DNA from: Bacteroidales bacterium
Lineage (GTDB): Bacteria > Bacteroidota > Bacteroidia > Bacteroidales > UBA6680
Assembly (NCBI GenBank): GCA_025210735.1
Contig: JAOARD010000001.1
Coordinates: forward strand, 62,001 to 126,000
DNA length: 64,000 nucleotides
Direction of reading: 5' to 3'
Shown: piece by piece, positions 1 to 64,000 of the stretch
How the letters are laid out: the number at the start of each line of letters is the position of its first letter
Position numbering within the stretch: the stretch's first letter is position 1
Position numbers and translations under genes: made by a program
Notes under the pieces: model-generated
What the model was told of the DNA's origin: nothing
Seen by the model: only the letters and a program-made list of their open reading frames with translations
Databases searched by the model: none

Positions 1-869
1 ATCTTATAGATGGATGTTTGAAGAAGATCTTTTTACATGCTCGTAAGAAAGGTATATCATTCTCTGATCTTTTTAAGGTTATGTGCAAGAATCCGGTTGA
101 ACATTATAATGTTAATCTGGGACTATTAAGAGAGGGTGATGATGCAGATTTTGTTGTTCTTAGTGATCTTGAAAGCTACGCTATTTCAGATGTTTTTTAT
201 AAAGGAAATAGTGTTGTTGATTATAGATATACGAGAGATAAAATACCGATAATTAATAATTTCTTAGCATCAAATATATCTGAAGATGATATAAAGATAG
301 AGTATACCGGCGAGAGGATAAAAGTTATAAAGTGTACTGATAAATCTCTGATTACCGAAAAGCTTTTAATAGAACCTGCGATAGACGGATCTCTAATAGT
401 GCCGGATGTTGATAGAGATATTCTGAAGATTGTTGTGCTTAACAGGTATGGAAAAGCAAAACCTTCGGTTGGATTTATACATGGTTTTGGTCTTAATAAA
501 GGAGCAATAGTTAGTACTGTTTCGCACGATTCACACAATATTGTTGCTATAGGAACAGATGACAAAAGCATTGTATCTGCTATTAATTCTATTGTAGAAA
601 TACATGGTGGGATAGGGGTAATGTCTGATTCGAAATGTGAATTATTACCTCTGCCAATTGCCGGTTTAATGAGTGATGAACCTGCCGAGATAGTGAGAAA
701 TAGATATGAATTTCTTGTTAAAAGTGTAGCAGAATCAGGATGCGAATTGGATTCTCCTTTTATGACAATGGCATTTATGTCGTTAATTGTTGTGCCATCA
801 TTAAAGATATCTGACAGAGGTTTGTTTGATGTTGATGCATTTAAATTTGTGAATTTGTATGGTAGATGA
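1..869 (+). CDS. ade: Adenine deaminase, C-terminal part (cut by window edge)
   Basis: The reading frame is open to the left edge, so the 5' half of the gene lies outside the window; the TTG near position 18 is an internal leucine, not a start. The visible part holds the end of the amidohydrolase barrel (LIDG and NPVEHYNVNLGLLREGDDADFV, the usual transition to the composite beta sandwich) followed by the adenine deaminase C-terminal domain (HDSHNIVAIGTDD, then GGIGV). The family hydrolyses adenine to hypoxanthine and ammonia in the cytoplasm for purine salvage. The gene overlaps uvrC by 11 bases, so the two are probably co-transcribed. The metal-binding N-terminal motifs cannot be checked here. 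Confidence 0.9.
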   Translation, partial: LIDGCLKKIFLHARKKGISFSDLFKVMCKNPVEHYNVNLGLLREGDDADFVVLSDLESYAISDVFYKGNSVVDYRYTRDKIPIINNFLASNISEDDIKIEYTGERIKVIKCTDKSLITEKLLIEPAIDGSLIVPDVDRDILKIVVLNRYGKAKPSVGFIHGFGLNKGAIVSTVSHDSHNIVAIGTDDKSIVSAINSIVEIHGGIGVMSDSKCELLPLPIAGLMSDEPAEIVRNRYEFLVKSVAESGCELDSPFMTMAFMSLIVVPSLKISDRGLFDVDAFKFVNLYGR

Positions 870-2664
870 TAAAAAAAGTTTGCTACAAGAGAAGGTGAAA
901 TCATTGCCCCTTTTGCCAGGGGTTTACAGATTTTATGATTCCGAAGGCAATATAATATATATTGGTAAAGCTAAATTTTTAAAGAAAAGAGTGTCGTCTT
1001 ATTTTGTTCAGAGTAATAATACTTCGTTCAAAATACGTAGTATGATCAGAAAGATTTCTGATATATCACATATTGTAGTTGATTCGGAATCTGATGCTCT
1101 GTTGCTAGAGAATAATCTTATAAAACAGTATAAACCCCGATACAACTCTCTGCTTAAGGATGATAAAACCTATCCGTGGATTGTTGTAACGAATGAGGAA
1201 TTTCCGCGTGTATTCTTTTCAAGAAATAAGAATCATGGTAGCGCAAGATACTTTGGTCCATTTACTTCAAAGAAGATGGTTAATGTGTTACTTGAGTTGT
1301 TTAAGCGAATATATAAGGTACGCACATGTAAACTGGATATGACTAAAGACACTGTTGCTGAAGGTAAACATAAGGTGTGTTTAGAATATCATATTAAGAA
1401 CTGCTTAGGACCGTGTGTAGGTAAGCAGAGTTATGAAGATTACAACTCCTCAATAAAAGAGATTGTAAGCATATTGAAAGGTAATATACCTTCGCTTATT
1501 TCTGATCTTAAAAACAGGATGAAAGAATTTGCTTCAAATTATATGTTTGAAGAGGCTCAGACAATGAAGGATAAGATACTTGCATTGGAAGGATATCAAT
1601 CTAAATCAACAATTGTAAGTCCTACTATTCATAATATTGATGTATTCGGATATTATTCTACTGATAAGGTATTCTGTGTAAACTATCTGAAGATTGTTAA
1701 TGGAAGTATTGTTCAATCGCATAATACATTTGTAGAGCTAAAATTTCTTACAGAGATAGAGGATGTAATAAAAAGATCTGTTGTTGCTATACGCGATATT
1801 TTTAAGAGCACCTCTAAAGAGATTATAGTTGCCGACAGAATTGATATATCAGGCTTGAATGCAGGATTTGTGATTCCGAAGATAGGGGATAAGAAAAAAC
1901 TACTTGAACTATCTGAACGAAATGCTAAATATTACTACAACGATTATCTGATAGCTAAGGAGGGGAAGCGAAAGGATAAATCGGAGATAGTGCTGGATAG
2001 ATTGAAACGAGATTTGAATATGGATGTTTTACCGAAGCATATTGAGTGTTTTGATAACAGTAATATTCAGGGAGCATTTCCGGTTGCTGCATGCGTTGTG
2101 TTTAAGAACGGAAAACCGAGCAAAAGAGATTACAGGCATTTTAATGTTAAGACTGTTGTTGGTCCTGATGATTTTGCCAGTATGTATGAAATATTGCACA
2201 GACGCTATAGCAGGTTGCTTGCAGAAGATGAGCCATTACCGCAACTGATAATTATTGATGGTGGTAAAGGGCAGTTAGGAATGGCAGTAAAAGTCTTGAA
2301 TGAACTGAATATTTTACACCGTGTTACGGTTGTAGGTATCGCAAAAAGACTTGAAGAGATTTTCTTTCCCGGCGACCCTGTTCCTTTATATATTGATAAA
2401 ACGTCATCTTCATTGAAGATTATTCAACATTTACGAAACGAAGCGCACAGATTTGGAATAACGTTTCACAGGAATCAGCGCTCAAAGAATTTTGTTGACT
2501 CAACATTATTATCAATACCCGGTGTTGGTGGTAAAACAGCAGATAAACTCTTATCTCATTTTGGTTCTGTGGCTATGATAAAGAAAGCATCTGTGGAAGA
2601 TTTAGCAGCCTTAATAGGTCAATCAAAGGCTAATACGATATATGAAAAAATTAAAAAACTATAA
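859..2664 (+). CDS. uvrC: Excinuclease ABC subunit C
   Basis: UvrC makes the two incisions beside a DNA lesion during nucleotide excision repair together with UvrA and UvrB. At 601 residues it is full length. The N-terminal GIY-YIG nuclease is seen at about residues 17-95 (LPGVYRFYD, then IIYIGKAKFLKKRVSSYF). A UVR motif (FEEAQTMKDKI) lies near residue 230, the RNase H-like nuclease follows (HIECFDNSNIQG, then IIIDGGKGQL), and the C-terminus has helix-hairpin-helix motifs (SIPGVGGKTADKLLSHFGS). The ATG overlaps the end of the adenine deaminase gene, suggesting translational coupling. Confidence 0.97.
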   Translation: MVDDKKSLLQEKVKSLPLLPGVYRFYDSEGNIIYIGKAKFLKKRVSSYFVQSNNTSFKIRSMIRKISDISHIVVDSESDALLLENNLIKQYKPRYNSLLKDDKTYPWIVVTNEEFPRVFFSRNKNHGSARYFGPFTSKKMVNVLLELFKRIYKVRTCKLDMTKDTVAEGKHKVCLEYHIKNCLGPCVGKQSYEDYNSSIKEIVSILKGNIPSLISDLKNRMKEFASNYMFEEAQTMKDKILALEGYQSKSTIVSPTIHNIDVFGYYSTDKVFCVNYLKIVNGSIVQSHNTFVELKFLTEIEDVIKRSVVAIRDIFKSTSKEIIVADRIDISGLNAGFVIPKIGDKKKLLELSERNAKYYYNDYLIAKEGKRKDKSEIVLDRLKRDLNMDVLPKHIECFDNSNIQGAFPVAACVVFKNGKPSKRDYRHFNVKTVVGPDDFASMYEILHRRYSRLLAEDEPLPQLIIIDGGKGQLGMAVKVLNELNILHRVTVVGIAKRLEEIFFPGDPVPLYIDKTSSSLKIIQHLRNEAHRFGITFHRNQRSKNFVDSTLLSIPGVGGKTADKLLSHFGSVAMIKKASVEDLAALIGQSKANTIYEKIKKL

Positions 2665-2683
2665 TTAATGTCGGCAATATTGT

Positions 2684-2691
2684 TATTTTTG
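2684..2691 (+). promoter_or_regulatory. Possible -7 element upstream of the small lipoprotein gene
   Basis: TATTTTTG fits the Bacteroidota -7 consensus TAnnTTTG and lies 26 bases before the ATG at 2717. I see no TTG at the expected -33 distance, so this is a weak call. Confidence 0.3.
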
Positions 2692-2716
2692 CTTTAGAAC
2701 CAATTTTAACCCGTTT

Positions 2717-3079
2717 ATGAGGCACTTCTACACTATTGTAATGATTACCGTGCTTTTCTCTTGTAACGCCCCTAAAAATGGGCAAAAAAGCACGCCTGAG
2801 TTACACCCACCAAAGCCGGCTTTAATAGAAAAATCAGTTTATGATATAGAGGTTTTACGAAAAGACAGTACAAACTTCTATATAGTATCGGTTATACGAA
2901 TACATGAGAATGGCAGAGGTATGCCATTAGTAACTGAGAACGATAGTCTACCATTACATTCAGAGTATATACTGGATATTCATAAGCAATACAAAGTAGT
3001 TGTTGAAGCTCCACCAAGATCATTCGGCAAGAACTATATTCATTGGAATCTATTAGATATAATAAAACAAAACTCTTAA
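2717..3079 (+). CDS. Small predicted lipoprotein, function unknown
   Basis: A 120-residue protein with a short hydrophobic N-terminus ending in a lipobox (ITVLFSC, Cys at about residue 16), so it is probably an outer-membrane or periplasmic lipoprotein. After the Cys comes a proline- and lysine-rich linker, then a small domain containing YDIEVLRKDSTNFYIVSVI that I do not recognise. It lies 12 bases upstream of a T9SS-exported protein in the same orientation and may share its transcript. No function is assigned. Confidence 0.7.
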   Translation: MRHFYTIVMITVLFSCNAPKNGQKSTPELHPPKPALIEKSVYDIEVLRKDSTNFYIVSVIRIHENGRGMPLVTENDSLPLHSEYILDIHKQYKVVVEAPPRSFGKNYIHWNLLDIIKQNS

Positions 3080-3091
3080 AAACAATTTATT

Positions 3092-6000
3092 ATGAGAAAA
3101 CAAATAGGAAGGCTGTCATTAGTTGCAGCAGCAATTATTGGTTTCTCTTTTGCTTTATCCTCAATATTTACAAGTAAAAGAGATAGTTATAACGATGATT
3201 TCCCGAGGGTAAGATCCACTTTTTCACCTAAGGCATCGTTAGATAAGAAAGAAGGAAGAGATTTATACTTCTTTAATATGTTAAGAGATCCTGCTTCAGG
3301 AAAGATTCCTGAGAATATAAGAAGTAGAGAACTAAGGTTTGCTGAAAATTTTGATTCAAGAAAAAGAGGTCGCGCTGTAGTTTCGGCAGATTATGACTGG
3401 AAAGAGGCAGGGCCAAATGATGTTGGAGGAAGAACTCGTGCAATAGGTATTGATAAAAGAAATAGTAATATTATTCTTGCGGGTGGTGTTTCAGGAGGTC
3501 TGTATCGCTCAACTGACAAAGGAACAACCTGGACTTTGGAAAATGACCCTAATGAGTACAATGGTATCACCTCAATTGCTCAGGATCCTAGAGCAGGAGA
3601 AGAAGACGTATGGTACTATGCCACAGGTGAATTCACTGGTAATTCAGCAACCGCACAGGGGTGGTCAGCATCATATTCGGGCAATGGGCTGTTCAAGAGT
3701 ACAGATAATGGATTGTCGTGGAGTTTAATTTCCGGAACTGATAGTGATTTTACAAAATGGAACAAGGCGTATGATTATGTCTCTAAAATAATGGTTAGTC
3801 CAACATCAGGAAATTTGTTTGTTTGTGCAAATGGTTATGGTATTATAAAATATGATGTAACAGCAAATACTGATGCAATATCATTAGGAGGGGCAAATAA
3901 TCACTACTGGGCCGATATTGATATTGATGCATCCGGAAATATTATAGCTTTTCTTTCGGAGAGCAGACATTCTAGTGTAGCTAACCCAACAAATAATCCA
4001 GGAGTATACAGATCAACAGATGATGGTGCTACTTGGACAAGAATTGGATCAGATTCTGATCTGAACGCTCAGTATGACAGAGGACTTGTTAGAATAGCAC
4101 CGTCAAATACAAATGTTGCTTATCTGTTTATGGTAGATAATAAAGAGCCATATTTTTATAAGATTGATATTGCCGGGGGTAGTATTACTAACAGAACAAG
4201 TAATGCTAATGGTGTATATCAGGGTGCTAGCTCTGGTATACAGGAAAGATTGGGAAAACAGGGTGCTTATAATATGACTCTTGCGGTTCACCCTACAGAT
4301 GAGAATTTTGTTATTGCAGGAAGCACCTCGTTGTTCAGAAGTAAAGATGGATTTGCTACAAAACCTACGGCAAGTTATTCATGGATAGGTGGATATGGAA
4401 ATCCGGCAACTGGAGCATTTATGTATCCTAATCATCATCCTGATTGCCACGTAACAGTTTTTGTACCGGGAGGTTCAGGTGCTGTATGGAGTGGTCATGA
4501 TGGTGGACTTAGTTATGCTGCTGATGCAAAGTTAGATACAGAGAGTTATTTGACATGGATTGATAAAAATACAGGATATAATATTACTCAATTCTACGTT
4601 GTAGCTTTGCCTCATTATCCTGATGATCAGAATCTTTTTATTGGAGGAACACAGGATAATGGATCGCCTATGTTTACGTTTAATGGAACAACTACATCTG
4701 CATCTTCTGACAGGAGTAGTGGAGATGGTGCTTTCTGTGCGTTTGGTAAGGATTATTATTATGCATCATCTCAGGAAGGAACATTAGTTAGATGGAAGGG
4801 AAGTACTTATTCAATTGTACATCCATCACAAGCATCAGGTCAGATGTTTATACATCCTTTTGAGATAGACGAGAATAATACTAATGTAATATACTATCCT
4901 GCATTGGGTAATTTGTATATAAATTCTGATATAAGTGAGGTTGCTAATGGTTTGCAGAATGGAACAATGACGAACTGGACTAAGATAAATGTAGCACCAT
5001 CAGGTTACTCTATTACAGCGCTTGCAAGTACAACAAATCCTGCAAATATTTTATATGTTGCAGCATATAGTACTTCAGGAACTCCAAAGATTTACAAAAT
5101 AGAAAGTCCGGCTAATAGTAAAAACAGAAAGATTACAGAGCTTAATATCTCCGGAGTACAAGGAGGTGTATATCCTCACGATTTGTATGTTAACCCTCTT
5201 GATGGTAATGAGTTTATAGTTGTATTCTCTAATTATAATATAACTGGTGTATATCATACAACAGATGGCGGTGCCTCTTTCAATGCTATTGAAGGTGATC
5301 TAACCGGAGACGCATCCAATCCTGGACCATCTATCCGTACAGCTGCTATTGTTAATCACGGAGATACAAAAATATATTACCTTGGAACAAGTACAGGCTT
5401 GTACAAGACAAAAACACTTAATGGTGCAAGTACTGCATGGGTAAAAGTTAAATCTGATATTATTGGTAGTGTAATTGTTAATGATATAGATGTTAATCCA
5501 TCAGATGGTAAGATTGCAGTAGGAACTCATGGTAGAGGTATATTTGCAGGTTCATCTAATTATGGATTGTATGTTAAGAAGACGATTGATAATCAATATC
5601 TAAAGGTTAATCAAAAAACCTCAGTAGATATAGATCTTAATGGTGTTTTTGGAGGAGCAAGTTCATTTGATATAGTTGTTGATAGTAACAGTAATACAGA
5701 TTTCTTAACTACATCGATAAGTGGTTCTACATTAACAGTAACAATTAAAGCTGATGTTGAGGCAGAGGGTACAATTGTACTTAAGGCAACTGATGGTGGT
5801 AAATTTGTTAAAACATCGTTTGTAATATCAACAGTAAGTGAAACTGATCCTTCACCGGTTAATACGGAGAAGAGCAATGAGTTTAAAATTTACCCTAATC
5901 CAACAAGGGGTATAAGTAATATAATTATGGAGAATGAGATCTCAGAGAATGTGATAATTGAGGTAATAAACTCAAATGGTCAGGTTATTCTGAGAAAGGA

Positions 6001-6112
6001 GACTAATAATTATATTGAGACAATAGATATATCTAATAGTCCGACAGGAATATATTTTGTTAAGGTATCTAACGGAACAAAAACTGGTATATCTAAGCTT
6101 ATAAAGAGATAG
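3092..6112 (+). CDS. T9SS-exported BNR/Asp-box repeat protein
   Basis: A 1006-residue secreted protein. The N-terminus has a signal-like hydrophobic segment (about residues 8-26). The body carries repeated Asp-box motifs of a sialidase/sortilin-type beta propeller: YRSTDKGTTWT, FKSTDNGLSWS, YRSTDDGATWT and YHTTDGGASFN. A cadherin- or Ig-like stretch follows near residues 830-910. The last about 75 residues are a type A sorting domain (KIYPNPTRG, then GIYFVKVSNGTKTGISKLIKR), which sends the protein through the type IX secretion system to the cell surface. Asp boxes alone do not show sialidase activity, and I see no catalytic signature, so binding or adhesion is as likely as hydrolysis. Confidence 0.9.
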   Translation: MRKQIGRLSLVAAAIIGFSFALSSIFTSKRDSYNDDFPRVRSTFSPKASLDKKEGRDLYFFNMLRDPASGKIPENIRSRELRFAENFDSRKRGRAVVSADYDWKEAGPNDVGGRTRAIGIDKRNSNIILAGGVSGGLYRSTDKGTTWTLENDPNEYNGITSIAQDPRAGEEDVWYYATGEFTGNSATAQGWSASYSGNGLFKSTDNGLSWSLISGTDSDFTKWNKAYDYVSKIMVSPTSGNLFVCANGYGIIKYDVTANTDAISLGGANNHYWADIDIDASGNIIAFLSESRHSSVANPTNNPGVYRSTDDGATWTRIGSDSDLNAQYDRGLVRIAPSNTNVAYLFMVDNKEPYFYKIDIAGGSITNRTSNANGVYQGASSGIQERLGKQGAYNMTLAVHPTDENFVIAGSTSLFRSKDGFATKPTASYSWIGGYGNPATGAFMYPNHHPDCHVTVFVPGGSGAVWSGHDGGLSYAADAKLDTESYLTWIDKNTGYNITQFYVVALPHYPDDQNLFIGGTQDNGSPMFTFNGTTTSASSDRSSGDGAFCAFGKDYYYASSQEGTLVRWKGSTYSIVHPSQASGQMFIHPFEIDENNTNVIYYPALGNLYINSDISEVANGLQNGTMTNWTKINVAPSGYSITALASTTNPANILYVAAYSTSGTPKIYKIESPANSKNRKITELNISGVQGGVYPHDLYVNPLDGNEFIVVFSNYNITGVYHTTDGGASFNAIEGDLTGDASNPGPSIRTAAIVNHGDTKIYYLGTSTGLYKTKTLNGASTAWVKVKSDIIGSVIVNDIDVNPSDGKIAVGTHGRGIFAGSSNYGLYVKKTIDNQYLKVNQKTSVDIDLNGVFGGASSFDIVVDSNSNTDFLTTSISGSTLTVTIKADVEAEGTIVLKATDGGKFVKTSFVISTVSETDPSPVNTEKSNEFKIYPNPTRGISNIIMENEISENVIIEVINSNGQVILRKETNNYIETIDISNSPTGIYFVKVSNGTKTGISKLIKR

Positions 6113-6133
6113 AAATTTCTTATATAAATGGTT

Positions 6134-6156
6134 AAAGGGGGCTTTATGTCCCCTTT
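6134..6156 (+). terminator. Probable terminator after the BNR-repeat gene
   Basis: AAAGGGG and CCCCTTT pair across a 9-base loop, 22 bases after the stop codon. The T tract after the stem is poor, so confidence is moderate. Confidence 0.45.
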
Positions 6157-6238
6157 GTCATTATTATACCATATATTGATTAGTTTAATATCAGGCAGTT
6201 GTTAGTTTATTATTATATTTGGCTCAAAATTTTGTGAT

Positions 6239-6988
6239 ATGTTTGGACAAATACTGGCTTTTATACGATTTTTATTAGTTGTATTATTTTCGTTTTTGGC
6301 TATTACTATAGGTAGTGTACATGTTATGCTTAATAAAAAGAATTCGGATTTACCATATTGGTATATTCGTTTTTGGGCACGTACTAACCTTTGGTTAATG
6401 GGAGTGAAGGTTGAGCTTATAGGAGAAACAATAAATACTGGTTGTATTGTTATGCCAAACCATAGATCATATATTGATATCATGGTTGTTATGGGACTTG
6501 CACCAAGTTCAATAGTGGCAAAAAAAGAGGTTGGTAGCTGGCCTGTATTAGGAATGGCTGTAAAGTGTTTTAAGATTATACTTGTTGATCGAAAGAGTTC
6601 TAAAAGCATGATACAAACTATGCGATCTATTAAAGCTCATTACGATGTTGGAGGCAGAGTTATAATTTTTCCTGAAGGAACAACGCATATTGGTCCGCTG
6701 ACAAAGAACTTTAAACCAGGGTCATTTAAGATAGCATCAGAAGGTAAAATACCTGTTGTTCCTGTTGCTATTGATTATAAAGACGATAATGATGCCTGGA
6801 TAGGGAAGGATAAGCTTATTCCACACTGGCAAAGACAACTGAGTAAACTTAAAACACCTGTAAAAGTTAAAATAGGTTATCCTATTAGTAATAATGATCA
6901 TATGGAGTTGCTAAAAGAGACTAAACAGTGGGTTGATGAAGGACTAACAGATATAAGAAAACAGTGGGGAAAGTTAGAAAGTAATTAG
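6239..6988 (+). CDS. plsC: 1-acyl-sn-glycerol-3-phosphate acyltransferase
   Basis: A 249-residue membrane-associated acyltransferase of the PlsC/LPLAT family, which adds the second acyl chain to lysophosphatidic acid during phospholipid synthesis. An N-terminal hydrophobic segment (residues 4-24) is followed by the catalytic NHRSYID motif (the NHx4D box) near residue 77. The substrate-binding FPEGTTH motif lies near residue 143, and there is a hydrophobic VPVAI block after it. Length and motif order match the family. A possible -7 element (TATATTTG at 6214-6221) lies just upstream. The gene ends in a strong terminator and stands alone. Confidence 0.92.
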   Translation: MFGQILAFIRFLLVVLFSFLAITIGSVHVMLNKKNSDLPYWYIRFWARTNLWLMGVKVELIGETINTGCIVMPNHRSYIDIMVVMGLAPSSIVAKKEVGSWPVLGMAVKCFKIILVDRKSSKSMIQTMRSIKAHYDVGGRVIIFPEGTTHIGPLTKNFKPGSFKIASEGKIPVVPVAIDYKDDNDAWIGKDKLIPHWQRQLSKLKTPVKVKIGYPISNNDHMELLKETKQWVDEGLTDIRKQWGKLESN

Positions 6989-7003
6989 ACTCCGGTATAT
7001 AAG

Positions 7004-7030
7004 AGCTGATCTTAAGATCAGCTTTTTTTG
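7004..7030 (+). terminator. Intrinsic terminator of plsC
   Basis: A perfect 20-base palindrome (AGCTGATCTT / AAGATCAGCT) is followed directly by seven T residues, 15 bases past the plsC stop codon. Confidence 0.9.
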
Positions 7031-7041
7031 TATAAGAGTGT

Positions 7042-8196
7042 GGTGTGATTAGGTTTTTGGTTGTTGTGTTTATGTTTGCATGTTTGTAGGAAATAATGTT
7101 CTGTTCACGAGTTTGGTTGAACCTTTTTTAAGAGGTCTCGTATACCAACAGAAATACCATGGCAACACAGAACATTGTTAAGTTAATTGCATCAGTCAAC
7201 AAACTAGATTCAAGGAGTTATAATCAACTAAAGGATGCAATAGAGAAGCGTGATTCAGTCAAATTTGTATCACGTCTGTTAAATGAAAATAGCGGAGATA
7301 TCAGTTGTCCGTATTGTAAATCACAATCTATTCATAAATGGGGAATGCGCAGCGATATGCAACGCTATAGATGTAAAGAGTGCAGACGAACATTCAACAC
7401 TTTAACATCTACACCATTGGCATATTTACATAAGAAAGGCAGATGGCTTGATTATGCCAAATGTCTGAAGGATGGACTGAGTATAAGAAAAGCAGCAGCA
7501 AAGTGTGGTGTTCATAAGAATACATCATTCCGATGGCGACACAGATTCTTACAGAATGCAAATGAGATCAAACCAGAGAAGTTATCAGGTATAGTTGAGG
7601 TAAATGAACTGATATTTGCTTGGTCGGATAAAGGGTGTAAGAAACTAAGGAGAAAACCACGCAAAAGAGGATACAAATCACCAAAACATATTCCATCAAA
7701 GAGCAGGGTGTTTACACTGTTTTGCAGGGACAGAGGAAAGAATACATTTGATGATATTTTCTACAGATTTAGTGCAGATAATCTAAAACCAGATCTTTCG
7801 TCACTTCTTACTAAAGACACACTGTTTTGTAGTCAGAATAAGGCAGTTTATCTGAAATACACCAAGGAGAATAGTGTAAGACATGGTGTACTTAGTATAC
7901 CTAAACAGGAATCGGTAAAGAAGGATATTGTGCATATAAAGAATGTGGAAAAATATCAGTTTGATCTACAGGTTTGGATGGTCCGATTCAGAGGTGTGGC
8001 AACCAAATATCTGCATAATTACTTGTCGTGGTACCGTGAGATGGATGAATTTGACTTTAAAATCACTCCTGAGACAGTACTGATAAGGGCTATGAGACCA
8101 GAGAGATACAATACCAACCATTTTCGTTGACAGAACAGGAAATAGCCTACAAACCTTACACCTTTTACAAAAAAATTACATCCTCACAATTGAGCC
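7042..8196 (+). mobile_element. IS1595-like insertion element, copy 1
   Basis: The right end was located by comparing this copy with the one at the right window edge. Both share the non-coding sequence after the transposase stop as far as GGCTC(A/T)ATTGT(G/T)AGGATGTAA, and then diverge. The left end is inferred: reading inward from 7042, GGTGTGATTAGG reaches GTTTGTAGG after 49 bases, while the right end reaches the same GTTTGTAGG after 51, followed by shared TTCTGT. These are imperfect terminal inverted repeats. I found no 8-base target duplication, so the outer limits are approximate. Confidence 0.65.
7159..8130 (+). CDS. IS1595-like transposase with substituted catalytic residues
   Basis: A 323-residue protein with the IS1595/ISXO2 layout. 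It has an N-terminal zinc ribbon (CPYC near residue 51 and CKEC near 74), a helix-turn-helix (IRKAAAKCGVHKNTSFRWRH), then the DDE-like domain with the family's RKPRKRG and WMVRFRGVATKYLHNYLSW blocks. The family uses a D-D-N-K catalytic set. Here the first Asp (normally in VDETY) is Asn149 in VEVNEL, and the second (normally in CSDG or CTDG) is Gln226 in FCSQNK; Asn262 and Lys283 are kept. Ordinary strand transfer is therefore doubtful although the DNA-binding parts look intact. Only the last 72 or so codons of the second copy can be seen, so whether it shares the changes is unknown. Confidence 0.88.
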   Translation: MATQNIVKLIASVNKLDSRSYNQLKDAIEKRDSVKFVSRLLNENSGDISCPYCKSQSIHKWGMRSDMQRYRCKECRRTFNTLTSTPLAYLHKKGRWLDYAKCLKDGLSIRKAAAKCGVHKNTSFRWRHRFLQNANEIKPEKLSGIVEVNELIFAWSDKGCKKLRRKPRKRGYKSPKHIPSKSRVFTLFCRDRGKNTFDDIFYRFSADNLKPDLSSLLTKDTLFCSQNKAVYLKYTKENSVRHGVLSIPKQESVKKDIVHIKNVEKYQFDLQVWMVRFRGVATKYLHNYLSWYREMDEFDFKITPETVLIRAMRPERYNTNHFR

Positions 8197-9234
8197 TCCG
8201 CAACTATCAGTTATAGCTCCGGTAACAGATTTAATAGTATTAGTCTCTTTAATTACACGCAGATAGCCGAGTAGTGCGAATATAAGAGCTTCTTTAAAAT
8301 CTATTATTGTATCGTCAGGAATAACAATCTCTGATCTGGTATTTTTTTTAATACAATCTGTTAACTTCTTATTATATGCACCGCCACCAGTAATTAAAAC
8401 ATTACTGTTAGTGTCAGTAATACATTGACCAATCATATAACCTGTGTGCTCATAGATAGTTGTTAACATATTATTTATAGGGATATCGTATTTGTCTGTA
8501 ATATTTAAGAACTTAGATTCAAACCATTCTCTGCCAAGTGATTTTGGTGCAGATAAAGAGTAGTATGTGAGATTATTTAATTTGTTTAAGAGAGTATTAT
8601 TTACAGACCCTCCATTACTTAGTACATTTTCCTTATCATATTCATAATTATGTTTTCTGCAGAAGTAGTTTAAAGCAATATTTGCAGGACATATATCATA
8701 AGCTATGATACTATCATCATTTTTGACAGATATATTAGCAAAACCACCGAGGTTAATACAATATTTATATTCCGGAAACAGTAGTTTATCGCCAATTGGA
8801 ACAAGAGGTGCTCCATGTCCTTTTAATGCAACGTCTAGGCTTCTGAAGTCAAACACAGTTGTAATGCCAGACTCAGCAGCAATATTTGCACCATTCCCTA
8901 TCTGTAACGTAATACCTTTTTCTGGCTGATGAAAAACTGTATGACCATGTGAGGATATAATATCGGCTTTTATATTATGTTTTTTGATGAATTTTAAAGC
9001 CTCCTGACCAAGATAAACACCATACAGGTTATGTAGTTCCAAAAGATCAAAACCGCTTAAAAAATGAGCATTTTTTAAGCGGTTTTGCATTTGTATATCA
9101 TATTTGATTGTCTCGGCGTGTAATATTTGAGTATTACTAATATCCTGTTTGTCAATTTTACATATTGCAATATCTAAACCATCAAGTGAGGTACCGGACA
9201 TTAATCCTACAGATATGAAATCATTTTTAGTCAT
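8176..9234 (-). CDS. anmK: Anhydro-N-acetylmuramic acid kinase
   Basis: AnmK opens and phosphorylates 1,6-anhydro-MurNAc to MurNAc-6-phosphate during recycling of cell-wall fragments in the cytoplasm. The start is placed at the ATG giving MTKNDFISVGLMSGTSLDGLD, because the MSGTSLDG phosphate loop begins close to the N-terminus in this family; an upstream in-frame start would add 24 residues that do not fit. Other family blocks are SSHGHTVFHQP, LQIGNGANIA and GHGAPLVP near residues 90-160, and LITGGGAYN near residue 295. The start overlaps the stop of the upstream secreted-protein gene by 8 bases. The last seven codons and the stop lie inside the terminal repeat of the adjoining IS. Confidence 0.93.
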   Translation of the reverse strand: MTKNDFISVGLMSGTSLDGLDIAICKIDKQDISNTQILHAETIKYDIQMQNRLKNAHFLSGFDLLELHNLYGVYLGQEALKFIKKHNIKADIISSHGHTVFHQPEKGITLQIGNGANIAAESGITTVFDFRSLDVALKGHGAPLVPIGDKLLFPEYKYCINLGGFANISVKNDDSIIAYDICPANIALNYFCRKHNYEYDKENVLSNGGSVNNTLLNKLNNLTYYSLSAPKSLGREWFESKFLNITDKYDIPINNMLTTIYEHTGYMIGQCITDTNSNVLITGGGAYNKKLTDCIKKNTRSEIVIPDDTIIDFKEALIFALLGYLRVIKETNTIKSVTGAITDSCGGSIVRM

Positions 9235-9901
9235 TAATCTTATTAATAAGTTTGTCAATAGCTTTATCAAACAGGTTAAAAAGAGTCTCTCTCTCTTCCC
9301 ATTCATTTCTATTTAAAACTCCGTCAAGGAATATTGGTTCAGTATAATTATATAAATTTTCAGCTTTGCTACTATAAATATACTTATCAACAGGTATGTA
9401 CCCTCTGTTATTATACACATATACAGATAAAATTACTTCAGGCATAAAAGGATTGAGATTCAAAGTATCTGCTTTAGCAATAGAATCGTTAACAGACTCT
9501 TTCTTACCAAATTCAACACGTCCCTTTTCAAGTGTTTCATTAATATCTATCTCCACTCTGATGTAGCACTTGCTACTGCCTCTTCTAATGGCTTTCTGTA
9601 TCGATATTGATGGAAATCCGGCATCATCATACTTTGCAGATCTCATAAAACTTCTTATCGGAAGAAAGTCCAGTCCACACTCCATTCTTAATCGCCCCTC
9701 AAGATGACCATAAAGCATAACCTTAATGTTTTTCTTAACATCATTAATAGGTTCGTTGTAAGCTAATAATGGAGGCATTGCTTCTTCGCTGATATTCAGA
9801 TTAAAATCAAATAGAGCAATAGTTCTGTTTTTTAGATCGTAAGAATAAGCTGTAATTGCAGTGAATAGAATCAGAACACTGGTAAATAAAATTTTTTTCA
9901 T
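9227..9901 (-). CDS. Secreted protein of unknown function
   Basis: A 224-residue protein with a clear N-terminal signal peptide (MKKILFTSVLILFTAITAYS, cleavage probably after residue 20), so it is periplasmic or outer-membrane associated. I do not recognise the rest. It is a mixed alpha/beta sequence with an acidic middle and a basic amphipathic C-terminal end (NLFDKAIDKLINKIND). Its stop overlaps the anmK start, so the two are almost certainly translated from one transcript; a cell-envelope role is possible but only by this neighbourhood. Confidence 0.75.
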   Translation of the reverse strand: MKKILFTSVLILFTAITAYSYDLKNRTIALFDFNLNISEEAMPPLLAYNEPINDVKKNIKVMLYGHLEGRLRMECGLDFLPIRSFMRSAKYDDAGFPSISIQKAIRRGSSKCYIRVEIDINETLEKGRVEFGKKESVNDSIAKADTLNLNPFMPEVILSVYVYNNRGYIPVDKYIYSSKAENLYNYTEPIFLDGVLNRNEWEERETLFNLFDKAIDKLINKIND

Positions 9902-10238
9902 TGCTATAAATCTGTTTTTTTCATATTCACATGAAGCAAACTGCGAGCCAAAAATTGAAATCTTAGTAAAGACAATAATCAGATCGTGGTTTATTTCATC
10001 TGACAGTTCTGTTTTATTAATGTAGAATTATTAGTTAATACAAATATAAAAATTCATTTAAACACTTTTTGAATATCAATACGACTATTGATTGTAAATT
10101 ATTGTTGATTTGTGTAACTTCTTTTTAGCTTTGCTGTTTGTTTTTTGTATTAAGTGTACTATTTGAATATAACAAATTACTATATACATGTGTGTTAGAT
10201 GCGGGATGCATTATCGACATGCTATTTATTTTACTACT
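9902..10238. other. Divergent intergenic region, 337 bases
   Basis: This AT-rich region separates the secreted-protein/anmK pair from the acyl-CoA ligase gene. On the minus strand TATATTTG (complement of 10041-10048) could be the -7 box for the leftward pair. The rightward candidate promoter is listed separately. I see no RNA gene or long repeat here. Confidence 0.5.
10105..10133 (+). promoter_or_regulatory. Candidate promoter of the acyl-CoA ligase gene
   Basis: TTG (10105-10107), an 18-base spacer and TAGCTTTG (10126-10133) match the Bacteroidota -33/-7 promoter form. The ATG used for the gene is about 105 bases downstream. Confidence 0.45.
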
Positions 10239-12047
10239 ATGAGTAAAGAAAAATATTATTGTTATCGTAGCATTGGTGTGCTATTTAGAGAGAGGGTGTC
10301 TCAGTTTGGTGATAGAACTGCAATAAAATATCACGAAGGTGATATTAATTGCTGGAAAGATATGTCATGGAACTCTCTAAAGAATAATGTGGATATGGTT
10401 AGTTCCGGGTTGCTTACACTTGGAGCAAAAGAGCATGAGTTTATAGGTATCTATGCTGCAAATTATCACTATTGGCATATGGTTGATATTGCATCATTTG
10501 GATTCAGAGGAGTTACAATACCTGTTTTTGCAACCAGTAGCTCTGCTCAGATTAAATATATAGTTGATGAAACTGAACTTAAATACCTTTTTGTTGGTGA
10601 TCAGGAGCAGTATGATAATGTTTTATCTTTTTATAAAGGTTCATCTATAGAAAAGATTATAGTATTTGATGAAAGAACTGATCTAAAAGATTGTGATATA
10701 GCGATATATTTTAAGGATTTGTTGTTATTAGGAGATGAGAATATAGATGATAATTTATCATTGATAGATACATATCTTGATAGAGCTTCAGTTGATGATA
10801 TTGTTACTATAATTTATACTTCAGGAACAACAGGAGAACAAAAAGGAGTTATACTAAAGAATTCAAATTTTATGTTCGCGCTCTATACACATGATAGGCG
10901 GATAGATGTAACACCTAATGATAGTTCATTGGCATTTTTGCCAATGAGTCATGTATATGAAAGATCATGGTCGTACTATATAATGCATAGTGGTGCTGTA
11001 AATAATTTTATGATCAGTCCGCGAGATGTTCTTGATGGAATGCGTATTGTGAAACCGACTATGATGTGTACGGTTCCTCGCTTTTATGAGAAGGTTTATG
11101 ATGGAATATGGGAAAAAGTTTCAGGATGGAGTTCTATAAAACAATCTATTGTAAAATGGGCTGTAGTTGTTGGTAAAAGGTATGCTTATAGAAAGAAAGA
11201 AGGTAAAAAATTATTTTGGTTATTACAAATAAAGAATCTTATAGCTAATATTCTTGTTTTTAATAAAATAAAGAAAATATTTGGAGGAAGACTTCATATG
11301 AGTGCATGTGGTGGGGCAGCACTATCTCCACGTATTGTTGAATTCTTTCATGCAATGGGAATATTTGTAAATCATGGTTATGGACTAACTGAAACAACTG
11401 CAACAGTTACTTGTTATAAAGATCTTAATTATGAGTATGATAGTGTAGGGGAGCACCTTGATGATGTTGAGGTTCTTATAAATGAAGATAATGAAATTCT
11501 TGTAAAAGGAGATCTGCTTTTTCACGGATATTATAAGAAACAGAAAGAGACAGATGCTGTGTTTGATGGTGGCTGGTTCAGAACAGGTGATGCAGGAATA
11601 TTTACCGATCGTGGGAATTTGAGAATTACTGACAGAATTAAAGATATAATTAAGACATCCGGAGGTAAATATGTTGCTCCTCAGAAACTTGAAGGGATAT
11701 TCATACAAAGTAAATATATTGAACAAATAGCTGTTATAGGGAATAAGCGTAAGTATATATCAGCTCTTATAGTTCCTGCTTTTGAGAAGATAAAAGAATT
11801 TGCTGTTGAGAATGGTATTATATATAATTCAATTAAGGAATTGGTGTCTAATGAGCTTATAAATAAGCTTATATCTGTTGATATTGATAAGATGTCAATT
11901 GATTTGGCTCCATTTGAGCACATTGGAAGATTTACATTACTTGACAGAGAATTCTCTATTGATAGTGGTGAGTTAACTGCTACATTAAAGATAAGACGTA
12001 AAGCTATTAATACTATATATAAAGATCAGATAGACTCTATGTATTAG
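10239..12047 (+). CDS. Long-chain fatty acid--CoA ligase (AMP-forming)
   Basis: An adenylate-forming enzyme of about 602 residues that activates a fatty acid to acyl-AMP and then acyl-CoA. The ATP/AMP-binding loop IIYTSGTTGEQKGV lies near residue 190. The motifs MSHVYERSWSYY, HGYGLTETTATVTCY and GWFRTGDAG follow in family order, and the C-terminal lysine region is ITDRIKDIIKTSGGKYVAPQ. The start is placed at the ATG at 10239 (MSKEKYYCYRSIGVLFRERV), because the upstream in-frame ATG adds a cysteine-rich piece unlike the family. It resembles the FadD15/FAA-type long-chain ligases common in Bacteroidota. It is convergent with dnaE, with 19 bases between stops. Confidence 0.92.
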   Translation: MSKEKYYCYRSIGVLFRERVSQFGDRTAIKYHEGDINCWKDMSWNSLKNNVDMVSSGLLTLGAKEHEFIGIYAANYHYWHMVDIASFGFRGVTIPVFATSSSAQIKYIVDETELKYLFVGDQEQYDNVLSFYKGSSIEKIIVFDERTDLKDCDIAIYFKDLLLLGDENIDDNLSLIDTYLDRASVDDIVTIIYTSGTTGEQKGVILKNSNFMFALYTHDRRIDVTPNDSSLAFLPMSHVYERSWSYYIMHSGAVNNFMISPRDVLDGMRIVKPTMMCTVPRFYEKVYDGIWEKVSGWSSIKQSIVKWAVVVGKRYAYRKKEGKKLFWLLQIKNLIANILVFNKIKKIFGGRLHMSACGGAALSPRIVEFFHAMGIFVNHGYGLTETTATVTCYKDLNYEYDSVGEHLDDVEVLINEDNEILVKGDLLFHGYYKKQKETDAVFDGGWFRTGDAGIFTDRGNLRITDRIKDIIKTSGGKYVAPQKLEGIFIQSKYIEQIAVIGNKRKYISALIVPAFEKIKEFAVENGIIYNSIKELVSNELINKLISVDIDKMSIDLAPFEHIGRFTLLDREFSIDSGELTATLKIRRKAINTIYKDQIDSMY

Positions 12048-12066
12048 TATTTTATATAAAATTATA

Positions 12067-15003
12067 TTAAGAATATCGGGTATCTTCAATTATTTGTTGA
12101 TGCTCGATTTTTTTTACCTCAATACTTACATGACCATACTCAATAATTACCTTACCATTGATTTTATAAACACCTTTTCCTGAAAAAGGATATAACTTAG
12201 CAGAGTCAGGAAAATGTACAGTATCAATAAAATCCCCGTTTACATCAAGAAAAGTACCAAAGTACATTATATCTCTGTTCTTTGTCTTAGTATACTTAAT
12301 GGCAACAAGCTCTCCATAGATAATTACATTTTTATTCCCCATTCTAATAAGATCTTTGGATTGTAACATATTATGAGGTCTGTTTTTTAGAATGGTATAG
12401 TATGATTTTACTGTAAAGCCAAGAAATTCAATCTCGTCAAATATATCATCAGTAATAGAATCCTCAAATTTCGGAATATCAGATGATTTAATCTCGGAAT
12501 AAAATAACTTGTTATGTTTAGCCTCTTTACCTCTGTTTTTATTGATCTGCATCTTCCACATAGCAGATTTTTTACTTTCAGATATGTTTCTGAAAGCACC
12601 TGTATTTATCAATATTTTTATCTGTTCATGATCTATAGTGACCCTATCTGTAAAGTTATCAATAGATGTAAATAATCCGCCTAATCTTCTTTCGTTTAGA
12701 ATATTATATATTGTGTTGCTCTCAAGCGATTGTACAAGTCCTAATCCTAACCATACTGTATTTCCGTCGAGTTTAGTTAACTCATTACTGTTATTTATAC
12801 AAGGAAGTTCAATTATACCACCAAGTTTTTTAGCTTCTTTTATATATAGTTCGCTGGAGTAAAACCCTCCAAAATTGTTTATCACACTTACAATGAACTC
12901 TAAAGGATAATATGTTTTCAGGAACAGACTTTGATAACTCTCAACGGCGTATGAAGCAGAGTGTCCTTTGGCAAAGGCATAACCCGCGAAACTCTCAATC
13001 TGATTCCAAACCTCTTCAGTTAATCTTTTATTATGACCTCTCTCTTTGCAATTAAAGAAGAACTGACTTTTTATATCTTTTAATCTATTCTCCCTGTCTC
13101 TCTTTCCTGACATTATTCTTCTTAGTACATCAGCTTCAGCCAAACTAATACCTCCAAAAATATGTGCTACTTTAATTACATCCTCCTGGTATACCATAAT
13201 ACCATATGTGTCTGGCATTATTGAATATAAAATATTGTGTTTTTTACTGTTATACTCTTTATCTAAACTTCTTTTAATGTATTCATTCATCATACCACTT
13301 TTTGCTACTCCTGGTCTTATTATAGAGCTGGCAGCAACAAGTTTATTATATCCGTCAGCATTCAGTTTTGTGAGTAACATACGCATGGCAGGAGACTCAA
13401 TATAGAATGCTCCAATAGTATCGCCTCTGTTTATTTTGTCATTTATTCTTTTATCCTTTTTGTAGCTCTCAACATCATCTACATTTATATCTATTCCACG
13501 GGTTTTCTTAACAAGCTCAAGCGTATCTCTGATATGCCCTAATCCTCGTTGACTTAATATATCCAGTTTGCAGTAACCTATATCTTCGGCCTCTACCATA
13601 CTGAATTGTGTTGTATGAAAACCTTTTGGAGGTTTGAATGTTGCAATTACTTTTTGCAGAGGTTCTTTTGATATAATAATACCACTGGCATGTACACTTA
13701 ACTGATTAGGAATACCATCAAGTAATTTACTATATTTTATAACAAGTTTTCTGTATCTATCCTTCGCCGGATCAGATGTTTTCCTATTCTTACTTATTTC
13801 ATCAATTTCATGCTTTGGCAAACCAAAAACCTTACCAATTTCTCTTATTGCTGATTTAACAGAGAATGATACATACGTTGCAAGCAGAGCTGTATGTTTG
13901 TATTTGTTGAAGATATAACGGGTAATATCATCTCTGTCTTTCCAGGAGAAATCTATATCAAAGTCAGGAGGAGAGGATCTGTACAGATTAATAAATCGCT
14001 CAAAGTACAAATCCAGTTCAATTGGATCTACGTTGGTTATACCAAGACTATATGCAACGATGCTGTTAGCTCCACTTCCCCGACCAACATAATAATACCC
14101 TTTACTCTTTGCATATCTTATTATATCCCAATTTATAAGGAAGTATGAGCTAAACCCTTTTTCTTTTATCAGATTTAACTCTTTACTAGTTCTTTCTGTT
14201 ATCTGTTTTGTAAGAAATTTATATCTGGTTATAAGTCCTTTATATACAAGTTCTCTTAGTTTAGTATGATCATCGCTATCGTTATTTAATAGATTAGGTT
14301 CTCTTCTTTTATATTCAAATTCACTGCAATCTATTTGACAGGAGTCAAATATGTTTCTGGTATTTTTAATTATGTTCGGGAAATCAATGTAATCAGATAT
14401 AATATCTTTCGGATTAATGAGTATGTCATTCTCATCAGCCTCTTCCGTTTTAGGTAGTCTTGATAGTAGAGTATTATTATCTATAGCCCTTAATATTCTA
14501 TGTATATTATGATCTGTTTTGTTCAGGAATGTTGCAGAAAGATGAATTACTGTGTTCTCAGAAGGAATATTGTTTTTATTGAATTTGAAACGATTTAAAT
14601 CCTTGGGTTTTATACCTATATATTCATTATCATTTAGTTTATGTGTTATAGCCTTTTCATATGGATAAATTACTATGCAGTCATCTGATATGTTTACTCT
14701 TTCTGGAACTTCTCTATTGTTCACTAATATATCAGATAGTAGATTATTTATCTCATGTATACCTTTGTTGTTTCGGGCAATTGCTATAAACTCTTGATTA
14801 CTATTATTTCTGAAATCGACACCAATTATTGGCTTCAGACCTTTGCTTTTTGCATACTTAATATAGGTAACAATACCTGATGTACTATTTATATCTGTTA
14901 AAGCAATGTATTCTATTTTGTTAGATATAGCTGTATCAACAATTTTATTGATGGTTAATGCCCCATATCTTAAACTATATTGTGAGTGGCAGTTAATAAA
15001 CAT
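12067..15003 (-). CDS. Short DnaE-type DNA polymerase III alpha subunit (mutagenesis-cassette type)
   Basis: A 978-residue C-family replicative-type polymerase, clearly shorter than the usual housekeeping DnaE. The N-terminal PHP domain (residues 1-70: HSQYSLRYG, ALTDIN, PIIGVDF) has lost several metal ligands: Asn in the HxH position, Ile in place of the His of TDH. The polymerase active site is complete, with PDFDIDF near residues 345-350 and Asp481 in KLDILSQRGLGHIRDT, plus FAGYAFAKGHSASYA in the fingers. Helix-hairpin-helix and OB-fold regions follow, but there is no obvious C-terminal tau-binding domain. It lies 7 bases after dinB and is surely co-transcribed, which points to damage-induced translesion synthesis rather than chromosome replication. 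Confidence 0.9.
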   Translation of the reverse strand: MFINCHSQYSLRYGALTINKIVDTAISNKIEYIALTDINSTSGIVTYIKYAKSKGLKPIIGVDFRNNSNQEFIAIARNNKGIHEINNLLSDILVNNREVPERVNISDDCIVIYPYEKAITHKLNDNEYIGIKPKDLNRFKFNKNNIPSENTVIHLSATFLNKTDHNIHRILRAIDNNTLLSRLPKTEEADENDILINPKDIISDYIDFPNIIKNTRNIFDSCQIDCSEFEYKRREPNLLNNDSDDHTKLRELVYKGLITRYKFLTKQITERTSKELNLIKEKGFSSYFLINWDIIRYAKSKGYYYVGRGSGANSIVAYSLGITNVDPIELDLYFERFINLYRSSPPDFDIDFSWKDRDDITRYIFNKYKHTALLATYVSFSVKSAIREIGKVFGLPKHEIDEISKNRKTSDPAKDRYRKLVIKYSKLLDGIPNQLSVHASGIIISKEPLQKVIATFKPPKGFHTTQFSMVEAEDIGYCKLDILSQRGLGHIRDTLELVKKTRGIDINVDDVESYKKDKRINDKINRGDTIGAFYIESPAMRMLLTKLNADGYNKLVAASSIIRPGVAKSGMMNEYIKRSLDKEYNSKKHNILYSIMPDTYGIMVYQEDVIKVAHIFGGISLAEADVLRRIMSGKRDRENRLKDIKSQFFFNCKERGHNKRLTEEVWNQIESFAGYAFAKGHSASYAVESYQSLFLKTYYPLEFIVSVINNFGGFYSSELYIKEAKKLGGIIELPCINNSNELTKLDGNTVWLGLGLVQSLESNTIYNILNERRLGGLFTSIDNFTDRVTIDHEQIKILINTGAFRNISESKKSAMWKMQINKNRGKEAKHNKLFYSEIKSSDIPKFEDSITDDIFDEIEFLGFTVKSYYTILKNRPHNMLQSKDLIRMGNKNVIIYGELVAIKYTKTKNRDIMYFGTFLDVNGDFIDTVHFPDSAKLYPFSGKGVYKINGKVIIEYGHVSIEVKKIEHQQIIEDTRYS

Positions 15004-15010
15004 ATGTATG

Positions 15011-16156
15011 TTATTTTATTCCTATAGCTCTTCTTACTGTTTTGTCACCATATCTGTTATTTAACTTATCTAAAGTTTGATACAGTTTTATCATTTCGCT
15101 CTTATCTTCAAACATATTTATCTGATATGCACCATCAGACAGTTTAGAGAATCTAACTCCTATAAGTCTAACTAATAGTCTTTTATTGTATAAATTCCTG
15201 AAGATATCTTTGACTTTTGGAATAAGTATATGATCCATATTAGAAGGATTTACACGTATCTGTTTTGTATTAGTATTGAAGTCGGAATATCGTATTTTTA
15301 CAGATACTTCAGCTGTAAGCTTACTTTTGTTTCTTAATGAATGAGTTAACTGTTCTGTCATTCTGATAATATCCCTTTCTAGTTTATTGTAATCTGTTGT
15401 ATCAACCTCAAAGGTTCTTTCAGACGATATTGATTTTTGATCGTAGTATGGAACAACGGGTGTGTTATCTATTCCATTTGCTTTTTGCCATATAGTTGCT
15501 CCGTTTTTACCAAGAACATTTAGTAAAATTTGTGGATTTAACTCCTGAATAGTTCTTATATATTTAATGCCAAGCTGCCTTAGACTTTTATAGGTTACAG
15601 ATCCTACCATTGGTATTTTGTTAACTGTGAGAGGAGCGAGAAAACCAATCTCAGAACCATATTTTATAATCATATTACCATTTGGTTTTGATTCTGTAGT
15701 GGCAATTTTTGAGACTGTTTTATTCTTTGAGATACCATATGATATAGGCAAACCTAGCTCTTTTTTAATCTTAGTTTTAATATCATTTATTAATAGTGAC
15801 GAACTATAGAATTTATCCATTCCACTCATATCTATATAGAACTCATCAATTGATGTTTTTTCAAACAGAGGAACATTCTCTTTAATTATTTCTGTCACAG
15901 CTTTTGAGTTACTACTATATTTGTCAAAATCACCGCTTAAATATATAGCGTTAGGACATAGTCTTTTAGCCATCTTTATTGGCATAGCAGAATGAACACC
16001 AAATTTTCTTGCCTCGTAGCTGCACGCTGCAACCACACCTCTGTCGCTGGTGCCTCCAATTACAATTGGTTTGTTGAGTAAACTGTTATCATACAGCCTC
16101 TCAACCGAAACAAAAAAGGAGTCCAGATCCATATGTACAATTACTCTGTTTTGCAT
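15011..16156 (-). CDS. dinB: DNA polymerase IV (Y family)
   Basis: A 381-residue Y-family translesion polymerase. The catalytic palm shows VHMDLDSFFVSVE near the N-terminus and TSIDEFYIDMSG near residue 105, which supply the metal-binding acidic residues; YGISKNKTVSKIAT and the little-finger domain follow. Near the C-terminus YQINMF fits the Qxx(L/M)F beta-clamp-binding form. It is the first gene of a two-gene operon with the short dnaE and is divergent from a self-cleaving repressor gene 89 bases away. Together these make a damage-inducible mutagenesis cassette. The C-terminal tail after the clamp motif is typical of the Bacteroidota cassette-type DinB, by recollection only. Confidence 0.93.
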   Translation of the reverse strand: MQNRVIVHMDLDSFFVSVERLYDNSLLNKPIVIGGTSDRGVVAACSYEARKFGVHSAMPIKMAKRLCPNAIYLSGDFDKYSSNSKAVTEIIKENVPLFEKTSIDEFYIDMSGMDKFYSSSLLINDIKTKIKKELGLPISYGISKNKTVSKIATTESKPNGNMIIKYGSEIGFLAPLTVNKIPMVGSVTYKSLRQLGIKYIRTIQELNPQILLNVLGKNGATIWQKANGIDNTPVVPYYDQKSISSERTFEVDTTDYNKLERDIIRMTEQLTHSLRNKSKLTAEVSVKIRYSDFNTNTKQIRVNPSNMDHILIPKVKDIFRNLYNKRLLVRLIGVRFSKLSDGAYQINMFEDKSEMIKLYQTLDKLNNRYGDKTVRRAIGIK

Positions 16157-16189
16157 TTTTTAATTATAATATCTATTTTTGATTAAAAT

Positions 16190-16211
16190 ACAGTCAAAAT
16201 ACCGACTATAA
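16190..16211. promoter_or_regulatory. Candidate operator between dinB and the XRE/S24 repressor gene
   Basis: TACAGTC and GACTATA form an inverted repeat with 8 bases between the arms (6 of 7 positions pair). It is centred 45 bases before the repressor start and 44 bases before the dinB start, so one bound repressor dimer could control both directions. Confidence 0.45.
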
Positions 16212-16245
16212 TATAATCATTTTACGATATAACTTAATCTTTGTT

Positions 16246-17046
16246 ATGTTTTTTGGACAAAATATTAAGCTTTTGAGGAGACGCAGAAAACTATCACAGG
16301 CTGATGTTGCTTCATCAATTGATATTCCCAGAAGTTCTTATAGCGGATATGAGAATCAGGTGGTTCAACCTCCGTTTATCACACTTGTAAAGATATCTGA
16401 GTTCTTTAACCTATCTATCGACAAGCTTATAAAGTATGATCTGTCAACGGTATCGGAATTTCAGTTATCTGAACTTGAAAAAGGATTTGATGTAGATGTA
16501 AAAGGGGATAAGATCAGAGTACTTGCAACTACTGTTGATTCTGACAACAGAGAGAATGTTGAGCTGATTCCACATAAAGCAAAAGCCGGTTATACTGCTG
16601 GTTATAGCGATCCTGAATATATAAATTCACTACCGGTAATTAAATTGCCGTTTTTATCAGATAGTAAAAAGTACAGAGCTTTTCCGATATCGGGCGACTC
16701 TATGTTACCATTGGTTGATGGGACAATAATTATAGCAGAGTATATTAAAGATTGGAGAGATATCTCTGACGGAGATAACTGTATTGTTGTAACAGCAAAT
16801 GATGGGTTAGTTCTTAAGAAAGTATTTAACCGTATTAATGATGAGAGATCTCTATTGCTGATTTCATCTAATCCTGTTTATAAGCCATACTTTGTTGACA
16901 TTAACGATGTTCTTGAGGTATGGAAACAGGTTGCATATATTGGAACAGATGATTTATTTATAGGTGATGAAGATTCTTATAATAAGAGTATTATAACTGA
17001 TATGCAAAAGGATATAGCTCTTATTAAAAAGCGGATATTTGATTAA
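16246..17046 (+). CDS. XRE-family repressor with S24 (LexA-like) self-cleavage domain
   Basis: A 266-residue regulator. Residues 5-60 are a lambda-repressor-like helix-turn-helix (KLSQADVASSIDIPRSSYSGYE). Residues about 135-240 are an S24 peptidase fold with catalytic Ser152 in ISGDSMLP and Lys191 or Lys192 in GLVLKKVF. A cleavable Ala-Gly bond is present at 114-115 (KAGYTAGY; a second candidate is 118-119). In this family DNA damage, sensed through activated RecA, stimulates self-cleavage and derepression. It is divergent from dinB-dnaE with a candidate operator between, so it most probably represses that cassette and itself. Confidence 0.9.
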   Translation: MFFGQNIKLLRRRRKLSQADVASSIDIPRSSYSGYENQVVQPPFITLVKISEFFNLSIDKLIKYDLSTVSEFQLSELEKGFDVDVKGDKIRVLATTVDSDNRENVELIPHKAKAGYTAGYSDPEYINSLPVIKLPFLSDSKKYRAFPISGDSMLPLVDGTIIIAEYIKDWRDISDGDNCIVVTANDGLVLKKVFNRINDERSLLLISSNPVYKPYFVDINDVLEVWKQVAYIGTDDLFIGDEDSYNKSIITDMQKDIALIKKRIFD

Positions 17047-17096
17047 TACTGTTTTATGTTTGTTAGCAGAGAGGCTATTAGAAATATTATAAGCAG

Positions 17097-17104
17097 TATC
17101 TTTG
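17097..17104 (+). promoter_or_regulatory. Candidate -7 element of the transporter operon
   Basis: TATCTTTG matches TAnnTTTG 22 bases before the ATG at 17127. The -33 side is weak. Confidence 0.35.
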
Positions 17105-17126
17105 CTCCAAAATAGATTAATATATT

Positions 17127-18716
17127 ATGGAGTTTCTTTCAAATACTTATTTTGCTTTTTTTCTGATTGTTGCTTTAGGTTTTATATTAGGAAATATAAA
17201 AATCAAGGGTATATCTCTTGATATATCAGCGGTTATTTTTGTAGCTCTTATATTCGGGCATTACGGAATAATGATTCCAAAAGATTTTCAGTATATAGGC
17301 CTTGTACTGTTTATTTTTACTGTAGGAATACAAGCTGGCCCCGGTTTTTTCGATTCATTTAAAGCAAAAGGAAAACAGATTCTTATTGTTGCAACAGTAA
17401 TTGTTATTGCAGGAGCACTGTCAACGGTGGGAGTCTCTTATATTTTTGGAATAGATCCTAATATAGCAATAGGAATGTTTACAGGTGCACTTACCAGTTC
17501 TCCTGGTCTTGCAGCTGCTATTGATACCACAAATTCACCTTTAGCTTCTATAGGATATGGTATAGCTTACCCGTTTGGTGTTCTTGGAGTTATATTATTT
17601 GTGAGATTCCTTCCGAATATGGTAAGATCAAATGTAAAGGATGCAGAAAAGGTTATTGCACGCGAACATAGAGCTGATCATCCGGAGATAATATTTAAAC
17701 AGTTTGAGGTACAGAACGATAATGTTATAGGTAAAGCGATAGGAGAGATGAAGGTACGAGCAATGACAGGTGCTAGTATATCTCGTGTACGCCATAATGA
17801 CGTTACGTTTACACCAAACCCATCAACAATACTTAACAGAGGAGATGTGATAAGGGCTGTAGGAACAAACAGTTCATTAGATAAAATAGAAGTACTTATT
17901 GGAAGAGAGACAGATAAAGATGTTACTTTAAGTTCAAAGTATGAAGTTCAGTCAATTCTTGTTACAAATAAAGAGATTGTAAACAAAACTATACGACAAC
18001 TTAACTTAATGACTACTTTCAATGCTCTTATTACCCGTATACGTAGAAGTGGTATTGATATTACACCTCATTCAGGTTCATATATAAAGTTTGGAGATAA
18101 ACTTATGGTTTCATGTGACAAAGGTAATATGAAACAGGTTGTTTCTCTTCTGGGTAATGATAGTCGTCGACTTTCTGATACAGATTTGTTTCCTGTTGCA
18201 GCAGGTATTATTCTCGGAGTTCTTGTAGGTAAAATGAATATACAGTTTACTGATGGTTTTTCATTTAGTCCGGGACTTACCGGAGGGGTACTCGCTGTGG
18301 CTTTAATACTTAGTAATATTGGAAAAACCGGACCAATAATATGGACAATGACAGGATCTGCAAATCAACTTTTACGACAGTTGGGATTACTATTCTTTTT
18401 AGCTCCTGTAGGAACAAATGCCGGAGCACAACTGGTATCAACATACAATCAGTATGGTATTAAGCTATTTGTTATTGGTGCTTTAATAACTATATTACCA
18501 ATGATTATTGGAGCAATTGTAGGTAAGTTAGTGTATAAGATTAATATACTTACTCTTATGGGAACAATAACCGGAGGAATGACCAGTACTCCGGGTTTAG
18601 CTGCTGCTGATACTATGACAACAACAGATGCTCCAAGTGTAGCTTATGCAACCGTATATCCAATAGCAATGGTTTTGCTTATCCTTGTTGTTCAAATAAT
18701 AAGTATAATACTCTAA
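17127..18716 (+). CDS. AspT/YidE/YbjL-family antiporter-like membrane protein
   Basis: A 529-residue integral membrane protein with the duplicated Asp-Ala-exchanger fold. The two halves carry the matching signatures TGALTSSPGLAAAIDTTNS (near residue 130) and TGGMTSTPGLAAADTMT (near residue 490). Between them lie two soluble TrkA-C (RCK_C) domains at about residues 190-350 (GKAIGEMKVRAMTGASI, then NKTIRQLNLMTTFNALI). This architecture is that of YidE/YbjL proteins, related to the aspartate:alanine exchanger AspT; the actual substrate is unknown. It is followed after 4 bases by an AEC-family transporter gene, so the two are probably one operon. Confidence 0.88.
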   Translation: MEFLSNTYFAFFLIVALGFILGNIKIKGISLDISAVIFVALIFGHYGIMIPKDFQYIGLVLFIFTVGIQAGPGFFDSFKAKGKQILIVATVIVIAGALSTVGVSYIFGIDPNIAIGMFTGALTSSPGLAAAIDTTNSPLASIGYGIAYPFGVLGVILFVRFLPNMVRSNVKDAEKVIAREHRADHPEIIFKQFEVQNDNVIGKAIGEMKVRAMTGASISRVRHNDVTFTPNPSTILNRGDVIRAVGTNSSLDKIEVLIGRETDKDVTLSSKYEVQSILVTNKEIVNKTIRQLNLMTTFNALITRIRRSGIDITPHSGSYIKFGDKLMVSCDKGNMKQVVSLLGNDSRRLSDTDLFPVAAGIILGVLVGKMNIQFTDGFSFSPGLTGGVLAVALILSNIGKTGPIIWTMTGSANQLLRQLGLLFFLAPVGTNAGAQLVSTYNQYGIKLFVIGALITILPMIIGAIVGKLVYKINILTLMGTITGGMTSTPGLAAADTMTTTDAPSVAYATVYPIAMVLLILVVQIISIIL

Positions 18717-18720
18717 ATAT

Positions 18721-19680
18721 ATGTATGTTCAGGTTATAGTTGGACAGATATTTATATTGTCTGTGGTTATTGTTGTTGGTATACTGGCAACAAGATTTAA
18801 GATAATTACAGACGATTTGCGTAAAGGTCTGTCCAGACTTATAATTAATGTAACACTACCTTTGTTACTTGTTACTAAGCTGGCTAACCTTAAACTTACA
18901 TCATCATTAATGTATAGCTCTTTAGGGTTATTTGTTTTTACATTTCTGGCTTTAGCTATACTTTATATTACCGGACGATTATCTTCAAAAGCTAATGGGT
19001 TATCACATGAACATACTGTAATACATACCTTGCATACAATGTTCGGTAATATAATATTTATAGGATTCCCTCTTCTTGATGCTCTGTTTCCGAATGGAGA
19101 AGGAATACTGTATGCATCTATATTTCAGTTAGCATCAAACAGTGTATTGTGGACATTTGGTATATTAATGATTGATAAGAGAGGGGAGAAGGTAAAAGTT
19201 AAACATCTTCTTAATATAAATACCATAGCTTTTATTGTAGGAGTATTGCTTTTAAGTTTCTCTGTAAAGATACCTCAGTTTGTTGATAGTTCACTTGGTG
19301 GTTTAGGACGAACAACTATATATCTGTCTATGCTCTATATTGGTTCTGTATTATACACAGGAAATTTTAAACGATTACTATTTAAGCGTAGGTTATATGC
19401 TATAGCAATTAATAAGTTAATATTATCTCCTGTAATTATTCTGATAATAACACTGATTATCATTAAACTAATAGGTATTAATATATCTGATACTGCAATT
19501 ATAGTTCTTACTCTTCAGTCAGGAATGCCATGTATGGCAATTGTAGTAATGTTGTGTGCAGAATATAAACTTGATGTTGAGATGGCTACCGAAAATCTCT
19601 TTTTTACCACTGTTTTATCTGTTTTTACATTACCATTACTATATGCGGTATCAGAATATATGGTTGGTGTAATACTTTAG
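18721..19680 (+). CDS. AEC-family (auxin efflux carrier type) transporter
   Basis: A 319-residue membrane protein with about ten hydrophobic segments in two five-helix halves, the AEC/malonate-permease layout. Characteristic stretches are LSRLIINVTLPLLLVTKL near the N-terminus and LTLQSGMPCMAIVVMLCAEY near the C-terminus. The family exports or exchanges organic anions; the substrate cannot be read from the sequence. It sits in an operon with the AspT/YidE-like protein and ends one base before a convergent histidine kinase gene, leaving no room for a separate terminator. Confidence 0.88.
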   Translation: MYVQVIVGQIFILSVVIVVGILATRFKIITDDLRKGLSRLIINVTLPLLLVTKLANLKLTSSLMYSSLGLFVFTFLALAILYITGRLSSKANGLSHEHTVIHTLHTMFGNIIFIGFPLLDALFPNGEGILYASIFQLASNSVLWTFGILMIDKRGEKVKVKHLLNINTIAFIVGVLLLSFSVKIPQFVDSSLGGLGRTTIYLSMLYIGSVLYTGNFKRLLFKRRLYAIAINKLILSPVIILIITLIIIKLIGINISDTAIIVLTLQSGMPCMAIVVMLCAEYKLDVEMATENLFFTTVLSVFTLPLLYAVSEYMVGVIL

Positions 19681-19681
19681 C

Positions 19682-20827
19682 TTATTTGTCTTTTTTTAGT
19701 AATATCCTGAATGTAGTACCTTTGTTTATCTCTGAAGCTGCAACATATATTTTACCTTTGTGGTAATCTTCAATTATTCTTTTTGCAAGAGACAATCCTA
19801 ATCCCCATCCTCGTTGTTTTGTGGTAAAACCGGGTTTAAATACATTACGTCTGTTTTTTGATGATATCCCTTTGCCTGTATCTTTTATATCAATAGCAAC
19901 ATAATCTCTGTTTTTTGAGTCTACCAAAATCTGTAATTTTCCGGCCCCATTCATAGCATCAATAGCATTCTTGCACAAATTCTCAATAACCCACTCAAAA
20001 AGTTGTATGTTCAGCTTTGCAATAGTATCCCTCTCATCGCATAACAGTGATATTTCAATCTTCTTTTTCGAAGTTCTTTTACTTATATAATCTATACCAT
20101 TCTCAAGGATTTCAATCAGATTCTCGTCTTTTAGTATAGGCTCTGAACCTATTTTAGAGAACCTGTCAGCAATTCTTTCAAGACGCATAACATCTTTTTC
20201 CAATTCAAGGCCAACCTTTTCTGAACCTTCGCCCATTTTTATTAACTCTACCCATCCCATTAATGATGAAACTGGTGTACCTAACTGATGAGCTGTTTCT
20301 CTTGCCATACCAACCCATACGCGGTTCTGTTCGTCATTTCTCATTGTTCTGTATATAGAGTAGAAAATAGCAAGCAGAAGTATTATTATAATAAATTGAA
20401 TAATTGGGTAATAGGCAAGTTTTGTCAGAAGTATAGAGGTGTCGTAATATACGTAGTTTATATCATCCTCAAGCCAGTGCAGAACAATAGGGGCTTCCTG
20501 ATTCTGCATTTTTGCAAACTTCTTTTCAACTATTTTATATCCTCTTCCGGTCGTGTCAATATTTTTGAAAGCAATAATATTGTTGCTAGAGTCAGCAAGG
20601 ATAACAGGAATTGTTGTGTTGCCTGCAATTACATCAGATATAAATGTAATATCAACAGAGGGTCCCTCAATTTTATTAAGCTCTTTTATTCCTTTGGCCC
20701 ATATTTCAATTTTCTTTTTTTCCTCTATCTCAAACTCGTTAACTAACTTATTTGTAAAGTATAGTATGCCTCCACCTACAATTATTATAGATATAACAAG
20801 AGCCCATCGCCAGATTTGTGTTTTCAT
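19682..20827 (-). CDS. Orphan sensor histidine kinase
   Basis: A 381-residue membrane kinase. Two transmembrane segments (about residues 8-26 and 140-160) enclose a periplasmic sensor of about 110 residues with no recognised fold. The phosphoacceptor box is unusual but intact: ARETAHQLGTPVSSLMGW (His near residue 181). Then come the ATP-binding motifs NLCKNAIDAM, DTGKGIS and GWGLGLSLAKRI. The HQLGTP form is common in Bacteroidota kinases. There is no response regulator next to it, so its partner is unknown. It is convergent with the AEC transporter and downstream of the AsmA-like gene. Confidence 0.92.
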   Translation of the reverse strand: MKTQIWRWALVISIIIVGGGILYFTNKLVNEFEIEEKKKIEIWAKGIKELNKIEGPSVDITFISDVIAGNTTIPVILADSSNNIIAFKNIDTTGRGYKIVEKKFAKMQNQEAPIVLHWLEDDINYVYYDTSILLTKLAYYPIIQFIIIILLLAIFYSIYRTMRNDEQNRVWVGMARETAHQLGTPVSSLMGWVELIKMGEGSEKVGLELEKDVMRLERIADRFSKIGSEPILKDENLIEILENGIDYISKRTSKKKIEISLLCDERDTIAKLNIQLFEWVIENLCKNAIDAMNGAGKLQILVDSKNRDYVAIDIKDTGKGISSKNRRNVFKPGFTTKQRGWGLGLSLAKRIIEDYHKGKIYVAASEINKGTTFRILLKKDK

Positions 20828-20866
20828 GTTTGTTTTTAGGTTAACTATAAGTATGTTGTTTCTGTT

Positions 20867-23305
20867 TTAATCATCATCCCACTCTAATTCAAACTTCTTT
20901 TTCTTTGTTTTAGTACTATCTTTCTTCTTTTTTCCAAACTCTTTTCTAAAAGCATCTCTTAATTCACTGCCTTGTCTTTTGAATGTCTCTTTCATTTTTC
21001 TTCCGGCACCTCTTGTATCATACTGTATTTTATAATCAGAAGGGTTTCCAATTATTTTTAAGAATATTGAGGTATGACCAGCTCCGTCATCCTTTATCTT
21101 TCCGAATTCAGTATCTCTTCTCTTTTTTAGTTTCTTCTTGCCTATTATCAAATCTGATAATCTGAGTTTTAACCTGTAGTCGAAATTATTGTTAAAGTTA
21201 TGGTCACCAGAAACGGTAATATCAGCAGAAGAACTCTTTATCTCCATGTCAGGTAAATGAATATTACTATTGCTTATAGTGATAGTACTATTCATAGATT
21301 CAAAATCAAGTCTTTTTAAATCCTTCTCTTTAAGATATTTTCCTATTTTATATACAGGTTCATAATCAAATAGAGCACCATTTTCTATATTAAAGTTAAT
21401 TGTAGATATAATTTTTTCTTGATTGTGTTTAAGGTTCTTATCCCATTCAGATTTGAAATCTATATCTCCTGAGAAGCTACCTTCGATATTTTTATGTGAG
21501 ATAGCTTTCTGATTGAAGTCTTTGAATGATCTGAACAACATCTTTACATCAATTCTATTTAATCTGCACTGAGATGTTAATGTAAAGTCGCCATTATACT
21601 TTTGTACTACTATGCCGCCACCACTTATCTTACCATGCATACTATTCATAGTTATCGATTTAAGTGTTATCATTTTGGGCTTGTAGTTAAACATTCCTTT
21701 GATATTATGGGCAGAGATATCTTTATATCTGAATTGTCCAACATCTAATCTGAAATCAAACACAACCCTGTCTGGTAAGTTTATCTCTACATCTTGCGTT
21801 TTATTATTATCACTTTTTTTGATGTCGTCAATAATTATATTCTCAGATTTAAGGTTAGCATCTATTGATAGAGGATAATTATCTGATTTAAAATATTCTA
21901 TAATATTACGTATTCTTCCGTTAAGAGTAAAGTCACTTTTGTTGATATTGAAAGACAGGTTTTCAATGGAACTCTCTCTGTTATATCTTAATGCACCATT
22001 AAGATTAGTTATAGGATGGTTTAAAGCAGATGTGTTTAATGATATGTTTTTCAGAACTATAAACGATCCCTTATCGATCTTTATGTTTGATATTTTTTTT
22101 CTGTTATATATAACATTAGCACCTACGTTTAATGTAGCTTCACCATTTGTAATTTCTCTGTAATCTGATTCCAAAAACGGGGCAATATCATCAGCATTTA
22201 CATCTCCACTTGCTTTAAAATATGTACTACCAGTATTTGTATTGTATCTGAAATTACCTGAAACAGACGAGTTCCTTAATGACAGATTGTATTTTGATAC
22301 GTTAACACTATTACTGTTATTGCTGTATATACCCTCAATATGTTTAAGTTTAAGTAATGTTCCATTATAGTTTACATCAACTGTTCCGCTGTTTGCAAAG
22401 GCAATTCTGAAATTATTAAATCTCTTTATACTTCCGCTATATACAAATCTCCAATCTATATTTCCTTTGATATCAGAATGCTTTAACTTCTTGTTAGTTA
22501 ACTCTTCTGCGAGATTAATAATCCTCTGTATAGATGCATTTGATGATTGAGCCTTTATTTCTGAATGCCAGTTCTTTTTAATCTTTTTTAGTACTACCTG
22601 AGCTAAAATCCTCTCTTTGTTAAATACAATAACATTGTCTTTGAATGTTATGTTGTCTTTTTGAGGAATTATTAAGGTTTTAATCATTACATGTTTGTTG
22701 GTTAATGATATATTGCCTGAGATCAGGTTATTAATGTATGTGTCTGTAACAATTTTATAGCTTTCTTTAGTTATCTCAACGCCTGTTTTTTTTGTCTTTG
22801 ATTTTATTAATAATTTACTTCTGGCATCGTAATATTTTATCTCTGTGTTTGTAGCTATTATATAGTTTATTATTACATCATTCTTAGAGGTGCTATTGCT
22901 TTTGTTCTTGATAATATTGTAGTTAGATCTGCCTCGTCTATCAATATTGATATTTATTTTTCCGTTTTTAATGTGAATCTCTGATATCTGAACTTCTCCT
23001 TTTAATAATTTTCTTGAATCAAGGTTAAGGAAAATATTCTCGGCTGTAATTAATTTTTCTTTTGTTTTATCAGAAGAGTTTATCGAAACATTATTAAGAA
23101 CAATACTTATGTGAGGAAACTGTTTAAATAGGCTAAACTCTACATTAGATACAGATATCTTGGTATTTACATTACTGTTTATTTTATCAAGAGCTTTTTG
23201 GGTTATTTCATCTTTAAAAATGTATGCAGTTGTCAGAGCTGTTGATATAAGTAGCACTAATATCACTGTTATATAAATAAAAAATCTCTTTAATATTCTT
23301 TTCAT
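20867..23305 (-). CDS. AsmA-like inner-membrane-anchored envelope protein
   Basis: An 812-residue protein with one N-terminal transmembrane anchor (about residues 8-30) and a long periplasmic part. Its N-terminal block (ISVSNVEFSLFKQFPHISIVLNNVSI, quoted here in two overlapping family blocks: VSNVEFSLFKQFP and ISIVLNNVSI) is the AsmA/DUF3971-type start. The C-terminal region (GDIDFKSEWD, LNRIDVKMLFRSF, MEIKSSSADITVSGDH) is the AsmA_2 domain. These proteins belong to the bridge-like lipid-transfer superfamily and act in outer-membrane lipid homeostasis. The last about 60 residues are strongly basic (KKKDSTKTKKKKFELEW). It is upstream of the orphan histidine kinase with a 39-base gap. Confidence 0.85.
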   Translation of the reverse strand: MKRILKRFFIYITVILVLLISTALTTAYIFKDEITQKALDKINSNVNTKISVSNVEFSLFKQFPHISIVLNNVSINSSDKTKEKLITAENIFLNLDSRKLLKGEVQISEIHIKNGKININIDRRGRSNYNIIKNKSNSTSKNDVIINYIIATNTEIKYYDARSKLLIKSKTKKTGVEITKESYKIVTDTYINNLISGNISLTNKHVMIKTLIIPQKDNITFKDNVIVFNKERILAQVVLKKIKKNWHSEIKAQSSNASIQRIINLAEELTNKKLKHSDIKGNIDWRFVYSGSIKRFNNFRIAFANSGTVDVNYNGTLLKLKHIEGIYSNNSNSVNVSKYNLSLRNSSVSGNFRYNTNTGSTYFKASGDVNADDIAPFLESDYREITNGEATLNVGANVIYNRKKISNIKIDKGSFIVLKNISLNTSALNHPITNLNGALRYNRESSIENLSFNINKSDFTLNGRIRNIIEYFKSDNYPLSIDANLKSENIIIDDIKKSDNNKTQDVEINLPDRVVFDFRLDVGQFRYKDISAHNIKGMFNYKPKMITLKSITMNSMHGKISGGGIVVQKYNGDFTLTSQCRLNRIDVKMLFRSFKDFNQKAISHKNIEGSFSGDIDFKSEWDKNLKHNQEKIISTINFNIENGALFDYEPVYKIGKYLKEKDLKRLDFESMNSTITISNSNIHLPDMEIKSSSADITVSGDHNFNNNFDYRLKLRLSDLIIGKKKLKKRRDTEFGKIKDDGAGHTSIFLKIIGNPSDYKIQYDTRGAGRKMKETFKRQGSELRDAFRKEFGKKKKDSTKTKKKKFELEWDDD

Positions 23306-23645
23306 CAGTAATTTAATATTAATAGTTCAGTAGTTATGATGCAATATCTGTTCTGGTAATAACTCTTATAACAGGTATTATGTTATCTCAAAAATAGGAA
23401 TTAATGAGGTATTAAACGAGCAAGGATAAATATTATCTCTTATTTGGAGATTATTGGACTGCTATGTTTTTATATAGTATTGTATAGGAAATATTGATTT
23501 ATGCTTGTATCTATTTTCTTAGTCAAGAACAAATATTAGTTCTCTATTTGTAAATGAATTGTATATTTTTTGTTAAGTTTACTGTTACCCAATATTGTAG
23601 GTAAGGCACGTTTATTGTGTTTAATGTATTATAAAACACCACGTT
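23306..23645. other. Divergent intergenic region, 340 bases
   Basis: This separates the AsmA-like gene from the ankyrin-phosphatase gene. It is AT-rich, with no clear promoter match, RNA gene, repeat or terminator that I could support. Confidence 0.4.
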
Positions 23646-25250
23646 TTGAGAAATATTGTAATATATCTTTTATTGATGTTTTTTTATATCTCAACAATTA
23701 ATATATATTGTCAGAGTAATAAGAAGATAGATAGGTTTATTGCAACTGATAATATAGATTCTCTCAAATACTATTCAGAAGAAACCAAATCATACAGAGA
23801 TCAGAATGGTAATTCGTTAATGCTTATTGCAATTGCAACTGATAATTATAAGTTATTTAATTGGTTATTAAATAACAATATAGCAGTAAACACTTTGTGT
23901 AATAATTATACACCGTTAATGTTAGCTGCAAAGCAGAATAAACTAAAGTTTATAAAACGTTTATTGAAACATGGAGTCTCTGTAAATACAGTGAATATAT
24001 TAAATAATAATGCACTGTTTTATGCGGTCTCATTTTCTGATTTAGAGATTATTGAGTTACTGCTTGAGGCAGGAATAGATCCAACTCAGGTAAACAGAAG
24101 TAAAAGAACAGTTGATATTATTGCTATAGAGAGAGGCGATAAAGAGTTGGCAAAGTTTCTTAGAGATCAGATGATTGCTTACAGAATTAATAGGCTACCT
24201 GGTTTTGTTGATGGACCTCATGTTAAACTTTATGACGATAAGCTTAAGATAGAGTTTTTTGTAAGTGACTCTGGTAAGAGATCAATTAAACACATAAAAA
24301 GGAGTATCCCTGTAAAAGGGGGTGACTCAACTATTTTAGCCAAAACAAAAGTTCCGAATATAATTACTCCTCAGATTAATACTAAACGATATAGCTACAA
24401 ATCAATATTCCCTGAATCAGATTCAATTGTAGTGGTTGGTGATGTGCATGGTGAGTTTGAGGTTATGGTTGAGTTACTTAAGGGTAATAATGTTATTGAT
24501 AGTAACTTAAACTGGATATATGGTAAGGGACATCTGGTTTTTATTGGTGATATTTTTGACAGAGGAGATGAGGTGACAAATAGCCTCTGGTTAATATATA
24601 ATCTTGAACAACAGGCACGAAGGAGTGGGGGTGTTGTTCATCTTATTTTAGGAAACCATGAGTTGATGGTACTTAAGGAAGATAAAAGATATTTTGCCGA
24701 CAGATATAAAGCAATAGAGAGGAAGTTGGAGATTAATTACTCTGCAATGTTTAGTAATGATTATCTGTTAGGAGAGTGGTTACGTAAGAAAAACTGTATT
24801 GAACGAATAGGCAATTTTCTTTTTACACACGCAGGAGTATCAGATTCTATGCGTATAAAGAATATCTCAATTGAGTATGCAAATAAACTTATGCATACAT
24901 TTCTGAATGATGATTTTAATAGTTATACAGAGAAGGATGTAGATAACCTGAGTTTTATCTTAACAGATAATGGTCTTTTGTGGTATAGAGGAATGCTGAT
25001 GGATTATGACGGAGAACCAAGAATGAAGCAAAATACTTTAGAGGAGGTTCTTGAATTCTATGATTCAGAATATGTTATAATAGGACATACTGGTGTTAAA
25101 AAGATAGTTCCTCTATATAAAGGAAAGGTTTTTCCTATTGATGTCTCATTTTCACGTGGAACAGACGTATCGCATATTCTTGTTATAGAGAATGGATTTA
25201 TTTATTCGGGTTATGCAGATGGTAAAAGAAATATGCTATTAGAGCTGTAG
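23646..25250 (+). CDS. Exported ankyrin-repeat / PPP-type metallophosphatase fusion
   Basis: A 534-residue protein. The best start is the TTG at 23646, since only it gives a complete signal peptide (MRNIVIYLLLMFFYISTINI, ending before YCQS); an in-frame stop lies 22 bases upstream. Residues about 28-175 hold ankyrin repeats (NGNSLMLIAIATDNYKLFNW, NYTPLMLAAKQNKLKFIKRL, NALFYAVSFSDLEIIELLLE). Residues about 260-520 are a calcineurin-like phosphatase with the full metal-site set: GDVHGE, GDIFDRGDE, GNHE, THAGVS and IIGHTG. This is the layout of bacterial PPP/Shewanella-like phosphatases, in the envelope rather than the cytoplasm. The rhomboid gene follows after 6 bases. Confidence 0.88.
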   Translation: MRNIVIYLLLMFFYISTINIYCQSNKKIDRFIATDNIDSLKYYSEETKSYRDQNGNSLMLIAIATDNYKLFNWLLNNNIAVNTLCNNYTPLMLAAKQNKLKFIKRLLKHGVSVNTVNILNNNALFYAVSFSDLEIIELLLEAGIDPTQVNRSKRTVDIIAIERGDKELAKFLRDQMIAYRINRLPGFVDGPHVKLYDDKLKIEFFVSDSGKRSIKHIKRSIPVKGGDSTILAKTKVPNIITPQINTKRYSYKSIFPESDSIVVVGDVHGEFEVMVELLKGNNVIDSNLNWIYGKGHLVFIGDIFDRGDEVTNSLWLIYNLEQQARRSGGVVHLILGNHELMVLKEDKRYFADRYKAIERKLEINYSAMFSNDYLLGEWLRKKNCIERIGNFLFTHAGVSDSMRIKNISIEYANKLMHTFLNDDFNSYTEKDVDNLSFILTDNGLLWYRGMLMDYDGEPRMKQNTLEEVLEFYDSEYVIIGHTGVKKIVPLYKGKVFPIDVSFSRGTDVSHILVIENGFIYSGYADGKRNMLLEL

Positions 25251-25256
25251 GTTATT

Positions 25257-25961
25257 ATGAGTGATTTAAAGGTGCTTAAGATAGATCTTATTCGTTCGGT
25301 TTTGTTTATTATTCCGTTCTGGATTGTATTTATTATTACATGGTTTTACGATATTGAATTGGTAACAAGTGGTGTGTATCCCAGACATATAAAAGGTGTT
25401 ACTGGTATATTTACTTCAGTATTTATACATTCAGGATGGCAGCATATTATTGCAAATACAACATCATTCTTTACATTGTCGTTCTTTTTGTTTCATTTCT
25501 ATAAAAAGATTGCATACCAAAGTCTTCTGTTTAACTATGTAGTTGGAGGAGTTATTCTGTGGATCATAGGAAGAGAGTACTGGCATATTGGTGTTAGCGG
25601 TGTTGTTTATGGAATGGCCTTTCAGATATGTTTTCTAGGAATATTTTCAAAGCGTATTGCTCTATCGGCAGTATCATTGGTTGTAATATTTTTGTACGGA
25701 AGCTTTGTATGGGGGCTTATGCCAATTAATACAGCTATTTCGTGGGAAGGACATCTTTCGGGAGCTTTAACAGGATTGGCATTGGCAATAATGTTCAGGA
25801 AACGATACAGGGTTGTCAAGAAGTATGATCTTGACACAAGAGATGATGAGCACTATATAGAATATTCATATAAGCCCAAAAAACCAACCGTTTTTGATCT
25901 TTTAAAGGATTTGCCTGATAGTTATTATGAGAGGGTGAAAAAGAAGAAAAAAAGCCGCTAA
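25257..25961 (+). CDS. Rhomboid-family intramembrane serine protease
   Basis: A 234-residue protein with about six transmembrane segments. The catalytic dyad is complete: Ser114 in GVSGVVYG and His166 in EGHLSGALTG. The upstream HSGWQHIIANTTSF block corresponds to the conserved His/Asn helix. A charged cytoplasmic tail of about 45 residues follows the last helix. The family cleaves membrane-anchored substrates. It is in an operon with the ankyrin-phosphatase fusion, and its stop codon is inside the terminator hairpin. Confidence 0.92.
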   Translation: MSDLKVLKIDLIRSVLFIIPFWIVFIITWFYDIELVTSGVYPRHIKGVTGIFTSVFIHSGWQHIIANTTSFFTLSFFLFHFYKKIAYQSLLFNYVVGGVILWIIGREYWHIGVSGVVYGMAFQICFLGIFSKRIALSAVSLVVIFLYGSFVWGLMPINTAISWEGHLSGALTGLALAIMFRKRYRVVKKYDLDTRDDEHYIEYSYKPKKPTVFDLLKDLPDSYYERVKKKKKSR

Positions 25962-25970
25962 AAAGCGGCT
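25953..25970. terminator. Bidirectional terminator between rhomboid and pepE genes
   Basis: AGCCGC and GCGGCT pair across TAAAAA, the stop codon of the rhomboid gene being in the loop. It lies 8 bases from the convergent pepE stop and has A-rich sequence on the left, so it should work best for leftward transcription. Confidence 0.7.
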
Positions 25971-25977
25971 TCAGTAA

Positions 25978-26682
25978 TTATTCAAATAAGAAATCAATAT
26001 CATCGTTGTTGCCAAGTTCTTGTGGCTCCATATCTTTCTTAAATACTCTTAATGGTTTTGGACCTATAAGGTTGATATCTCCATTCTCAACCTTAAGCAT
26101 ACAACCCTCTCTTAAACCAACAACATATACAAAAGGATCCATCTCAAGGAACTCTTCAATACGCTGCTCACGAGTCTCTCCTGCATGTCCGTCAGGATGT
26201 GCATCAAGATAGTGTGGATTAATCTGGAAACGTACAAGGTTTAATGCATTAAAGCTGTCCGGCTCTGTTATAGGCATATCGTTTGTTGTACATATTGTAG
26301 GAGCAGCAATATTTGATCCTGCACTCCATCCAATATATGGAGTATTGTCAAGTACTTTGTTTCTGATTGCCTCTGTAAGGTCAAATTGCTGAATCATTTT
26401 AAGAAGTCTGAAAGTATTTCCTCCTCCAACAACAATTGCATCAGCCATCTGTACAGCTTTTTTTGGATCCGGATATTTGTGAACAGAATCTACTTCAATA
26501 CCGAATTCAGAAAGTCTGTTCTGAACTTTTTGCTGATACTCATCAAATGAGAATGTAACAGCTGCATAAGGGATGAAAAGAACCTTCTTTACATCACCAA
26601 GAAAATCTGCAATATTCTGCTTTGGGTACTCTAAGTACTCCTCACCAGCATTAGTTGAATTGCTAATTAATAATAATCTCAT
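25978..26682 (-). CDS. pepE: Peptidase E (alpha-aspartyl dipeptidase)
   Basis: A 234-residue cytoplasmic serine peptidase of family S51, which cleaves Asp-Xaa dipeptides. The start is placed at the ATG giving MRLLLISNSTNAGEEYLEY, the usual N-terminus; an upstream in-frame start would add 21 residues that do not fit. The nucleophile Ser is in IGWSAGSNIAAP (near residue 120). GGGNTFRLLK lies before it, and INPHYLDAHPDGHAGETREQ, with the family His, lies after it. It is convergent with the rhomboid gene. Confidence 0.93.
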   Translation of the reverse strand: MRLLLISNSTNAGEEYLEYPKQNIADFLGDVKKVLFIPYAAVTFSFDEYQQKVQNRLSEFGIEVDSVHKYPDPKKAVQMADAIVVGGGNTFRLLKMIQQFDLTEAIRNKVLDNTPYIGWSAGSNIAAPTICTTNDMPITEPDSFNALNLVRFQINPHYLDAHPDGHAGETREQRIEEFLEMDPFVYVVGLREGCMLKVENGDINLIGPKPLRVFKKDMEPQELGNNDDIDFLFE

Positions 26683-26868
26683 ACTGTACTGTTTTTGTAT
26701 TTTAAGTGCTAAATGTACAAAATATTGTGATTTTATACAGAGCATTTAGTCTATATAAATCTTTATATAGTGTAAAATGATATCTCTTTCTGTTTCTGTT
26801 AAGAGTATAGAGATTATAAATAGGTTGGTGGTATGATTATATCTATGATGATTATGCTGTAAATGAAA

Positions 26869-26895
26869 AAAAGGAGGGAAGCCCTCCTTTTTTTG
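26869..26895 (-). terminator. Terminator of the S41 protease gene
   Basis: AAAAGGAGGG and CCCTCCTTTT pair across AAG, just after the leftward stop codon at 26902, with a T-rich tail on the transcript. Confidence 0.88.
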
Positions 26896-26901
26896 ATATT
26901 C

Positions 26902-28569
26902 TTAGTTTTTCAAAATCTCTTTGTATCTGTCCGGATCTCTGAGAACATTTACAGCTTCTTTTACTGTTTTATCTTCTGATAGACTAACCTCAATTAATCC
27001 TCTTCTGAAATAGTATCTGGTAACAATCTCTTGTTTAATCATCTGTACTATCTCATCTTTGAATGTTATAAAGTCTTTGCTCTCTTCTTTTGAGAACTTA
27101 TCTTTAAGTTGTTTAAACAGATCTTTAGACTTTTCGTAATACTTCTCTTTTTTAGCAATTTTAATCACCTTATCAATCTCTTTTTCAGTCTCTGTTTCAA
27201 ACTTAAAGTCATGATTATTTACAAATGTTATAAAATCCTGATACTCTTTATCTGTAAGATTAAAATCTTTGACCGCCGGAATAGATGGATGTTCAGCAGC
27301 GTATTTTGTAGCAAAGTCAAATACCATATTCTGTCTTATTAACTCAACACTTAGCTTTGATAGGTATTCTGGTTCAATTTTAATATCCGGAGTAATACCT
27401 CCACCATCTTTTACAATACGTCCGTTTCTTGTCTTAAACTCAGATATTAGTGAATCAGGAATAAATCCAACACTTCCGTCATCATTTCTGTGTGAGAAAT
27501 CAATAGCCTGAACACATCGTCCGCTAGGGATATAATACTTTGCTGTAGTTACTTTAAGTATTGTGTTGTAACTCATTGGAATAGTTTTTTGTACCAGACC
27601 TTTTCCGAATGTACGTTGTCCAATAATAACACCCCTGTCCATATCCTGAAACGATCCTGCAAGAATCTCAGAGCTTGAAGCAGTACTGCGGCTTACAAGG
27701 AAAACAATCGGGATTTTTGTATCAACAGGTCTCTTTTTAGTAGCATAACTGCGCTCCTCTGTTTTATCTTTACCTCTGGTAGTTACAATAGTTTCGTTTT
27801 TAGGAACAAACAGGTTGGCAATCTCAACGGCTTGTCCTAACAGTCCTCCAAGATTTCCTCTAAGATCAATTATTATTCCGTTAAGGTTTTTGTTCTTCTT
27901 TAATTCATTATATGCTTCAAGAACCTCATTGTTACTATTTGATTTAAAACCTGATAGATTTATGTATCCCACAGAGTCAGTAATCATTGATGAATACTGT
28001 ACAGTTGGAATTGATATCTCTTTTCTAACAAGCTTTATTGTAAGCGTATCTTTAGAAGCTTCTCTGTTTATAAATAGTACTAAATCAGATTCAGGTGTAC
28101 CCTTAAGCATACTGCTGACTTTATCAAGCGGAAGATCTTTTACTGATTTACCATTAATCTCCAATATTATATCGCCTGCTTTAAGTCCTGCTTTGTGTGC
28201 AGGAGTATTTTCATAAGGTTCAGCAATCATTGCATAATGACCCTTTTTTCTTATTCCTGAACCAATACCACCATATTTACCTGTAGTAACAAATTGTAAG
28301 TCAGATAATTCATTCTCAGGGATGTAGGTTGTATACGGATCTAATTCTTCAAGCATAGAGTCTATACTCTTTTTAATTAGTTTCTCAGAGTCAACACCAT
28401 CAACGTAATATGAGCTAAGGTTTTTTATAACCGAGAAGTATATCTCAAGGTTTTTTGATAATTTAAAGTCTTCACTTATAGTAAATGCAAATAGGCCCCC
28501 TGTAGCAATCACAAGTGATATCAGGATAACTGTTTTTCTTACACCTGTGAAAAGATTCTTTATTCTCAT
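26902..28569 (-). CDS. Carboxy-terminal processing protease (S41 family)
   Basis: A 555-residue periplasmic protease. The ATG at 28569 (MRIKNLFTGVRKTVILISLV) is preferred to a GTG three codons upstream, and gives an N-terminal signal or anchor. A PDZ domain lies at about residues 85-170 (GYAMIAEPYENTPAHKAGLK, then GDIILEINGKSV). The S41 catalytic core has the Ser in RSTASSSEILAGSF and the Lys in GQRTFGKGLVQKTIP. A C-terminal helical region of about 120 residues follows. The family trims C-termini of periplasmic and outer-membrane proteins. It lies downstream of rnpA and has its own candidate promoter. Confidence 0.94.
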   Translation of the reverse strand: MRIKNLFTGVRKTVILISLVIATGGLFAFTISEDFKLSKNLEIYFSVIKNLSSYYVDGVDSEKLIKKSIDSMLEELDPYTTYIPENELSDLQFVTTGKYGGIGSGIRKKGHYAMIAEPYENTPAHKAGLKAGDIILEINGKSVKDLPLDKVSSMLKGTPESDLVLFINREASKDTLTIKLVRKEISIPTVQYSSMITDSVGYINLSGFKSNSNNEVLEAYNELKKNKNLNGIIIDLRGNLGGLLGQAVEIANLFVPKNETIVTTRGKDKTEERSYATKKRPVDTKIPIVFLVSRSTASSSEILAGSFQDMDRGVIIGQRTFGKGLVQKTIPMSYNTILKVTTAKYYIPSGRCVQAIDFSHRNDDGSVGFIPDSLISEFKTRNGRIVKDGGGITPDIKIEPEYLSKLSVELIRQNMVFDFATKYAAEHPSIPAVKDFNLTDKEYQDFITFVNNHDFKFETETEKEIDKVIKIAKKEKYYEKSKDLFKQLKDKFSKEESKDFITFKDEIVQMIKQEIVTRYYFRRGLIEVSLSEDKTVKEAVNVLRDPDRYKEILKN

Positions 28570-28624
28570 GTTCTTCACTTTATGTTTATTTGTCGGAAAT
28601 AATTATATACTTTCCCCGAAACTA

Positions 28625-28652
28625 CAAATCTATTTTAACAAATGTAAGCAAA
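28625..28652 (-). promoter_or_regulatory. Candidate promoter of the S41 protease gene
   Basis: On the minus strand TTTG, a 16-base spacer and TAGATTTG fit the Bacteroidota promoter form, the spacer being slightly short. The transcript leader would be about 50 bases. Confidence 0.4.
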
Positions 28653-28719
28653 TGAATTGTAATTTCTGGATATAAGATACCGATTAACTTTTTTTAACCA
28701 GATTAATAGTGTGGGTGTT

Positions 28720-29106
28720 TTACAGATTATTTATAATTCTGTTAAGCAAGTCAACAACACTTTTTTCTATTATTTTATAATCTAACTTGTCTTTACTGAT
28801 GTATACAAAAGCTATATTTAGCTTTTTGTCAGAGTCGTTAAGCTTCCTGTATAACAGGTTTTTATTTAATCTGTAGCTCTCTCTGAATAATCTTTTTATA
28901 AGATTTCTGGCTACGGCTCTTTTATGATTTCTTTTGGGAACAGATATCAGAACTTTTGCAGGGAATCGGCTATCAGAATCGGTATATGAATATATTACTT
29001 TAAAAGGATATACGAATAACGATTTACCATTGGCAAACAGGTTGTCAATCTCTATCTTACTGCAAAGACGCTCTTCCTTCTTAAATGTAAATCGCTGTTG
29101 TATCAT
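28720..29106 (-). CDS. rnpA: Ribonuclease P protein component
   Basis: A 128-residue basic protein that binds the RNase P RNA and helps mature the 5' ends of tRNAs. It has the family start FKKEERLCSKIEIDNLFANG and the signature RNR-type motif HKRAVARNLIKRLFRESYRL (near residue 70). The usual companion yidD is missing: the next 150 bases before the S41 gene carry no reading frame. It follows hemD, separated by a terminator hairpin. Confidence 0.95.
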   Translation of the reverse strand: MIQQRFTFKKEERLCSKIEIDNLFANGKSLFVYPFKVIYSYTDSDSRFPAKVLISVPKRNHKRAVARNLIKRLFRESYRLNKNLLYRKLNDSDKKLNIAFVYISKDKLDYKIIEKSVVDLLNRIINNL

Positions 29107-29115
29107 GGCGTTAAA

Positions 29116-29138
29116 AAAAGAGGGCTTAGCCCTCTTTT
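29116..29138 (-). terminator. Terminator between hemD and rnpA
   Basis: AAAAGAGGGC and GCCCTCTTTT pair across TTA, with a T tract on the leftward transcript right after hemD. It overlaps the region where rnpA would need its own promoter, so partial read-through is likely. Confidence 0.8.
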
Positions 29139-29144
29139 CTATAT

Positions 29145-29894
29145 CTATTTTCCTTTGTTTATCTTGGTAATATACTGGTCGAGTGCCATTGTCATTGATG
29201 GTGAACTTGGAACCGGAGCCGGAATGTCAAGATTTAATTTCTGATCTTTAACAGCTTTATGTGTTGTTGGTCCAAATGCTGCAATAGCTGTGCTGTTCTG
29301 TTTAAATTCCGGGAAATTCTGGAACAGTGATTTTATACCTGATGGACTATAGAATACAAGAATATCGTAATTCACCTCAGCAAGATCAGAAAGATCACTA
29401 CTTACAGTGCGATACATTATTGCTTTTGTATAGTTGATTTTAGCCTTATCAAGCGATGCCGGAATTTCAGCCTTATGAATATCAGACAACGGAACAAGGA
29501 ACTTCTCACTCTTATGTTTTACAATAAGATCCATTAAATCTGAGAATTTTACCTGACCAAAGAATACTTTTCTTTTTCTGTAAACGATATATTTCTGAAG
29601 ATATACTGCAGTGGCTTCTGAAATACAGAAATATTTCATTGTTTCAGGTATAGCAATTCTTAGTTCGTTTGCTATTCTGAAATAGTGATCAATTGCCGTT
29701 CTACTGGTGAAAATAACTGCGGTATGCTCAAGAATGTCAATACGTTCCTGACGAAATTCCTTTGTAGGAACACCCTCAACCTGAATGAATGGTCTGAAAT
29801 CAATCTTCAGATTGTGTTTCTTTGCTAGTTCAAAGTAAGGCGACTTGTCAGTGCTTGGTTTAGGCTGCGATACGAGTATACTTTTGATTTTCAA
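29145..29894 (-). CDS. hemD: Uroporphyrinogen-III synthase
   Basis: A 249-residue protein that closes hydroxymethylbilane to uroporphyrinogen III in haem synthesis. Recognised from the Bacteroidota form of the family: KSILVSQPKPSTDKSPYFEL at the start, VIFTSRTAIDHYF near residue 60, and VFYSPSGIKSLFQNFPEF plus IAAFGPTTHKAVKDQKL near residues 190-225. The start codon appears to be TTG; an in-frame stop 36 bases upstream leaves no ATG. Its place between a DUF4271 gene and rnpA is a conserved Bacteroidota arrangement, as I recall it. Confidence 0.9.
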   Translation of the reverse strand: MKIKSILVSQPKPSTDKSPYFELAKKHNLKIDFRPFIQVEGVPTKEFRQERIDILEHTAVIFTSRTAIDHYFRIANELRIAIPETMKYFCISEATAVYLQKYIVYRKRKVFFGQVKFSDLMDLIVKHKSEKFLVPLSDIHKAEIPASLDKAKINYTKAIMYRTVSSDLSDLAEVNYDILVFYSPSGIKSLFQNFPEFKQNSTAIAAFGPTTHKAVKDQKLNLDIPAPVPSSPSMTMALDQYITKINKGK

Positions 29895-29932
29895 AGCTGA
29901 TAAATTTTTAATTCAACATCAATACCCTAGTT

Positions 29933-30994
29933 TTATGCTTTTCCTATTATTAAAGATATTGCTATCAGAATAGGTAGTATTTCAAGCGCACAAAGATACA
30001 AAATCCAAAATAGAGTTGAAACACCTTTTCGACGGAATATTTTAAATAGTCTGATACAGCTGTTAAAATAGAATACAATTATGATTATAAAGGAAACTAA
30101 TATAGTAATATTAATCATCTGGTAGTTAATAAAATACATTGCTATAGCAATAGGCCATAACAGTAAGCTTTGTGATTTATTACTAATATTAAATCCGGAA
30201 TTATGTTTTGAGAAAATTTCTCTTTCGTTAGATATATAGCCTACAACAGATAGTAATAATCTTTTATATCCAATATATAACCCTAATCCTCCAATAATAA
30301 TAAGGTAGAGATTAATGTTTGATATATCTGTGTATGGAGAGTAGTATATTATTGTGGTTTTTAATATAACAGAGAAGATTAGTATATAAAAAACATTAAG
30401 TATTGTATTTACTCTTATAATAGACAGGTTGTTCTCTTCATATAGCTTCTGAAATTCGCGATGATTTACAGTAGCTTGTAGGATTCTGTTTATATAATCT
30501 TTCCATGAAAATCTTATTATTGCAATTATAAATGTTGCAGTAATAAGTATCAGAAGAGTTATATCTGTACCTCTGTTAAGAGTAGTCTCTACTTTTTTTG
30601 TAACAGATCTTTTTTCCTGAACAGATTCGTTTGTTATTAGTACGGGTTCAAAAACCTCTTCCTTTTTTAACTCTTTGTTTACAGGAGTATAATAATTAAT
30701 ATCTAATTGCTTGTGTAAATCAAAAGAAGTTAAGGTGTTGCTCTTAATGTTATTGTTGATTATATAGGGTATTGTATCGGGGTTGTAATCATACCTTTTT
30801 ATCGAGTCTTGTTCTGCTTTCCACTTTTTATACTTTTCCCATCTGGCAATTCGCTCTTTACGTTGTTGCTCTTTTATTGCAGCTGAATCTAATACCTGAA
30901 TACTATTCTGAACCTCAACACTATCTGTCTGATAAGAGGAGCCTTTAGTCTGTTCAGGTAAAACAAAGTATGTATTTTCTGATGATATATCCAT
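29933..30994 (-). CDS. DUF4271 membrane protein
   Basis: A 353-residue protein. The first about 145 residues are a charged segment with a likely coiled coil (QQRKERIARWEKYKKWKAEQ). The rest has about six to seven transmembrane helices, with SWKDYINRILQATVNHREF between the first two and FRRKGVSTLFWILYLCALE near the end, typical of DUF4271. No biochemical function is known. The ATG at 30994 is chosen because the promoter -7 box sits only 11 bases upstream, which rules out the GTG at 31006. It leads an operon with hemD. Confidence 0.85.
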   Translation of the reverse strand: MDISSENTYFVLPEQTKGSSYQTDSVEVQNSIQVLDSAAIKEQQRKERIARWEKYKKWKAEQDSIKRYDYNPDTIPYIINNNIKSNTLTSFDLHKQLDINYYTPVNKELKKEEVFEPVLITNESVQEKRSVTKKVETTLNRGTDITLLILITATFIIAIIRFSWKDYINRILQATVNHREFQKLYEENNLSIIRVNTILNVFYILIFSVILKTTIIYYSPYTDISNINLYLIIIGGLGLYIGYKRLLLSVVGYISNEREIFSKHNSGFNISNKSQSLLLWPIAIAMYFINYQMINITILVSFIIIIVFYFNSCIRLFKIFRRKGVSTLFWILYLCALEILPILIAISLIIGKA

Positions 30995-31005
30995 AACTAT
31001 GGCCA

Positions 31006-31036
31006 CAAAGGTAGCCAGAAATAACTTTGGAGCAAA
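31006..31036 (-). promoter_or_regulatory. Promoter of the DUF4271-hemD operon
   Basis: On the minus strand TTTG (31036-31033), a 19-base spacer and TACCTTTG (31013-31006) match the Bacteroidota consensus very well. Transcription should start near 31000, giving a leader of only about 5 bases. Confidence 0.65.
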
Positions 31037-31076
31037 GAACCGAAATGTTTTTTAGTTAACTCTTTAGATAAAGAAA

Positions 31077-31110
31077 AAGGCGATTGTAATTAATAATTAA
31101 CAACCGCCTT
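31077..31110 (-). terminator. Terminator of the secreted nuclease-fold gene
   Basis: AAGGCG and CGCCTT close a longer imperfect stem (inner TTG/CAA and TTAAT/ATTAA-type pairing), 28 bases past the leftward stop, with Ts following on the transcript. Confidence 0.7.
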
Positions 31111-31137
31111 ACATATATCTATGTTGATATTTAGTTC

Positions 31138-32184
31138 TTATTTCTCCTTTATCAGGAATACATAAACCGGAAAGTGGTCACTGTATCCACCCTGATATGT
31201 ATTACCCACAAATGTTCTGTAAGGGTACCCTTTCCATCGACCTTCTTGTCTTTTAAGGAATTTACGACTGAATATTTTTGTCTTATAATATGTCCAGTCA
31301 GAGTAATCTTTATTTACCATGCTTGAAGATAATATTAGTTGATCAAACAGACTCCAGTTATCTCTGTATGCTGTTGTTCCAATACCATTTTTGTATATTT
31401 TCTCCATAGGGTTGTACATATCTTTTTCGCCCAGTTTGTCTTTGCGCATTTTTGCACCAATATGTCTCTTAACACTATGGTTTGTAGGGTCATCATTAAG
31501 GTCACCCATAAGAATAATTTTTGCTTTAGGCTCGCTATTTTGTATAGAGTCAATAATCTCTTTAGAAAGATCTGCAGCAGCATTCCTTAAGTGTCGGCTA
31601 CGTTTTTCACCACCACGTCTTGATGGCCAGTGGTTAACTATTACATGAATACGCTCTCCATGAAAATCTCCTGACACTAACAATTGATCTCTGGTATAAA
31701 AGTTATCCATTCCTGGTACAGTAAGTGTATAACTTTTACTGCTTGTTGGTGTAAACTTATCCTTCTGGTATAAGAATCCTACGTCGATACCTCTTTTATC
31801 CGGCGAATTGTAGTGTACAATACCATAGTCCATACCTTTAAGCTGATCAGTTTTTATAAGATCTTCAAGAACCGACTTGTTTTCAACCTCACATACTCCA
31901 AGTATTGCAGGACCAGTCTTAATATACTCTTCGCCCATTCTTGCAATAACAGAAGCCATATTATTTAGCTTCTCGTTGTATCTTTTTCCTGACCAACTTT
32001 TTGGGCCATTTGGAGTAAACTCAGTATCTCTTACATTTGGAGTATCAAGTGTATCAAATAGATTTTCGAGGTTGTAAAATCCAACGCAGGAGATCTGGTA
32101 CTGTTTTTTTTGCTGTGCATTTGTTGAGGTAAGTGTAACAAATAACACTAGCAATGTTCCTAAAATACTTTTGTAATGCTTCAT
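31138..32184 (-). CDS. Secreted endonuclease/exonuclease/phosphatase-family protein
   Basis: A 348-residue protein with a signal peptide (about residues 1-23, ending near TNAQ). The EEP (DNase I-like) fold is seen from GFYNLENLFDT (metal-binding Asn/Glu), through VCEVENKSVLEDL, VIVNHWPSRRGG (catalytic His) and LMGDLNDDPTN (catalytic Asp/Asn), to GGYSDHFPVYV (C-terminal Asp-His). All active-site residues of the family are present, so a secreted nuclease or phosphodiesterase is expected. It is divergent from a TonB-dependent receptor and DUF5689 lipoprotein, which suggests a role in using external nucleic acids or phosphate esters. Confidence 0.92.
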   Translation of the reverse strand: MKHYKSILGTLLVLFVTLTSTNAQQKKQYQISCVGFYNLENLFDTLDTPNVRDTEFTPNGPKSWSGKRYNEKLNNMASVIARMGEEYIKTGPAILGVCEVENKSVLEDLIKTDQLKGMDYGIVHYNSPDKRGIDVGFLYQKDKFTPTSSKSYTLTVPGMDNFYTRDQLLVSGDFHGERIHVIVNHWPSRRGGEKRSRHLRNAAADLSKEIIDSIQNSEPKAKIILMGDLNDDPTNHSVKRHIGAKMRKDKLGEKDMYNPMEKIYKNGIGTTAYRDNWSLFDQLILSSSMVNKDYSDWTYYKTKIFSRKFLKRQEGRWKGYPYRTFVGNTYQGGYSDHFPVYVFLIKEK

Positions 32185-32257
32185 GTGTCTATTTTTTCGC
32201 TATAGAATTACTTTCCTTGATTAGCAGTTTCTTTCTATAAATTAGTGTTTGTGAGTG

Positions 32258-32287
32258 CAAATATAGTTTGTTGATTCATTAATCAAA
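32258..32287 (-). promoter_or_regulatory. Promoter of the secreted nuclease-fold gene
   Basis: On the minus strand TTTG, an 18-base spacer and TATATTTG fit the Bacteroidota -33/-7 form; the leader would be about 70 bases. Confidence 0.55.
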
Positions 32288-32550
32288 AAACAGTGTGTAT
32301 ATTAATTGTATGCTTAATATTAATATAATGTAAATATATCAGCAATGAGTATAGTGTGTATCTATTTGGTAAACAGTGGATTTTGATGTGCTGAAAAAAT
32401 GTAGTGATGAGCATAGCAAGATATAAACATTGTATATATCTCCAAAAATTATTTTCTGTTTTTATTTTAAGTTAAATGTTGATTTTATATAAAAATGATT
32501 ATAAATAACACAATTATTCGGTTGTAATTAACTTAAAATAACAATGTTTA

Positions 32551-32591
32551 CATTTTGTTAACATATAAATATTATAAATATTAACAAAATG
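32551..32591. promoter_or_regulatory. Inverted repeat upstream of the TonB receptor promoter
   Basis: CATTTTGTTAA and TTAACAAAATG are perfect 11-base inverted repeats with 19 bases between. The repeat lies about 25-65 bases upstream of the -7 box, where an activator or repressor would act. Confidence 0.5.
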
Positions 32592-32615
32592 CATTCGTAA
32601 TATTCTGTAAATTCA

Positions 32616-32623
32616 TAACTTTG
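32616..32623 (+). promoter_or_regulatory. -7 element of the TonB receptor gene
   Basis: TAACTTTG matches TAnnTTTG 33 bases before the ATG. The -33 box is not clear, which would fit a promoter needing an activator. Confidence 0.45.
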
Positions 32624-32655
32624 ACGCCCTTAATAATATTTTTTAACCAGCTAGA

Positions 32656-35388
32656 ATGAAAAAAACTGTTCTCTCTCTTTTGCTGATGACATTGTTCGGC
32701 ATTGTCGCGTTCGGACAATCAGCAAGCGTGAAAGGAAGGGTGTTAGGCAAGGAAACTAATGCCCCTCTGGAAAAAGCAACAGTCTACTCTTCACTGAGAG
32801 CCCAAAAGGGTTTCACAGGCGGAGATGGAGTGTTTCAAATCGATTTGCCTTTGGGTAAACAGACTCTGTTTATCGAGAAGGAAGGTTACAAAAAATTTAG
32901 TTTAGAGATCACCAACATTGGTGGCCTTGATCTGGGAACACTGTTCCTTGAGAGTCTGCGTACAGAAACGGTTCATAACGATGCTGTTGTAGTAGAGCTT
33001 AGCGAAACTGAGCTTACAGAAGATTCTCAATCTCAGGATATCTCAGGTTTACTACAGTCTTCAAACGATGTGTTTGTATCAACTGCCGGATATGTTTTTG
33101 GTCCTGCTCGTTTCCGCATGCGTGGATACGATTCAGAGAACACAAAGGTATCTATCAACGGAGTTAATCTTAACGATGTTGAGAGCGGAAGAGCTTACTG
33201 GTCTGTTTGGGGAGGTCTTAATGATGCAACAAGAGAAAAAGAGGTTGTTAACTCACTTAACAAATCTGATTTTACTTTTGGAGCTATTGGTGGAGCAACC
33301 AATATTGAGACAAGAGCATCTCAGTTCAGAAAAGGTGTAAAGGCATCTTACTCGTATGCTAACAGAAGTTACAACAACCGTGCAATGGTAACATATGCTA
33401 CCGGATTAATGGAAAATGGTTGGGCTTTTGCAGCGTCAGGATCGAGACGTTGGGCTGAAGAAGGCTATCAGGAAGGAACATTTTATGATGCATGGGCATA
33501 CTTCTTATCTGCTGAGAAAAGACTTGGTAATAAGCATGTGCTTAACCTAACTGCATTTGGAGCTCCAAACCGCAGAGGAAAAGCAGGTGCTACAACAAAG
33601 GATATGTATGAACTTGCAGGAACAAACTATTATAACCCATATTGGGGATTCCAGGATGGTGAGAAGAGAAATTCAAGAATTGCAAATCACCACAAACCTG
33701 TAATAATACTTAACCACGACTATAAGATATCTCCAAAACTGGATCTTAAGTCGTCTGTACTTTACACCTTCGGAAAAGGTGGAAACAGTGCTCTTAACTG
33801 GGTTGGAAGCGATCCAAGACCTGATTACTACCGTAAGATGCCTAATTATTATAGAGATGATAAATTGAAGTTTGATAAACTAACTGATCTTTATAAGAAC
33901 AACGAATCTGCTCGTCAATTAGATTTTGATCGTATGTATGCACTGAACAGAAATGGTGCTTTTATAAATGAAGGATATGATGAAGGTAACAGAAGTGGAT
34001 ACATTATAGAGGAGCGTAGAGATGATATCAGCAGATTTGCGTTTAACACAATTGCTACTTACGATGTAAACGAAGACCTTAAAGTTAAGGTTGGAGGAAA
34101 CTACGAGATGTATCTTGGTAAACACTTTAAGGTTGTTGATGATCTTCTTGGTGGTGATTTTTACCTTGATATTGATAAATTTGCTGAGCGTGATATTAGC
34201 CAACTTTACGGAGAAGATGCGATTCAGAGTGACCTGAATAACCCTGACAGAACAGTTAAAGAGGGTGACACATTCGGATACGATTATGAGACTCATGTAA
34301 ATACAGGTAAAGGTTGGTTGCAGGCAGAGTACTCAATTAATAATACAGATGTTTTTGTTGCAGCAGAGGTGTCAAATACACAGTTCTGGCGTACAGGAAA
34401 TATGAAGAATGGTAAATTCCCTACTAACTCATATGGCGATTCTGAAAAAACATCATTCACAAATTTTGGTGGAAAAATTGGAGCATTACATAAGATATCA
34501 GGTCGTCATTATATTTCAGCAAATGCAATGTATCTGACGAGAGCTCCAAAGATTCGTTATGCATTTACATCTCCGCGTACAAGAAACGAAGTTGTTCCTA
34601 ATCTTAAAGAGGAGAAGATAATGTCTGGTGAGTTATCATATTCATATCGTTCTCCTATTATCTCAGGACGATTAACCGGTTACTATACAAAGTTTATGGA
34701 TCAGATGAATATGCTTAATTTCTATAACGATGCTGAGAGTACATTTGGTAGCTATATAATGCGCGATATAGATAAACAGCATATGGGTATTGAGTTTGCT
34801 GTTGAGGCAAAGGTTATACCTGAGCTAAAAGTTAAAGCTGTTGCTGCTGTTGGTGAGTATATCTATACAAACCGCCCTAAGGCATCACTTTATCAGGATA
34901 ACAATGCTAACGCTATCTTCGAAGATCGTACAATATTCTATGAGAATTACAGAGTTAACGGAACTCCACAACAGGCATTCTCTGTTGGTGTAAAGTACGA
35001 TTCTCCAAAATACTGGTGGGTTGGTGTTGATGCAAACCTTTTCCGTGAGGCATACCTGTCAATGAATCCTGAGCGCAGAACTGATGTAGCAGTTAAAGAT
35101 GTTGACAAAGAGACAGAATCGGCTAAGTTCTACTCAATTATTGAGCAGGAGAAACTTGACGATGCATTTACACTGAATCTTTTTGCTGGAAAATCATGGA
35201 AGGTTAAAGATTATTATATCTCACTTTCTGCTAACGTAACAAATATTCTTAACAATCAGGATTTTATTACCGGAGGTTATGAGCAGTTACGTTTTGATTA
35301 TGAAACAAAGGATGTATCTAAATATGGTAATAAATATTACTACATGCCGGGTACTCAGTTCTTTTTAAATTTGAGTGTTCGTTTTTAA
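32656..35388 (+). CDS. TonB-dependent outer-membrane receptor
   Basis: A 910-residue outer-membrane transporter. A signal peptide (about residues 1-20, ending FGQS) is followed by a carboxypeptidase-regulatory-like domain (SVKGRVLGKETNAPLEKATV). A plug domain comes next (residues about 125-220: RFRMRGYDSENTKVSINGVN), then a 22-strand type barrel ending in an aromatic residue (FFLNLSVRF). It is not the SusC class: there is no SusD gene after it, but a DUF5689 lipoprotein gene, 75 bases downstream. The ligand is unknown; the neighbouring nuclease suggests nucleic acid or phosphate-ester uptake. Its first codons are visibly richer in G+C than most of the window. Confidence 0.92.
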   Translation: MKKTVLSLLLMTLFGIVAFGQSASVKGRVLGKETNAPLEKATVYSSLRAQKGFTGGDGVFQIDLPLGKQTLFIEKEGYKKFSLEITNIGGLDLGTLFLESLRTETVHNDAVVVELSETELTEDSQSQDISGLLQSSNDVFVSTAGYVFGPARFRMRGYDSENTKVSINGVNLNDVESGRAYWSVWGGLNDATREKEVVNSLNKSDFTFGAIGGATNIETRASQFRKGVKASYSYANRSYNNRAMVTYATGLMENGWAFAASGSRRWAEEGYQEGTFYDAWAYFLSAEKRLGNKHVLNLTAFGAPNRRGKAGATTKDMYELAGTNYYNPYWGFQDGEKRNSRIANHHKPVIILNHDYKISPKLDLKSSVLYTFGKGGNSALNWVGSDPRPDYYRKMPNYYRDDKLKFDKLTDLYKNNESARQLDFDRMYALNRNGAFINEGYDEGNRSGYIIEERRDDISRFAFNTIATYDVNEDLKVKVGGNYEMYLGKHFKVVDDLLGGDFYLDIDKFAERDISQLYGEDAIQSDLNNPDRTVKEGDTFGYDYETHVNTGKGWLQAEYSINNTDVFVAAEVSNTQFWRTGNMKNGKFPTNSYGDSEKTSFTNFGGKIGALHKISGRHYISANAMYLTRAPKIRYAFTSPRTRNEVVPNLKEEKIMSGELSYSYRSPIISGRLTGYYTKFMDQMNMLNFYNDAESTFGSYIMRDIDKQHMGIEFAVEAKVIPELKVKAVAAVGEYIYTNRPKASLYQDNNANAIFEDRTIFYENYRVNGTPQQAFSVGVKYDSPKYWWVGVDANLFREAYLSMNPERRTDVAVKDVDKETESAKFYSIIEQEKLDDAFTLNLFAGKSWKVKDYYISLSANVTNILNNQDFITGGYEQLRFDYETKDVSKYGNKYYYMPGTQFFLNLSVRF

Positions 35389-35463
35389 TAATTTATAAAG
35401 TTAAAATGTACCCGGGGTATAATTTAATTACCACCGGATAACTAAACAGAAAATTACAGACAG

Positions 35464-37764
35464 ATGAAAACAATACGTTTTATTAAAAGTTTAGGATTTG
35501 TTGCAGCAATAGCAGCAATTGCTACCTCATGTGTGAAGAAGGATTTTGATGAGCCGGACATGGGTTCTTTTTGTACAAGAAAAGCAACATTTGTTGCAAA
35601 CACAACTATTAAGAATGTAAAAGAGAAGTATGAGATCTACTCAGCAATTGAAGGATCTACTTCTATAAAGTTAATAAATGATAAATCAGTTCTAAAGGGT
35701 GTTGTTATTGCTAACGATGTTTCTGGTAACTTGTATAAGAGTATCTATATTAGAGACGTTGATACAGGAGAGGGAATTGAGGTTTCTATTGATGAGAACT
35801 CACTTTATACTGTATTTCCTGTAGGTCAGATTATATATATTAACCTTGAAGGAAAATATCTTGATAAGTTTGGAGCAGTTAAACTTGGTGGTAGTACCTA
35901 TAAAAAAGGCGAGGATCTTAGATTAGGAGGTATCCCATCTGCATTTATTAAAACAGATTTTGATTACGAGAGTTGTGCAAAGGCAGATCAGGCAACTCCT
36001 GTTGAGAAGAAGATTACTGAGCTTACTGATGATGATTTTGGTAAACTGATTAAGATTACCGGAGTACAGTTTGTTCAGGGCGATATTGATGATGCTACTC
36101 CAAAGTTCTATAACTCTTCTAAGGATCAGGGTAACGCAACAAACAGAACTGTTGAGGATTCAGAAGGTAACTCTCTTACAGTACGTAACAGTAAGTTTGC
36201 AAAGTTTGCTGCAACAGATCTACCAAAAGGTAGTGGTTCTATTATTGGTGTTTATTCAGCATATGGTACATCAAAGCAGTTCTTAATAAGAACTGTTAAA
36301 GATGTTGATATGACAGCTCCACGTCTTAAGAGTACTCCTGCTGTTATTGATCCTGTTCTTACACTTAATGATGATTTCTCAAGTCATACAAAAGGCGATG
36401 ATATTAAGAAGAATGGTTGGAGATCTATTAAGGAAAAAGGAGACAGAGCATGGTATTGTGATGAGTATAATTCAGATAAGTATGCTAAGATGTCTGTTTA
36501 CAAATCAACTGATGCAGAGAATGTAGGTTGGTTAATTACTCCTCCGCTAAAAGTTGGTGAAGCACCTAAGAAAGTGTTCTCATTTGATAGTAAGAACGGA
36601 TTTAATACAGGTGCAGAGCTTAAGGTACTTATATCTTCAGACTATGATGGTAGTGCTACTCCACAGAACGCAACATGGACAGAGCTTAACCCAACATTGG
36701 CACCTGTAACAGCATCAAACTACTCGGCATGGACTCCTTCAGGAGATGTTGACTTAAGTGCATACTCAGGAAATGTATATATCGCATTTAGATATACAGG
36801 TTCAGAGCCTTCAAAAGCTGCAACATGGAATATTGATAATGTTAAATTTAACAGTGATGGATCAGTAACACCTCCGGGACCAGGAGCAGGTTCAGGAACA
36901 CAGGCAGATCCTTATACTGTAGCTGATGCTATAGCTAGTAATTCTGGTACTGCAAAATGGGTTACAGGTTATTTGGTAGGTTCAATTGATGGTAAAACAG
37001 TTGCTGATGCATCATTTACAGCACCATTCACAGGCGCTACAAATGTTATTATTGCACCTACAGCTGACGAAACAGATATCGCAAAATGTCTTATAGTTCA
37101 ACTTCCTTCAGGTAAGGTAAGAACAGATATTAACCTTAAAGATAATGCTGCAAACCATAAGAAAACTGTTAAGCTTCGTGGTGATTTAACAGCTTATTTC
37201 GGAAAACCAGGACTTAAAGTTGTAGATGCTTATGAGTTTGAAGGAACAACATATATCCCAACTACAGCAACAGGTTTCTTTGTAGAGAAATTTGCTACTG
37301 ATAAAGGAACATTTGCAGTTCACTCAATAACTGATGATGCTCACGCATGGAAATGGGCAAAATACGGATCTGAGACTTATATGTCAATGTCTGGTTTTGA
37401 TAAGCCTTCAAACACTACAGTTGATAATAACGACTGGTTAGTGTCATCTGCAATTGATTTAACTGGTAAATCAGATGTTAAGTTCTTTATTAAATATAAA
37501 GCTAAACTATTTGGTGCTGATTTCGCTACCTGTTATAAAGTAAAGATCTCAACTGATTATGATGGAACGTCAAAACCAACTGAGAATGGTACCTGGGAAG
37601 AGTTAACAGGAATGACTCCGGTTGATGACTGGAAAGCAGGAGAGCATACTTTTACACTAGATTCAAAATATAATGGAAAAACAGTTTATGTTGCATTCCA
37701 ATATATTTCAGCTAGCAATAAAGGAGGTACATGGCAGATTATTGAGACTTCAATGTCAGAATAA
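35464..37764 (+). CDS. DUF5689 surface lipoprotein with choice-of-anchor J domains
   Basis: A 766-residue lipoprotein: the lipobox is IATSC, with Cys near residue 23. Residues about 45-280 are a DUF5689 domain (LKGVVIANDVSGNLYKSIYI, TDDDFGKLIKITGVQF). A choice-of-anchor J domain (NGWRSIKEKGDRAWYC to WNIDNVKF, about 315-465) comes next, then a DUF6359-type OB-like segment (GSGTQADPYTVADAIAS, WVTGYLVG). A second anchor J copy (about 600-760) ends the protein. The final IDNV signature is replaced by IIET, but the length is right, so I do not call it truncated. It is in an operon with the TonB receptor and probably acts as its surface partner. Confidence 0.85.
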   Translation: MKTIRFIKSLGFVAAIAAIATSCVKKDFDEPDMGSFCTRKATFVANTTIKNVKEKYEIYSAIEGSTSIKLINDKSVLKGVVIANDVSGNLYKSIYIRDVDTGEGIEVSIDENSLYTVFPVGQIIYINLEGKYLDKFGAVKLGGSTYKKGEDLRLGGIPSAFIKTDFDYESCAKADQATPVEKKITELTDDDFGKLIKITGVQFVQGDIDDATPKFYNSSKDQGNATNRTVEDSEGNSLTVRNSKFAKFAATDLPKGSGSIIGVYSAYGTSKQFLIRTVKDVDMTAPRLKSTPAVIDPVLTLNDDFSSHTKGDDIKKNGWRSIKEKGDRAWYCDEYNSDKYAKMSVYKSTDAENVGWLITPPLKVGEAPKKVFSFDSKNGFNTGAELKVLISSDYDGSATPQNATWTELNPTLAPVTASNYSAWTPSGDVDLSAYSGNVYIAFRYTGSEPSKAATWNIDNVKFNSDGSVTPPGPGAGSGTQADPYTVADAIASNSGTAKWVTGYLVGSIDGKTVADASFTAPFTGATNVIIAPTADETDIAKCLIVQLPSGKVRTDINLKDNAANHKKTVKLRGDLTAYFGKPGLKVVDAYEFEGTTYIPTTATGFFVEKFATDKGTFAVHSITDDAHAWKWAKYGSETYMSMSGFDKPSNTTVDNNDWLVSSAIDLTGKSDVKFFIKYKAKLFGADFATCYKVKISTDYDGTSKPTENGTWEELTGMTPVDDWKAGEHTFTLDSKYNGKTVYVAFQYISASNKGGTWQIIETSMSE

Positions 37765-37785
37765 TAAAGATTAATATTATAAAGC

Positions 37786-37821
37786 AAAAAAGGGGTAGTT
37801 TTAATAACTGCCCCTTTTTTT
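37786..37821 (+). terminator. Terminator of the TonB receptor / DUF5689 operon
   Basis: AAAAAGGGGTAGTT pairs with AACTGCCCCTTTTT across TTAAT, one position being G-U, and a T run follows. Confidence 0.88.
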
Positions 37822-37944
37822 ATACTATATCTACCTCTATAATAAAAAGTCAGATCTTTTTTTGATACCTTTAAAGCATCCATTTATAATGCCTGTTTAA
37901 GGCCTTTTAAATGTCTGTTTTTGCATATAAATAAGATATAACAT

Positions 37945-38934
37945 ATGGCTTTTATAAATAGTATTGCATACTACCTACCTCAAAAGGAGCTTACAAATAG
38001 CGATATTGATAAAATATTCCCGGAACTGAATATTAATAAGATTGCGAAAAAAATAGGTATTGAGAAAAGACATATAGCTGCAGAAGATGAAACAGCTTCT
38101 GATATGGCATTTATGGCAGCTGAGAAAGTACTCAAAGATTATGATAAGAGTAAAATAGATTTTGTTCTGTTTTGTACACAGAGCCCGGACTACTATTTAC
38201 CAACATCTGCATGTATATTGCAGGATAGGTTAGGGCTTAAGAATATTGGTGCATTAGACTTTAATTTGGGTTGTTCTGGTTACATATATGGTTTGGCAAT
38301 GGCAAAAGGACTTATTGCAGCAAATATTGCAAATAATGTGCTGCTATTAACCGGAGAGACATATTCAAAACATATGCATTCGGGAGATAAAGCAAATGTC
38401 TCGATATTTGGAGATGGCGCATCTGCTACAATTGTAGAGAGAGGATCAGAAAATATTGGTGAGTTTGAGTTAGGAACCGATGGTAGTGGATTTGGTAATT
38501 TGATTGTAAAGAATGGTGCATTCAGAAACCATAAAGAGGATAACCCTGAGCAGAAGTCGTATGGGACGGATAATACTTATGATGATAACCATCTGTATAT
38601 GAATGGTCCGGAGATCTTTAATTTTACTATTGATAAGGTGCCGGAATGTATTAATAATACGCTCATAAAGAATAATATATCAATTGAGGATATTGACTAT
38701 TTTATCTTCCATCAGGCAAACAAGTATATGCTTAATCATTTAAGAATGAAGCTTGATATTTCTAAAGGTAAATTTTATAACAACCTGAGCGATACAGGTA
38801 ATACAGTATCAGCAACAATACCTGTGGCATTAAAAAGAGCTATTGATTCAGGAGATGTTAAGAGTGGAGATAAGGTGATGCTTGTAGGATTTGGTGTAGG
38901 TTTATCGTGGGGGGCGACAGTTATTACACTTTAA
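37945..38934 (+). CDS. Ketoacyl-ACP synthase III-like enzyme (second FabH paralogue)
   Basis: A 329-residue thiolase-fold enzyme that condenses an acyl-CoA with malonyl-ACP. The Cys-His-Asn triad is complete: Cys110 in NLGCSGYIYGL, the His in FHQANKYML and the Asn in SDTGNTVSATIP. It is distinct from the housekeeping fabH in this window (56193-57194), which sits in the plsX operon. Next to it lie an acyl carrier protein, a polysaccharide-deacetylase-like protein and an AAC(3)-like acyltransferase, all same strand with short gaps. It probably makes a special acyl-ACP rather than primes bulk fatty acid synthesis. Confidence 0.9.
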   Translation: MAFINSIAYYLPQKELTNSDIDKIFPELNINKIAKKIGIEKRHIAAEDETASDMAFMAAEKVLKDYDKSKIDFVLFCTQSPDYYLPTSACILQDRLGLKNIGALDFNLGCSGYIYGLAMAKGLIAANIANNVLLLTGETYSKHMHSGDKANVSIFGDGASATIVERGSENIGEFELGTDGSGFGNLIVKNGAFRNHKEDNPEQKSYGTDNTYDDNHLYMNGPEIFNFTIDKVPECINNTLIKNNISIEDIDYFIFHQANKYMLNHLRMKLDISKGKFYNNLSDTGNTVSATIPVALKRAIDSGDVKSGDKVMLVGFGVGLSWGATVITL

Positions 38935-38986
38935 TTACTTAGTTGTAAGTTGTTTATTTATAATATTTAATAAATAGAATTTATAT

Positions 38987-39220
38987 ATGAAAACACAGGA
39001 GTTTATTGATTTAATTGTAGAGGAGCTTGAGATAGAAGATAATGTAATTACGGAGAGCACAACACTGGACTCAATAGAGGAGTGGGATTCAATGGCAGAA
39101 CTGGTTATAATTAGTATTGCCGATAGTAAGTTCGATGTAAAGCTTAAATCTAAAGATATATCTGCATTTAAGACTATTCATGATATAATGAATGGTATTG
39201 GACTGGATAAGTTTGAGTAG
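38987..39220 (+). CDS. Acyl carrier protein (dedicated)
   Basis: A 77-residue acidic four-helix protein. The phosphopantetheine attachment motif is EEWDSMAEL (Ser near residue 36), a DSM variant of the usual DSL. Such variants are typical of ACPs in special acylation or surface-glycan loci rather than of the fatty-acid ACP. It lies 52 bases after the ketoacyl synthase and 13 before the deacetylase gene. Confidence 0.92.
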   Translation: MKTQEFIDLIVEELEIEDNVITESTTLDSIEEWDSMAELVIISIADSKFDVKLKSKDISAFKTIHDIMNGIGLDKFE

Positions 39221-39233
39221 AAAATAATCTGTT

Positions 39234-40301
39234 ATGATAAAGGTACTGCTCACATTTGACTATGAACCTCCATTAGGAGGTTTTAAATCGGCACATAAAG
39301 CCTTGTTTGATCCTACAGAAAAGATTATTAATCTCGCTTCAGAGAAAAAAGTTCCGTTGGTTCTGTTTGCTGATGTATGTTCTTTACAGCGTTATAAAGA
39401 GTGGGATTATGAAGGTTATTATAAACCATTTGTAGATCAGATTAAAAAGGCTGTTTCACTTAAACATGATGTTCAATTACATCTGCATCCGCATTGGCTT
39501 ACATCAGAGTTTAATGATGGAAAGTATATACCATCAAAAGATTTTTCATTAAGCGATTTTAAAACCGAGAAAAAAGGATATACTATTCCCGGAATAGTAA
39601 GTAAAGGAGTTGATATTCTTAAGGATATATGTTCTTCTGTTGATTCAGAATATCGCTGTGTTGCATATAGAGCAGGAGGGTATAGAATAGCATCTGCAAC
39701 AAGTGATATTGTATCTGCAATGTTAGATAATGATATAAAAGTGGATAGCTCTGTAATCTCAGGGTTCTTTAGTAAGTCAGAACTCTACACAACTAACTTT
39801 CCAAAAGTTAAACGTAATCACTGGTATATATCGTCTGATCAGGATTTGTTTGATGCTGCTGAAAGTGGACTGTTAGAGATTCCAATAACATCAAAACCTG
39901 TTGGAATCAATGGTATCTTATCCAGACGAATTCGTAAAATGAGATATAAAAAGGAGTTGAAGGAGAGAAGTTATAATAATACCGGCAGAGGATTTCATGA
40001 TGGCAACTATTCACTATCTCTTAAAGAGAAGATAAAGATGATTACAAATCCGGTAAGATTAACATTTGATTCAAGCTATATGGGAGTTAAAGATCTTGCA
40101 GGAATAGTATCGCATAGCATTAAATATAATTCTGATAATAGTGGTGATACATACATTACTGCAATAAGTCATCCAAAGAGTATGGGGAATTATCATATAT
40201 CACTAATGGGCGATTTTATAGATTATATGAGAGAGCAATATGCCGGAGAAATAGAATTTGTTACATATCAGACACTTTTTAATGATAAAGGTAATTTATA
40301 A
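39234..40301 (+). CDS. Polysaccharide-deacetylase-like protein
   Basis: A 355-residue protein with the NodB-type barrel features. These are LLTFDYEPP near the N-terminus (catalytic and metal-binding Asp), HDVQLHLHPHW near residue 80 (metal-binding His pair) and AYRAGGYRI near residue 140. The family removes N-acetyl groups from amino sugars or related amides. There is no signal peptide, so it works inside the cell. It lies between an ACP gene and an N-acyltransferase gene and may expose an amine that is then re-acylated. Confidence 0.8.
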   Translation: MIKVLLTFDYEPPLGGFKSAHKALFDPTEKIINLASEKKVPLVLFADVCSLQRYKEWDYEGYYKPFVDQIKKAVSLKHDVQLHLHPHWLTSEFNDGKYIPSKDFSLSDFKTEKKGYTIPGIVSKGVDILKDICSSVDSEYRCVAYRAGGYRIASATSDIVSAMLDNDIKVDSSVISGFFSKSELYTTNFPKVKRNHWYISSDQDLFDAAESGLLEIPITSKPVGINGILSRRIRKMRYKKELKERSYNNTGRGFHDGNYSLSLKEKIKMITNPVRLTFDSSYMGVKDLAGIVSHSIKYNSDNSGDTYITAISHPKSMGNYHISLMGDFIDYMREQYAGEIEFVTYQTLFNDKGNL

Positions 40302-41154
40302 TATACTTCAGGTAGTTTTGCCTAAAAACAAGGTGAAACGTATCAAAAAACAGTATAATAGAGCAAAGAAAGGTATTCTGGGTAGAAACAGGTTTAAGGA
40401 TGTTGAGGATGTTCTTTGTAACAGAATGGGAATAAAAAAGGGTGATACAGTTTTTGTACACTCCTCAATAGAGAAACTGAATATAAACTTTGAACCATCT
40501 GAGGTTTTTAAGCTTTTGCTTGATATTGTTGGTGAAGAGGGTACTTTACTCTTTCCTTGTTGGCATTTTAAAACAAGGGCAGAGGAGTATTTTTCAAAAC
40601 CGCATAAAACATTTAATGTTAGAAGAACACGTTCAAAGATGGGATACCTTACTGAGTTTGCGCGTCTGCAAACCTATTCGGTAAGAAGTCTGCACCCAAC
40701 AAATTCAATTGTTGCAGTAGGTAAGCATGCTGAAATTATTATAAAAGAACATCATAAAGATATTTATCCTTGCGGAAATTATAGTCCGTTTTACAGAATG
40801 ATGAATTATGATGCTAAGATTATTGGTTTAGGTGTAGATGTGGATAATATGTCGTTTCTGCATTGTGTTGAGGATGTTGAGAACGAAACCTTTCCTTTAG
40901 AAACAAGAAAGGATAAGGTTTACTCAGAGCCGGTTATTGATATAGATGGAAAAGAGACTTTTGTTGATGTTCTTGTGCCTTCAGATAAAATATCAGACAG
41001 AAATCCAAGACAGTTCTTTACAAGACATGTATCAGAAAATATCTGCAACAGATTTAAAATTAGAGGAGCAGAGTTTTTTTGTGCAGATTCTGTAAAATTA
41101 TATGATAAACTATCTGAGCTTCATAAAAGAGGTATTACAATATATAATTTGTAA
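40282..41154 (+). CDS. AAC(3)-family N-acyltransferase
   Basis: A 290-residue member of the aminoglycoside 3-N-acetyltransferase fold. Family blocks are GDTVFVHSSIEKL, LLDIVGEEGTLLFPCWHF, RRTRSKMGYLTEFARL and LHPTNSIVAVGKHAE. The start is taken at the ATG at 40282 (MIKVIYNILQVV), overlapping the deacetylase gene by 20 bases; an earlier ATG would overlap by 44. In non-resistance settings these enzymes acylate amino sugars or peptide antibiotics. The ACP and ketoacyl synthase upstream suggest an acyl donor made locally. I would not call it an antibiotic resistance gene. Confidence 0.85.
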   Translation: MIKVIYNILQVVLPKNKVKRIKKQYNRAKKGILGRNRFKDVEDVLCNRMGIKKGDTVFVHSSIEKLNINFEPSEVFKLLLDIVGEEGTLLFPCWHFKTRAEEYFSKPHKTFNVRRTRSKMGYLTEFARLQTYSVRSLHPTNSIVAVGKHAEIIIKEHHKDIYPCGNYSPFYRMMNYDAKIIGLGVDVDNMSFLHCVEDVENETFPLETRKDKVYSEPVIDIDGKETFVDVLVPSDKISDRNPRQFFTRHVSENICNRFKIRGAEFFCADSVKLYDKLSELHKRGITIYNL

Positions 41155-41179
41155 TTTTGTTGCTTAAAATTATAGCGAT

Positions 41180-42109
41180 TTGGAAAAAGGATTAGTAGTT
41201 AAGTCAACAGGTAGTTGGTATAATGTAAAGAGAGAAGATGGCTCTGTTGTTAAATGTGCAGCAAGAGGTAAATTCAGGATGAAGGGTATACGTAGTACAA
41301 ACCCTATTGCAGTGGGCGATATTGTAGAGTATACTTATGACTCTGTTGCTGAATCAGGTGTAATAAAAACTATTCTTGACAGAAGAAACTACATTATACG
41401 TCGCTCAACAAATCTTAGCAAGGAGTCGCATATTATAGCTTCAAATATAGATCAGGCCCTTCTTTTTGTTACACTTACTAATCCAGTAACCAATATAGAG
41501 TTTGTTGATAGATTTCTTGTTGCTGCTGAAGCATATGGTATTCCTGTAGTAATAGTATTTAACAAGTGCGATCTGTATAATGAAGAGTTAAGAGAGGATT
41601 ATGAATATTACAGACTGTCTTATAAACATGTAGGTTATACATGTATCGAAACCTCTACAGTTACAGGACATAATCTTGATAAACTTAAAGATATAATGCA
41701 AGGTAAGGTTAATCTGCTATCAGGAAATTCAGGTGTTGGTAAATCTACATTAATTAACTCAATTGAACCTGACCTTGATCTTAAAACCTCAGCTATATCT
41801 GATGCTCATCTTAAAGGAAAACATACAACAACATTTGCTGAAATGTTTCCTTTAACAGGTGGTGGCTATATTATTGATACACCTGGTATTAGAGGGTTTG
41901 GAATTGTGCATATTGAACGCGAAGAGGTTTCTCATTTCTTTCCTGAGATATTTAAACTGTCAGAGGGTTGTCAGTACAATAACTGTTTGCACCTTAATGA
42001 GCCTAAATGTGCAGTAAAAGATGCTTATGAGAATGGATTAATGCCCCCATTCAGATACGAGAGCTATGTAAGTATTCTTATGAATGACGATAATAAATAC
42101 CGACAATAA
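41180..42109 (+). CDS. rsgA: Ribosome small-subunit GTPase RsgA
   Basis: A 309-residue circularly permuted GTPase that checks maturation of the 30S subunit. It has an N-terminal OB fold (KSTGSWYNVKREDGSVVKC), then the permuted motifs NKCD (G4), GNSGVGKSTLIN (G1) and DTPGIRGF (G3). A C-terminal zinc-binding site follows (CQYNNCLHLNEPKC). The start codon is TTG at 41180: the frame has a stop 13 bases upstream and the first ATG would remove the OB-fold start. A weak start codon may limit its expression. Confidence 0.95.
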   Translation: MEKGLVVKSTGSWYNVKREDGSVVKCAARGKFRMKGIRSTNPIAVGDIVEYTYDSVAESGVIKTILDRRNYIIRRSTNLSKESHIIASNIDQALLFVTLTNPVTNIEFVDRFLVAAEAYGIPVVIVFNKCDLYNEELREDYEYYRLSYKHVGYTCIETSTVTGHNLDKLKDIMQGKVNLLSGNSGVGKSTLINSIEPDLDLKTSAISDAHLKGKHTTTFAEMFPLTGGGYIIDTPGIRGFGIVHIEREEVSHFFPEIFKLSEGCQYNNCLHLNEPKCAVKDAYENGLMPPFRYESYVSILMNDDNKYRQ

Positions 42110-42244
42110 TCTTTTGATTTATAATACTTTTTTCCGTAACTTAATTATCAATTAGCGTTTAATTTAATCAATATAATACTATTGAGCCATTATGCGCTAA
42201 ATATTGTATTCTGCTAATTAAAAGGAGTTGATAAATTGGTAGAT

Positions 42245-42252
42245 TACTTTTG
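42245..42252 (+). promoter_or_regulatory. Candidate -7 element of the hybrid kinase gene
   Basis: TACTTTTG matches TAnnTTTG, 32 bases before the ATG at 42284; the nearest TTG upstream is at 14 bases, closer than usual. Confidence 0.3.
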
Positions 42253-42283
42253 TCTAATATAGTTCGGGAAAAATTATTATCAG

Positions 42284-45073
42284 ATGAAGAAAAGGACTGT
42301 AGCAATTGTAATAATTTCGGTAACTGTTTTTACTGTAGGTGTTATAGTGTCTTTAGGCTTCTATAATCATCGTCTTAAGGCAATGGTCAGAAGTATATCT
42401 GTTCAGGGAGAGAACTGTGCTGAGATTGCATATGGCAGAATAAACGATATGAAATCTGATGCAAAAATGTTTATTCCCAATAATCAAAATCATAGTCTTC
42501 ATAATCATTCAGATTCTCTTAAGCTTAAGATTTTTCTTACAACCTATTCTGATCTGCTTAAGGAGGTTTCAATAATTAACCCCAATGGAATTGGAAATAG
42601 TTACTCTGTAACCTCAGATAATCTGCTGAAAACTGTGCCATACAATATTTCAAGTCAATCTGATTTGTCGAAGAATAAACATTGTTATAAGGTAGATCTT
42701 ATCTCAGATGATTCGGGTTCTGTTACTGCCTGGTTAAGATTAGAAGAGTATCTGTTTTCTGTTCTTGACAGATTTTATGTTGGAGAGGGAATATATAAAT
42801 GGATAGTAACACCGGGTGGCGATGCTATTTTGTCAACATCGCGAACTACAGTTATAAAAGTAGATAATGAGGATTATATTAATAACCTTATAGTAAACGG
42901 AAATAAGGAGGTATTTACTCATACAATTGAGAATAGTAACGGACGGAGATTTAAGTTGCTGTCATCATGTGTTCCTGTAGATTTTTACGGAAACAGATTT
43001 GCTCTGATTTTTTCATTTAACCAGAATGCAATATTCTACTCTGTGTTTGAAGAGAGCTTGATTCTTAGTCTGTTTCTTGCTTTGGTAATATCTATAATGA
43101 TAATTGTTATGTTTAATCTGTTAAAGCATAAGAAAAGTCATGAGGAGGTGCTGAAGAGATCAGAAAATGAACTTGGACGAATATCTGATATTTTACCTAT
43201 AGGGATTATATTCTTAGATAGAAGAGGGGCTATTGCATATGCCAATGGTTTTGCAGTAGATTACTTTGGGTTTGATAGTTTTGACAAGTTTAAAAGTGAG
43301 TTTTCGTTGTCAGATATTGTACCTTATTATGTAAGCTCAGATGAGGCATCAGATAAACATCTGTATGTTAAACGAAATGGTAGCGAAATATACTTTATAA
43401 AGAGTGATGTAAAGCTTACAACAACAGGTGTTTATGATCTGTTGATATCTATTGTTGATGTTACTGAGATAGAAGAGGGTCGGAAACGAGAGATTGCAGA
43501 GAATAGTGCTAAGAGTGAGTTTCTTGCAAAGATGAGTCATGAGATAAGAACTCCACTTACCGGAATAATTGGACTGACAGAGAATTTGTTACTAAATCAG
43601 TTTCCTGACAAACAACAGGCAGATTTAGAAACGGTAAAGCATTCAGCTGATATGCTTTTGTCAATACTAAATGATATTCTGGATTTGAGTAAGATAGAGG
43701 CTGGTAAAATGATTCTTGAAGAGATTCCGTTTAATCTTGATGATGAAATAGAGGATACTATAAACCTATTTCAACCTAAACTTTTTGAGAAGCAGATAAT
43801 GCTTTCTAAAACAGTTCAGTATGATATACCATTAAACTATATTGGAGATCCTTACAGATTAAAGCAGATACTTAATAATGTTATTAGTAATGCTGTAAAA
43901 TTTACAGAATATGGTAAGCTCTCAATAAAGGTATCTATTGATGAAATAGTAAATGATTATGCTGTATTAACATTCTTAATATTAGATAGTGGTATTGGTA
44001 TATCAAAGAAGAAAATAGAGGAGATATTTAACTCGTATGTTCAGGAAGATAATTCAGTATCGCGTATTTATGGAGGAACAGGTTTAGGTGTGTCTATATC
44101 TAAACAACTGGTTGAGATGATGGGGGGGAGTATAAGTATATCAAGCCCTTCCGGTATATCTGATGATGCTAAAAATCCGGGAACAAAGGTGCAGTTCTCT
44201 GTAAAGCTATTTATTGACAGACCACGTGTTAAGAGTTTTGAATTCGATTTACCTGAAAAAGGTAGTGATATTGGAGTAATGTTGCTTACAAGTCAGAACA
44301 GGGTTGCTGATAAGTATATAAGATGTTTTAACAGGTTTGGTATTACAAGAATAACTGCGCTTGATCCGGATGTTGGTGTAATTGAGTTGAAACGCAGATT
44401 AGTAAAGGATAAAAATATGTATCATATAGTGGTTGTAATGGATTCTGTTGATGTAGACGGGTTTGAGAAAGCCTATCTTTTGCATGAGCAGGAGTTGTCT
44501 GATCACTTTATAGTATTTATGATAAGTTCCAGTCCCGGAACCAGAAACCTTATTTTATCACGTAAATTAGGTGTTGATTATCTGTATAAAGAGCCGTTTG
44601 AGTTTAACGAAATTATTGATGTACTAAAATCGGTTTATCAATTTAGTATGTTATCTGAACAAGAAAACGCATGTGATATGACTTTACCAAAACACCTTAA
44701 AATTCTGGTTGCAGAAGACAATATTATTAATCAAAAAGTTGCGATATCGTTGCTGTCATCGCTTGGTTATAATGATGTAGAGATTGCAAATAATGGCGAA
44801 GAAGCTGTTGACATGGTTAACAGAAAAGCTTATGATATTATATTTATGGATATAATTATGCCTGAAATGGATGGAATAACGGCCACAAAAGAGATAAGAG
44901 CAAAAGGTATAGAAATCCCTATAGTTGCAATGTCTGCAAATGTGAGAGATAAGGATATTAAAGAGGCTTTAAAGAATAAGATGAATGGTTATCTTACTAA
45001 ACCAGCATCAAAGGATAGTATAAAAGAGTTTATTCAACAGTGGTTTTCAGATGATAAAACAGTTATAGAATAA
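42284..45073 (+). CDS. Hybrid sensor histidine kinase / response regulator
   Basis: A 929-residue membrane protein. Transmembrane helices at about residues 8-26 and 262-285 bracket a large periplasmic sensor. A PAS domain (about 300-390) leads to the kinase with His419 in FLAKMSHEIRTPLTG, then NNVISNAVKFT, DSGIGIS and GGTGLGVSISKQL. Next comes a degenerate receiver (about 665-790), which keeps VVVMDSVDVDG but lacks the acidic pocket. The C-terminal receiver is intact (LVAEDNIINQ, phosphorylated Asp856 in FMDIIMPEMDG, Lys in TKPA). This resembles a phosphorelay kinase of the BarA type. There is no DNA-binding domain and no adjacent regulator. Confidence 0.93.
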   Translation: MKKRTVAIVIISVTVFTVGVIVSLGFYNHRLKAMVRSISVQGENCAEIAYGRINDMKSDAKMFIPNNQNHSLHNHSDSLKLKIFLTTYSDLLKEVSIINPNGIGNSYSVTSDNLLKTVPYNISSQSDLSKNKHCYKVDLISDDSGSVTAWLRLEEYLFSVLDRFYVGEGIYKWIVTPGGDAILSTSRTTVIKVDNEDYINNLIVNGNKEVFTHTIENSNGRRFKLLSSCVPVDFYGNRFALIFSFNQNAIFYSVFEESLILSLFLALVISIMIIVMFNLLKHKKSHEEVLKRSENELGRISDILPIGIIFLDRRGAIAYANGFAVDYFGFDSFDKFKSEFSLSDIVPYYVSSDEASDKHLYVKRNGSEIYFIKSDVKLTTTGVYDLLISIVDVTEIEEGRKREIAENSAKSEFLAKMSHEIRTPLTGIIGLTENLLLNQFPDKQQADLETVKHSADMLLSILNDILDLSKIEAGKMILEEIPFNLDDEIEDTINLFQPKLFEKQIMLSKTVQYDIPLNYIGDPYRLKQILNNVISNAVKFTEYGKLSIKVSIDEIVNDYAVLTFLILDSGIGISKKKIEEIFNSYVQEDNSVSRIYGGTGLGVSISKQLVEMMGGSISISSPSGISDDAKNPGTKVQFSVKLFIDRPRVKSFEFDLPEKGSDIGVMLLTSQNRVADKYIRCFNRFGITRITALDPDVGVIELKRRLVKDKNMYHIVVVMDSVDVDGFEKAYLLHEQELSDHFIVFMISSSPGTRNLILSRKLGVDYLYKEPFEFNEIIDVLKSVYQFSMLSEQENACDMTLPKHLKILVAEDNIINQKVAISLLSSLGYNDVEIANNGEEAVDMVNRKAYDIIFMDIIMPEMDGITATKEIRAKGIEIPIVAMSANVRDKDIKEALKNKMNGYLTKPASKDSIKEFIQQWFSDDKTVIE

Positions 45074-45094
45074 ACTCTTAATTGATTTGTTTAA

Positions 45095-45787
45095 TTACCG
45101 TTGCAATAATATTCCAACACCTAATCCGATATAAGAGTTAGTGTTGTAGTTTTTGCTTATAGGCAGACTATTGTCAGATGGAGTATCTTTAGTTATATCT
45201 CCAAAGCTATTATAGTAACTTAACTCAATAAACATACCCATTTCAAATTTATAACCAAATGATATTCTACCTCCAACATCAAATCTGTTAAGAGATTCTG
45301 TTACAGATTCATTCTCGAAATATGTAAAGTTACCTTTGTATTTATGATATCCTTTGGCTGATACAAGAAAATTTACCTGAGGCCCTAAAGCAGCGTAAAA
45401 ATTACTCAAATCAAACCGAACCTGTATTGGAAGTGATATATAGTGAAATCTGTAATTTACATTTTCGCTTTTAATTGCTGCCGGAGGGTTTGCGTTATCA
45501 ACACTTGAACCATAATAAGCATATGAAGGAGAAACTATAAGGTATGCATCCTGGGCAAACTGATATGAACCAACCATACCAAGTTCTGTTCCAAACTTGA
45601 ATTTTCCGGCATTGGCATTGAATTTTCCGTATACATTAGATGCTCCGAATGTTACCTTTGCCCCATAAAGCATTGTTCCTATCCTCTGTTTGCTTCTAAA
45701 AGATCTGCGCCTTCTCTTTTTTGCCATGGCATCAGTTGCAATTGATAGCAGAATAGATATTATTAGTAGCGTAGCTATTTTTTTCAT
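45095..45787 (-). CDS. Outer-membrane beta-barrel protein (PorT-like fold)
   Basis: A 230-residue protein with a signal peptide (about residues 1-22, ending TDAMA), then a basic stretch (KKRRRRSFRSKQR). A small barrel follows with alternating hydrophobic strands and many Gly/Tyr (YGAKVTFGASNVYGKF, RFDLSNFYAALGPQVNFLVS, RISFGYKFEMGMFIELSYYN). The pattern is that of the outer-membrane beta-barrel (PF13568) group. The role is unknown. It is convergent with the hybrid kinase gene, with 21 bases between stops. Confidence 0.8.
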   Translation of the reverse strand: MKKIATLLIISILLSIATDAMAKKRRRRSFRSKQRIGTMLYGAKVTFGASNVYGKFNANAGKFKFGTELGMVGSYQFAQDAYLIVSPSYAYYGSSVDNANPPAAIKSENVNYRFHYISLPIQVRFDLSNFYAALGPQVNFLVSAKGYHKYKGNFTYFENESVTESLNRFDVGGRISFGYKFEMGMFIELSYYNSFGDITKDTPSDNSLPISKNYNTNSYIGLGVGILLQR

Positions 45788-45912
45788 ATACAGATCGCTT
45801 TAAATTAAAAATAGTTTCTGAGGCTATATAATTATTAACCCTTATAAATAACAAATTGTTTAATTATTACTTACACTTTATTATGTATAAAGAGCAATTC
45901 TGGTGTCTTTTG

Positions 45913-45942
45913 CAAATATAATCATATATTATCGGCAACCAA
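45913..45942 (-). promoter_or_regulatory. Promoter of the outer-membrane barrel gene
   Basis: On the minus strand TTG (45942-45940), a 19-base spacer and TATATTTG (45920-45913) fit the Bacteroidota promoter; the leader is about 120 bases. Confidence 0.6.
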
Positions 45943-46033
45943 TATACAAAATTGATATGTTAACTTTAATTGATATTGTTTTAATATTTTGTGTAACTTA
46001 ATAGAGATATTTAAAACTTAAAACAAATGTGCT

Positions 46034-46723
46034 ATGATAGAGTTAACAGGTCATATAACAAAGCTGGAAAAGCTGATAACGTTATCTGCAAATATCCTTC
46101 CTAATACAATGGTTCTGGAGAATGAAGAACCATATCCGGGATATCACAATAGTGCATTCCCTAACTCTTTGGTTCCTCAATCTGTTTTTCTTATTACCCA
46201 AGACAGGTGTTCAATGGAGAAGGTTTATAGAGCAACTGAAAAGGTTAAAGAGTGCATATCATATAGCTTTCAGGCTACACCGTGTACTATAATGTATAAT
46301 CATGTTAAGTATGACGGAATTCGTATAAAGTATATTGATGATATATCAAGGGTTGAAGATTTGCAGAAGAGATATCAGGTAAATGGCATATTCTTCAGGA
46401 AGTATAAAAAGATAGATGGACAGGCGTATATAAGGGTGAAAAAACCATTTATGTTAGATGATTTTTGCGATGATGACTATAAATCGTCAGTAAGAGATAA
46501 TAAGTGGTTTATTTGCCTTGAAAAGGAGATTGAATTTGATGAGTTTGATCAGATAACCCGACATGTAAAGAATAATGTGATTAATAATAATTTTGATGCT
46601 GCTCTGGTCTCTGTATTTAAATCGTATTCAGTTATAGATATGGTAAGAATTGTAGGGGAGATGTCAGAGAAAGATATTCTGGAGATAAAGAGTGTTTATA
46701 ATCGTGAGATAATGAAGTTATAA
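46034..46723 (+). CDS. Protein of unknown function
   Basis: A 229-residue soluble protein without signal peptide or transmembrane segment. I do not recognise the family. Notable parts are YPGYHNSAFPNSLVPQSVFL near residue 35, CISYSFQATPCTIMYNHVKY near residue 75, and an acidic middle (LDDFCDDDY). The base composition is like its neighbours. It has its own terminator and no operon partner. Confidence 0.65.
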   Translation: MIELTGHITKLEKLITLSANILPNTMVLENEEPYPGYHNSAFPNSLVPQSVFLITQDRCSMEKVYRATEKVKECISYSFQATPCTIMYNHVKYDGIRIKYIDDISRVEDLQKRYQVNGIFFRKYKKIDGQAYIRVKKPFMLDDFCDDDYKSSVRDNKWFICLEKEIEFDEFDQITRHVKNNVINNNFDAALVSVFKSYSVIDMVRIVGEMSEKDILEIKSVYNREIMKL

Positions 46724-46724
46724 A

Positions 46725-46753
46725 AAAAGAGAGATCAACTGATCTCTCTTTTT
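46725..46753. terminator. Terminator between convergent genes
   Basis: AAAAGAGAGATCA pairs with TGATCTCTCTTTT across AC; A and T runs on both sides suit termination in both directions. Confidence 0.88.
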
Positions 46754-46754
46754 T

Positions 46755-48329
46755 TTATCTTTTAATGAATCTCTTATGGAAATTTAATTGATCGCTATAT
46801 ATGTAAAGTATATATACCCCTTGCTTAAATCCAGAGATATCTATTCGTCGGCTTAACGATTTTACATGTCTGTCAGAATATATCTTTTTTCCTTCCAGAT
46901 TATATATGTAGACATCATAATCAATAACAGACTTGTTGTTAATTGTTATATTAATGTAATCTGTGGCAGGGTTAGGATATACTATCAGGTTATTAATGTC
47001 TCTGTTTGGAATATCAGTTGTTCCATTATGTGTGTAAGTGCCTGAATATACAGACTTCTGATTACTATTGTCAGATACCTCTATTTTGTATGTAACCTTA
47101 ACACCTCCATTAAATCCAGGAATGGCAGCTTTATATTTACCTTCTGAAAGTTTCATAGTGATACTTTTGCTTTGTGAATTATCAGAGCTGCTATATATAA
47201 GTTTTACCGATTTTGGAGAGAATCCATCTTTAAGTGTTACTATAACATGTACACTCTCATTGGCAACTGGTACTTCCGGAATTGTTCTTACGTTATTGAT
47301 AACAGATATATTACCGCTGGTAATGGTGTATGTTATTGATGCTACGTTACTGTTTGATAAACCACTTTTTACGGCAATAGCCTTTACAGTAGTTGTTTCT
47401 GTAACATTAAATGGAGTACTATATTTGTTTGAAGATTTGGTTGGTGTTGAACCATCGGTTGTATAATATATTGACGCGCCTGATGTAGCACACGTTATAG
47501 ATACCGATACTGAATTATTATGCACTGTGGTTGAAGGTGTAAATACCGGTGTGGCAATTTGTGACCCCTGAAAACCCCATGCTCTGGCAACAAGTTCCGG
47601 ATACTCAATATATGGGTTACTGTTTCCCTGTTTTTTCTTAATGCGTTTATTTCTTTCTATATCCCACGCTGTAACAGGATCTTGTTTATGCCACTCATAT
47701 AATGTGTTAATGTTTGCAACCCTGCTAATATCTCCTGCTTGTGTTGGATACATTGTATAGAAATAGAATATTGCTCTTGCTACATCTCCTTTATGATCCT
47801 CTCTTGGTTCAAATGAGTTTGTACCATCTGTCTCTAATTCACTGTATGCATCAATATTTGATGATGGGATATTTGATTGAGTTATATATTTGCCATCATA
47901 AATAAACCACTTGTCGGTATAACTATCATTTATCTCTTTAAACGGATAATTACTTCTTGAAGAGTTTACTCTGTTGTGTGTAGGAAACAGATGATGAATA
48001 TCGGATTTCATAGGATCTTTTTTTCCGAAATATGATTGAGGAACAGTGTGCTCGCAATTAATATCTCCTACATCTTTTGTATTGTAACTCGATTTATATT
48101 TGTATCCTGTATATACACATTGAATTTTGTCGTCTTTTTCAAATATATAACCATACATCTGGCTTCTGGCATCTCCATAATCTAAGGTACTACATTTGCC
48201 ATCGTACCAGTTACTTTTTAGCCATGTTCTAAGACTGCTACCAGTCAGGTTACTTGGAGGTGCTGATTGCGACCATACTATTTGTGCTGCAATAAACAGT
48301 ACAAAGAGAGTAAATATTGCTTTTCTCAT
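46755..48329 (-). CDS. T9SS-exported endonuclease I family protein (shorter paralogue)
   Basis: A 524-residue secreted nuclease. The ATG at 48329 gives a standard signal peptide (MRKAIFTLFVLFIAAQIVWS); the upstream frame overlaps the promoter. Residues about 25-260 are an endonuclease I (EndA/NucM-like His-Me finger) domain, with CEHTVPQSYFG and DIHHLFPTHNRVNSSRS holding the catalytic His and metal Asn. A chitobiase/hexosaminidase C-terminal-like domain follows (SVSITCATSGASIYYTTDGS), then a short Ig-like segment. The protein ends in a type A sorting domain (VYPNPATDYINI, then GVYILYIYSDQLNFHKRFIKR). It probably degrades external DNA at the cell surface, and is a paralogue of the next gene. 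Confidence 0.93.
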   Translation of the reverse strand: MRKAIFTLFVLFIAAQIVWSQSAPPSNLTGSSLRTWLKSNWYDGKCSTLDYGDARSQMYGYIFEKDDKIQCVYTGYKYKSSYNTKDVGDINCEHTVPQSYFGKKDPMKSDIHHLFPTHNRVNSSRSNYPFKEINDSYTDKWFIYDGKYITQSNIPSSNIDAYSELETDGTNSFEPREDHKGDVARAIFYFYTMYPTQAGDISRVANINTLYEWHKQDPVTAWDIERNKRIKKKQGNSNPYIEYPELVARAWGFQGSQIATPVFTPSTTVHNNSVSVSITCATSGASIYYTTDGSTPTKSSNKYSTPFNVTETTTVKAIAVKSGLSNSNVASITYTITSGNISVINNVRTIPEVPVANESVHVIVTLKDGFSPKSVKLIYSSSDNSQSKSITMKLSEGKYKAAIPGFNGGVKVTYKIEVSDNSNQKSVYSGTYTHNGTTDIPNRDINNLIVYPNPATDYINITINNKSVIDYDVYIYNLEGKKIYSDRHVKSLSRRIDISGFKQGVYILYIYSDQLNFHKRFIKR

Positions 48330-48353
48330 CCTTATTAAAATTGTATTGGAGGA

Positions 48354-48361
48354 CAAATATA
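48354..48361 (-). promoter_or_regulatory. -7 element of the shorter endonuclease I gene
   Basis: TATATTTG on the minus strand lies 25 bases before the ATG and fixes the start at 48329. The expected TTG at -33 is replaced. Confidence 0.45.
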
Positions 48362-48424
48362 GTGCAAATATTAATATTATGTACTGTAAACTAGATAGTA
48401 GTAATGTTATAGGGAGTAAATAAA

Positions 48425-48454
48425 AAAAGACGAGGATGAATCTCCTCGTCTTTT
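48425..48454 (-). terminator. Terminator of the longer endonuclease I gene
   Basis: AAAAGACGAGGA pairs with TCCTCGTCTTTT over a 6-base loop, directly after the leftward stop codon at 48459, with a T tract following. Confidence 0.9.
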
Positions 48455-48458
48455 ACAT

Positions 48459-51323
48459 TTATTGTTTAATAAATTTGATTTGTGTCTTTTGGCTTCCGGT
48501 ATCTGCTACAATCAGATAAACGCCCGGTTTTAGCTTCGATATATCAATATAATTACTATTGTTGTTCAGCCTGTTTATTACAAGCTTTCCTTGCATAGTA
48601 TATATGTGTATATTCAGGTTGTTATCTGTATCAGAACTTTGTATATAAAGTTTGTCTGAGGCTGGATTCGGATGTACTCTTAATGATAGTTTATTGTTGT
48701 CTTCTACATCAGTACCACCATCTTTATGTTTATAGTTACCAGTAAGAGATGAGCTTTTATTATTATTATCAGTAGCTTCTATCTTATACGTTACCGTTAC
48801 ACCACCCGATTGTCCTGGTATTTCTGTCTCGTACTTATTGTTATTAAGAGTCATGTTTATACTCTTCTCATTGTTGTCAGCAGATGTGCTATATTTAATA
48901 ACAACATTCTTTGCAGTAGATCCACTTTTTAGTGTTACAATTACATGAACCTTTTCGTTTGCAGAGGGCGACGTTGGGATTACTTTAACATTTTCAATGA
49001 TATTATTAGTATTTCCGTTAATCGTAAATGTTTTTGTTACAATATCGCTGTTTGTCATTCCTGATTTAACGGCAATAGCTTTTATTGTAGTTGTTGAAGT
49101 TATATTAATAGCTGAGCTATACAGGTTGTCAGAGTCAGAAGGTTCCGATCCATCTGTAGTGTAATATATCTTTGCTCCGGCTGTAGCACAACTTATCGAT
49201 ACATTTGTTGATCCGTTAAACGATCCGCCATCAGGGCTGAATGTTGGAGATGATACTTTACCCGGTGTATTGTTAATAGTGAACTTTTTAGTTATGATAT
49301 CACTGTTTGTTAATCCGGTTTTAATAGCAATTGCTTTAATTGTAGTTGTTGAAGTTATATTAATAGCAGAGCTATACAGATTATCAGAATCGGAAGGTTC
49401 CGACCCGTCTGTAGTATAATATATCTTTGCTTCGGCTGTAGCACAACTTAAAGATACATTTGTTGATCCGTTAAACGATCCGCCATCAGGAGTGAATGTT
49501 GGCGATGCAACCTTACCCTGTGTAGTATTAATAGTGAATGTTTTAGTTATAATATCACTGTTTGTTAATCCGGTTTTAATAGCAACTGCCTTAATTGTAG
49601 TTGATGATGTTACACTGATAGGAGAACTATACAGATTATCAGAATCTGATGGTACAGATCCGTCTGTAGTATAGTATATCTTTGCTCCGGCTGTAGTACA
49701 GCTTAGAGATACATTTGTTGATCCATTAAAAGATCCGCCATCAGGGCTGAATGTTGGCGATGCAACTTTATCAGGTGTTCCACCATCATTTTTTACACCT
49801 TTAACTTCAATGTCATCTATCTGCATTGTGGTTGACTTACCAGGGTTAGCGCCAATATATTTAAATCCAATATATATGGTTTGTCCTTTATATGACGATA
49901 GATCTATAGTACCACTCTCTGTATAATTACTTGCATAACCAGATGTAGATCCTGATGCAATAGTAGGATTCAGATCAGTCCAGTCGCCATTAGCACCGTC
50001 AAGTGCAGAGTTGTAATTTGTTGATACCATTACAAACAGAGTTTGTCCTTTGTCATGAGAGTCCTTGCTACGGAACGAGAACTCAATGCTTTTATATGTA
50101 GATAGATCTAATGCAGGTGTTATAAGCCACGATTCATAACTTCCTGTTTTAGGATATATCTTCATCTCTGCATACTTATTCTTATTGTATGTCTTAATTG
50201 TCCATTGTATATCTCCGGTTATGACCTTGCTGAACCACCCGTTTTTATTTACAAGACTGCTCTCATTGAAGCTTTCAAAATCCTCCTCAAAAATTACCTT
50301 AGAATCTCCTGTTCCACCACTATTGTATGTGAATGTAGCAGAAGCGGTGTAACTATTGTCTATACCGCTCTTTACACCAATAGCTTTTACAGTAGTAGTT
50401 TTTGATACGGTAAAAGGCATTGTGTATTGTGTTGAAGATGTTGTTGGGTTAGATCCGTCTGTAGTGTAATATATAGTAGCACCTGTGGTTCCGCATGTAA
50501 TGGTTACATCTGTTGCAGAAGAGATGTTTCCTCCATTAGGAGATATTGATGGGGTTTCAACCTTTGGTGTTGTTACAAATCCCCATGCTTTAGCAACAAG
50601 TTCGGGATATTCAACATAAGGATTACTATTTCCTTGTTCTGTTTTTATTCTTGTATTTCTTGTTATTTCCCATTCGTCAACAGGGTCATTAATATGCCAC
50701 TCATATAATGTGTTAATATCTCCAATCTTACTTATATTCCCTGCTTGTGTTGGATACATAGTGTAGAAATAAAATACTGATCTGGCTACATTACCTTTAT
50801 GGTCTTCTCTTGGTTCAAATGCAACATTTGTATTCAGCTCACTATAACTATCAATATCAGATGATGGTATACTGCTTCCTGATTGCATTCCTCCACTGTA
50901 TATGTACCATTTGTCTGTCTGGCTATCTGGTATCTCTGCAAAAGGCAGGTGTCCTCTGGCACCATTAACTCTTTCGTGTGTTGGGTACAGATGATGTAAA
51001 TCAGAACGCATAGGTTGTGCTTTGTTGAAAAATGATTGCGGAACAGTGTGTTCGCAGTTCATAGGCATGGCAGAGCCAGAAGTTGGAGGGATTGTGAAAT
51101 TAGAATACACACAGTGTATTTTATTGTCATCTTTTTTGTCAATAGACTTATACATCTTTGCTTTTGATGTGGTATACGAACTTGTTGTGTGATACCCATC
51201 GTACCAGTTGCTTTTTAGCCATGTTCTAAGGCTCTGTCCTGAAAGGTTGCTCGGAGGGGTTGATTGCGTCCATCCTGTCTGTACAAGTAGCAGTGTACAG
51301 AGAGCAAAAATTATTCTCCTCAT
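48459..51323 (-). CDS. T9SS-exported endonuclease I with three tandem 85-residue repeats (longer paralogue)
   Basis: A 954-residue secreted protein; the start is set at the ATG giving the signal peptide MRRIIFALCTLLLVQTGWT. Domains in order: endonuclease I (about 25-250; CEHTVPQSFFN, DLHHLYPTHERVNGARG), one hexosaminidase C-terminal-like domain (IYYTTDGSNPTTSS), and a choice-of-anchor J domain (about 340-515). Then come three near-identical hexosaminidase C-terminal-like repeats of exactly 85 residues (IYYTTDGS in each), an Ig-like segment and a type A sorting domain (VHPNPASDKLYI, then GVYLIVADTGSQKTQIKFIKQ). Surface DNA degradation is the likely role; the repeats and anchor J domain probably bind a polymer. 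Confidence 0.93.
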   Translation of the reverse strand: MRRIIFALCTLLLVQTGWTQSTPPSNLSGQSLRTWLKSNWYDGYHTTSSYTTSKAKMYKSIDKKDDNKIHCVYSNFTIPPTSGSAMPMNCEHTVPQSFFNKAQPMRSDLHHLYPTHERVNGARGHLPFAEIPDSQTDKWYIYSGGMQSGSSIPSSDIDSYSELNTNVAFEPREDHKGNVARSVFYFYTMYPTQAGNISKIGDINTLYEWHINDPVDEWEITRNTRIKTEQGNSNPYVEYPELVAKAWGFVTTPKVETPSISPNGGNISSATDVTITCGTTGATIYYTTDGSNPTTSSTQYTMPFTVSKTTTVKAIGVKSGIDNSYTASATFTYNSGGTGDSKVIFEEDFESFNESSLVNKNGWFSKVITGDIQWTIKTYNKNKYAEMKIYPKTGSYESWLITPALDLSTYKSIEFSFRSKDSHDKGQTLFVMVSTNYNSALDGANGDWTDLNPTIASGSTSGYASNYTESGTIDLSSYKGQTIYIGFKYIGANPGKSTTMQIDDIEVKGVKNDGGTPDKVASPTFSPDGGSFNGSTNVSLSCTTAGAKIYYTTDGSVPSDSDNLYSSPISVTSSTTIKAVAIKTGLTNSDIITKTFTINTTQGKVASPTFTPDGGSFNGSTNVSLSCATAEAKIYYTTDGSEPSDSDNLYSSAINITSTTTIKAIAIKTGLTNSDIITKKFTINNTPGKVSSPTFSPDGGSFNGSTNVSISCATAGAKIYYTTDGSEPSDSDNLYSSAINITSTTTIKAIAVKSGMTNSDIVTKTFTINGNTNNIIENVKVIPTSPSANEKVHVIVTLKSGSTAKNVVIKYSTSADNNEKSINMTLNNNKYETEIPGQSGGVTVTYKIEATDNNNKSSSLTGNYKHKDGGTDVEDNNKLSLRVHPNPASDKLYIQSSDTDNNLNIHIYTMQGKLVINRLNNNSNYIDISKLKPGVYLIVADTGSQKTQIKFIKQ
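49005..49769 (-). repeat. Three tandem 255-base repeats inside the longer endonuclease I gene
   Basis: The codon for the Lys that opens each unit (KVASPTF or KVSSPTF) recurs at 49769, 49514 and 49259, an exact 255-base (85-codon) period. The units are highly similar at both DNA and protein level, so recent duplication or gene conversion is likely. Confidence 0.9.
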
Positions 51324-51347
51324 TCTAAATAAATTAATTATGGAGGG

Positions 51348-51355
51348 CAAAGATA
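51348..51355 (-). promoter_or_regulatory. -7 element of the longer endonuclease I gene
   Basis: TATCTTTG on the minus strand lies 25 bases before the ATG at 51323, the same distance as in the paralogous gene. Confidence 0.45.
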
Positions 51356-51418
51356 GTGTATTAGATAATACTATTAAATCTTTATCTTTATAAACTTTAT
51401 TATAACAAAGAAAAATTT

Positions 51419-51874
51419 ATGAGGGTTGTTGTACAAAGAGTTAAGAGATGTTCTGTAACTGTTGATAATTCTGTGGTATCGGAAATAGGAAAAGGATTAC
51501 TTCTGCTAGTTGGTATAACTGACGATGATACACAAGAAGATATTGATTATCTGGTAAAGAAGGTATCGCAGTTGAGAATATTTGATGATGAGAATGGGGT
51601 AATGAACTTGTCTGTAAAAGATATTGATGGCGATGTGCTTTCTGTTAGCCAGTTTACTTTATATGCCTCAACAAAGAAAGGAAACAGACCTTCTTATATA
51701 CGTGCAGCTAAAGGTGAGGTGTCTGAAGGTTTATATCAGAAATTCAGAGCAGATTTAGCAATGGTGATTAATAAACCAGTTCCGGATGGTGTTTTTGGAG
51801 CTTATATGGATGTTGATCTTGTTAATGATGGTCCTGTTACAATTATTATAGATAGTAAACAAAGAGATTTTTAA
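51419..51874 (+). CDS. dtd: D-aminoacyl-tRNA deacylase
   Basis: A 151-residue DTD that removes D-amino acids wrongly attached to tRNA. Both signature motifs are present: SVSQFTLYAST near residue 75 and the cross-subunit Gly-cisPro region NDGPVTI near the C-terminus. The N-terminus MRVVVQRVKRCSVTVD is canonical. It is the first gene of a pair with a MazG-like hydrolase 3 bases downstream. Confidence 0.96.
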   Translation: MRVVVQRVKRCSVTVDNSVVSEIGKGLLLLVGITDDDTQEDIDYLVKKVSQLRIFDDENGVMNLSVKDIDGDVLSVSQFTLYASTKKGNRPSYIRAAKGEVSEGLYQKFRADLAMVINKPVPDGVFGAYMDVDLVNDGPVTIIIDSKQRDF

Positions 51875-51877
51875 GTA

Positions 51878-52201
51878 ATGGATATTAAAGAGGCTCAGCA
51901 AAAGGTAGATGATTGGATTAAGAAATATGGTGTACGATATTTTAGTGAACTTACAAATATGGCAATACTAACCGAAGAGGTAGGAGAGGTTGCACGTATT
52001 ATGTCTCGTAAATTCGGAGATCAATCATTTAAGGATGGAGAGAATGGTATAGATCTTGCAGATGAATTGGCTGATGTTCTTTGGGTATTAATATGTATTG
52101 CAAATCAAACAGGTGTTGATCTTGATAAAGCTTTAGAAGACAATATGAAAAAGAAGACAGATCGGGATAAGTTCAGACATATAAAAAACAAAAAACTTTA
52201 A
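51878..52201 (+). CDS. MazG-like nucleotide pyrophosphohydrolase
   Basis: A 107-residue all-helical protein of the short MazG-like group. The metal-binding acidic residues appear as LTEEVGEVARIM (EExxE form) and DLADELADVLWVL (ExxD form). The C-terminus is basic. The group hydrolyses nucleoside triphosphates, often non-canonical, to monophosphates. It is co-transcribed with dtd, a common pairing of quality-control enzymes in Bacteroidota. Confidence 0.9.
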   Translation: MDIKEAQQKVDDWIKKYGVRYFSELTNMAILTEEVGEVARIMSRKFGDQSFKDGENGIDLADELADVLWVLICIANQTGVDLDKALEDNMKKKTDRDKFRHIKNKKL

Positions 52202-52348
52202 GACCTGTTTTGTAGTATGATGTGGTAGATTGTTTTTATTACATCATTTTATCATATTTGTGTAAGGTCTTACCTTTACATGGTATATGTATTTTAGCCT
52301 AAAAAGCAGGTTAACTGTTTTTTTATCTTAAAAAGGGTTGTTTTTAGT

Positions 52349-52594
52349 ATGAGTATAGCAGATAAAGTATTAACAAGTGGCAGAGTATCTGTTGATAGAG
52401 TGAGAAATAATATTTATTCTTTTATCTTTTCGGGAGAGTATAAGAAGAGGTTTTATGTGTACTCTATTAATGGAGTTTTATTGTTTTCCGGAATAATATC
52501 TTCAGCAGATACTGTTGATTTGTCGTTTTTATCTGTAGGAATATTTATGCTAAAGATTGATGATATGGAAAAATTTATTGAGATATCTCTATAG
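52349..52594 (+). pseudogene. Orphan T9SS sorting-domain-like fragment
   Basis: An 81-codon reading frame that resembles only the last part of a type A sorting domain: FYVYSINGVLLFSGIISSAD, then VDLSFLSVGIFMLKIDD. It has no signal peptide and no cargo domain, and the YPNP motif that usually opens the domain is absent. It most likely remains from a lost secreted protein; a short independent protein is possible. Its 3' end overlaps the convergent next gene by 20 bases. Confidence 0.5.
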
Positions 52595-53207
52595 TATTGC
52601 ACGTAATAATATTTGTACCAGACTCACTATAACCTTTTAGTTTATTACCATTAACATTCCCTTTTAATGTAATCTTGTTCTTGTTCAGAAGTATCTCGCA
52701 TCTGAAATAGTTATTAGCAATGTACATATTGCCAATTATATCGTGATTGATGTTTTTAACAACACCATTGTTGTCTATTTCAAGTTGCTGATTGCTACTA
52801 TTATCCTGATTTGTTAAAGATGCGGTTATGTTATGCTTTTTATTAAATTTATTAGTTCTGTACATAACTCCCTCTATTTTTGGTTCTCCAGGTATTGTAA
52901 TTGAACAATTAATGCAGTTTATATCTTTGAACTTACCAACAAAATGAAGTATGTAACTATTGCAATTTATTGTCCCGGCAATATTTCCGTTTTTATTAAT
53001 AGATATATCACCTGATGTATCTTCATGTAATATGCTGAAGTATTTGATATGTCCACTATTGTCAAATGTCATTATATAATCTGCTGTAGATGTATTGTTG
53101 TCTACAATAAGCCATGTTCCTGTTATGTCGTTGTTAGTATAATTACGCTCTGTATTATAATTGCTTAATGCAAAAATTAAAGAAAAAAGGTAGTAGATAG
53201 TTAACAT
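52575..53207 (-). CDS. Secreted protein of unknown function, lipocalin-like start
   Basis: A 210-residue protein with a short N-terminal signal or anchor (MLTIYYLFSLIFALS). The first domain opens with NDITGTWLIVDNN and continues in short beta strands, similar to the lipocalin-like or META-type small barrels of Bacteroidota. The resemblance is too weak to name a family. Its 3' end overlaps the orphan sorting-domain fragment by 20 bases on the opposite strand. Confidence 0.6.
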   Translation of the reverse strand: MLTIYYLFSLIFALSNYNTERNYTNNDITGTWLIVDNNTSTADYIMTFDNSGHIKYFSILHEDTSGDISINKNGNIAGTINCNSYILHFVGKFKDINCINCSITIPGEPKIEGVMYRTNKFNKKHNITASLTNQDNSSNQQLEIDNNGVVKNINHDIIGNMYIANNYFRCEILLNKNKITLKGNVNGNKLKGYSESGTNIITCNTIEISQ

Positions 53208-53311
53208 TTCATTTCAGTTTTCTCGTTGTACGATAAATGAGATGACATGTTTCAGAGAAAGATATAATTAATGCATTTTTTAAATCTGTGAGAAATGAAA
53301 TATTTAAATAG

Positions 53312-53319
53312 TACATTTG
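53312..53319 (+). promoter_or_regulatory. -7 element of the U32-ferredoxin-E1 operon
   Basis: TACATTTG matches TAnnTTTG. It overlaps the TTG that could otherwise be read as the U32 start, so the ATG at 53335 must be the true start and the leader is only about 10 bases. Confidence 0.5.
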
Positions 53320-53334
53320 CAAAAAAAATATGCA

Positions 53335-54597
53335 ATGAGAACTGTTGACAGAGAATATTTTGAGATAATGGCACCAGTTGGTTCTTACGAATCTTTAATG
53401 GCTGCAATTCAGGGTGGGGCTAACTCTGTATATTTTGGACTGGAGCATCTTAATATGCGTTCCAGATCAGCAAACAATTTTACTATTGAGGATCTAAAGA
53501 AGATAGTTTCTATCTGTAAAGAAAATAATGTAAAGACATATCTTACAATAAACACAGTAATATTTGATCATGATATTGAGGTAATGCATATGCTTGTTGA
53601 TGCAGCTAAAGAGAATGGTGTATCTGCGGTAATTGCATCTGATATATCGGTAATACAATATGCCAGATCTATAGGTGTTGAGATTCATATGTCAACTCAG
53701 GTGAATATTACAAATATTGAAGAGGTGAAATTCTGGTCGACTTTTGCTGATGTTATGGTACTGGCAAGAGAGATGAGTCTTAAACAGGTGAAGGAGATAA
53801 CAGCTGCAATTGAAAGAGAATCAATATGCGGGCCTTCAGGAAAGGTGATTGAGATAGAGATGTTTGTTCACGGCGCTTTGTGTATGGCAGTTTCTGGTAA
53901 GTGTTACCTGAGTCTTCATGAGAATAATGCATCGGCAAATAGAGGTGCTTGTTTGCAAACATGTCGTAAAGGATATGTTGTGACAGAGAAGGAGACTGGG
54001 AATCAACTTGATATAGATAACGAATATATAATGTCTCCTAAGGATTTATGTACGGTTAATTTCCTTAACAAGCTTCTTGATGCCGGAGTAAAAGTTTTAA
54101 AAATAGAGGGACGTGCCCGCGGGCCTGAATATGTGAAAACGGTTGTTAAAACATATAATGAGGCTATTAATGCTTATTTGAATAATGACTTTACTCAGGA
54201 TAATATAGATAATTGGATGACAGATCTTTCTGCTGTTTATAACAGAGGTTATTGGGGTGGCTATTATCTTGGACGCAGACTAGGTGAGTGGAACCACATA
54301 TATGGCTCAAGAGCAACTAAAAGAAAGGTTTATGTAGGAAAGATAACCAACTACTTTAAGAATATTGGAGTTGCCGAGATAAAGATGGAAACAGGAGAGA
54401 TATCTGTAGGTGATGAGATATTGGTAATAGGTCCAACTACAGGTGTTTATGAAGATACAATTAAGGAGATTAGAGTTGATCTTAAACCTGTTGAAACAAC
54501 TGTTAAAGGAGATTTGTGCTCGATGGTAACATCAGAACTTGTGAGGAGAGCTGATAAGGTATATAAACTTGTTACTGTTGTAGAGGAGTTAGATTAA
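53335..54597 (+). CDS. U32-family protein (TrhP/RlhA-like RNA hydroxylation type)
   Basis: A 420-residue member of the U32 group. The start EIMAPVGSYESLMAAIQGGA and VYFGLEHLNMRSRSANNF are family blocks. Four cysteines that would bind an iron-sulfur cluster are seen as ALCMAVSGKC and GACLQTC. A C-terminal beta domain (residues about 330-415) is like that of E. coli TrhP (YegQ). Although named peptidases, characterised TrhP and RlhA add a hydroxyl group to tRNA or 23S rRNA. A ferredoxin gene follows after 5 bases, which fits a redox enzyme. Which RNA is modified is not known. Confidence 0.9.
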   Translation: MRTVDREYFEIMAPVGSYESLMAAIQGGANSVYFGLEHLNMRSRSANNFTIEDLKKIVSICKENNVKTYLTINTVIFDHDIEVMHMLVDAAKENGVSAVIASDISVIQYARSIGVEIHMSTQVNITNIEEVKFWSTFADVMVLAREMSLKQVKEITAAIERESICGPSGKVIEIEMFVHGALCMAVSGKCYLSLHENNASANRGACLQTCRKGYVVTEKETGNQLDIDNEYIMSPKDLCTVNFLNKLLDAGVKVLKIEGRARGPEYVKTVVKTYNEAINAYLNNDFTQDNIDNWMTDLSAVYNRGYWGGYYLGRRLGEWNHIYGSRATKRKVYVGKITNYFKNIGVAEIKMETGEISVGDEILVIGPTTGVYEDTIKEIRVDLKPVETTVKGDLCSMVTSELVRRADKVYKLVTVVEELD

Positions 54598-54602
54598 CCT
54601 TA

Positions 54603-54827
54603 ATGGTGCGTATTAAACATAAACGTAGTAAGTGTATTGGATGTGGTTATTGCGAGCATTTAGATTCACTTATGTGGCAAATGGATAATTCTGATGGAAA
54701 AGCAAATCTTATTGGTTCTCATCAAATTAACAATATATTTTATGTTGATATACCGGATAGTGAATTGGTGTATCTGAAAAGAGTAATTTCTATTTGCCCG
54801 GTTAATGTAATCACTATAGATAAGTAA
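54603..54827 (+). CDS. Single-cluster 4Fe-4S ferredoxin
   Basis: A 74-residue ferredoxin with CIGCGYC near residue 11 and CPVNVI near residue 65, giving the four cysteines for one 4Fe-4S cluster. It lies between the U32 protein and an E1-like protein on the same strand, separated by 5 and 10 bases, so it probably supplies electrons to the U32 enzyme. Confidence 0.9.
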   Translation: MVRIKHKRSKCIGCGYCEHLDSLMWQMDNSDGKANLIGSHQINNIFYVDIPDSELVYLKRVISICPVNVITIDK

Positions 54828-54837
54828 TATTAAAGCA

Positions 54838-55545
54838 ATGACAGATAAAGATATAAGAAGATTTGAAAGGCATATTCAACTCAAGGAAGTAGGGTTTGAG
54901 GGACAGAAGAAGATATTAAATGCCAGAGTACTTGTTGTAGGAGCGGGTGGTCTTGGTTGTCCGGTGCTTATTTATCTTGCTGCTGCTGGTGTTGGTAATA
55001 TAGGAATAGTTGATTGTGATATAATAAGTGAGAATAATCTTCAGCGTCAGATTCTGTATAATTTTACTGATGTAGGTAAACAGAAGGCAATTGTTGCAAA
55101 AGAGAAGATAGTGAGTCAGAATCCGGAGTGCAGGGTTAAAGTGTTTAATACCTTTGTTACCGAAAGTAATATTGATAAAATAGCCGAGAATTATGATATT
55201 ATAGTGGCTGCAACGGATAATTATAAGTCAAGATACCTTATTGATGATTTATGCAGTAAAACAGATAAAATAATGGTGTTTGGGTCTATAAAGGAGTATG
55301 AAGGACAGGTTTCTGTTTTTAATTATAAAGACGGACCATCGTACTCAGATCTTTTTCCTGATATTCCATTAAACTGGGACGAAAGGCCTGCAACAGGTGT
55401 AATTGGTGTTCTTCCGGGAATAACAGGAACTATGATGGCAGCTGAGGTAATTAAAGTAATACTTAATATGGGAGATATTATGAGCGGTAAGCTTATGGTA
55501 TTTGATATGAATAGTATTAGTTACAATGTTATGCAGTTTAATTGA
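54838..55545 (+). CDS. ThiF/MoeB/HesA-family E1-like enzyme without zinc cysteines
   Basis: A 235-residue adenylating enzyme. The nucleotide loop VLVVGAGGLGCPVLIYLAAA, the SENNLQRQILY arginine finger block and the Asp in AATDNYKSRYLIDD are intact. The usual zinc-binding CxxC (GPCYRCLFP) is GPSYSDLFP here, and the second CxxC near the C-terminus is missing, so the tetra-Cys site is gone. No MoaD- or ThiS-like partner is encoded nearby. The family activates the C-terminus of a small protein or a small-molecule carboxylate; here the substrate is unknown. It is the last gene of the U32-ferredoxin operon. Confidence 0.88.
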   Translation: MTDKDIRRFERHIQLKEVGFEGQKKILNARVLVVGAGGLGCPVLIYLAAAGVGNIGIVDCDIISENNLQRQILYNFTDVGKQKAIVAKEKIVSQNPECRVKVFNTFVTESNIDKIAENYDIIVAATDNYKSRYLIDDLCSKTDKIMVFGSIKEYEGQVSVFNYKDGPSYSDLFPDIPLNWDERPATGVIGVLPGITGTMMAAEVIKVILNMGDIMSGKLMVFDMNSISYNVMQFN

Positions 55546-55646
55546 TTGTTTTGTAGTGTTTAACAACATTGTTGTCTGATATTTGGTTTTAATTTCGAAT
55601 TTTATGGCATATATTTGAACGAATATGGAAGAAAAACAGGAGAATT

Positions 55647-56117
55647 ATGGCCGAAAACTATCAAATTGATAATGTTGACAGAAAAATACTGTCGTTGCTT
55701 ATGCGTAATGCGCGTATGCCATTTCTTGAAATTGCAAGGATATGTGGGGTTTCTGGTGCTGCAATACATCAACGTGTTAAAAAGCTTGAAGATGCCGGGG
55801 TTATTGAGGGATCAAGGTTTGTTGTAAAACCAAAAGCTTTGGGTTATGGTGTTTGTGCGTATATAGGGTTATTGCTTACCAGCTCAAATAAATATCTGGA
55901 GGTTATTGATGCTCTGAATGAAGTACCAGAGATTGTAGAGTGTAATTTTGTAACAGGAGATTACTCTTTAATTATAAAGGTTTTTTGTAAAGATAATGAA
56001 CATCTTATGCATGTTTTGGTAGATCATATGCAACATATATCTGGTATAGCAAGTACAAGAACATTTATATCGTTAGCACAACCAATAAGCAGAGAGTTTG
56101 AGATACCTGAGGAATAG
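55647..56117 (+). CDS. Lrp/AsnC-family transcriptional regulator
   Basis: A 156-residue regulator. Residues about 8-55 form the AsnC helix-turn-helix (DRKILSLLMRNARMPFLEIA, then VSGAAIHQRVKKLEDAGVI). Residues about 65-150 form the RAM ligand-binding domain (EIVECNFVTGDYSLIIKVFC). An amino acid is the expected effector. It lies about 100 bases after the E1-like gene and has its own terminator, so it is probably transcribed alone. Its targets are unknown. Confidence 0.93.
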   Translation: MAENYQIDNVDRKILSLLMRNARMPFLEIARICGVSGAAIHQRVKKLEDAGVIEGSRFVVKPKALGYGVCAYIGLLLTSSNKYLEVIDALNEVPEIVECNFVTGDYSLIIKVFCKDNEHLMHVLVDHMQHISGIASTRTFISLAQPISREFEIPEE

Positions 56118-56137
56118 AAAATATTATTATATAAACA

Positions 56138-56169
56138 AAAAAGCAGCATTTGTATAAGTGCTGCTTTTT
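56138..56169. terminator. Bidirectional terminator between lrp-type gene and fabH
   Basis: AAAAAGCAGCA pairs with TGCTGCTTTTT across a 10-base loop between the convergent stops. Confidence 0.88.
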
Positions 56170-56192
56170 CGTTTATATCTTATGACATTTAC

Positions 56193-57194
56193 TTACTTAT
56201 TGCCATCGTATCCCCATTTAAGATACATAGATCCCCATGTAAATCCGGCACCAAATGTAGCAAGTATTATGTTATCGCCTTTTTTAAGCTGTTTTTCCCA
56301 TTGCCAAATGCATAACGGAAGCGTTGCGGCAGTTGTGTTACCAAACTCCTGAATGTTTATCATAACCTTCTCTTTAGGTAGGTTCATTCTTTTTGCCGTA
56401 GCTTCAATAATACGCATATTAGCCTGATGAGGAACAAGCCATGCAATATCATCTGATGTAAGATTGTTTCTGTCCATTATCTCAACAGATACATCTGCCA
56501 TGTTAGATACAGCTGCTTTAAATACAGGCTGTCCTTCCTGATAGATGAAATGCTCTCTTGCATCAACAGTTTCGTGAGATGCTGGTTTAACAGATCCTCC
56601 CGCTTTCATATGAAGATGAGCTCTTCCGTATCCATCAGACTGAAGTATCATATCCTGAATACCAGAACCATCTGTTGTAGGTTCTAAAAGAACAGCTCCT
56701 GCGCCATCACCAAATATAGGACATGTTGTTCTGTCTTGGTAATTTACTATAGAAGACATCTTTTCAGCTCCTACAACAATTACCTTTTTATACATACCAG
56801 ACTCAACATACATTCTAGCTGTAGCTAATGAGTAAAGGAAGCCTGAACATCCGGCATTCAGATCAAATCCGAATGCATTTTTAATGCCAACTTTGTCTGA
56901 AATGATGTTTGCAGTTGCCGGAAATGGCATATCAGGAGTTACTGTAGCACAAATAATAAGATCAATCTCTTCTGGTTTAGTATTTGTTTTCTGAAGTAAC
57001 TGATTAACTGCTTCTGCACCTAAGTCAGACGAACCTTTGCCCTCTTCTTTAAGTATATGGCGGGTTTTGATGCCAATACGGGTCATTATCCATTCATCGG
57101 TAGTGTCTACCATTTTACTTAACTCTTCATTGTTAAGTACGTATTCAGGTAGAGCGGCACCAATTCCAGTGATTGTAGCGTTGATTTTTGTCAT
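56193..57194 (-). CDS. fabH: 3-oxoacyl-ACP synthase III
   Basis: A 333-residue enzyme that starts fatty acid synthesis by joining acetyl-CoA and malonyl-ACP. The triad is seen in [13 protein letters not shown] (Cys), [14 protein letters not shown] (His) and [11 protein letters not shown] (Asn). The N-terminus [18 protein letters not shown] is canonical. Its start overlaps the plsX stop by one base, in the widely conserved rpmF-plsX-fabH order. It is the housekeeping counterpart of the second KASIII at 37945. Confidence 0.96.
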
Positions 57195-58135
57195 TAGTTA
57201 AATGCCTCCTTGATTTTAGTAGATAGATCAGCTTCAATAACCTTTTTGGTTTGAAGCACCATGTTCTTAATGGCAGTTTTGTTAGAAATACCATGACCAA
57301 TAATTACAGGTTTATTTATTCCTAAAACAGGAGTTCCACCATAGTTCTCAAAGTTAAACTGATCGAAATATGAGTCGTTAATACCTCTCTGTTTTATTAA
57401 TTTATAAAACCCTTCGGCCTCTTTAAGTATTACATTACCAACAAAACCGTCACAAACAAAAACGTCAGCCTTATCTCCGGCAAATATATCATTACCTTCA
57501 ACGTTTCCTACAAAATTAAAATCTGTAGAGTCTGACATAAGTTCATGAGTACTCTGAACAAGAAGGTTCCCCTTCTCTTTTTCTGATCCTATATTTATCA
57601 GACCAACTCTTGGGGCTTCAATACCCATTACTGAGCTGGCATAAATCTTACCTAGTATTGCATACTGATATAACACATCCGGTCGGCAATCAGGATTTAA
57701 CCCTACATCAAGTATAAGAGAATACTTGTCGTTATCAACCGGTACGTAACTACCAATACAAGGTCTGATAATACCCGGAATAGCTTTTACAGTATACATT
57801 GCACCAACTAGCATAGCTCCTGTGTTTCCGGCACTCGCAAAACCATCAATTTTATTCTGATGAAGCAGTCCGAAACCAATTGCTACACTTGAGTTAGGCT
57901 TTTGTTTAAAAGCTTTTGCTGGATGTTCGCCCATACCAATACACTCAGTGGTATGAACAATATCAAAGTTAGAAGCATCGTAATTCTCCTCTTTAAGAAT
58001 CGCTTCAATCTTTGTTTGGTCACCTATCAATACCAATCTTACGTCTGAAGAAAGTACCTTGTGGGCTTCTATAGCTCCTAAAACTATCGCTTCAGGAGCA
58101 TAATCTCCACCCATAATATCTAATCCGATTCTCAT
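57194..58135 (-). CDS. plsX: Phosphate acyltransferase PlsX
   Basis: A 313-residue enzyme that makes acyl-phosphate from acyl-ACP for phospholipid synthesis. Characteristic blocks are [19 protein letters not shown] at the start, [15 protein letters not shown] near residue 95, and [19 protein letters not shown] near residue 230. It lies between rpmF and fabH in the conserved lipid operon. Confidence 0.97.
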
Positions 58136-58182
58136 GCAGTATTATTTTGGCTTCTGTTTTTAAAGGCAGAAATATACCAATT

Positions 58183-58368
58183 TTATTCTGCAATTTGTTT
58201 CTCGATTACTAACTTTCCTCTGTAGTGTCCACATTCCGGACATACACGGTGATACTGAACTGTTGTTCCACAGTTTTGGCATGCCATTACAGTAGGAACT
58301 TTAGCCTTGTCATGAGTTCTTCTCTTATCTCTTCTTGACTTGGATTGTCGTCTCTTAGGATGTGCCAT
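58183..58368 (-). CDS. rpmF: 50S ribosomal protein L32
   Basis: A 61-residue basic protein beginning MAHPKRRQSKSRRDKRR, with a zinc ribbon (CQNC and CPEC). It is followed by plsX, the classic arrangement linking translation and lipid synthesis. Confidence 0.98.
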   Translation of the reverse strand: MAHPKRRQSKSRRDKRRTHDKAKVPTVMACQNCGTTVQYHRVCPECGHYRGKLVIEKQIAE

Positions 58369-58399
58369 TTCTACTAATTTATTTAATTAATGATTCTTA

Positions 58400-58987
58400 T
58401 TATTTTAACTTTTTAAGTGCCTCCCAACGCGGATCAATCTCTGTTGAATCATCTTCCTCATTGTCCTCTTCTTCGAGATCAATACCAAGGTCGCTAAAGA
58501 ATTCATCATCAATATCATCGTTGCCAAAAGACATCAACTCTCTGTATTTTTCCATCATTTCGGCATTACACGTACTCTCACCATCCTCATCGTCTGGGTG
58601 TATGCGTTGTGCCGGAAGACTCAAACAGATACTTTCATAAATGTATTTTGAAAGATCTATATGACTCTCTTTGTTTGAGAGTACCCAAAGCTCTTCGTTT
58701 TCTTCAACGGTTTCAGCTCCGAATTTAATATATATTCTGCCTTCGTAACTTATACTTTGGCTGTATATATCAAGACATCTGTCACACTCTATATCAACAC
58801 TACCCTCTAAAAAAACAGAAAGAACTATCATTTCGGTTTTTTTGTCAAGTAGTATCCTAGTCTTTACGTCCCCACTTTCTATTTCCGACTCTTCAAAAAG
58901 CTCAAAGAACTCTCTGTTAATGTCTAAACTGTACTCATGCAATCCTACCTTTAATCCAACAAAAGGTATTTTTAATTCATTCTTCAT
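58400..58987 (-). CDS. DUF177 (YceD-like) protein
   Basis: A 195-residue acidic protein of the DUF177/YceD family, whose genes lie directly upstream of rpmF in most bacteria; a role in 23S rRNA processing or accumulation has been proposed. The middle has GSVDIECDRCLDIYSQSISY with the family Cys pair, and SIDLSKYIYESICLSLPAQR-type residues (HIDLSKYIYESICLSLPAQR) follow. A strongly acidic tail (EEEDNEEDDSTEID) precedes the end. The gap to rpmF is 31 bases. Confidence 0.92.
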   Translation of the reverse strand: MKNELKIPFVGLKVGLHEYSLDINREFFELFEESEIESGDVKTRILLDKKTEMIVLSVFLEGSVDIECDRCLDIYSQSISYEGRIYIKFGAETVEENEELWVLSNKESHIDLSKYIYESICLSLPAQRIHPDDEDGESTCNAEMMEKYRELMSFGNDDIDDEFFSDLGIDLEEEDNEEDDSTEIDPRWEALKKLK

Positions 58988-59186
58988 TCCAGCTTCCCAT
59001 TAAAAAAGTGTGCCGTTTTTATCACGCAAAAGTAATTATTATAATTAGAATAAAAAAAGAAAAAGGCTTAGGCTAATATTTCTGTTTATTAATATGTTTT
59101 GTTTATTTGATAAACAGGCAGGTTAGTTAAAGTAAAGTTTTGTGTTAATCGATTGATTATCTTGGTTAATCAGGGTTTTTGAGATT

Positions 59187-59214
59187 AAAAGCTGCTTTAC
59201 TGTAAACAGCTTTT
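59187..59214 (-). terminator. Terminator of the ArsR-type gene
   Basis: AAAAGCTG pairs with CAGCTTTT, with inner TTTAC/GTAAA pairing, 12 bases past the leftward stop at 59226. Confidence 0.8.
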
Positions 59215-59225
59215 AATAAATATTA

Positions 59226-59522
59226 TTAGCATGCACATTTGTTAAGACATTCAATAATGTCGGCCAAATTTTCATTTTTCATAAAATAAAAAGTGTTTTT
59301 ACCTTCTCGTTTTGAACATAAAACACCTTTATCTTTTAAAATTCCCAAATGATGTGATGTTGTTGATTGCTCAATTTTAAGCATTTCGTGAATTTGGGTA
59401 ACAGTAAGTTTTTTCCCTCCGTCAAGGTAATTTAATATAGCAATCCTTATAGGATGGGCTATAGCTTTAAGCATGCTTGCAGCTTTTTCCAGTTGTTCTA
59501 TCTGTAATTCTTTAATTTCCAT
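59226..59522 (-). CDS. ArsR-family transcriptional regulator
   Basis: A 98-residue winged-helix regulator (AIAHPIRIAILNYLDGG, then QSTTSHHLGILKDKGVLCSKREGK quoted in part as STTSHHLGILKDKG). The usual ELCVCDL metal site of helix 3 is absent. The only cysteines besides VLCSK are at the end (IECLNKCAC), so sensing by a C-terminal metal site or by thiol chemistry is possible. It has its own terminator and TATATTTG on the minus strand about 40 bases upstream. No obvious target gene is adjacent. Confidence 0.9.
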   Translation of the reverse strand: MEIKELQIEQLEKAASMLKAIAHPIRIAILNYLDGGKKLTVTQIHEMLKIEQSTTSHHLGILKDKGVLCSKREGKNTFYFMKNENLADIIECLNKCAC

Positions 59523-59742
59523 CTTAATAATTAGGTGGTTATCTATATAAGTTAAGAATGCAAATATATAAATATATAATGATATTCCTTTCTTTGTATT
59601 GAAAATCTGTTAATTTGTTACTGTGTAGGAATCTGTTTGTTTCTAAAAATTGATTTTCACACAATCTTTTCTCTATATTTGATCTTTACTTTACACATAT
59701 TATATATGAAGATATATGTTATGATAAACAAACTATTTGCTA

Positions 59743-60717
59743 ATGAGTAAGTCGGCTATAATAAAGGCTCCGGTAAATGAAGAGATGAAGAGTTTTGAGA
59801 AACACTTTCTTGAAGCTATGGATACCAATATACCGCTTCTAAAGACTATTGTTAATTATATGTATCGTCGGAAAGGAAAACAGTTGCGTCCGGTAATTGT
59901 ATTTCTAACGGCAAAATTGTTGGGTGAGGTTACAGACAAGACGTATACTGCGGCATCTATGTTAGAGCTACTACATACTGCAACACTTATTCATGACGAT
60001 GTTGTTGATGAGGCATATCAGCGCAGAGGAGCGTTCTCTATAAATGCTTTGTGGCGATCTAAGATAGCTGTGCTTGTTGGTGATTTTTTATTGTCTAAAG
60101 GATTATTGCTTTCTGTAAAGCATAAGACTTACGATCTTTTGGAGATAATGAGTGAGGCAGTGCGAGAGATGAGTGAGGGGGAGTTGTTGCAGATAGAAAA
60201 ATCTAGAAAGCAGGATGTTGATGAAGATACCTACTTTGAGATTATAAGAAAGAAAACTGCTACATTGATTGCTTCATGTGCTGCAAATGGGGCATGTTCT
60301 GTTAATGCTAGTGACGAAACTATAGAGGAGATGAGGTTATTTGGAGAGTATTTGGGTATTGCTTTTCAGATTAAAGATGATTTGCTTGATTATACCTCTA
60401 GTTCTGTTATTGGTAAACCCTCGTATCAGGACATTAAAGAAAAAAAACTTACTCTGCCACTTATCTTTGCTCTTAGTAAAGCATCGTCTAAAGAGAAGCA
60501 TAGAGTACTTAAGATTGTAAGACGTCACAATAAAAATAGTACAAAGGTTAAAGAGGTTGTTAACTTTGTAAAGAGTAGTGGAGGAATTGAGTATACTATT
60601 GATAGAATGAATCAATATAGGGATAAAGCAATAGATATCTTGAATAAATATCCGGATTCTGATGAGCGTAAAGCACTTATTACACTAGTAGAATATGCCG
60701 TAGAACGTGTTAAATAG
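59743..60717 (+). CDS. Polyprenyl diphosphate synthase
   Basis: A 324-residue all-helical trans-prenyltransferase. Both Asp-rich motifs are present: LIHDDVVDEAYQRRG near residue 88 and FQIKDDLLDYTSS near residue 215. The start is the ATG at 59743 (MSKSAIIKAPV); the upstream TTG adds nothing. The family condenses IPP onto allylic diphosphates to make the long chain used for menaquinone or the carrier lipid; chain length cannot be read reliably here. It is probably transcribed alone. Confidence 0.94.
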   Translation: MSKSAIIKAPVNEEMKSFEKHFLEAMDTNIPLLKTIVNYMYRRKGKQLRPVIVFLTAKLLGEVTDKTYTAASMLELLHTATLIHDDVVDEAYQRRGAFSINALWRSKIAVLVGDFLLSKGLLLSVKHKTYDLLEIMSEAVREMSEGELLQIEKSRKQDVDEDTYFEIIRKKTATLIASCAANGACSVNASDETIEEMRLFGEYLGIAFQIKDDLLDYTSSSVIGKPSYQDIKEKKLTLPLIFALSKASSKEKHRVLKIVRRHNKNSTKVKEVVNFVKSSGGIEYTIDRMNQYRDKAIDILNKYPDSDERKALITLVEYAVERVK

Positions 60718-60739
60718 CAATATATATTGAATTTTACTA

Positions 60740-60770
60740 TTTGTTTATTGATTGGCAAGTGGTAATTTTG
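60740..60770 (+). promoter_or_regulatory. Promoter of kbl
   Basis: TTTG (60740-60743), a 19-base spacer and TAATTTTG (60763-60770) are an exact match to the Bacteroidota -33/-7 form, 26 bases before the kbl ATG. Confidence 0.65.
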
Positions 60771-60795
60771 TGATCAAAATAATAAAATTAAAGTC

Positions 60796-61986
60796 ATGTA
60801 TAAAAATTTTCAAGAGCACCTTCAGAAAGAGCTGCAGGATATAAAAGAGGCAGGTCTGTATAAGGAGGAGAGAATTATTACATCTCCGCAGGATGCAGAA
60901 ATTTCTGTATCAACAGGTGAGAAAGTGTTGAACTTTTGTATGAACAACTATCTTGGGTTGTCAAATGATCAGAGACTGATTGATGCATCTAAAGAGGCTC
61001 TTGATCAGAGAGGATACGGAATGTCTTCAGTACGTTTTATCTGTGGTACACAGGATATGCACAAAGAGCTTGAAGCTAAGATTGCTGAGTTTTTTGGTAC
61101 AGAGGATACAATTCTTTATGCTGCATGTTTTGATGCTAATGGTGGTGTTTTTGAACCATTATTAACAGCTGAGGATGCTATTATTTCAGATTCACTTAAC
61201 CATGCATCAATTATTGATGGAGTTCGTTTGTGTAAAGCTCAGCGTTACAGATATAAGAATGCTGACATGGCTGATCTTGAAGAGCAACTTAAGCTTGCAC
61301 AAGCACAACGTTTTCGTTTAATTGTTACCGATGGAGTTTTCTCTATGGACGGTAATGTTGCTCCTCTTGATAAGATTTTAGAGCTTGCAGAGAAGTACAA
61401 TGCAATGGTAATGGTTGATGAGAGTCACTCTGCAGGTGTTGTTGGAAAGACAGGTAGAGGTGTTTCTGAATTATACAACGCTAAGGGAGAGGTTGATATT
61501 ATTACAGGTACTTTAGGAAAAGCATTTGGTGGTGCTATTGGTGGTTTTACTACTGGTCGTAAAGAGGTTATTGATATGCTTCGTCAGCGTTCACGTCCTT
61601 ATCTATTCTCAAACTCTATTCCTCCAATGGTTGCAAATGCAGGTATCAGAATGTTTGATATCATGAAGGAGAGTAACGAACTTCAGGACAGATTACATGA
61701 GAACACTTCGTATTTTGTTGAGAAGATGAAATCAGCTGGTTTTGATATTAAACCTACTGAATCTGCAATATGTGCGGTTATGTTGTATGATGCAAAGCTT
61801 TCGCAAGATTTTGCTTCAGCTCTTCTTAAAGAAGGTATTTATGTAATTGGTTTCTACTTCCCGGTAGTTCCGAAGAACGAAGCTCGTATTCGTGTTCAGC
61901 TTTCTGCGGCTCATACTCGTGAGCAACTTGATAAAGCTATAGATGCTTTTGCTAAGGTTGGTAAGGAGCTAGGTGTACTTAAGTAA
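60796..61986 (+). CDS. kbl: Glycine C-acetyltransferase (2-amino-3-ketobutyrate CoA ligase)
   Basis: A 396-residue PLP enzyme of the alpha-oxoamine synthase family. The PLP lysine is in GTLGKAFGGAIGG; FCMNNYLGLSND, SSVRFICGTQDMHKELE and VMVDESHSAGVVGKTGRG are diagnostic for KBL. It splits 2-amino-3-ketobutyrate with CoA to glycine and acetyl-CoA in threonine breakdown. The partner threonine dehydrogenase gene (tdh) is not next to it. Codon usage is noticeably more G/C-ended than the neighbours, as in highly expressed genes. Serine palmitoyltransferase is an alternative reading but fits less well. Confidence 0.92.
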   Translation: MYKNFQEHLQKELQDIKEAGLYKEERIITSPQDAEISVSTGEKVLNFCMNNYLGLSNDQRLIDASKEALDQRGYGMSSVRFICGTQDMHKELEAKIAEFFGTEDTILYAACFDANGGVFEPLLTAEDAIISDSLNHASIIDGVRLCKAQRYRYKNADMADLEEQLKLAQAQRFRLIVTDGVFSMDGNVAPLDKILELAEKYNAMVMVDESHSAGVVGKTGRGVSELYNAKGEVDIITGTLGKAFGGAIGGFTTGRKEVIDMLRQRSRPYLFSNSIPPMVANAGIRMFDIMKESNELQDRLHENTSYFVEKMKSAGFDIKPTESAICAVMLYDAKLSQDFASALLKEGIYVIGFYFPVVPKNEARIRVQLSAAHTREQLDKAIDAFAKVGKELGVLK

Positions 61987-62026
61987 GAATTATATCTGAT
62001 ATAATAATCAGGTGATTATATAAATT

Positions 62027-62064
62027 AAGGGAGAGGTGATTTGGCGCCTTTCCCTTTGTTTTTG
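62027..62064 (+). terminator. Terminator of kbl
   Basis: AAGGGAGAGGTG pairs with CGCCTTTCCCTT (including G-U pairs) and is followed by a T tract. Confidence 0.8.
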
Positions 62065-62197
62065 GTTAGCAAAAGGTAAACAATCGAAAAAAATACTTTT
62101 CATAACAGTTTGATATATAGTTAATTTCTTTCGTTAGGTTTTCTGTTTGATATTTAGCAGGTTGATTTTTTTGTTTTTGTGTATTATCTTTATTTAC

Positions 62198-62331
62198 ATG
62201 AATTTAAGACATCTCTCTATATACACTTAATACGCTAATTGTATTTCTTTTACATTTTAGCATATCCCAGAACTGCTAATACAGTTTACACAACGAAAGT
62301 CGCTCTGTCCCCAACAGGCGACTTTTCTTTT
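62198..62331 (+). ncRNA. Candidate small RNA between kbl and the M19 gene
   Basis: A strong Rho-independent terminator (AAAGTCGC / GCGACTTT, with inner CTGT/ACAG pairing, 62295-62324, then TCTTTT) stands over 230 bases after the kbl terminator with no reading frame before it. Upstream, TTG (62162-62164), a 20-base spacer and TATCTTTA (62185-62192) approximate a promoter. Together they would give an RNA of about 130 bases. The identity is unknown, and the hairpin could instead act on a longer read-through transcript. Confidence 0.35.
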
Positions 62332-62369
62332 ATAATTAAATTAGTTGTTGTGTACAACTAATTTAATTA
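62331..62369. promoter_or_regulatory. Long palindrome containing TAGTTG-N7-CAACTA, site 1
   Basis: A perfect 17-base inverted repeat (left arm 62331-62347, right arm 62353-62369) with a 5-base centre. Its core, TAGTTG-N7-CAACTA at 62341-62359, recurs once more before the M19 gene. Confidence 0.6.
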
Positions 62370-62421
62370 TGTTTACATTGTTAAAATAATTATACTGAAT
62401 AATTTGTATTGAGAAATCAGA

Positions 62422-62440
62422 TAGTTGTGTGTTGCAACTA
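62422..62440. promoter_or_regulatory. TAGTTG-N7-CAACTA, site 2
   Basis: The same 6-7-6 inverted repeat as site 1, 81 bases further on and 53 bases before the M19 start. Two equal sites suggest paired operators for one regulator. Confidence 0.55.
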
Positions 62441-62493
62441 ATGTTTATTGTATTTTATATAATACATATTTTAAAACTAAAGATGAAGAATTG

Positions 62494-63639
62494 ATGAAAA
62501 AATACAGAGTTAGTTTAGTATTATTATTAACAGTAGGATTGTTAATGATAATTGCGACATTATCAGCTATTAAAGAGTCAGTTTATAGTGAGCGTTGTAT
62601 AACTATTGTTCAGAATTCGGTTCCGGTTGATATGTTAGGTCTGTTTACAGGGGAACCAACATTGCCGGGAGAGGAATCTTCATTTGACCGATGGTTTGGT
62701 GAGGATGTAGTATTTACAGAGGATGATTATAAACGTGTTAAAGAATCAGGAATAAGGTTATTTTCTCATGGTGAGTTGTTTTATGATTATCAGGAAATGA
62801 TAAATTCTGTAAAACAGTGGAAAAGATTAACTGAAGAGGCATCGGAATATCTTATGTGTATTGAGTCGGCTGAGGATCTGGATAATTTGCAGAGAAGTGA
62901 TAAGATTGGGGTGATAATATCATATCAGAATTCAGTTCATTTCAGATCTGTGGATGATGTAGAGTTGTTTTATAATCTTGGTCAAAGAGTGTCTCAACTA
63001 ACATATAACGAACAGAATAATATTGGTAGTGGAGCATTTTGTGATATTGATAGCGGTCTTACAGGTTTTGGAAGGAGTATTATTGGTAAAATGAATGAGC
63101 TGGGAATGGTTGTTGATCTTTCGCATTGTGGAACAAGAACCACTCTAGATGCGATTGAATGTTCTAATAAACCAGTGCTTTTTACTCATGCTGTTTGTGA
63201 AGCATTAATGCCTGAATATCCCAGATCTAAAACAGATGAAGAGATTATTAAAATGGCAGAGAAGGGGGGAGTAATTGGAATTCCTGTTTTGCGATTTATG
63301 ATCCGTGATAAGGAGCCTGTTACGATAGAGCATTTTCTGGATCATATTGATCATGTTGTTAATCTTGTTGGTGTTGATCATGTAGGCATTGGTAGTGACC
63401 AGAATCTTGAATCGGAGGATGCATATCCGGTGGAGTATAGAAGAGATAGGTTAGAGAATGCTCCAGCAAAGTACAGATGCCATACAAATGAAGATTATTT
63501 GATTAGTATAGAGGACTTGAATCATAGACTAAGAACATTTGATATTGTTGAAGGACTTATACGAAGAGGCTATTCAGACGAAGATATAGAAAAGATTATT
63601 GGAGGGAATTTTGTTCGTGTATTGAAACAAATTTTATAA
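62494..63639 (+). CDS. Membrane dipeptidase-family (M19) protein with altered metal site
   Basis: A 381-residue protein; the start at 62494 gives an N-terminal membrane anchor or signal (MKKYRVSLVLLLTVGLLMII). The M19 barrel is recognised from GQRVSQLTYNEQNNIGSGAF-type sequence, VVDLSHCGTRTTLDAI, LFTHAVCEAL and VDHVGIGSD. Of the five metal ligands of classical renal dipeptidase, the two later His (SHCG, THAV) are kept. The HxD motif, however, is PVD (Pro for His) and the bridging Glu appears as Gln in ISYQNS. It may belong to a known divergent bacterial branch with other metal needs. Substrate unknown. Confidence 0.8.
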   Translation: MKKYRVSLVLLLTVGLLMIIATLSAIKESVYSERCITIVQNSVPVDMLGLFTGEPTLPGEESSFDRWFGEDVVFTEDDYKRVKESGIRLFSHGELFYDYQEMINSVKQWKRLTEEASEYLMCIESAEDLDNLQRSDKIGVIISYQNSVHFRSVDDVELFYNLGQRVSQLTYNEQNNIGSGAFCDIDSGLTGFGRSIIGKMNELGMVVDLSHCGTRTTLDAIECSNKPVLFTHAVCEALMPEYPRSKTDEEIIKMAEKGGVIGIPVLRFMIRDKEPVTIEHFLDHIDHVVNLVGVDHVGIGSDQNLESEDAYPVEYRRDRLENAPAKYRCHTNEDYLISIEDLNHRLRTFDIVEGLIRRGYSDEDIEKIIGGNFVRVLKQIL

Positions 63640-63717
63640 TTATTGAGATGTTAAAAGTAGTACGAATCTTGTATATCATATAGAAATATTGTGTTTGCTA
63701 CTAAAAAAAGTTAATAA

Positions 63718-64000
63718 GGCTCTATTGTTAGGATGTAATTTTTTGCAAAGGGTATCAGGTTTGTAGGCTATTTCCTGTTCTGTCAACGAAAATGGTTGGT
63801 ATTATATCTCTCTGGTCTCATAGCCCTTACCAACACTGTCTCAGGAGTGATTTCAAAATCAAATTCATCCATCTCACGGTACCATGACAGGTAATTGTGT
63901 AGGTATTTCGTTGCCACTCCTCTGAAACGTACCATCCAAACCTGTAGATCGAACTGATATTTTTCCACATTTTTTATGTGTACAATATCCTTCTTTACAG
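63718..64000 (-). mobile_element. IS1595-like insertion element, copy 2 (cut by window edge)
   Basis: The right end of the same element as at 7042-8196, in opposite orientation. It is delimited by the shared terminal sequence beginning GGCTC at 63718; sequence to the left no longer matches copy 1. The rest lies beyond the window. Confidence 0.75.
63783..64000 (-). CDS. IS1595-like transposase, C-terminal part
   Basis: The frame is open to the window edge. The visible residues, from SVKKDIVHIKNVEKY to YNTNHFR, equal those of copy 1 except for Lys-to-Glu and Ile-to-Val changes. The catalytic-set Asn (HIKNVE) and Lys (GVATKYL) are present; the two positions substituted in copy 1 are outside the window. 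DNA differences between the copies are nearly all silent. Confidence 0.88.
   Translation of the reverse strand, partial: VKKDIVHIKNVEKYQFDLQVWMVRFRGVATKYLHNYLSWYREMDEFDFEITPETVLVRAMRPERYNTNHFR

Follow-up and report, generated by a model that had tools for sequence, protein, structure and literature searches.

To our knowledge, few bacterial cases are known in which transposon enzymes have turned into regulators. InsA of IS1, a DNA-binding domain without a catalytic domain, is made by the active element, binds the element ends and regulates it. RAYT (TnpA-REP) proteins and their REPINs combine a transposase-derived bacterial gene with long-lasting dispersed paired repeats; RAYTs are Y1 (HUH) enzymes and the REP sequences are able to spread (PMC8266576, PMC3116915, PMC8049555). 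TldR is a transposon enzyme turned DNA-binding regulator, TnpB-derived and RNA-guided (PMC13418256). For IS1595, an N-terminal zinc ribbon is described in every group except IS1016 (PMC8101967). Literature searches did not turn up any description of an IS1595 family without catalytic activity.

The family described here is derived from a classical DDE-type transposase, set against the Y1 or TnpB-derived proteins of the two regulator cases compared (RAYT and TldR). It resembles RAYTs in its transposase-derived gene and dispersed paired repeats, but has a DDE-type fold, is catalytically dead, has ~26 gene copies and has immobile repeats. The likeness to TldR would lie in the change from transposon enzyme to DNA-binding regulator, in this case of a DDE transposase with helix-turn-helix and zinc ribbon at many fixed loci. 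From sequence comparison we consider it likely that IS1595 transposases gave rise here to a family of DNA-binding proteins that are catalytically dead and no longer move, and that selection keeps these proteins and their paired target sites. The comparisons show catalytic loss, immobility, purifying selection, paired-site conservation and concerted evolution.

The window, which is the whole stretch of 64,000 nucleotides that was analysed, contains one complete copy and the end of a second. Features are listed by window position, with residue numbers referring to the encoded protein.

7089–7096, no strand: left remnant of an 8-bp target-site duplication, GGAAATAA; 7/8 positions match 8138–8145
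7097–7122, forward: left terminal inverted repeat TGTTCTGTTCACGAGTTTGGTTGAAC; left boundary conserved in all copies, flanks outside differ
7159–8130, forward: gene for the D-less IS1595-like protein, 323 aa (ORF call, family profile, copy comparison)
7306–7383, forward: zinc ribbon, C50 C53 C72 C75, invariant in D-less and active relatives; NF050000 E=1.3e-13
7459–7554, forward: helix-turn-helix with the TSFRWRHRFL recognition region, 95–100% conserved; PF13384 E=1.2e-6
7579–8028, forward: RNase H-like (DDE_Tnp_IS1595) domain; PF12762 25.4 bits, just below the cut-off of 27, with AF2 model and Foldseek
7603–7605, forward: N149 codon AAT, first catalytic Asp position; D in 22/22 active types
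7834–7836, forward: Q226 codon, second catalytic Asp position; D in 23/23 active types, Q, H, L, K, S or I in D-less copies
7948–7950, forward: E264 codon, catalytic Asn position; N in 23/23 active types, L, E, Q, R, I or K in D-less copies
7969–7971, forward: Q271 codon, catalytic Lys position; K, R or H in active types, Q, L, I, E, K or F in D-less copies
8112–8137, reverse: right terminal inverted repeat, overlapping the C-terminal codons, reverse complement TGTTCTGTCAACGAAAATGGTTGGTA (boundary comparison of copies)
8138–8145, no strand: right remnant of the target-site duplication, GGAAATAG (comparison with the left remnant)
63779–64000, reverse: right end and C-terminal part of the second copy, cut by the window end (C60:125786–126601); 97% identical over residues 52–323

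The open reading frame at 7159–8130 was intact. Its product matched NCBIfam NF033547 (IS1595) with E=1.3e-34 and 119.9 bits against a cut-off of 75, which makes it an IS1595 transposase homologue on that profile. The AlphaFold2 model (pLDDT 88, pTM 0.83) matched RSV (retroviral) integrase, ISCth4, Mos1 and Sleeping Beauty in Foldseek. A Y1 (HUH) domain was not found, the model having an RNase H/DDE fold and the significant full-length family match being IS1595. The zinc ribbon expected of IS1595 is present, C50, C53, C72 and C75 being invariant in the family; this and the helix-turn-helix were intact, as had been claimed originally (NF050000 and PF13384 matches).

Catalytic positions were assigned in a reference alignment of the window protein with active-type relatives taken from genome contigs. 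Known IS1595 active types compared were L097 of Plebeiobacterium, copies of Methylovulum, Nitrosomonas, Massilia and Janthinobacterium, and L072 of G001. The D-less family shares with them the zinc ribbon, helix-turn-helix, RNase H-like fold, C-terminal helices and a single ORF between terminal repeats, with 33–51% identity and clear descent. Positions of the zinc ribbon, the helix-turn-helix and the C-terminal GVATKYLxNYLxW motif were mostly 95–100% conserved in the alignment. D149, D226 and N264 were found in 100% of active types and 0–5% of D-less sequences, in which 226 and 264 are variable. In the model, residue 149 lies in strand 145–154, residue 226 ends strand 222–226 and residue 264 lies in helix 261–277, a layout that, judged from secondary structure, is the RNase H/DDE topology. 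Alignment and predicted structure thus both placed 149 and 226 at the catalytic Asp sites, and the replacement of both Asp residues (N149, Q226), which had been proposed from the window alone, was confirmed against Asp in 22/22 and 23/23 active types. The accompanying claim that the Asn and Lys of the D-D-N-K set are intact was not borne out. The active-family signature is HIQ-NVN-xY...RLK, in which the second N (264) is the catalytic Asn and 271 is the Lys position; E264 and Q271 stand there in the window protein, and N262 and K283, which are kept structural positions, had probably been counted instead. In place of the D-D-N(E)-K set the window protein has N149, Q226, E264 and Q271, so that, by alignment, all four catalytic positions are lost.

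Copies were sought in the genome of origin (G000, 5.63 Mb, 76 contigs), in a sister species (G002, Bacteroidales UBA6680) and in a more distant genome of the same genus (G001). The own genome gave 39 matches to the window family, made up of 14 uninterrupted copies, 12 N-terminal halves, 12 C-terminal halves and one short ORF. The two sets of halves, located at contig ends, were read as 12 further copies split by assembly, giving ~26 full-length copies in total, of which nearly half were assembled solely as two contig-end halves with the middles unread. The complete D-D-N-K set was present in none of the readable copies or parts. Loss in the window protein is not chance, because every genome copy covering these positions lacks the set. 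No active IS1595 member was found in the own genome, all 31 NF033547 profile matches being D-less copies, and the same search found no active relative in the sister species, where copy L085 keeps D149 and K271 without D226 and N264. In G001, an active-type relative (CSD, NVN, RLK) with similar element ends is represented by four or more C-terminal ends that are near-identical. L171 of G001 was rejected as the active relative because it belongs to a different IS1595 group; the C-terminal 154 aa of L072 stand for that relative instead. Separately, SZUA-609 carries a single copy, L098 (3001–3951), with Gly at the first Asp (EAGET) and NVD instead of NVN; this copy may show the beginnings of the same catalytic loss.

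Comparison of copies gave common boundaries, with the left repeat before the ATG and the right repeat over the last codons. As expected of IS1595, almost every readable copy has both terminal inverted repeats in recognisable form. The terminus is GG in active types and mostly TG in D-less copies. The repeat type varies among copies, and left and right types agreed within a copy in 32/36, a co-variation that 0/20,000 permutations equalled; related copies were counted separately in this test and are not independent. In the ortholog pair L013/L085 both ends had changed alike between species. The window copy (7097–8137) keeps 7/8 bases of a target duplication and therefore probably arrived by ordinary transposition. 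Over 18 copies the 8-bp duplication averaged 3.3 of 8 matches versus 2.8 after shuffling (p=0.036). The active-type L097 of Plebeiobacterium, read from its flanks, has GGCTATGTC ends and a perfect 8-bp duplication.

Several features of the flanks were also seen. In most copies the 60 bp that border the repeats on the outside are, on both sides, G/T-rich reading inward, and a recurring motif, GGTAGYGGCTTTG / CCGCWACC, is a candidate beyond the repeat, seen but not established. About 60 bp of the right flank of the first copy (window 8138–8200) are common to the right flank of the second copy (L006, C60 about 125720–125778), and include the apparent last codons of an anhydromuramic acid kinase gene. 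Sharing of one flank was also seen in L002/L017, L007/L020, L036/L037 and L004/L029, as if copying had overrun the element end.

The elements were compared by their flanking genes between species. All 20 family matches of the sister species (20/20) lie at sites orthologous to copies in the own genome, and 13 of the 14 uninterrupted copies occupy the same sites in the sister species. At most further sites the sister contig stops inside the element repeat beside the orthologous gene; a few half-copy flanks were not placed in this comparison. For the window copy, both flanks are present in the sister species with element ends attached (L298 and L246), which we take from motifs to be the acyltransferase side and the anhydromuramic acid kinase side, respectively. 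Since copies are at the same sites in both species, they are no longer moving. L022 (51% identity, near-perfect repeats) is the only uninterrupted copy missing at its sister site, so there has been at least one gain or loss since the species split. No elements were found at the orthologous sites checked in G001, at one of which the flanking genes are 66 bp apart; with these sites empty and those of the two sister species filled, insertion probably took place in the ancestor of the latter. Mobility as expected of IS1595 was therefore not found, the sister matches being all orthologous with one differing site (L022). The window protein descends from IS1595 but departs from an IS1595 insertion sequence in two defining respects, its catalytic set and its mobility. 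The D-less family differs from the active types in several ways: nearly every copy is without any of the four catalytic residues, and none has the full set; recent movement is lacking, the GG terminus is mostly TG, target duplications appear decayed and ORF-free sites are selected.

A second lineage was found in the Marinifilaceae MAG McD1.32, which has about 15 mostly intact copies. Their identity to the query copy is 54–72%, and a mix of different residues occupies every catalytic position. In most of them both repeats survive in their inner part (about TGTCAYCNTTAATGGTTGGT) but not in the outermost bases, the inner right repeat being located inside the coding end. No close copies were found in 20 relatives of this MAG. 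D-less sequences of both lineages fell on one side of a 97/93 branch; this grouping could reflect long-branch attraction of fast-evolving dead lineages, and one or two origins are possible. Elsewhere in the tree are two divergent McD1.32 relatives, L283 and L284, with the first Asp kept and the second lost.

Selection was estimated from full-length ortholog pairs, 5/6 of which gave dN 0.105–0.158 with dS 1.45–2.16 or saturated; flanking genes gave dS 0.5–1.4. The sixth pair, L024/L088 (dS 0.15, 96% nucleotide identity), lies inside a recently exchanged block around 6100–7600 of L202/L235, where interspecies identity is 95–99% over element L024 and part of the left neighbour gene, with further flanks at ~80%. 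Its excess similarity relative to flank divergence is explained by interspecies locus exchange, the block of identity entering the left neighbour gene. Neutral change at 0.25 per site would produce ~9 stops, and in 300 trials the ORF never stayed intact. In both genomes, within-genome copies of the abundant subtypes are mostly 96–99% identical and orthologues 85–93%, values which indicate that these subtypes are homogenised in place by gene conversion. As gene conversion complicates dN/dS of abundant subtypes, the selection argument rests on the non-homogenised singletons L008/L071, L009/L083, L011/L077 and L013/L085, which are intact with dN/dS about 0.05–0.1. Fixed orthologous loci and purifying selection, as expected of a domesticated transposase, were thus both found.

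The repeat pattern, allowing up to one mismatch, gave 44 matches in the own genome and 29 in the sister species, and the reversed pattern 2 and 5. ORF-free repeat pairs are about 190–260 bp long overall. Besides the element ends, the own genome has such pairs, of about 200–260 bp, at four loci, one partly cut by a contig end, and a pair was present at the orthologous place in the sister species for 4/4. Three of the four are tandem doubles, seen about 375–396 bp apart at C37:18995–19594, C65:91577–92163 and C74:142–559. Between species the 22-nt repeats keep 16–22 of 22 positions and the 146–219-bp spacers are at or near the shuffled baseline; repeats kept while spacers were randomised are direct evidence of selection on the paired sites themselves. 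An RNA hairpin as the reason for the kept repeats was disfavoured, left and right repeats of the ORF-free pairs differing mid-repeat and each side being kept between species. A DNA-binding-domain-only paralogue, L203 in the own genome and L238 in the sister species (orthologous proteins of 128/133 aa, zinc ribbon and helix-turn-helix only), gave dN 0.11 and dS 1.33. Like IS1 InsA these are domain-only proteins, but they are encoded on the chromosome by a gene of their own (L203/L238), which both species have kept.

That the proteins bind DNA, that dimers bridge two repeats and that transcription or chromosome structure is in any way affected is inferred from these data. About 26 IS1595-derived elements would have inserted in the common ancestor of the two Bacteroidales species and afterwards lost all four catalytic residues and mobility, their proteins being kept by selection as putative sequence-specific DNA binders. 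Each unit is a gene between terminal repeats, and ORF-free repeat pairs and the one DNA-binding-domain-only paralogue exist besides. The zinc ribbon and helix-turn-helix are predicted to bind the ~22-nt repeats. A dimer held by the C-terminal helices and the RNase H-like fold that the proteins retain would bridge two repeats without cutting. Such bridging may occupy or loop DNA at the paired sites, mostly between convergent genes. The proteins may also regulate their own promoters, which is proposed because the ATG follows closely after the left repeat.

The original prediction that the protein binds DNA and should not catalyse ordinary transposition fits all of the evidence, with binding as a predicted property. 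Among its three options, a domesticated DNA-binding protein agrees best with the fixed orthologous sites, purifying selection, selected ORF-free pairs and domain-only paralogue. The second option was a transposition repressor. A dominant-negative or repressor (immunity) family, in which the dead proteins occupy the terminal repeats of active relatives and block IS1595 invasion, would fit the several near-identical active-type copies with similar ends in G001 and their absence from the other two genomes. One or two copies would be enough for this, and selection at many loci and ORF-free pairs at fixed places would be left unexplained; we regard it as unlikely. The third option was movement in trans by an active relative. 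Such a picture, of non-autonomous elements whose ORFs are bystanders, may hold for the common ancestor and possibly accounts for the original spread, given the kept terminal repeats, the 7/8 target duplication of the window copy and the short ORF-free versions. For recent time it is not supported, since no active source was found in either genome, sites are frozen across species (the same for 13/14 uninterrupted copies) and the ORFs are under purifying selection; already disfavoured by synteny, it is highly improbable.

Decaying remains of a dead IS family, conserved solely through gene conversion of intact versions, would account for the strong homogenisation within each genome (paralogues 96–99%, orthologues 85–93%, abundant subtypes). 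This is very unlikely, however, with non-homogenised singletons intact at dN/dS about 0.05–0.1 and spacers randomised between kept repeats, so that the repeats are selected. A protein that retains enzymatic activity, either through a non-canonical active site or in another reaction such as nicking that stimulates gene conversion between copies, would fit the invariant E147 and D198, the nearly invariant D191 and the strong homogenisation. These three residues are equally conserved in active types, though, and so look structural, and the second Asp has changed to Q, H, L, K, S or I with no obvious metal pair left; an enzyme therefore seems scarcely probable. On the preferred reading, DNA-binding proteins kept by selection, this would be a large multi-locus dead-transposase family: selection keeps the genes and their end sequences at their sites, and gene conversion homogenises them. 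How a mobile element becomes a DNA-binding system can be tested directly here, since the genus also contains an intact, active-type relative, and a ‘transposase’ annotation with high copy number need not mean mobility.

In the own genome, 10 of 15 copies lie between convergent genes compared with 20 of 193 background gaps (p=1.7e-6), and 0/15 lie between divergent genes. The convergent preference is absent from McD1.32 (2 convergent, 9 tandem, 6 divergent), and may reflect function or mere survival of harmless insertions. We tentatively raise, as a possibility well below even chance, that ~26 locus-fixed paralogues and ~30 paired sites at convergent borders, counting gene-bearing units and ORF-free pairs, would serve the whole chromosome as an architectural or insulating system, acting by non-cutting, transpososome-like bridging. 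Exaptation of this kind would then occur in two bacterial families or more. Two paralogous 1222-aa proteins (L193 7687–11352 and L222 555–4220) were each seen to adjoin a B-type copy.
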